Below are positions 1 to 24,276 of a stretch of DNA of 24,276 bases, piece after piece. Every line of letters begins with the position of its first letter. Positions within the stretch are counted from its first letter, which is position 1. The DNA comes from a virus: positions 1 through 24,276 of the IMG/VR virus record IMGVR_UViG_3300035698_011231. One strand, 5' to 3'. The notes beneath the pieces were generated by a model, which was not told the origin of the DNA, did no database searches, and saw nothing but the letters and a program-made list of their open reading frames with translations. The position numbers were made by a program, and so were the translations under genes.

Positions 1-249
1 CCAATCTTCATATTTATAATAATCTCCAACACTACTTCTTGTTACAACTTTCTTTTTAGGCATCTCCCCAATCAACTCCTCTCTATCTTTAAGACGGATG
101 GTGCGGATGAATTGTTTAACAGTTTCTCTGCTTGTTGTTTGCCACATATCTCCACTAATTTTATCAACAAACTCTCCCATATCTTTAACTGAAGCATCCG
201 CTTCTTCTTTTGACATCTTTGGTATTTCATATCCACTTTCATTAAACAT
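1..249 (-). CDS. Hypothetical protein, 3' part cut by the window edge
   Basis: Reading leftward from the ATG at 249, the frame stays open for 83 codons to the window edge, so the C-terminus is missing. The product begins MFNESGYEIPKMSKEEADAS and is charged and soluble-looking, with a lysine/arginine-rich stretch near residues 65-71. I do not recognise a family. It is transcribed opposite to the virion operon and is the last visible gene of a leftward small-gene cluster, which in a phage would often be early or host-takeover functions (inference). A TATAAT lies 20 nt upstream. The opposite-strand frame over 98-307 is a shadow of this gene. Confidence 0.6.
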   Translation of the reverse strand, partial: MFNESGYEIPKMSKEEADASVKDMGEFVDKISGDMWQTTSRETVKQFIRTIRLKDREELIGEMPKKKVVTRSSVGDYYKYEDW

Positions 250-269
250 ACAATTAACTATTAAATCTA

Positions 270-275
270 ATTATA
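270..275 (-). promoter_or_regulatory. Candidate -10 box for the leftward edge gene
   Basis: A perfect TATAAT on the minus strand ends 20 nt before the ATG at 249. No good -35 hexamer is found at 16-18 nt, so the promoter is weak or needs an activator, or the match is chance in AT-rich DNA. Confidence 0.3.
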
Positions 276-330
276 GGCTAGATTGGTTTGCCTTTATATC
301 AGACTAAAGTGCTGGGTTTAATTAGTGAGA

Positions 331-360
331 GGATCACCTCCCCCCATAAAAGGGGGAGGG
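331..360. other. G/C-rich hairpin containing a perfect extended SD sequence on the minus strand
   Basis: CCTCCCCC (337-344) pairs with GGGGGAGG (352-359) around a 7-nt loop, very G/C-rich for this DNA. On the minus strand the region reads GGAGGTGATCC, the exact complement of the usual 16S rRNA 3' end (GGATCACCTCC), partly buried in the stem. No start codon with a usable frame follows at SD distance. No T-run flanks either side, so it is not an ordinary intrinsic terminator. Confidence 0.55.
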
Positions 361-371
361 TCACCCGTGGG

Positions 372-384
372 AGTGTTTAACACT
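372..384. promoter_or_regulatory. Short inverted repeat, possible operator
   Basis: AGTGTT-T-AACACT is a perfect 6-bp inverted repeat with a one-base centre that overlaps the stop of the 57-residue leftward gene. Related words occur at 113-121 (TGTTTAACA) and near 1915-1925 (GTTTAACAC). A repressor site is possible, but it could also be a small hairpin or chance. Confidence 0.3.
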
Positions 385-556
385 ATGGCCTTAACATAGC
401 ACACTCAATAAAACCTATTCCTTGCCAGTTGACTTGAGCAAGGAGATCTATCAATTGGTCGTTCCCTATTAACAAATCTCCATGTTGAAGTCGTACTTCA
501 TTAATGTTTAAAATGGCTATTTTAATTTTATCCATTAAAGTTTTTTTGGTTTTCAT
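383..556 (-). CDS. Small hypothetical protein, 57 aa
   Basis: This leftward frame starts at the ATG at 556 and ends in TAG at 383-385, with a second in-frame TAA two codons later. The start is preceded by GAGAGG at 5 nt, an acceptable SD, and the frame is closed by TGA just upstream, so this is the first possible start. The product starts MKTKKTLMDKIKIAILNINE and ends FIECAMLRP; it is mildly amphipathic with no clear membrane segment. No family is recognised. It sits in the leftward cluster, 18 nt after a tiny membrane peptide. SD use here contrasts with the SD-less rightward virion genes. Confidence 0.6.
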   Translation of the reverse strand: MKTKKTLMDKIKIAILNINEVRLQHGDLLIGNDQLIDLLAQVNWQGIGFIECAMLRP

Positions 557-574
557 AGTATCCTCTCATATTTT

Positions 575-664
575 TTAAAAATGATAAATTTTAGAATATA
601 TCACTACTAAAAAATAAATTGTTAAGACTGTTTTAATTAAAAAAGGTAATTTTTCTTTGTTCAT
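575..664 (-). CDS. Tiny single-pass membrane peptide, 29 aa
   Basis: The frame reads MNKEKLPFLIKTVLTIYFLV and ends YSKIYHF before TAA: a basic N-terminus, about 17 hydrophobic residues (8-24) and a short tail, as in small phage membrane peptides. No SD is visible. A 14-codon frame (667-711) ends 2 nt before it and could be a leader. Its position between two better-supported leftward small genes is the main support; at 29 codons it could be chance. Confidence 0.35.
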   Translation of the reverse strand: MNKEKLPFLIKTVLTIYFLVVIYSKIYHF

Positions 665-742
665 GTTCAGTTAGTAAAATTGACAATGATTTCTTTTTCT
701 TGTTTGTTCATAGGTTTTATGTGTTTAATTTTAAAGGCAATA

Positions 743-776
743 GCCAGCTTGCTCGGGTCTAGTCAAGCAAGCAGGC
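743..776. other. Strong hairpin in the leftward leader region
   Basis: GCC-A-GCTTGCT (743-753) pairs with AGCAAGC-A-GGC (766-776), ten base pairs with one A/A mismatch, around a 12-nt loop. It lies downstream of the 49-residue gene on the leftward transcript. Leftward it is followed only by a weak T-rich stretch, so it could be an inefficient terminator or attenuator, or a processing site between genes. Confidence 0.5.
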
Positions 777-847
777 CATTTTATATCTATTTTAGTTATT
801 GCTAGCGTATTAAAGATTATATCTAGCTATTAACTAATAATATTTAA

Positions 848-997
848 TTATAATGTTCCCATATCAATCGTGCCAACAACAAAGAAAACAAACAGGAGAG
901 AAAAGGCTATGAAAATAAAGACTTTTAAATCATCAATTTTGTTTTGTCTTTTTTCTAGTTTTTTTCTGATAAATTCTGTTTGATAATAGTTTCTCAT
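848..997 (-). CDS. Small membrane protein, 49 aa
   Basis: Starting at the ATG at 997, the product begins MRNYYQTEFIRKKLEKRQNK, has a lysine/arginine-rich amphipathic segment to about residue 25, then a hydrophobic helix (residues 26-43, FIFIAFSLLFVFFVV) and a short tail ending MGTL before TAA. Predicted topology is a cytoplasmic basic N-terminus with one membrane pass. There is an in-frame stop just upstream, so no longer form exists; a 26-codon frame from 1013 overlaps it. It is the first gene behind the strong leftward promoter at 1037-1064, leaving a leader of about 30 nt. No family is recognised; holin/antiholin, superinfection exclusion and membrane toxin are all open. Confidence 0.55.
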   Translation of the reverse strand: MRNYYQTEFIRKKLEKRQNKIDDLKVFIFIAFSLLFVFFVVGTIDMGTL

Positions 998-1036
998 ATG
1001 GTTTGATATTCATTAATGTTATTTATTTATACTCTA

Positions 1037-1064
1037 ATTATAGCATACTGGCAGAGATTGTCAA
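1037..1064 (-). promoter_or_regulatory. Strong leftward sigma70-type promoter
   Basis: On the minus strand TTGACA (1064-1059) and TATAAT (1042-1037) are both perfect, with a 16-nt spacer; transcription would start near 1030. Upstream and overlapping the -35 box are three similar words on the plus strand (TTGTCAAG, ATTCAAG, TTATCAAG between 1058 and 1084), which could be operator half-sites. It would drive the leftward small genes. Confidence 0.75.
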
Positions 1065-1369
1065 GCATTCAAGAAGATTATCAAGTCATATTATTGGCTA
1101 ACTACAGCCAAAAAAAATAGCCCAAAAAGCTATAAAATAATGGTAGCAAAAATTAGTGAGTTATCCACAATTAAGAGATAAAGATATTTAAAGGTATAGG
1201 AAATTTTAGCCAAACAATTAAAGAGATATATCGCCGGTCAATAACAGTTTAGACAGTTAAAAAGATAGCTATCCAGTGTTATAGGGATAAGGAATATAAG
1301 TGGGAAAAGAGGGAATACTAGCTAGATAGATAAAAGATTAAAATTGATGTTTAAAAGCGATTTATTACG
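1065..1369. other. Gene-free AT-rich stretch
   Basis: No frame on either strand exceeds about 15 codons from an ATG here. It holds a TTATCCACA word at 1161-1169 (a DnaA-box match, but single), a short TGGCT/AGCCA hairpin near 1096-1112, and the first copy of a repeated TAAAAGCGAT word. I see no promoter that I would defend. Confidence 0.6.
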
Positions 1370-1464
1370 CTAGTGTTCTTTAGTTGTATAAAAGCGATAA
1401 ATGGTAGTTATTACATAATAAAATAACAACACCACCGCAACCGCCAGCCCCGCCAGTGTTTCAT
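1370..1464 (-). pseudogene. Tiny membrane protein gene broken by one missing base
   Basis: An excellent SD (AAGGAG, 1477-1472) lies 7 nt before the ATG at 1464, but that frame stops after 17 codons. The -1 frame, entered just after ATG AAA, encodes TLAGLAVAVVLLFYYVITTI and ends YTTKEH before TAG at 1370. One extra A in the AAA run at about 1459-1461 would give an intact 31-residue single-pass membrane protein starting MKTLAGLAVAV. The SD, start and membrane frame fit together too well to ignore, but the product is very short. A real deletion or a consensus error would look the same. Confidence 0.4.
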
Positions 1465-1478
1465 AGTGTCGCTCCTTT

Positions 1479-1551
1479 GTTAGCACGCAGTGCTAACATA
1501 TTGTGTCCACGAAGTGGACTACATTGTAGGCATATTGTCCACGGAGTGGAC
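1479..1551. repeat. Cluster of tandem short hairpins
   Basis: Three perfect hairpins sit in a row: GTTAGCA-CGCAG-TGCTAAC (1479-1497), GTCCAC-GAA-GTGGAC (1505-1519) and GTCCAC-GGA-GTGGAC (1537-1551), with a smaller CTACA-T-TGTAG between the last two. The second and third are each preceded by CATATTGT. The core CAC-CGNAG-TG pattern is shared while flanking stem bases vary with pairing kept. A T-run (1559-1564) follows, so the last could act as a weak rightward terminator. A 60-codon leftward frame over this area (1461-1643) is probably not a gene. Confidence 0.65.
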
Positions 1552-1581
1552 CACCTTGTTTTTTGCTTGGTGTTTTTCATT

Positions 1582-1622
1582 GTGTTTACAGTGGTTAGAT
1601 AGTGGTGCGGGGTGTTTACAGT
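1582..1622 (+). repeat. 11-bp direct repeat with 30-bp period
   Basis: GTGTTTACAGT occurs at 1582-1592 and again at 1612-1622, exactly 30 bp apart, and a partial GTGTTTTTCA lies near 1570. Such spacing (about three helical turns) is what iterons or tandem operators show. The second copy overlaps a long imperfect hairpin. Confidence 0.45.
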
Positions 1623-1655
1623 TCTGTTATACACCCCTAACACTACGCTTAACCA
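1592..1655. other. Long imperfect hairpin
   Basis: TGGTTA (1592-1597), TAGTG (1600-1604) and GGGGTGT (1609-1615) pair in order with ACACCCC (1631-1637), CACTA (1641-1645) and TAACCA (1650-1655), 18 base pairs in three helices with small internal loops and a 15-nt apical loop. It could be a structured RNA or a DNA cruciform at an origin or packaging site. Just downstream, GAACTT-T-AAGTTC (about 1690-1702) is another inverted repeat. Confidence 0.5.
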
Positions 1656-2085
1656 TTGTGTGAAAACAGGTAGAGGGGGTATAGAATCTTTGAACTTTAA
1701 GTTCTACGACTTCTCCCTCCCAAACAACAGTCATTTCAAACACTTTGTTTTACCCTGTGTTAAAACAACTCTAGTAACACTTCTAGTAGCCACTGTTTAT
1801 CCCGGTAAGACACAAAAAAACACTATAGGAAGCAATAGAGCAACACATAGTAGAGAACACATGATGAGGTGGCAAATGGGTTTTACACCATTTACAGAGT
1901 TTTCATGGTTATTGGGTTTAACACATTTATTAAAAGTTATTTTTGGCAAAAACAGATTAATGTCATTTACCCCCCCTCTAGTAGGGGTAGAGAGGTTGTA
2001 TATATAGAAAAAACATATGGCGATTTACATTTTTCCCTGGAAAGAACAATCTGCTAGAGGACAGGTAGAGGACACTAATCGAAAT
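1656..2085. other. Repeat-rich stretch with no convincing gene
   Basis: A 131-codon rightward frame (1612-2007) is open but has codon choice unlike the phage genes and covers repeats. Words such as CTAGTA, TTTACA and GTTTAACAC recur, and two similar blocks near 1878-1890 and 1914-1925 are about 36 bp apart. On the minus strand a 21-codon hydrophobic frame (1797-1862, starting MCSLLCVALLLPIV) exists but is too short to defend. A TACCCC/GGGGTA hairpin lies at about 1968-1990. Origin, packaging site or structured RNA are all possible. Confidence 0.4.
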
Positions 2086-2088
2086 TAC

Positions 2089-2117
2089 TTGACACTTCCA
2101 ATAATCTATGCTAATAT
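2089..2117 (+). promoter_or_regulatory. Rightward sigma70-type promoter of a candidate small RNA
   Basis: TTGACA (2089-2094), a 17-nt spacer, and TAATAT (2112-2117) make a strong promoter, with a start near 2123-2125. No protein frame follows within the next 140 nt before the terminator at 2233-2263, so the likely product is a short RNA or an attenuated leader. Confidence 0.65.
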
Positions 2118-2123
2118 TATTTA

Positions 2124-2262
2124 TAAGCAGTTTAGCTAGGTCTAGAGCTATAGTAAATAGCTACGAGCTTAATTGTCAATGTTCATACGGATCCACCTTT
2201 CAAAAACAGAGCCTCATAAAAAAAAATCTCATAAAAGTCCAATATCACATTGGGCTTTTATA
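2124..2262 (+). ncRNA. Candidate small noncoding RNA, about 140 nt
   Basis: It is bounded by a good promoter (2089-2117) and a stem-loop terminator (2233-2259). Inside, AGCTAT-AGTAA-ATAGCT (2146-2162) forms a hairpin, followed by a mostly unpaired A-rich middle. No convincing reading frame is present. I cannot assign an RNA family. It could be a regulatory RNA, or the leader of the terminase operon ended by an attenuator, since the first rightward gene starts about 475 nt downstream. It is not a recognisable tRNA, tmRNA or RNase P RNA. Confidence 0.45.
2150..2179 (-). promoter_or_regulatory. Weaker leftward promoter facing the small-RNA promoter
   Basis: Minus-strand TTGACA (2179-2174), an 18-nt spacer and TACTAT (2155-2150), matching four of six -10 positions. 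Its transcript would start near 2143 and run back over the rightward promoter at 2089-2117, giving overlapping convergent transcripts. It could serve the broken small gene at 1370-1464. Confidence 0.35.
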
Positions 2263-2263
2263 T
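2233..2263 (+). terminator. Intrinsic terminator or attenuator
   Basis: AAAAGTCCAAT (2233-2243) pairs with ATTGGGCTTTT (2249-2259) with one G/U pair, an 11-bp stem with a 5-nt loop; the T-run is part of the 3' arm and continues TATATTT. The stem can act in both directions because A and T runs flank it. Rightward it would end the transcript from 2089-2117. Confidence 0.6.
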
Positions 2264-2533
2264 TTGGGCTAAATTAGAAAATTATTTTTCCATCTCCTTG
2301 TCACAATCTAATAATCCGATATAGCCCTTTTTTCCCGTATAAGTTGAGGTTGTAAAAAACATTGCGTGAATCTATTCGCCCATTCTTGTGCCCGAGTAAA
2401 TATTTCAATTCACTAGGCCCCGAAAACTTAACTCTTGATCATATTTCCCCTTTTCGGTCGTTATTACTTCCAGGGATTCTGAGAGCACCGCTTATTAATG
2501 AGGCTGATTTATTTCCCACTCGCGATGATTAAC
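2264..2533. other. Gene-free stretch with unusual, higher-GC coding-like patch
   Basis: No intact gene is seen. On the minus strand one frame, from about 2520 down to about 2300, reads like protein on both sides of a single TGA; it contains SGPSELKYLLGHKNGRIDSR and NVFYNLNLYGKKG and stops at TGA. Codons such as TCG, GGG and CGC are rare in the phage genes. This may be a decayed fragment of transferred DNA. I recognise no family, and chance is possible. Confidence 0.3.
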
Positions 2534-2558
2534 AAAAAAAAGCAGGGTGTTACCCTAC
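2534..2558 (-). terminator. Leftward intrinsic terminator
   Basis: On the minus strand GTAGGGT-AAC-ACCCTGC forms a 7-bp stem (one G/U pair) with a 3-nt loop, followed directly by eight T residues. The TAG stop codon of the 35-residue leftward gene lies inside the stem, so gene and terminator are fused into a minimal unit. Confidence 0.75.
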
Positions 2559-2662
2559 ATATTCATTTTGAATACTTGATAAAAAATAGAAAAAAATATA
2601 AATCCAAGCCAAAAAATCTCGTTGGCTATCTCTATATATTTCCCACCTTTATCGTAGTTCAT
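2555..2662 (-). CDS. Tiny membrane protein, 35 aa, complete monocistronic unit
   Basis: From the ATG at 2662 the product reads MNYDKGGKYIEIANEIFWLG, continues with a hydrophobic helix (residues 16-31, rich in Phe and Ile) and ends VFKMNM before TAG at 2555. An upstream in-frame ATG at 2692 would add ten residues but lies before the predicted transcription start of the promoter at 2681-2710, so 2662 is preferred. The promoter sits directly upstream and the terminator overlaps the stop. No SD is visible. Function is unknown; a small phage membrane effector or lysis regulator is possible. The opposite-strand frame 2498-2680 is its shadow. Confidence 0.55.
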   Translation of the reverse strand: MNYDKGGKYIEIANEIFWLGFIFFSIFYQVFKMNM

Positions 2663-2680
2663 AAAAAAAATTATATTTAA

Positions 2681-2710
2681 ACTATACCACATAGCAATAA
2701 TAATTGTCAA
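2681..2710 (-). promoter_or_regulatory. Leftward promoter sharing its -35 box with the terminase promoter
   Basis: Minus-strand TTGACA (2710-2705), an 18-nt spacer and TATAGT (2686-2681), start near 2674. The -35 hexamer overlaps the plus-strand TTGTCA at 2704-2709, so two polymerases could not bind at once; the two units should compete. Confidence 0.6.
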
Positions 2711-2732
2711 AACTATCATTTAGTTATATAAT
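2704..2732 (+). promoter_or_regulatory. Terminase-operon promoter giving a leaderless mRNA
   Basis: TTGTCA (2704-2709, one mismatch to consensus), a 17-nt spacer and a perfect TATAAT (2727-2732). The ATG of the first gene begins 7 nt after the -10 box, exactly where transcription would start, so the mRNA would have no 5' leader. Confidence 0.7.
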
Positions 2733-2738
2733 ACCAAT

Positions 2739-3302
2739 ATGAATATAAACTCATCCATTACAAAATCTAAACATTTTGCTGTAATAATGGAAAAATACGA
2801 TAAATTCGGAAAATCATTACCTCTAAGAACATTTTGGAGAGAGTATGTTAATGACATCGATGAAACAATTAGTTACAAAGTTTGGTATAAATTCATGAAG
2901 AAATTTAATGGAGTAGTTATAGAAAAAACAAATTCGATTGTGGATAAGTATGCTGATAAACAAGTCAATGAAAATACCCTAGAAAAAAACTCATTAAAAA
3001 ATATATTAAAAATTGCCGACTTCACCATAGAGGAATTAACAGAAAATCCAGATTTATTAAAAAAAATACCACCAGAAGAAAGAATGAAGTGGCTTTTCCA
3101 ATCAATGAAAGCCAGAGATAGCAGAATGATAACCGTGGCCAAAGTTAAAGCCGAAGAAAGAAAGACATCTCTTTACGAAGATATGCTCCAAGGGGCTCAA
3201 TATGGAGAAATAGTTGAAATAGAAGAAGAAGAAGAAGAAATAGAAGCAACCCCCAAAAAATTAGAAGAAAAAGTAGTAGTTTTTAACCCTAATAACCTAT
3301 AA
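2739..3302 (+). CDS. Putative terminase small subunit
   Basis: This 187-residue protein is called by position, directly before the large terminase with a 1-nt gap, and by shape: an N-terminal helical segment (about residues 22-55, around LPLRTFWREYVNDIDE) resembling a helix-turn-helix DNA-binding domain, a helical middle, and an acidic run of glutamates near residues 160-170 before a lysine-containing tail. Small terminases bind the packaging site and feed DNA to the large subunit. Sequence families are very diverse, so no symbol is given. The ATG is set by the leaderless promoter at 2704-2732. A transcriptional regulator is the alternative. Confidence 0.55.
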   Translation: MNINSSITKSKHFAVIMEKYDKFGKSLPLRTFWREYVNDIDETISYKVWYKFMKKFNGVVIEKTNSIVDKYADKQVNENTLEKNSLKNILKIADFTIEELTENPDLLKKIPPEERMKWLFQSMKARDSRMITVAKVKAEERKTSLYEDMLQGAQYGEIVEIEEEEEEIEATPKKLEEKVVVFNPNNL

Positions 3303-3303
3303 A

Positions 3304-4986
3304 ATGTCAGAAAATGAAAAAAAAGCAACAGATTTAATAGAAAAAATAAAAATTGGTCGGAAAGATCCAGTCTTTTTCGGAGAAGAGTTTTTGGGTTTGC
3401 ATTTTCATGATAAACAAAAGATATGGCTTTGGATCACCACCAAAACCCAAATAAAAAAAGCTCACGATTTAGCCAAAGAGATACAATTAGAATTACCATC
3501 CATAGAAAAAATGCAAGAACACCCATTTTTAAAGAACATTTTAGCCCCAGGTAACCGATTTGGCAAGACATTTGTCACTTCGGTTAAGCATATTTGGTAT
3601 AATTTTTATAAAATTGGTTGTTATGGCCCCCCAAAATATATTCATGACATCAGATATGCCACTTTGAACATATCGCCACACTCAATGCAAGTTGATGCTG
3701 CCTATAGATACATTGTAGATATTTTTAATGACAAATTAATCTATGAATGGGGAGGAAAAAAGGTTAGGAATGAATGTAAAATAAAAAGTTTTTTGATTGA
3801 TCATAAGCAAATTAAAAGAGAAGTAGTGTTTTCGAACAACTCAATGATAAAAGGTGTCCCTACTGGAGAAGATCAGGCATCATCTCTAGCTGGAACTCAG
3901 TTTTATTATATTTCATATGATGAGGCCCCACAATCTCTTCATCTGAGAGAAGAACTGCCAGCCAAAATACAATCAAGATTGCTCGACACAGGTGGTCCAA
4001 TGGATATTATAGGCACCCCAGAGGTAGATAAACCATCTCATGTCTATTACCAAAGAATCGTAAAGTATGGAATGAAATTGAAAGACGGGTTTTTTACCAT
4101 TATCGGTGGAATCAGCAACAATATTTTTATTGGTGAAAAAGAAAAAAACAGTATTTTAGAATCAATCAAACAGACAGATAAAGAAAAGTATAGGCAAGTT
4201 GCTTTTGGAGATTTTATTTCATCTGGGGCAAAACTATTTCCAACAGTAGCTGTTGATAGGCTTTGGGAGGCATACCAACCGATAACAGTAGGCAAAGAAA
4301 ACAGAAAATATATGATAGGCGTAGATTGGGGCTTTTCTGACACCGGGGATCCTAGTGTTTTCTTTGTAGTTGATATAACAGAGCTATTAAATTATGCAAA
4401 CAAAAAGCCACCAGTGGATGGAGTTCATTATAGAATAGCTTATCGGGAATCTATTAAAGGAGCTTCTCCATATTCTGCTTTGGCTAAATTAAAAATATTA
4501 CAAAATGATTTTAATAATGCTGAAATTATTCATGATTCTTCATCAATGGGAGGAGTAATGATTTCAAAAATGTTAAGAGAAATGAAAGTTAGAAATCTTC
4601 ATGATTTTTCAGTGTCAAAAAGTCCAAAAGATGAAATGTTATTTTTATTTTCTCTAGTTTTAACAGACAGAAGAAAGATAACCACTGATGAAGACGGAAA
4701 GATAACAGAATTAAATCCTAATTTTGGTAAACTTAGATCGTTTCTAATTCCAGAGTTAGAAGAGCAATTAGGAAATTACAAAATGCAAGATAATAAGCTA
4801 GAACAAGACGAAGTTATGGCATTAGGAATGATTTTGTGGTATTGTGAAAGAAAGATAGCTAAAAACAGAACTAAAGTTTTTGATTTAAACATATTAGCAG
4901 ATAAACCATCAGACATTTTAAAAGCTAGAAATCAAAATAAAGAAATAATAACCAAAGAAATTATTATAAAAGAAAAAATATTTTAA
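3304..4986 (+). CDS. terL: Terminase large subunit (packaging ATPase and nuclease)
   Basis: The 560-residue length fits the family. Motifs appear in the expected order: Walker A APGNRFGKT (81-89), Walker B YYISYDEAP with Asp206/Glu207 (201-209), then an RNase H-like nuclease with acidic residues in MIGVDWGFSDTGDPS (Asp341), IIHDSSSMGG (Asp411) and LEQDEVMALG (Asp502/Glu503). The protein docks on the portal, pumps DNA into the prohead by ATP hydrolysis and cuts the concatemer. It follows the small subunit with a 1-nt gap and precedes the portal with a 4-nt gap, with no SD at either start. All catalytic motifs look intact. Confidence 0.93.
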   Translation: MSENEKKATDLIEKIKIGRKDPVFFGEEFLGLHFHDKQKIWLWITTKTQIKKAHDLAKEIQLELPSIEKMQEHPFLKNILAPGNRFGKTFVTSVKHIWYNFYKIGCYGPPKYIHDIRYATLNISPHSMQVDAAYRYIVDIFNDKLIYEWGGKKVRNECKIKSFLIDHKQIKREVVFSNNSMIKGVPTGEDQASSLAGTQFYYISYDEAPQSLHLREELPAKIQSRLLDTGGPMDIIGTPEVDKPSHVYYQRIVKYGMKLKDGFFTIIGGISNNIFIGEKEKNSILESIKQTDKEKYRQVAFGDFISSGAKLFPTVAVDRLWEAYQPITVGKENRKYMIGVDWGFSDTGDPSVFFVVDITELLNYANKKPPVDGVHYRIAYRESIKGASPYSALAKLKILQNDFNNAEIIHDSSSMGGVMISKMLREMKVRNLHDFSVSKSPKDEMLFLFSLVLTDRRKITTDEDGKITELNPNFGKLRSFLIPELEEQLGNYKMQDNKLEQDEVMALGMILWYCERKIAKNRTKVFDLNILADKPSDILKARNQNKEIITKEIIIKEKIF

Positions 4987-4990
4987 AAAT

Positions 4991-6739
4991 ATGTTGGAGT
5001 ATAAAGAAAATATGACCAAAAAAGAGCTAGAGGCTTTTGAGGATCAATTAAAAAACGAATACATAGACCATAAAGGAGAAACAGAAAAAGATTTGAATTT
5101 TAGGATACATGGGATTGGAGCCACCAGAGGTTCTTCTGGAAAACAGTTTGTTGGGTATGAAACCTTAGGTCAGTTTTATAGAGGAGACCAATGGGATCAT
5201 GACGAACCACCTGGTGCTTCGCAAAGAACAGATAATTATTGTGCAGTTATAGTTGATACATTCTCTTCTTTACTTTTTGACGCTCCTGTGGAGGTTAATT
5301 GTCCGTCACAAGACGAAACAGACGAATTGTTAGAAATGAAAGCTGAATTTAAAGAGAAACTTTTAAAAAAGATCTATGATGATAATGATGCTGATGATAT
5401 TATATTTCCAGAATTATCAAAAACTGGGTCAAACTATGGAGATACCTTTATTAAAGGTCCACTAATTGATAAAAAAGGTAGTAAAAATAAAAATGATTGG
5501 AAAATAGTTTTCTTTAATGTAGAAAATCCAGCCAATGTAAGATTAATATTTCTTGATGAAAATTTTAAAGAGTTGTATGGGTTCATAGACACCACTGCTA
5601 TTTCTCCCATGAAATGTGAAAAATTATTTGGAGAAAAATTAACGAAAAGAGGAAAAGATGTAAAATCATTATTGAAAAAATATAATAAAAAATCAGGCAC
5701 TCCAGCTTTTAGATCACAACCAAATATAAATTTGCAACAAACATATCAACCAATGTTAAACAAAAATGAATATTGGACTGATAAGATTATGGCTATATTT
5801 ATTGAAGACGAGCTAGTAGATTGGTATTATCATGACTGGGGATTTGTTCCGCTAGAATATATAAAAAATATTTATGTCCCAAATTCTCCATATGGAAAAT
5901 CAGATATTGAAGATGCAATCGACCCTCAATTATTTTATACAAGAATAAACAACGATTTAGCTAATGCTATAAAATTCCTATCCACCATAAATTTAAAAGG
6001 TAAAAATTTAGAAGGCATGGAAGTAATGGTTCATGGCTTATCAAAAATATTTAATATCCCAGACGATGGAGAACTAGATTCAATCTCAAGATCTGGTGAT
6101 CCATATTCAACCGGAAATTTTGCAGAAGGAAGAAGAAAAGCAATTCTAGATGTTTCTGGAAGTTCAGAAGCGTTAATGTCATCAGCCCAAAATGCTAGTG
6201 TTTCTGGCAGGTCTATGTCGATGGCTTTACAATCTGTTATCAGAAAAATATCTCCAAAAATAAAAAGATACCAAAAAGCCCTAAGAAGCCTAAATAGAAA
6301 TATTTTTAAATTATTAGAGATTTATTATCCAGAAACTAAAGAAATAATAATGGGAGATTATGTAAACGAAGTGAGCATTATTTCAACATTGTTGAGAAAC
6401 ATAATAGACGAATTAAATAAAATGCAATCTGGTGTCCAATCACTAACAACCACCCAAAAGAATCTAGGCATTCCTCAACCGAAAATAGAACAAAAGAGAA
6501 TGAAACAAGATTTATCAGATCCTGTTTTGGGACCACAAACAGCTAGACAACCAGGGCTTTTAAATGTTCAATTACAAAATCCAGAATCTTCAATGCCACC
6601 AACAGAGGGATCTGAGGGGGGAGGGCTACCATCAGTTCCAAATCAAGGAGGAACAAGTGCTAGTCCAGGGGGATCAATAGCTGGAGCTAATCAAAGAGCA
6701 GCTGGAGGAGCAATGCCAGTCAATGCTATAACTGAATAA
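4991..6739 (+). CDS. Portal protein
   Basis: The 582-residue protein directly follows the large terminase, where portal genes normally lie. Residues about 50-100 carry the portal-like pattern of FYRGDQW followed by NYCAVIVDTFSSLLFDAPVE, and the middle mixes a membrane-free alpha/beta core with long helices (about 440-500) fitting wing and stem. The last 70 residues are a Pro/Gly/Ser-rich low-complexity tail. As a ring at one capsid vertex it would be the DNA channel and the terminase docking site. The exact portal family cannot be told by eye. It starts 4 nt after the previous stop (TAAAAATATG). Confidence 0.78.
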   Translation: MLEYKENMTKKELEAFEDQLKNEYIDHKGETEKDLNFRIHGIGATRGSSGKQFVGYETLGQFYRGDQWDHDEPPGASQRTDNYCAVIVDTFSSLLFDAPVEVNCPSQDETDELLEMKAEFKEKLLKKIYDDNDADDIIFPELSKTGSNYGDTFIKGPLIDKKGSKNKNDWKIVFFNVENPANVRLIFLDENFKELYGFIDTTAISPMKCEKLFGEKLTKRGKDVKSLLKKYNKKSGTPAFRSQPNINLQQTYQPMLNKNEYWTDKIMAIFIEDELVDWYYHDWGFVPLEYIKNIYVPNSPYGKSDIEDAIDPQLFYTRINNDLANAIKFLSTINLKGKNLEGMEVMVHGLSKIFNIPDDGELDSISRSGDPYSTGNFAEGRRKAILDVSGSSEALMSSAQNASVSGRSMSMALQSVIRKISPKIKRYQKALRSLNRNIFKLLEIYYPETKEIIMGDYVNEVSIISTLLRNIIDELNKMQSGVQSLTTTQKNLGIPQPKIEQKRMKQDLSDPVLGPQTARQPGLLNVQLQNPESSMPPTEGSEGGGLPSVPNQGGTSASPGGSIAGANQRAAGGAMPVNAITE

Positions 6740-6743
6740 AAAT

Positions 6744-8282
6744 ATGGCTTTTGAAAAATTATCAGAAAAAAAACAAATAGCTACAAATTTAGGAACTTAT
6801 ATTAGCTCTCTATCTAATTTGCTTTACCAAAACAGAGAAAGAAAAAATTTAGAAGATGAAAGAAAGTTTAGTGAATCTGTTTTGAATGATAATCTAGATT
6901 TGGATCAGCAATTAAATTATAGAGAAAGACAATTAAAAAAAATATCAAAGACAGACAGGTCAGAAATAAAAAGAATAAAAGAAGAAATATCAAATTTAAA
7001 AGACCAAATCGAACAAAAAAAGTTTTCAGACGACTATTTAGAACAGCTAACAAATCAAAATGCAGGAGTGCAATCAACAGAAACAACGATAAATTGGTTA
7101 AATAAAACGTTATTAAAAACAACAGATATTGCTATAAAAAGTAACATAAAGACAGAATTGAATAAATTGAAAACTAATTTATACGAACAGAAAAAAAGCA
7201 TTATTGCTAGTAATACTACATACGCAGTAAATAGCAGGGGAATAGAAGTGATAGATAAACAAATAAAAAAAGTAAATGATTCAAGGGTAGAGGCATTAGA
7301 TTCTGGCAACAATGATTATGTTTCAATTTTAGATTTGCAACTTCAATCTTTACAAAAAGCCAAAGCAGAAACCCAAATAAGTAATGTATTAACCCAACTG
7401 TCAGTTTCGACAGTTTCTGGAAACTCGGCTTTAGGACTTTTAAATGAGTTTAATAAACAGATAGAAAATGCTGACATAAATACACCAATAAATATTGGAA
7501 ATGCTAGATATGAATCAGCAAAAGAATTTTGGGAAACAAAAAGAGGAGATTATTTAAGTGATAGATCTGGAGAAGGATTTTTTTCTAGATATGACATTGA
7601 GCTATCTGACAAATTGGTATATAAAAGCACAAAAAATATTTTGAATAACGATTCGTTCGAAGATGTAACGAAGTGGTATGACAATTTAAAAGAACGCCCA
7701 GAAATGCAAACATACATAGATAAAATTGACCAAGATAAGCAAAAGTCTTTGAAGACAACAGCTGACCTGAGATCAAACGACATATTAAATCAGTTTGCTA
7801 TAAAATCAGATGTAAAAAAAGCTCTATCGGAATTAGCGTTTATTCAAGACACTTATGGAGTAAACCAATCATTAAATTATCAGAAGATTGTTTCATCAGC
7901 TGCCCAAGAAAAACAGAATCAAATTAACGACATATTATCAACAATGTCCAGTATTTTAGCAGAAAATCAGGGCATGAGTAATCAAGCAGCCATGGATTTA
8001 GCTATTAAATCTGGAGCAGGAGCATTCGTTTCAGCCGAAGAATTAGCTACTAATAAAGCGTCAGATATTATTACAGGGTTATCTGATAAAGCAACAGAGC
8101 AACAGTTTGGAGAAGAAGATAAATTAAGCATTGATAAAGGGACTGCTCCAAAATTTGAAGCACCATCTTTATCAGAGGGAGAATTATATAAAGCTCCAAA
8201 CGACAAAACTGTCTATAAATATGAAAATGGAAGTTTAAGACCATTTTCTGGTGCATGGACAGAAGAACAACTTAAAGAATAG
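6744..8282 (+). CDS. Coiled-coil virion protein, split by an in-frame TAG (N-terminal part)
   Basis: This 512-residue part is rich in Gln, Asn, Lys and Glu; residues about 35-170 are long charged heptad-like helices (for example RQLKKISKTDRSEIKRIKEE), and the rest is helical until a beta-like end. Near the stop it has KTVYKYENGSLRPFSGAWTE, the first half of a short domain built as V.K.ENG..RPF. The stop is a single TAG at 8280-8282, and the same frame continues open to 8612, completing that domain. The intact product would have 622 residues. Position after the portal suggests a neck, ejection or internal virion protein (inference). It is the only one of ten tight-junction-style genes here ending in TAG followed by open frame. 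Confidence 0.7.
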   Translation: MAFEKLSEKKQIATNLGTYISSLSNLLYQNRERKNLEDERKFSESVLNDNLDLDQQLNYRERQLKKISKTDRSEIKRIKEEISNLKDQIEQKKFSDDYLEQLTNQNAGVQSTETTINWLNKTLLKTTDIAIKSNIKTELNKLKTNLYEQKKSIIASNTTYAVNSRGIEVIDKQIKKVNDSRVEALDSGNNDYVSILDLQLQSLQKAKAETQISNVLTQLSVSTVSGNSALGLLNEFNKQIENADINTPINIGNARYESAKEFWETKRGDYLSDRSGEGFFSRYDIELSDKLVYKSTKNILNNDSFEDVTKWYDNLKERPEMQTYIDKIDQDKQKSLKTTADLRSNDILNQFAIKSDVKKALSELAFIQDTYGVNQSLNYQKIVSSAAQEKQNQINDILSTMSSILAENQGMSNQAAMDLAIKSGAGAFVSAEELATNKASDIITGLSDKATEQQFGEEDKLSIDKGTAPKFEAPSLSEGELYKAPNDKTVYKYENGSLRPFSGAWTEEQLKE

Positions 8283-8312
8283 ACAGGGAAGGGATTCAGC
8301 TCAATAAACGAA

Positions 8313-8612
8313 ATGAACTCTATCGATGGGTTGACAAAAGGTAGCCCAATTGTAACAAATGATATAGAAACAATAAAACCAATAGAACAACCAGGACAAA
8401 AGATTTTTAGCCCAGAATTATTAAAATACTACAAACCAGAAGAAATAATTACCAAAGGACAAGATAAATTCTTGAAGCAAGGAGTTAAACAAGTTTGGGG
8501 AGAAAAATTAACAGGGGAATCGTTCCAAGAATTACAAACAAAATATAATCCTGCCGAAGTAGAAAAAAGAATAGTTAGAGCAGGAAAAGATATTTATTTA
8601 AAATCAGAATAA
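8313..8612 (+). CDS. C-terminal part of the split coiled-coil virion protein
   Basis: This 99-residue frame is in the same phase as the preceding gene; counting the ten codons after the TAG it adds 109 residues. The junction reads EEQLKE-stop-TGKGFSSINEMNSIDG, matching the second half of the short domain whose first half precedes the stop. No SD or leader precedes the ATG at 8313, and unlike other genes here it does not follow the usual 1- or 4-nt spacing, so independent translation is unlikely. The remaining residues are helical and lysine-rich. It is best read as part of one gene with a nonsense change, or as a readthrough extension. Confidence 0.6.
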   Translation: MNSIDGLTKGSPIVTNDIETIKPIEQPGQKIFSPELLKYYKPEEIITKGQDKFLKQGVKQVWGEKLTGESFQELQTKYNPAEVEKRIVRAGKDIYLKSE

Positions 8613-8613
8613 T

Positions 8614-9930
8614 ATGCCAACTTTTAATGTGTCATTTTTAAACCCAGCGATAAGAAAAAAAAGCGGAGGTTCTGGTGTCGGTATAATCAATGATCAATTG
8701 ACGATATTAGAAAATACTTTAGCTAAAGACGGATTTTTGGCTCCTGGCGATTACGATATTCTAATTGAAAAAGCTAGAGAAATAAAATTATCTGGAGTGT
8801 TGTCAACAGATCAAGCATCAAATTATGATGTAAAAATTTCAGCATACGAAAGAGCAAAGTCAGCCCAAGAAATATCTTTAAGCAGTGATATTGGGAACAT
8901 GAATAAATCAATAGAAAATGAAGCCAAGGAAGATGTTATTGTTTCGGGCAACAACCCTAAAAGATTTTTAGAAGCTAGAATTGCGAGCTATCAAGCAAAA
9001 TTAAACGATGTGACAGAAATTTTAAACAGAAAAACAGCCAATGGAGAAAACACAGCAGAAGATTATAATGAGTTCCAATCTACGCTACAATTATATAGAA
9101 ATAAAGTTGATAATTTAGCTGCCATAGATAATTTTGATCAAACAAATCCAATAAAAGGATTTGTAGCTTATGTCGAGACAAATAAAAATGGAGAGATTGT
9201 TAATATAGATTATAGTAAATTTGGAGAAAAAACAGGTTACACAGAAACAGATGGCATGATAGAAGGAATACAAGTTTTTGGAAAAGTAAACTATAAAGAA
9301 GATGGGAAAAATTATTTTAAATTGGGAGATAAAACTTTTTCAGCAGTTGATATGTTAATTCCAGACGAAGCACATCCTGGAGCATATAAAACAAACCAAT
9401 TGAAGGCAACTGCAACCGGTGGTCTTTTTTCTAGAGCGGAAGCTGGATATGTAAACATAGCAGGAGATTCTTTAAAAACTCAAGATTATATGCCAATAAA
9501 TTCTTGGGCTAAAGGAGCCAATGGATCGCTATATAAAAGAGGAGAAGAGGGTGAATACACTAAATATATAAATGCTAGAGAAGAAGATTTACCAATAAAT
9601 GGACCAATTTTTAATATGCCAGATTCTTTTGAGCAATCGTTAATGAGAGGAGTGGGAGAAACTGTAGATTTTTCTGAACAAATGTCACCAGAGCAAGGAG
9701 CTGGTATAAACCAAGAAATGGGAATGTCTATCGATCCAGCTAGAGCTAAACAACAGCCAGAAACAAATTATAATTTGCCAAATCCATATCAACAAGGCAA
9801 AAAAGATGTTAGCACACAAGCACTTAAAACTAGCAAAGTCCCAAAAGAAAAGATGTCAACTGGAATGTTAGATACTGCTAAAAGAACATTCAAGTCATCG
9901 GTGAATTCTTTTAAAAATATGTTTAGTTAA
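8614..9930 (+). CDS. Putative virion protein, 438 aa, unknown family
   Basis: It starts 1 nt after the previous stop (TAATATG). The N-terminal third is helical with an early Gly/Ser turn (KKSGGSGVGII, residues 15-25); the middle (about 180-340) looks beta-rich with many Gly, Tyr and Thr; the end has Gln/Pro-rich linker sequence and a short basic amphipathic helix (about 415-438, TAKRTFKSSVNSFKNMFS). No membrane segment is seen. I recognise no family. Lying between portal and scaffold, in line with unambiguous virion genes, it is probably a head-tail or ejection component. No frame damage is visible. Confidence 0.65.
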   Translation: MPTFNVSFLNPAIRKKSGGSGVGIINDQLTILENTLAKDGFLAPGDYDILIEKAREIKLSGVLSTDQASNYDVKISAYERAKSAQEISLSSDIGNMNKSIENEAKEDVIVSGNNPKRFLEARIASYQAKLNDVTEILNRKTANGENTAEDYNEFQSTLQLYRNKVDNLAAIDNFDQTNPIKGFVAYVETNKNGEIVNIDYSKFGEKTGYTETDGMIEGIQVFGKVNYKEDGKNYFKLGDKTFSAVDMLIPDEAHPGAYKTNQLKATATGGLFSRAEAGYVNIAGDSLKTQDYMPINSWAKGANGSLYKRGEEGEYTKYINAREEDLPINGPIFNMPDSFEQSLMRGVGETVDFSEQMSPEQGAGINQEMGMSIDPARAKQQPETNYNLPNPYQQGKKDVSTQALKTSKVPKEKMSTGMLDTAKRTFKSSVNSFKNMFS

Positions 9931-9934
9931 AAAT

Positions 9935-12900
9935 ATGCCTAGATCAAATAATTACTATGATAATAAGTTGGATGAGGTAGAACCACAGCAACCTCAATCT
10001 TTTGATACTCAAAAGCAACAAAATATTAGCCTAGGTATCCAGCCAGAGCAAATAGAACAAAACCAACAAAGAGCTTTAGAAAATGCGACAGTAGATTCAG
10101 CCAGAATTGATGCCAATAGATCTCTAGTTAATAGCTGGCCATATGAATTAGCAGGAGCTGTATTTGATATGCCAGATCAAGGATATTGGGATTCACTTAG
10201 TGGAACCGAGAAAGCTAAACATATTGGAAAAGAATCAGCTAAATTTTCTTGGAATTTTTTAAAAGCATTTCCAAAAGAAATAGTGAAAGCACCATTAGCG
10301 ATAAGCCACAGTTTGATGGATTTAGAAACAGCAGCTTTAGACAAAATATTTGGATATAAACAAGGAGAAAACAAGGCTCTGGATGCTTTAAGATACGACA
10401 AAACATATTCTTTGCCAGTATTAGGAGAAATAAAAGGGGTTAGAGCTACATTTGATGAAGGAATAAAGGCTGGTTTGCCGCCTTTTTTCGCAGCAGTGCA
10501 TTCAACTGGAAGATTAGCTGGAGATATAGCGATAACAGCTTCTTTATCAGAAGCTATTAACGCTACTGTTTTTAACCCGAGAGTGAAAACAATTAGTAAA
10601 ACGAAAACGGTTGACAATCCATTTTTAGTGGCAGAAGAAATAAAGGTTGGATCAGAAGCAGGAGCAATAGCAAAACAAGCGGGAGGAATATTAGAAGCAA
10701 CTGCAGATAAATCTATACAGTATATGCCAGTTCCAAAATCAATAGCAACTAAATATAAAGGAAATTCTAATAATATAAAATTAAAAATAGTCCCATATGG
10801 GGCGGGGAAGGCAAAGGTTTCTATTGTAAGAATAAGCAAATCTTGGATAGACAAAACAAAAGATTTTTTAACAAATAAGTTTGGTAAAAGCAAAGTAACA
10901 GAAGGAATGTTTGGGCCAGAGCTAGAAGTTGATGCAGGGCTAATAAAATATAATCCAGAAGTATTTACACAAAAACCATCGGTTACGATTAAACCAGTAG
11001 CAGAAGCTCCATTGGCAGGAGTGATGGAAAATATTGCTACATCAAAATATCAAACAAATTTGTCAGTAGAAGCTAATAAACAAAACGGAGCAAGCCAGCA
11101 ATATGAAAAAAATGTAGTAGATCCATATGCGAAAGAAGAAACAACCAGCATAAATCAGAGAGCTATGAACAAAGAGAAAAAAGAGAATATTCCGTCAGTA
11201 ATGAATAAACCATTAAAGGGATTCGGAGATTCTGCGGTAACAGAAAAACAAACAGGTCAAATATTAAATTTATCAAAAAGTAAAGAAATAGAAGATACAA
11301 CATTACAAGCAATAACAAAAGTAATTTCTGGAAAAGATAATATATTTGAATTAACGCAGAATGAAGCGTTCGATGTTTCAGAAACAGTTAGAAACTTTCC
11401 AGGTGATGTTGAATTAGAAAATTTAGATTCATCTGTTTTGTTAAGATCATACACTCATCCAGCTAGATATTGGATGGAACCGATAGAAAGAACAATGGGA
11501 GTCCCTGTATATTCTGAAATATATTTAAGATTTGAAACTGGTGCTAGATTATTAAAAATATATTCTGAAAAATGGCGACAAGAGGCAAGAAATATTTATG
11601 GAAAATATGCTAAACCAAAATATTTAGAAGAAAGAAGATTAATAACATCTTATATAGAAGGGAATAAAGATGTAATTACAAAAAATGGATCATTATCTCC
11701 AGAAACAAAAGCAGATTTAGTAAAAGTAGGAGATTGGTTGACTGAACAATATAAAGAGTTTTTTAAAAAGTATAATATAGATTCAAAAAAATGGTTTGAA
11801 ATATATTCGCCTAGATTAAAAAAGAGAGGAAGTATCTCTGAGTTTTATAAATCGTCAGAATTGCCTCTAGAAATAAAAGCATTCTTTGAATTTGAAAGAG
11901 AAGGTTCATTAGATATTTTAGAAGATGATTCATTAGCTTTGTTTGACATGTATATTAGAGCTGGAGGAAAAAAAGATTTTTTAAGTAAACCATTAGAAGA
12001 TTCAAATAAAATTTTGTCAACAGCACCAGAAAATGTTAAAGCAGCCACTAACGATTATATACAAGAAAAAATGGGTTATCAGGGGAAAACAGAAGAATTT
12101 ATGAATAATTTTGGTAAAAAATTATCAAACAAATCAAAAGGAATAATACCAGAAACAATAATGAAAGATGTCGTAGATACAGCCATGACATTGTCTTATG
12201 CGGGAGCTCTTGGTTTGCCAAGAATATTGCCAATATTAAGAAATACTGTTCAACCATTGCTATTAACATATCCAGACATTGGACCAAAGTGGTTTATTGA
12301 AGGAGTAAAATTGTATAGAAAAAATGGAATAAAAAAATGGAAAGATAAAGGATTTTTAGTGGAAATGGGAGTCCCCTATGGAGCAGAGTTATCAGAAGCA
12401 TCTGGAAAAGGAAAATTTGGGAAAGCAGTAGATATGTATAAAGGAGCAAACAGAATTGCGATGAAACCATATGCCTCAGCTGATGCTAGGAATAGATCAA
12501 TAACTGCTTATAGTGCAGAAGCCAGAATCGATAACGCTATTGAAAGAATAAAAAATGGAGAAATAGATTATAGACAATTTGAAAGAGAAATAGACATGGC
12601 TGGATTTAATCCAACGCTGCAAGATGTAATAGCAAAAAAACTAAGAGAAAATACAGCAGAATCTATAGAAGAAGCCAAAGATTTAATGATAATGGATATT
12701 TTAGATAGAACACAATTCCCATATAGAAAAGGGGCAGAAACAAGAATGCATTATGGAATGAAAGGAAAAATGGGATTACAATTTTCTCAATGGACATGGG
12801 AATACGCCTTTACTTTAAAATCTTGGGCAGCCAGAGGACAATGGGAAAAATTTGTCAGATGGTATGCTATGAGTTCGGTATTAAAAAGATCAGCAGAAGA

Positions 12901-13540
12901 ATCTTTTGGAGTAGATATTGACAAGTGGGTAAATTTTGGACCAATATCTGGAATACCATTAGGACCATTAGCTAATGTGGTCGGATCTATGTATAGAGGA
13001 ATAGAAGCAAGTGCCACAAAGATGGATGACGATGTTAATAAATATTGGAAAGAAATTGTTGGAACAATGAAAATATATGGAGGAATCGCCACTGGAGTTG
13101 GCACGCAAAAATTAGTGGACTTCTATAAATCAATAGATAGATATGAAGCTGGAATAGCAGTTTCGACAGATGAAGATCCTAATAAAAAATTTGGAGTTTG
13201 GTCGTCAACTGGCAAATTAATTAGATGGGTAGATTTTGCAGAATTATTAAAGATAGCAACAGGATTTAAGCCAACAGAAGGGACAGAGCAATCAGAAAAA
13301 ATAAGAGCAGCAAAAAAAGACAATTTAATATATCAAAAAAAGATTGATGAAGCTATGAATTATCTAGTGGATGGAAATTTTGAAAAATTTAATGAAAAAG
13401 TAATTTCTGAACAATTAATAATTTCAGACATTGCTACAAAAATGAAATCATATAGCATCCCACTAGATAAAAGAATTTTTGAAAGGCTGTCATTGCCTTT
13501 AAAAGATAAATATTTTAATCTATTTTATCCATCAAATTAA
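9935..13540 (+). CDS. Large putative internal virion or ejection protein, 1201 aa
   Basis: This is the largest gene in the window. The first 60 residues are Gln/Asn-rich and disordered-looking; a moderately hydrophobic Ala/Gly-rich region follows (about 75-215); residues about 300-440 look like linker; a helical core covers about 480-1130, including a hydrophobic stretch near 749-780 (TAMTLSYAGALGLPRILPIL) and a Trp-rich segment near 940-985 (LQFSQWTWEYAFTLKSWAAR). No protease, lysozyme or polymerase motif was seen. Large proteins with amphipathic helices located between portal and capsid genes are often ejected with DNA through the envelope, so I infer an ejection role. The gene starts and ends with 4-nt gaps. 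A 238-codon leftward frame inside (10177-10893) is a shadow. Confidence 0.6.
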   Translation: MPRSNNYYDNKLDEVEPQQPQSFDTQKQQNISLGIQPEQIEQNQQRALENATVDSARIDANRSLVNSWPYELAGAVFDMPDQGYWDSLSGTEKAKHIGKESAKFSWNFLKAFPKEIVKAPLAISHSLMDLETAALDKIFGYKQGENKALDALRYDKTYSLPVLGEIKGVRATFDEGIKAGLPPFFAAVHSTGRLAGDIAITASLSEAINATVFNPRVKTISKTKTVDNPFLVAEEIKVGSEAGAIAKQAGGILEATADKSIQYMPVPKSIATKYKGNSNNIKLKIVPYGAGKAKVSIVRISKSWIDKTKDFLTNKFGKSKVTEGMFGPELEVDAGLIKYNPEVFTQKPSVTIKPVAEAPLAGVMENIATSKYQTNLSVEANKQNGASQQYEKNVVDPYAKEETTSINQRAMNKEKKENIPSVMNKPLKGFGDSAVTEKQTGQILNLSKSKEIEDTTLQAITKVISGKDNIFELTQNEAFDVSETVRNFPGDVELENLDSSVLLRSYTHPARYWMEPIERTMGVPVYSEIYLRFETGARLLKIYSEKWRQEARNIYGKYAKPKYLEERRLITSYIEGNKDVITKNGSLSPETKADLVKVGDWLTEQYKEFFKKYNIDSKKWFEIYSPRLKKRGSISEFYKSSELPLEIKAFFEFEREGSLDILEDDSLALFDMYIRAGGKKDFLSKPLEDSNKILSTAPENVKAATNDYIQEKMGYQGKTEEFMNNFGKKLSNKSKGIIPETIMKDVVDTAMTLSYAGALGLPRILPILRNTVQPLLLTYPDIGPKWFIEGVKLYRKNGIKKWKDKGFLVEMGVPYGAELSEASGKGKFGKAVDMYKGANRIAMKPYASADARNRSITAYSAEARIDNAIERIKNGEIDYRQFEREIDMAGFNPTLQDVIAKKLRENTAESIEEAKDLMIMDILDRTQFPYRKGAETRMHYGMKGKMGLQFSQWTWEYAFTLKSWAARGQWEKFVRWYAMSSVLKRSAEESFGVDIDKWVNFGPISGIPLGPLANVVGSMYRGIEASATKMDDDVNKYWKEIVGTMKIYGGIATGVGTQKLVDFYKSIDRYEAGIAVSTDEDPNKKFGVWSSTGKLIRWVDFAELLKIATGFKPTEGTEQSEKIRAAKKDNLIYQKKIDEAMNYLVDGNFEKFNEKVISEQLIISDIATKMKSYSIPLDKRIFERLSLPLKDKYFNLFYPSN

Positions 13541-13544
13541 AAAT

Positions 13545-13847
13545 ATGTCATTATTACCAAACCAAGCTAGCTTTGAATTAGGCGAAGAACAAACGACAGG
13601 AGAGGCTAATATTATTTTAGCAGAAAAAGAATTGGGGTTCGTTCACGCCAACTTTGATAACCCAAAAACAGAATTTGATATTATAGTAGAAGATATGGCC
13701 GGAAATCAACAATTTGTAAAAAGAGGTTGTAAAAATCCATCAGGAAGATGGGGAGAAAAAATAGACTTGCCAATCAGTGCTAGTTATTGTAAAATAAAAG
13801 TAGAGAATGTTAAAAATGGAAAAAAAATAGATTTATTTTTTGATTAA
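13545..13847 (+). CDS. Small beta-rich virion-associated protein, 100 aa
   Basis: Alternating hydrophobic and polar residues suggest a small beta-sandwich (for example EFDIIVEDMAGNQQFVKRGC and YCKIKVENVKNGKKIDLFFD). There is no signal peptide or membrane segment. It lies 4 nt after the large virion gene and 15 nt before the scaffold gene, and its last codons overlap the upstream part of a promoter for the scaffold. A head decoration or completion protein is plausible; no family is recognised. Confidence 0.6.
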   Translation: MSLLPNQASFELGEEQTTGEANIILAEKELGFVHANFDNPKTEFDIIVEDMAGNQQFVKRGCKNPSGRWGEKIDLPISASYCKIKVENVKNGKKIDLFFD

Positions 13848-13856
13848 TGTTATAAT
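13828..13856 (+). promoter_or_regulatory. Scaffold-capsid promoter, leaderless layout
   Basis: A perfect TATAAT (13851-13856) lies exactly 6 nt before the scaffold ATG, the same geometry as at the terminase promoter, predicting a leaderless mRNA. The -35 region (TAGATT, 13828-13833, 17-nt spacer) matches consensus poorly. Separate transcription of scaffold and capsid would fit the need for many copies. Confidence 0.45.
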
Positions 13857-13862
13857 AAAAAA

Positions 13863-14582
13863 ATGACAGAACAAAACAATCCAGCCTCCACTCCTGATAA
13901 TTCAGGACAGGCCGCTGGTCAGGCAAAGCCTGCTAATGCTAATCTTGCAGCTGGTGGAAATCAGCCAGAAGGATTAAAAGACGATGTTACAAAAATCCAA
14001 ATGGATCCCCAAGAGATAGACGCTTTAAAAAGGGATGCAGGAAGATGGAAAAAACATCAAGACGATGCTCGCAAAGAACGAATGAATAAAAAAAGCAATC
14101 GTTCAAACGAGGATTACAAGTTAGACGATGCTACTCCCGAGGCCTTAGAAGCATTGAGGGTGAGGGATCAAAAATTAGATGAGCTTTCTCTAACAAACAA
14201 AGTTTTATCGGTTAAAGACAAAGTCAGAGATTTGATGGATGATGAAGAATACAAAGGAGTTTCTTCGGCAATTAAAAAAGCCATTGTAAGAAATCCTCTT
14301 GGATTTATAAATCCAGCATCAGATTCTTTGGAAGATTGTATAGCTGATATTAAGGATTATCTCGATGAAGAATTAGACAATGTTCCTATTAATACATTCA
14401 AAAAAGATGACACTGCTGATAACATCGAAATTAAAAAAGATAATCACCAAGTTCCTCCAATCGGAGGCTCTGGTCCAGCATCTCCCAATAGCGTTCCTGA
14501 CAATAACATTGCAGGAAAAACAGGACCAGCGAGATCAACAGCTATTTTAGGTAATTTACTTAAAAATAGGGGGAATAATTAA
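13863..14582 (+). CDS. Putative capsid scaffold protein
   Basis: The 239-residue protein directly precedes the major capsid gene. It has the usual scaffold make-up: an Asn/Ala/Gly/Pro-rich disordered N-terminus (1-38), a charged helical centre (about 45-175, for example DALKRDAGRWKKHQDDARKE), and a disordered tail ending in a short basic helix (STAILGNLLKNRGNN) that could bind the capsid protein. Scaffolds guide prohead assembly and leave before maturation. No protease is encoded nearby. The start at 13863 is supported by the TATAAT 6 nt upstream. Confidence 0.72.
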   Translation: MTEQNNPASTPDNSGQAAGQAKPANANLAAGGNQPEGLKDDVTKIQMDPQEIDALKRDAGRWKKHQDDARKERMNKKSNRSNEDYKLDDATPEALEALRVRDQKLDELSLTNKVLSVKDKVRDLMDDEEYKGVSSAIKKAIVRNPLGFINPASDSLEDCIADIKDYLDEELDNVPINTFKKDDTADNIEIKKDNHQVPPIGGSGPASPNSVPDNNIAGKTGPARSTAILGNLLKNRGNN

Positions 14583-14602
14583 TAATTAATAATCTTAATA
14601 CT

Positions 14603-15766
14603 ATGGCCCTACAAACACCAGGGATGACAACTTCATACGACCAAAGTGCAACCTATATTCTTAGTTTGGACGAAATGGTAAGTGCTATTTTGCTAGATGA
14701 TGCTGATGTCTTATCAACATTGGGATTTTCTAATGAAGGGAAGCCAGTCACCCAAACAAAACACGAATGGGATGAAGACGAATTAAACCCAGTAACTGTT
14801 ACAGCAGGAAGAATTTTAGAATCAGCTGTATCAGCTACAGGTTCAGCCTTGTGCTTAACTAGCACAACCCACGCAGGAAGAGTAACTGCTGGAACATTAT
14901 TGACTGACCAGTTATCAGGCAAAAATGAAGTTTTACAAGTTACAGGAGTAAGTGGAGTTTCTGCCACAGTAACCCGTAGTTATGGTGGAACATCTGCTGA
15001 AACTCATGGAGCTACAGCTGCCTTTGATATTATTTCAAACCCACGCCCTCAAGGAATGACTGGACCAAAAGATGAATCGGTAGCCAGATCAAGAAGTTAT
15101 AATTACACTCAAATTTTCTCTAAAGGTGTAAGATTGTCAGGAACTGCTCTTGCTATTGAACACAATGGAATTGGAGCAGAGGATACATACCAAATTGATA
15201 AACGAATGCGTGAGTTGATTAGAGAATTAGACAGAACAATCATTATGGGTGTTAGATCGTCTGCTAATGTTGTAGATTCAACCTATGGAACAATGGGTGG
15301 TTTAATCGACTATATCAAACATGCTTCTAGCGGAAATATTACATCGACAGCAGAAACATTAGTCCCTAGCGTTTTAAATGCTATGATAAAACAAATTTGG
15401 GACGATGGAGGAAATCCAGATATGGTATTAGTTGGCGGAACTCAAAAACAAAAAATATCTGCCTTTGATAAAGAATATCGAAGATCAACAATGGATTCAC
15501 GCAGAGCTGGATTCACCGTAGAGGAATTTGTTTCAGATTTAGGTATCAATTTATCAGTAGTTGTCGATCGTTGGATTCCTAGCGATATGGCTATTGTAAT
15601 TGATTCTTCAAGAATTTTGATCAAATCTTTACAAGGAAGATCATTCTTCTTAGAAAAACTTGCCAAAACAGGTGATTCAGAAAATTGGGAGGTAGTCGGT
15701 GAATATACCATGGAAGTCAAGCAAGCTGCTAAAGCACATGCAATCCATTGGAATCTTAAACAATAA
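14603..15766 (+). CDS. Major capsid protein, SU10/DUF5309 type
   Basis: The 387-residue protein shows the pattern of this HK97-fold family: VTQTKHEWDEDELNP (49-63), a beta insertion (about 78-143), then SYNYTQIFSKGVRLSGTALA, a conserved helix with MRELIRELDRTIIMG, TMGGLIDYI, a DMVLVGG turn, and a C-terminal core with LVVVDRWIP-like strand and EKLAKTGD...EYTMEV. It would form the icosahedral shell. The insertion contains VTGVSGVSATVTRSYGG (113-129), which resembles part of the fibre protein. It starts 20 nt after the scaffold stop without SD. The family was first noted for Escherichia phage SU10, a podovirus, and is widespread. Confidence 0.9.
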   Translation: MALQTPGMTTSYDQSATYILSLDEMVSAILLDDADVLSTLGFSNEGKPVTQTKHEWDEDELNPVTVTAGRILESAVSATGSALCLTSTTHAGRVTAGTLLTDQLSGKNEVLQVTGVSGVSATVTRSYGGTSAETHGATAAFDIISNPRPQGMTGPKDESVARSRSYNYTQIFSKGVRLSGTALAIEHNGIGAEDTYQIDKRMRELIRELDRTIIMGVRSSANVVDSTYGTMGGLIDYIKHASSGNITSTAETLVPSVLNAMIKQIWDDGGNPDMVLVGGTQKQKISAFDKEYRRSTMDSRRAGFTVEEFVSDLGINLSVVVDRWIPSDMAIVIDSSRILIKSLQGRSFFLEKLAKTGDSENWEVVGEYTMEVKQAAKAHAIHWNLKQ

Positions 15767-15791
15767 TCTAATTAACTAATCTTATAATTAT

Positions 15792-16118
15792 ATGGGAGTA
15801 TCTAGAGGAGATTGTGTATCAGGTTATTATCCTAATATGGCGGGAACTAGCGGTGTAAAGAGCTATTTGAGTAATCTTAAAGCTCAGGTTATCAGCGGCA
15901 CGATTTTATCGGCAAATATACCTTACGCAGTTACTCATAACTTAGGACAGACTCCTGCCTTTGTCGGGATAACAACTAGAGCAGCAGCAGCAGAGCAAAC
16001 AGATGTTAGTGGTAGTGTAACTATTACTGAATCTACAGCATCAGCCGCTACAAGTGCTGTATTCTACGTTATCGGGAATAAAGGTGGAGTTAAGTATAAC
16101 GCCTTCTTACTTATTTAG
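15792..16118 (+). CDS. Small capsid-associated or receptor-type protein, 108 aa
   Basis: The protein begins MGVSRGDCVSGYYPNMAGTS and contains ANIPYAVTHNLGQTPAFVGI, a pattern seen in small trimeric beta domains of phage fibres and head fibres, followed by Thr/Ser/Ala-rich strands. It lies between the capsid gene and a strong terminator, so it may be made in capsid-like amounts, fitting a decoration or head-fibre protein. The stop is TAG (16116-16118) with a second in-frame TAA two codons on. A TATAAT at 15783-15788 is too close to the ATG for normal use. Confidence 0.6.
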   Translation: MGVSRGDCVSGYYPNMAGTSGVKSYLSNLKAQVISGTILSANIPYAVTHNLGQTPAFVGITTRAAAAEQTDVSGSVTITESTASAATSAVFYVIGNKGGVKYNAFLLI

Positions 16119-16142
16119 CCTTAAATAGCCTTATAACCTGTG

Positions 16143-16180
16143 GGAGTGTTGACAAACTTTTGTTAGCACTCCTTTTGTTT
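16143..16180 (+). terminator. Strong intrinsic terminator after the capsid genes
   Basis: GGAGTGTTGACAA (16143-16155) pairs with TTGTTAGCACTCC (16160-16172), 13 bp with two G/U pairs around a 4-nt loop, followed by TTTTGTTT. It separates the capsid group from the glycosyltransferase cassette and would lower expression of downstream genes. Confidence 0.88.
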
Positions 16181-16205
16181 AATAAAAATATTTAAAGAAA
16201 ACAAT

Positions 16206-17201
16206 ATGAAAATTTTAGTAGCGAACCAGACATTAGACATTTTAGCTGGAAGTGAAACGTATATATTAACTATGGCAACAGAGTTAAAGCGTTTAGGGCA
16301 TGAAGTGACAGCCTTTAGCCCACAATTAGGGATTATAGCCACTAAATTAGAGGCGATAGGAGTTAAATGTGTAAATACTCTAAATGGAGACGGAAGCCAC
16401 CAAATAAAGCCATTTAACCCAGTTTTAGAAGAAGCTGAGGGTAAGTTCGATGTGGCGATTTGTGCTCATTATGAAATTACTAAGGAAATAAGAAGAAAAT
16501 TTTCTAAATTACCAATCATAGCTGTTTGCCATGGGATAATACACTCAAATCCAAAAACTGGAGAAATTTTTCCAGAACATCCAGTCACGGATATGAATAT
16601 AAACCAATACATAGCAGTATCAGAAGAAGTCCAGAATTTATTAAAATCTGTTTATAATATTGATTCAGTAGTAATAAGAAACTGTTTCGATTTAGAAAGA
16701 TTTAAAAAAGAAGGAAAATTAAAAGAAAAACCAGAAACAATTTTGGTTAATTCAAACTATTGGGGAGTGGACGGAGAAATAAATGACATTATAAAGGATG
16801 TGGCAAAACATTATGATGCAAAATTTATAGGAATCGGAGCTAATTTTGTCCCCACTTATGAAACAGACTTAGTAATTAAAGATGCTGACGTGGTTTTTGG
16901 AATGGGGAGATCAGTGATAGAAGGAGTATGTGCCGGAAAGATTGGAGTTGTCCATGGCAGGTGGGGAACCGGGGGTGTTATTACTCCAGAAACATATAAA
17001 ACATTAAAGTTAACAAATTTTTCTGGAAGACCAGTTAAAGGAGAAGGAAAATTATTAAGTGCTAATGAAATTATTGAGCAAATCGATAATGCGTGGAATC
17101 AAAAAACAGTTAATGCTAATTATGCCATTATAAAAAAAGAAAATGATGTTAAAGTGGTGGCGGAAAAACTTTTAGCTATTGCTAATGAATTAATTAAATA
17201 A
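16206..17201 (+). CDS. Glycosyltransferase, GT-B fold (GT4-like)
   Basis: The 331-residue protein opens with MKILVANQTLDILAGSETYI, the glycine-rich start typical of GT4 enzymes, followed by an N-terminal Rossmann-like half (to about 160, including IIAVCHGII and QYIAVSEEVQNLL) and a shorter C-terminal half with DADVVFGMGRSVIEGVCAGK, the usual donor-binding E-x7-E-like region. It would move a sugar from a nucleotide-sugar donor. Donor and acceptor are unknown. It is the first gene after the capsid terminator, 87 nt downstream of the previous stop, and heads a cassette of four related genes. No SD; the ATG follows an A-rich leader. Confidence 0.78.
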   Translation: MKILVANQTLDILAGSETYILTMATELKRLGHEVTAFSPQLGIIATKLEAIGVKCVNTLNGDGSHQIKPFNPVLEEAEGKFDVAICAHYEITKEIRRKFSKLPIIAVCHGIIHSNPKTGEIFPEHPVTDMNINQYIAVSEEVQNLLKSVYNIDSVVIRNCFDLERFKKEGKLKEKPETILVNSNYWGVDGEINDIIKDVAKHYDAKFIGIGANFVPTYETDLVIKDADVVFGMGRSVIEGVCAGKIGVVHGRWGTGGVITPETYKTLKLTNFSGRPVKGEGKLLSANEIIEQIDNAWNQKTVNANYAIIKKENDVKVVAEKLLAIANELIK

Positions 17202-17213
17202 TAGTTAAAAATT

Positions 17214-17975
17214 ATGAAAATAATAGGATTAACAAAAATTAGAAATGAATCCAAGATTATAAAAGAAACATTAGACCATTGGGGGAAAATCTGCACAGGA
17301 GGAATTTATGTTGTCGATGATGCTTCTAATGACAATACAGTAGAAATTTGCAAAGAACATAAAGATGTTAAAAAAGTTATAGAAATAAAAAGCTGGGATT
17401 ATGACAGAGAGAGAGCAGAGTGGTTTAATAGGCAATTAGCTCTAGAAAAAGCCCAAGCAGAAGCAGAACCAGACGATTGGTTTGTTTATTTCGATGCAGA
17501 CGAAAGACTTTATTTCGATAGATGGGATTTATTTTTTGATAAAGAAGTTGGGGCCATAGCTTGCAAATTATATGATATTTATATAACGAAAGAAGACGAA
17601 AAAGAAATAGACCATAATAAAAGGAATTTTGTTGGACCAGAGTATAGAACAATAGTCTTTTTCTTCAAAAACTCGCCATATTTAAGATATAATAAACCAG
17701 ATCAAAGAATAGTTGATTTGCCAGGAGATTGTAAAATTGTAATATCTGGAATAATAAAACATTTCGGGAAAGGATTGTCAGTTGAACATTGGGAAGAAAC
17801 TTGTGATTACTATATAGATTTTTGGCCTAAATATGCTAATAAATGGAAAGATAGAAAAGGAAAAGCAGTCCATGAAAAGTCAGACTTTGGGAATGAATTG
17901 ATAAAATTTAGTGATGTTATTAATGGAAAAGAAACAGGTTTTTCTTTAGAAGACAAAATATATGGTAAAAATTAA
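17214..17975 (+). CDS. Glycosyltransferase family 2 (GT-A fold)
   Basis: The 253-residue protein has a GT2 beginning, GLTKIRNESKIIKETLDHW, then IYVVDDASNDNTVEIC with Asp35/Asp36 for the nucleotide, and WFVYFDADERL with the metal-binding DxD at Asp94-Ala-Asp96. The C-terminal part (GIIKHFGKGLSVEHWEETCD) resembles GT2 enzymes found in surface-polysaccharide and phage clusters. Both core motifs appear intact. It lies 12 nt after the GT4-like gene. Acceptor unknown; virion protein or host glycan are candidates. Confidence 0.82.
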   Translation: MKIIGLTKIRNESKIIKETLDHWGKICTGGIYVVDDASNDNTVEICKEHKDVKKVIEIKSWDYDRERAEWFNRQLALEKAQAEAEPDDWFVYFDADERLYFDRWDLFFDKEVGAIACKLYDIYITKEDEKEIDHNKRNFVGPEYRTIVFFFKNSPYLRYNKPDQRIVDLPGDCKIVISGIIKHFGKGLSVEHWEETCDYYIDFWPKYANKWKDRKGKAVHEKSDFGNELIKFSDVINGKETGFSLEDKIYGKN

Positions 17976-17994
17976 AAATAATTAATTTAAAATT

Positions 17995-18468
17995 ATGAAA
18001 ATTCAAATTTCTCCAGAGAAAAAAATTGATGATGCTATGGTTATTTGGCCATACAAAAAAAATGATGTTGATTTAGTTTTAGATCCAAGACCCCCGTATG
18101 GTTTAAAATTTAAAAAAGGGTCTATAAAAACAATTTATGCATTCGGGATATTGGGAATTACAAAAGAAAAAGAGATTATAGAAACTCTTAAAAGTTTTAT
18201 AGAAATTTTAGAACCAAAAGGAGAACTATATATAATTGAACAAGATTTAGATTATATTTTAAGATCAATGCTTGGTGGCGATCTAAGCGTTGAAGAATTT
18301 AACAAACATTATAGAAAAGAAACATATCTAAACCAAGATGAGATAGTAAAATATTTAGAAAAGGTTGGTTTTCCTGTTGATAAACAAGTTTGGTGGCAAG
18401 AATCAAATAAATTTATTAAAAAAAGTTCTGAAATAATTATTTCAGCAGTAAAAAATAATAATCAATAA
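17995..18468 (+). CDS. Methyltransferase-like protein lacking the SAM motif
   Basis: The 157-residue protein keeps the later landmarks of small class I methyltransferases found in glycan clusters: DVDLVLDPRPPYGLKFKKGS (25-44), TIYAFGILGI (46-55) where active relatives have a SHVLEH-like stretch, and ILEPKGELYIIEQ (71-83) matching the post-motif of Methyltransf_11-type folds. At the N-terminus, where LNLGCG-type motif I should be, it reads MKIQISPEKKIDD. It is therefore probably a pseudoenzyme or binding partner, unless SAM is bound differently. It sits between two glycosyltransferase genes, 19 nt after one and 1 nt before the next. Confidence 0.6.
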   Translation: MKIQISPEKKIDDAMVIWPYKKNDVDLVLDPRPPYGLKFKKGSIKTIYAFGILGITKEKEIIETLKSFIEILEPKGELYIIEQDLDYILRSMLGGDLSVEEFNKHYRKETYLNQDEIVKYLEKVGFPVDKQVWWQESNKFIKKSSEIIISAVKNNNQ

Positions 18469-18469
18469 T

Positions 18470-19672
18470 ATGGAAAATCAAAAAAAAATAAGAAAACCAT
18501 TGAAATTTGCTTCTCCAGATGGACCAACAGAAAAATATGTAAAACAACAAAGCGTAGAAGAGAATCCAAAGAATGTTGAATTTAATAATGCTTTGCCAAC
18601 CGCCTTGTTTATTGTTAGGGATAAAGGAGGATGTGGTTATTACAGATGCTACCAACCAGCCTCTTTTTTAAGAACAAGAGGTTTAATGAACACAATAGTA
18701 GATTTCAAAGAAACAACAAGAGAACATATTTTGCAAGCAGATATTATTATATTTCAAGAAGCTGGATCAATGAAATCAGTGGAAGCAATGAATTTTGCTA
18801 AAGAAAATGGAAAACCAGTTGTAATAGAAATGGATGACGAAATAAGAACAGTATCACCACATAATATTGGTGGCTATGGGGCCTGGAACCCAGGAACGCT
18901 ATTTATCCATAGATTTATTGAACAAATAAAAAGAGTTGATGCTGTAGTTGTTTCTACTCCACAATTAGCTAGAGAATATTCTTTGTATAATGATTCTATT
19001 TTTGTTTTACCTAACTTTTTAAATGAAAATAAGTGGGATAATAACCAAATTAAAAAACAAGACGGATATTTAAGAATAGGCTGGGCTGGAGGAAACGCCC
19101 ATCTTGATGATTTGAAATTAGTTTCAAAAGTAATAGAGAAAATTATTAAAGAATACAAGGGAAAAGTTAAATTTGAAACAATGGGAATGGTCAAAAAAGA
19201 ATTAGAGAATGTATTCTCTAATTTGGAAGAATTTCATGAAACTTGTCCAAAATGTGGTTATCAAGGAGAATCGGTCACTTGGACAGGAGAATCTTTAGAC
19301 AATTACCCGCTAGTTTTAGCTAGTCATGGGTGGGATGTAGCGATAGCTCCAATAGTTAATACATCGTTTAATTGTGCTAAGTCAGATTTGAAATTAAAAG
19401 AATACGCTGCCACAGGATACCCAATAGTAGCATCAGCAGTGACTCCATATATCGAAGCTAAGGAAGATGGGTGCGATGTTCTATTGGCAAAAACATTCGA
19501 TCAATGGTATAATTATATTAAAGAGTTGTTAGATAATGAAGACAGAAGGAAAGAAATAGTTAAAAATAACAAGAAATGGGTTTCTGATAAATGGATTGCT
19601 GACAATATTATTCTATATTATGATGCTTTTAAGCAAATAATAGAGAGAAAAAATAAATTAATTAAAAAATAA
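18470..19672 (+). CDS. Glycosyltransferase, GT-B fold, with a Cys-x2-Cys insert
   Basis: The 400-residue protein has a disordered basic N-terminus (1-40), a first domain with GGCGYYRCYQPASFLRTRG (53-71, typical of phage-type GT1/GT4 enzymes), VVIEMDDEIRTV, a linker, and a C-terminal donor domain with RIGWAGGNAHLDDL (202-215) and SDLKLKEYAATGYPIVASA (305-323). An insert carries ETCPKCGYQGE (257-267), half of a zinc-ribbon-like site; a matching second Cys pair is not obvious. It starts 1 nt after the previous stop and is the last of the cassette. Acceptor unknown. Confidence 0.78.
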   Translation: MENQKKIRKPLKFASPDGPTEKYVKQQSVEENPKNVEFNNALPTALFIVRDKGGCGYYRCYQPASFLRTRGLMNTIVDFKETTREHILQADIIIFQEAGSMKSVEAMNFAKENGKPVVIEMDDEIRTVSPHNIGGYGAWNPGTLFIHRFIEQIKRVDAVVVSTPQLAREYSLYNDSIFVLPNFLNENKWDNNQIKKQDGYLRIGWAGGNAHLDDLKLVSKVIEKIIKEYKGKVKFETMGMVKKELENVFSNLEEFHETCPKCGYQGESVTWTGESLDNYPLVLASHGWDVAIAPIVNTSFNCAKSDLKLKEYAATGYPIVASAVTPYIEAKEDGCDVLLAKTFDQWYNYIKELLDNEDRRKEIVKNNKKWVSDKWIADNIILYYDAFKQIIERKNKLIKK

Positions 19673-19676
19673 TTTT

Positions 19677-19955
19677 ATGAGTGAATTAAAAGAAGTAGGA
19701 ATATCTGGTGCAGTAGGAAAACAAGTTTTTGCTTCCACTAAACCTGTAATTCTTAAAAGTGTTATAACGACATCAACTGTTTCGGCAGGGACAATCATAG
19801 TTCGTGATGGTAACGCGTCAGGTGATGTTAGATTAACTATTGTGCAACCAATAAACAGCAGTAGCCAAAAGTCTCTAGATGGAAAAAGATTTGACAGAGG
19901 AATGCATGTAAAAGTAACAGGGATAGGGTCTTTAACCTATTTAGAGATAAAATAA
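19677..19955 (+). CDS. Small beta-rich virion protein, 92 aa
   Basis: The whole chain is short alternating strands with Gly/Ser turns (KPVILKSVITTSTVSAGTII and MHVKVTGIGSLTYLEIK), no signal peptide or membrane helix. It lies 4 nt after the glycosyltransferase cassette and before other beta-rich virion genes. A decoration, adaptor or fibre-base protein is plausible; I recognise no defined family. Confidence 0.55.
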   Translation: MSELKEVGISGAVGKQVFASTKPVILKSVITTSTVSAGTIIVRDGNASGDVRLTIVQPINSSSQKSLDGKRFDRGMHVKVTGIGSLTYLEIK

Positions 19956-19990
19956 AGGTCGAAACTTAAATAAAGTTTAATTAAAAAACT

Positions 19991-20491
19991 ATGGCCGCAA
20001 CATTCAAATTCGCACAAACAAACGGAGCAGGTGGAGATGTAACCGAACTTGGACTCTCTGGGAATTTATTTAATTTCAAGAATAAAGATGATGCTACCGC
20101 AGCTAATTATTCAAGCTACCCAGTGGTAGCAGGAACAAAAAGTTACGAAGTATGGTTAAGAGGAAAATTCACAGGAGCTTTCAATAAAGTTGACAATGTC
20201 CAATTTTGGAGATCAACAAACTTTTCTCCAGCCACTGGATTAGCAGTAAAATGGGATCCAGCCACTCCAAGTGCCTATTCCACGCCAGTTTCTGCTGTAA
20301 ATAAATGTGTTTCAGCAATACCAACTTCTGACCCAGCGACAGCTAATATCAGATGCAGAGGAGGATTAACATCTGGTTTAGTAGCTTCTGGATATACAGA
20401 TTATATTATTTTGCAATTAGAAACAACTGTTTCAGCAGCAGCAGGAGATACTTCTTTAGCTATCTTCACGCTGAATTATGACGAAAGTTAA
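19991..20491 (+). CDS. Beta-rich virion protein, 166 aa
   Basis: The sequence is rich in Thr, Ser, Ala, Gly and aromatic residues with strand-turn rhythm (SYEVWLRGKFTGAFNKVDNV, LAVKWDPATPSAYSTPVSAV) and ends IFTLNYDES. It has two cysteines and no membrane segment. This composition fits a tail, fibre or head-surface protein. A small AAACTT/AAGTTT hairpin lies in the 35-nt gap before it (19962-19978). No family recognised. Confidence 0.6.
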   Translation: MAATFKFAQTNGAGGDVTELGLSGNLFNFKNKDDATAANYSSYPVVAGTKSYEVWLRGKFTGAFNKVDNVQFWRSTNFSPATGLAVKWDPATPSAYSTPVSAVNKCVSAIPTSDPATANIRCRGGLTSGLVASGYTDYIILQLETTVSAAAGDTSLAIFTLNYDES

Positions 20492-20493
20492 TT

Positions 20494-20562
20494 AAAATTA
20501 GGGTCAAATATGGTTAGATCAAATAAAATTAGATTATAGGGATACCACCCTGACCAAATTTT
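20494..20562 (+). promoter_or_regulatory. Structured leader before the 215-residue gene
   Basis: AAAATT-AG-GGTCA (20494-20506) can pair with TGACC-A-AATTTT (20551-20562), enclosing the 71-nt gap and ending at the base before the next ATG. Inside is a 9-codon frame from 20510 (MVRSNKIRL). This could be a translational control element; chance pairing in AT-rich DNA is possible. Confidence 0.3.
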
Positions 20563-21210
20563 ATGGAAAATATAAATAATAAAATAGACAATTTATTACA
20601 AATAAGACAAGATTCAATGGTTAATTATGCTAAATCAACCAAAGAATTGATTGATATTGGAGTAAAAATTAAAAATAAAGAAACTGATGATATAACATTA
20701 CCAATATCATTCGAACAATATTTAGATCAATACAATGTTTCATCTTTAGAATTTGAGTGGGAAGTAATGTATAAAGATGGAACAATTTTAAAACAATTTA
20801 ATGGTAAAGTTGAAACTTTATTTAATCAAATAAATCAAGAGCAGTTAAAAAGTGTATCCTTTATATCAAATTTTAATTGGCCATCAGAGGCAGGGAAAAA
20901 TCCAAGAATAATAGCAAAATTGAATTGGGAAACTGGACTATTTGAGTTTACAAACGGGTTTGTGCCTCAAGAAGTTAGAGCAGAGGTTTGCATGAACCCA
21001 TTAGCTGGTAATAAAAAGCTGATAATAGTTACTAGAAAAAGTTTTAAGTTTTCTAAAGGAGAAATAGACGATAGATATAAAGAATTTTTTCCATTCTTTG
21101 ATGAATTGTTCTATTTCAATAGATTTATATTAGGATATGAAGTGCCAAATGTTGGGAAAAAAACAATAATAATCAGCCCAAATGGGACAATTTTAAATTT
21201 TAAAAATTAA
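20563..21210 (+). CDS. Hypothetical virion-region protein, 215 aa
   Basis: The N-terminal 45 residues are helical and polar (MENINNKIDNLLQIRQDSMV), followed by a mixed region with many aromatic residues (SSLEFEWEVMYKDGTIL, PFFDELFYFNRFILGYEVP) and a beta end (KKTIIISPNGTILNFKN). No catalytic motif, signal peptide or membrane segment is clear. It lies directly before the fibre gene with a 4-nt gap, so a fibre-attachment, baseplate or chaperone role is possible, but nothing in the sequence proves it. Confidence 0.6.
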   Translation: MENINNKIDNLLQIRQDSMVNYAKSTKELIDIGVKIKNKETDDITLPISFEQYLDQYNVSSLEFEWEVMYKDGTILKQFNGKVETLFNQINQEQLKSVSFISNFNWPSEAGKNPRIIAKLNWETGLFEFTNGFVPQEVRAEVCMNPLAGNKKLIIVTRKSFKFSKGEIDDRYKEFFPFFDELFYFNRFILGYEVPNVGKKTIIISPNGTILNFKN

Positions 21211-21214
21211 AAAT

Positions 21215-21490
21215 ATGGGATTAGATCCAGTAATAAATTTTGGAAAAGTAACCGTATCGGCTGGATACGATTCAGCAGATACTTCAATAGATTTGTCTGC
21301 TGGAGATGGGGCAAAGCTACCAGACCCAAGTGCCGATGGAGAATTTAATCTTGTTTGGTTTAATTCTAGCGATTATAACGATCCAGCAGATGACCCAAAT
21401 GTAGAAATAATTAGAGTTACGGGCATAAGTTCAGATACACTAACAATAGAAGAGCTCAAGAAGATACCACTGCCAAAGATCACAATTTAG
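21215..21490 (+). CDS. Tail fibre protein, N-terminal part, cut by a frameshift
   Basis: The frame gives 91 residues: a beta module with VTVSAGYDSADTSIDLSAGD, then IIRVTGISSDTLTIE (65-79). After Glu79 the normal continuation of this module is in the -1 frame: R-A-Q-E-D-T-T-A-K-D-H, running straight into the next open frame. In the given frame the last 12 residues are non-homologous and stop at TAG (21488-21490). A single missing base near 21451 (most simply an A from GAAAGA) explains everything. The module probably anchors the fibre to the virion. It begins 4 nt after the previous gene. Confidence 0.7.
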   Translation: MGLDPVINFGKVTVSAGYDSADTSIDLSAGDGAKLPDPSADGEFNLVWFNSSDYNDPADDPNVEIIRVTGISSDTLTIEELKKIPLPKITI

Positions 21491-21504
21491 CCAGTAAAAC
21501 ATAT

Positions 21505-23289
21505 TTGATGTTTTTGTCTATCACAAAAAAAATGATTGACGACATACCAGATAATTTCTTAAAACTTGATCAAACAACTCCTCAAACAATAGCAAGCGGT
21601 ATTCCTCTATTAGACGCAGTCAATGAAGATTTTACTGACCAAAACGAATTAGTAAATAAAAGATATGTAGATAGTGCCGTGGCCACGGTCGGAACAAGAT
21701 TTTATATGCTTGATGCTGCTGATGGAGATGTTGCTGCATACAAACAAACAGCTCTTTCAGCTAGTGCAGAAGCGACTGCTAGTGTTTCAGCAAGTGTAAA
21801 CGCAGAAGCAGACACTATTATAGAAGAATGGATAAGTCCGACTGGGTTAGATTGGACAACATTACAGCAAGGGGTTTATGACCTTAATGTTTTTGTAGAA
21901 AAAACTGGAGGTAATAGAGATGTAAGAGTATTTTGGAGATTTTATGAAAGAAAAGCCGACACTTCGGAAGTTTTAATTGCAACATCTAATTTAGGTGATT
22001 TAGTAACTGATAAAGAAAGACAAAGGATTTATGCAACATTGGCTTCTGATTATACTCCATCAGCAGGCTCTCGTTTAGTCGGAAAAGTTTATTTTAATAC
22101 AGACGGTGGCTCACAAAATACCACTTGCGTTTTGTATTATAGAGGAGATGAAGGCAGCCATTGGCAGATACCAGTTAGCCAAGACTTTTTAGACGATACT
22201 TATGCTGCTATTGACCAGACAATGTATATAGGTACAACTCAAGTAGCAATCAATAGAGGAACTGCAGCACTAACACTAGCTGGACTAACTCTAACAACAC
22301 CTGACATTGGCACGCCTAGTGCAGGAGTATTAACTAACGCAACAGGATTACCCGTAACAGGATTAGCTAATGGCACAGATGGAGAACTAATAACTTGGAG
22401 TGCAGCAGGAGTAGCAACTACAGTAGCCGCAGGAGATGCAACACAAGTCCTTACATCGAATGGTGCAGGAGCAGCGCCTACATTTCAAGACGCTTCTGGA
22501 GGAGTATCACAATTATCAGACTTATCAGATGTTGGAGTAACTACCGCGACAGATAAGAATGCTTTAATGGCAGATGGTGATAGTTGGGAAAGTAGAGCAT
22601 TAGTAGAAGCAGATATTTCTGACTTAGGGACTTATGCACCAACTACAGCACCAACATTTGCTACTTCAATAACTGGCTCTTATCTAACAGCATCAGAGAT
22701 GCTTATAACTGATGGTGATAAGAAGATTGTTTCAGCCGCAGTGGCAACTTACCCTAGTTTAACTGAACTTGCTTATGTAAAAGGAGTAACTAGTGGAATT
22801 CAAACACAAATAGGAAATAAGGCAGCTAAAGGTGCTAATAGTGATATAACATCAATTACAGGGCTTACAACAGCTCTTACAATAGCTCAAGGTGGAATTG
22901 GTGCTACAAGTTTAGCAAGTGCAAGTATTCCTACTTATACAAGTACAAATACACTAACTAATAAAAGAATTACTCAAAGAGTCGGAGCTTTTACTTCTGA
23001 TGCTACTCCAGATATTAATAGCGATAATTATGATGCTATTACTATCACAGCTTTGGCAGTAGCAATTACTGATGTAAACATGTCTGGTACTGGAACTAAC
23101 TTCCAAAAATTATTATTTAGAATAAAAGATAATGGAACAGCAAGAGCAATAGCTTGGGGCTCTGACTTCGAAGCTAAGGGAGTCGCTTTACCAACAACAA
23201 CAGTAATATCAAAGGTCTTAATTGTTGGATTTATTTATGACACAGTAACTGCAAAATGGGGATGCGTAGCAGTAGCTAACGAAGCATAA
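21505..23289 (+). CDS. Tail fibre protein, main part
   Basis: This frame, 594 codons from TTG 21505 (the first ATG is 21508), continues the module at 21215 after a one-base shift and lacks its own credible start. Order: helix LSITKKMIDDIPDNFL with a typical LVNKRYVDSAVATVG trimer-initiation motif (about 45-65); a beta domain (70-230); Ala/Thr/Gly-rich shaft repeats (235-470, with ITGLTTALTIAQGGIGATSL); and a C-terminal domain (about 495-594) with SDNYDAITITALA and LLFRIKDNGTARAIAWGSDF, common in phage fibres. It should form a trimeric host-binding fibre. The stop is 1 nt before the next gene. Confidence 0.82.
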   Translation: MMFLSITKKMIDDIPDNFLKLDQTTPQTIASGIPLLDAVNEDFTDQNELVNKRYVDSAVATVGTRFYMLDAADGDVAAYKQTALSASAEATASVSASVNAEADTIIEEWISPTGLDWTTLQQGVYDLNVFVEKTGGNRDVRVFWRFYERKADTSEVLIATSNLGDLVTDKERQRIYATLASDYTPSAGSRLVGKVYFNTDGGSQNTTCVLYYRGDEGSHWQIPVSQDFLDDTYAAIDQTMYIGTTQVAINRGTAALTLAGLTLTTPDIGTPSAGVLTNATGLPVTGLANGTDGELITWSAAGVATTVAAGDATQVLTSNGAGAAPTFQDASGGVSQLSDLSDVGVTTATDKNALMADGDSWESRALVEADISDLGTYAPTTAPTFATSITGSYLTASEMLITDGDKKIVSAAVATYPSLTELAYVKGVTSGIQTQIGNKAAKGANSDITSITGLTTALTIAQGGIGATSLASASIPTYTSTNTLTNKRITQRVGAFTSDATPDINSDNYDAITITALAVAITDVNMSGTGTNFQKLLFRIKDNGTARAIAWGSDFEAKGVALPTTTVISKVLIVGFIYDTVTAKWGCVAVANEA

Positions 23290-23290
23290 T

Positions 23291-24276
23291 ATGAAAATAT
23301 TAAATAAAATAAAAAAGAATTGGAATTTTTCTAAAGGAGTTAAAGAAAATGTTATATATTTTAATACTCAGAAAGAATTAGAAAAAAAACATCGGAAAAG
23401 AATGTTATGGTTTACTCTAGGTATTTTATCTTTATGTTTTATTACTCAAAATCCACTTTTAGCATTATTGACAATGGTTTTAGCTATTTCTTATGGCTCT
23501 GAATATGTCTTTAATAGTGGGACTACTACTTATATTTCTGTTTCGTTTTTAGATAGTACTCATTTTGTTGTAGCTTATAGAGATGAAGGAAATTCAAATT
23601 ATGGTACAGCTATAATAGGAACTGTTTCTAGTGTAAATCAAATATCATATGGTTCCGAATACGTGTTTCATTCTGCGGCTACTACTTATATTTCTGTCTC
23701 ATTGCTAGATAGTGCTCATTTTGTTATAGCTTATACGGCTGTTGGAGTTTCGGATTATGGTACAGCTATAATAGGAACTGTTTCTAGTATAAATCAAATA
23801 GCATATGGTTCTGAATATGAATTTAATTTAGCGCCTACTTCTTTTCTTTCTGTTTCGTTATTAGATAGTACTCATTTTGTTGTAACTTATAAAGATGGTA
23901 ACAATTCAAATTATGGTACAGCTATAATAGGAACTGTTTCTAGTGTAAATCAAATAGCATATGGTTCTGAATATGTCTTTAATAGTGGGTCTACTTATGA
24001 TTCTTCTGTTTCGTCGTTAGATAGTACTCATTTTGTTGTAGCTTATAGAGATGAAGGAAATTCAAATTATGGTACAGCTATAATAGGAACTGTTTCTAGT
24101 ATAAATCAAATAGCATATGGTTCTGAATATGTCTTTAATAGTGGGACTACTACTTATGCTTCTGTTTCGTCGTTAGATAGTACTCATTTTGTTGTAACTT
24201 ATAAAGATGGTAACAATTCAAATTATGGTACAGCTATAATAGGAACTGTTTCTAGTGTAAATCAAATAGCATATGG
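23291..24276 (+). CDS. Membrane-anchored 52-residue-repeat protein, 3' end outside the window
   Basis: From the ATG at 23291, 1 nt after the fibre stop (TAATATG), the frame is open to the window end (328 codons). Residues 1-37 are basic, 38-66 form a hydrophobic segment (MLWFTLGILSLCFITQNPLL) acting as a membrane anchor or signal, and from residue 68 five complete 52-residue repeats follow, each with SVS.LDS.HFVV.Y and YGTAIIGTVSS. Four strands per about 50 residues suggests beta-propeller blades (inference). The coding strand is T-rich with TCT, GTT and TTT codons, unlike the A-rich neighbours, hinting at transfer. A receptor-binding, host-surface or exclusion protein is possible. Confidence 0.7.
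   Translation, partial: MKILNKIKKNWNFSKGVKENVIYFNTQKELEKKHRKRMLWFTLGILSLCFITQNPLLALLTMVLAISYGSEYVFNSGTTTYISVSFLDSTHFVVAYRDEGNSNYGTAIIGTVSSVNQISYGSEYVFHSAATTYISVSLLDSAHFVIAYTAVGVSDYGTAIIGTVSSINQIAYGSEYEFNLAPTSFLSVSLLDSTHFVVTYKDGNNSNYGTAIIGTVSSVNQIAYGSEYVFNSGSTYDSSVSSLDSTHFVVAYRDEGNSNYGTAIIGTVSSINQIAYGSEYVFNSGTTTYASVSSLDSTHFVVTYKDGNNSNYGTAIIGTVSSVNQIAY
23492..24271 (+). repeat. Five tandem 156-bp coding repeats
   Basis: Repeat starts, taken at the TAT of TATGG.TC.GAATA, lie at 23492, 23648, 23804, 23960 and 24116, with a sixth beginning at 24272: exactly 156 bp each time. The segment around GGTACAGCTATAATAGGAAC is identical in all copies, while two short windows vary. Copies 3 and 5 share one variant (KDGNNSN) and copies 1 and 4 another (RDEGNSN). 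Confidence 0.92.

Follow-up and report, generated by a model that had tools for sequence, protein, structure and literature searches.

A probable seven-bladed beta-propeller binding protein, cut at its fifth blade, in an exchangeable tail-region slot of a phage whose capsid protein is of the SU10 type

Background

New beta-propellers have been amplified from single blades in all of the major propeller lineages, and viral members were noted in a 2022 survey (PMC9218822). These highly repetitive, recently amplified propellers have blades that are more than 60 % identical to one another and blade numbers that are biased towards the value typical of their family (PMC9218822; PMC6805158). A propeller has also been described in the tail of phage SU10, where the seven-bladed nozzle protein gp17 forms the core of the nozzle that links the adaptor and the short fibres (PMC9509320).

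Here we describe a gene with features of both. The window, i.e. the whole stretch of DNA analysed, is an entire IMG/VR record (24 276 bases, linear, with no completeness stated), and its last ORF encodes five tandem 52-residue units whose mean identity (0.78 for protein and 0.87 for DNA) lies above the 60 % used to recognize nascent propellers. The array resembles the highly repetitive propellers in this respect, in its amplification from single blades and in the bias of blade number to a family value, but differs from them in belonging to a family without a confident sequence match in Pfam, PHROGs, NCBIfam or PDB and in the addition of an N-terminal hydrophobic segment. The likeness to SU10 gp17 is that of a tail propeller in a phage with the same type of capsid protein, although the window propeller has a highly repetitive gene to itself and sibling genomes have another candidate nozzle gene (encoding about 690 aa) downstream of an adaptor-like gene. 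The fold class and amplification from single blades are already known, so that this kind of protein is not new; the blade sequence family is unnamed, and it is this family, the candidate anchor and the slot exchange that are added here. We think it probable that the gene product is a binding protein folded as a seven-bladed beta-propeller, that its source is a tailed phage whose capsid is of the SU10 type, and that the gene, which breaks off at blade 5, occupies an exchangeable attachment slot.

The truncated propeller gene

The last ORF begins with an ATG at position 23291 of the plus strand and extends over 23291-24274, open at the contig end. A basic N-terminus is followed by a hydrophobic stretch, five units of 52 aa (156 bp) and the start of a sixth, as follows.

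23291-23488, plus strand: residues 1-66, the N-terminal part of the propeller protein, with a K/R-rich head and then the hydrophobic stretch
23402-23488, plus strand: hydrophobic stretch, residues 38-66, with N-P-L-L at its centre; candidate membrane anchor or hairpin
23492-23647, plus strand: blade 1 (repeat unit and blade HMM)
23648-23803, plus strand: blade 2, the most diverged copy and the sole one with several synonymous differences
23804-23959, plus strand: blade 3 (repeat unit and blade HMM)
23960-24115, plus strand: blade 4 (repeat unit and blade HMM)
24116-24271, plus strand: blade 5 (repeat unit and blade HMM)
24272-24276, plus strand: first five bases of blade 6, to the contig end (from the sequence)

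Tandem Repeats Finder reports a period of 156 with five copies, and the unit starts (23492, 23648, 23804, 23960 and 24116) are always 156 bp apart. An earlier note on this DNA had described exact 156 bp repeats; the register is indeed perfect over five 52-residue units, but the units are 81-93 % identical in pairwise DNA comparisons and not exact copies. The longest exact repeat of the array is formed by the final 104 bp of the contig (24173-24276), which duplicate 23861-23964, and further exact repeats are 84 and 66 bp long. Because of this terminal duplication the gene has very probably been cut by assembly within its array, and the simplest reading of the contig end is that short-read assembly halted in the gene's own repeat; the earlier note had named such an assembly risk. 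The contig breaks off five bases into unit 6, so that it lacks the gene's 3' end and the full blade number, and the five copies seen are probably what assembly left of an expected seven. A search of viral contigs for the missing 3' part with an exact 34-mer of the blade core did not find it. The contigs of three relatives (L007, L009 and L013) likewise end within blade arrays and, since such arrays end short-read contigs, binding genes like this one are often truncated in viral collections.

Blade family and predicted fold

A protein search found relatives at 13 loci in viral contigs and eight in microbial genome contigs, and their units were counted with a blade HMM built from the window and its relatives. 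Exactly 7, 14 or 21 units are present in 21 of the 22 non-redundant complete arrays from the other viral and microbial contigs, the exception (L010, 5305-7902) having 13 with a one-blade gap. Two remote members stand apart: L014 is too diverged for unit counting, and in L025 a single set of seven is clear, accompanied by weak partial sets. A unit number fixed at seven or its multiples argues for a closed ring. The 21- and 14-blade proteins (L002:6858-10790 and L011:4819-7407) correspond to three and two rings per chain. The seven-blade domain is also present in L015, L016, L019, L022 and L021, from Gracilibacteria, other Patescibacteria, Celaenobacter and an archaeal MAG, and several of the microbial homologues, including L019 and L022, have signal-peptide-like starts. 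This is thus a widespread, unnamed family of 52-aa blades, in fixed multiples of seven and spread over viruses and microbes, which could easily be made into an annotation profile.

The AlphaFold2 model of a complete, anchored phage homologue (L008; mean pLDDT 78.8) shows a pattern of seven four-stranded blades in residues 99-460, mostly at pLDDT 82-97, and that of the window protein has five confident blades (pLDDT about 95); in both, the 52-aa unit is a blade of four antiparallel strands (pLDDT about 90-95), and its length lies within the roughly 40-60 residues of propeller blades. Together with the 7, 14 or 21 blades of the relatives, these models bear out the propeller-like domain that had been suggested from the repeats. 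A ring of seven blades is seen in the L008 model, and 21 of the 22 complete relatives have seven blades or a multiple, the window gene being cut after five; each 52-residue unit would form one four-stranded blade, and an N-terminal strand after the hydrophobic stretch would close the ring.

Foldseek matches the L008 model to seven-bladed WD40 propellers, such as Ciao1 (PDB 3fm0; TM 0.72 on the target), at about 13 % identity, a likeness of fold and not a demonstration of WD40 superfamily membership; no WD40 or other propeller Pfam model matches the sequence. Many uncharacterised viral proteins are also matched (best 24 % identity). The window model, an incomplete one of five blades, matches six-bladed fucose lectins (AFL/FleA and AOL) and sialidases. 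Sequence searches of Pfam, PHROGs, NCBIfam and PDB gave just weak, scattered matches under the cut-offs, and no annotated phage record matches the window protein, the one weak match of a relative among those records being to a marine single-virus genome.

Genomic setting and the exchangeable slot

By its head genes, the phage has a capsid protein of the SU10 type (PF17236) and a portal resembling that of SPP1. Three genes serve as landmarks.

14603-15766, plus strand: major capsid protein, SU10 type (PF17236, E 3e-71)
20563-21210, plus strand: conserved gene that borders the variable slot on its left in three siblings (50-69 % identity, gene order)
21505-23289, plus strand: tail-fibre-like gene directly upstream of the propeller gene, its start drawn at TTG (phrog_3030, phrog_12321)

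The matches of this last gene to phrog_3030 (E 1e-23) and to the tail fiber family phrog_12321 (E 2e-8) support the earlier statement that the array gene directly follows a tail fibre. A search for its relatives gave solely unrelated fibre genes that have short segments in common with it.

Three sibling records of about 42 kb each (L026, L027 and L028) encode capsid proteins 91, 77 and 71 % identical to that of the window and have a common gene order of portal, capsid, three glycosyltransferases with a methyltransferase-like gene, and then the homologue of 20563-21210. In the window the glycosyltransferase and methyltransferase-like genes occupy 16206-19672, between the capsid and tail genes, and all are kept in the three siblings at 50-78 % identity (32-68 % for the methyltransferase-like gene). 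The gene in the slot that follows is different in all three siblings, and encodes in one a protein with kelch-like repeats, behind a 246-aa gene, in another a LamG protein (PF13385) and in the third a glycine-rich Gly_rich_2 protein (PF21722), each with a C-terminal stalk of the QAKARI type. In these sibling slot proteins (L046:3260-4942; L045:16741-18027, minus strand; L044:15895-17571, minus strand) varied N-terminal binding domains are joined to a common repetitive QAKARI stalk and a similar C-terminal tail, a modular exchange of fibre heads.

On the 3' side of the sibling slot lie an adaptor-like gene (PF24175, below the cut-off, E 2e-4) and then the gene of about 690 aa. The slot of the window contains a 91-aa gene, the tail-fibre-like gene and the propeller gene, and its adaptor-like gene would be expected past the contig end. 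With three genes here against one or two in the siblings, the equivalence of the slots is one of position, and the QAKARI stalk is not seen in the window gene as far as the contig runs. The propeller gene does share with tail-fibre and receptor-binding genes a location in the tail block, in an exchangeable position, and since this slot holds other binding domains in the siblings, attachment to the host surface is its likeliest job. The combination of candidate anchor and propeller recurs in L008 and L009, two phages whose head genes are unrelated, each time close to a tail-fibre-like gene and to glycosyltransferases, and the tail-fibre neighbourhood speaks for this reading. We infer that the propeller would be placed on the virion and bind host surface structures, as part of the tail fibre or beside it.

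The N-terminal region

The N-terminal head has 12 K/R against 3 D/E, and the region is 50 % identical to that of L009 and more loosely like that of L008, two unrelated phages. The best 19-residue Kyte-Doolittle mean of the hydrophobic stretch is 1.94, a moderate score, and its NPLL motif is identical in the window protein, L008 and L009. The membrane anchor proposed in the earlier note is thus present as a hydrophobic stretch but, because a polar Q-N-P interrupts it in the middle, an anchor is plausible and not proven; the stretch might form a hairpin in the membrane or one kinked helix, or might serve for docking. In the AlphaFold2 model of the window protein the first 68 residues have pLDDT below 50. 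No linker separates the stretch from blade 1, and in the L008 model the strand immediately after it belongs to the ring. A search of viral contigs for the anchor joined to other head domains found none beyond L008 and L009. One match of the anchor model, in genome G013, was not counted, since it lies at the beginning of the L019 propeller, where the sequence resembles a signal peptide, and contains an in-frame stop.

A protein exported via a membrane anchor would not enter virion assembly in the cytoplasm, which counts against placing the propeller on the virion. It might instead be displayed on the infected host cell, with its basic N-terminus inside and the propeller outside, and there block receptors (superinfection exclusion) or alter adhesion together with the phage glycosyltransferases. 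This would explain the conservation of the positive-inside charge and hydrophobic stretch in three unrelated phages, and it is in keeping with the glycosyltransferases of all three genomes, which adjoin the propeller gene in L008 and L009, and with the signal-peptide-like N-termini of L019 and L022. We nevertheless regard it as unlikely, though the strongest of the alternatives, because the gene lies in the tail block directly after the fibre gene, where the siblings put stalked binding domains, and because of the polar centre, the moderate hydrophobic score and, in L008, the strand that passes without a linker into the ring.

A broader version of this display merits still less credence: that anchor and seven-bladed propeller form a mobile cassette carried across unrelated phages, showing a recombining surface, variable on one face, on the infected cell, and working as a device for surface modification or exclusion that is based on a still-amplifying propeller.

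Variation among the blades

Under the preferred reading, of a virion-borne binding propeller, the blades would stem from recent amplification followed by partial homogenisation or shuffling through recombination, with the loops of one face either free to vary or under selection to do so, which would make the binding face uneven. The variable positions lie in and beside loops 1-2 and 3-4, on the same side of the four-stranded meander, and these loops are also the most variable positions family-wide. The 16 positions of this face contain 13 of the 20 codons that vary in amino acid (Fisher p 4e-5, an optimistic value, as the face boundaries were drawn after seeing the data); with strict AlphaFold2 loop limits, the figures are 6 of 9 against 2 of 8. 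A comparison of synonymous differences, suggested in the earlier note, shows mostly amino-acid changes: with copy 2 set aside, the remaining four show an amino-acid difference at 14 codons and a synonymous one at a single codon. Such an excess could reflect selection acting on the loops or an exchange of loop cassettes among homogenised blades, and in five copies either would look the same.

Loop 3-4 is exactly shared by copies 1 and 4 and by copies 3 and 5, and loop 1-2 of copy 5 resembles that of copies 1 and 4. There are 33 four-gamete conflicts among 11 informative sites, and such conflicts between loop sites mark the copies as mosaics, so that the sharing of variants reported earlier is real. 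The accompanying proposal of a duplicated or converted 312 bp two-repeat block fared less well: codon 48 does alternate between Val and Ile (V,I,V,I,V) along the copies, but with three V and two I this alternation has a 1 in 10 chance of arising, and lag-2 similarity does not exceed that of copies in shuffled order (fraction 0.27), so the block is not demonstrated. The strand composition does differ from that of the neighbours in AT skew (-0.15 in the array, +0.02 to +0.38 in the other genes of the window) but not in GC skew, which is ordinary.

Part of this pattern could be an assembly product, since short reads cannot order 104 bp identical stretches and blade number or order might be wrong and the mosaic partly artificial; the exact repeats, the longest of them at the contig end, and the related contigs that end in arrays are compatible with this. 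It is a distinctly improbable account, however. Each of the five units differs from the rest and stays in frame, those complete relatives whose blades are less alike come out of assembly with exactly seven, and the exact repeats are shorter than typical 150 bp reads, so that most junctions could be spanned; the truncation is already part of the preferred explanation, which leaves the mosaic as the one artificial element. An array that quickly gains and loses units, with copy number as the variable in phase or antigenic variation, would suit the near-identical DNA cores and mosaic loops but is barely credible, as relatives are locked to multiples of seven and the arrays are unchanged in the near-identical sister contigs L004/L005/L006 and L012/L013 (with 2 of 4 and 2 of 8 SNPs, respectively, inside the propeller genes).

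The earlier view of a recombination-driven variable binding protein accordingly has indirect support in the one-face variation and the binding-domain slot, with a mosaic that fits recombination between blades, whereas recombination-driven length variation is disfavoured by the constant blade number. A fixed repeat number with slow, uniform divergence had been named as evidence against that view, and of these the fixed number, at multiples of seven, is found. With its near-identical blade cores, one-face variation and binding-domain slot, the gene appears to show, in a phage, a propeller that is still being amplified. A diversity-generating retroelement target was considered and rejected: no reverse transcriptase (RVT_1) was found in the window (a partial contig), the three siblings, L008 or L009, and variation is not A-limited, 11 of the 39 variable sites having no A in any copy.

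Other features of the genomes

No tRNA or Rfam matches were found. A host among the Patescibacteria was considered but not assigned: the propeller occurs in 2 of the 287 genomes sampled, and a capsid protein match in one genome, at just 24 % identity. The window also encodes a 1201-aa protein without a family match (9935-13540), whose sibling homologues are 36-54 % identical and vary in length, L026 reaching 1615 aa. In L044 a 318-aa gene without a Pfam match (10623-11576, minus strand) lies downstream of a holin-like gene; its product resembles a papain-type peptidase by eye and may be a lysis enzyme.
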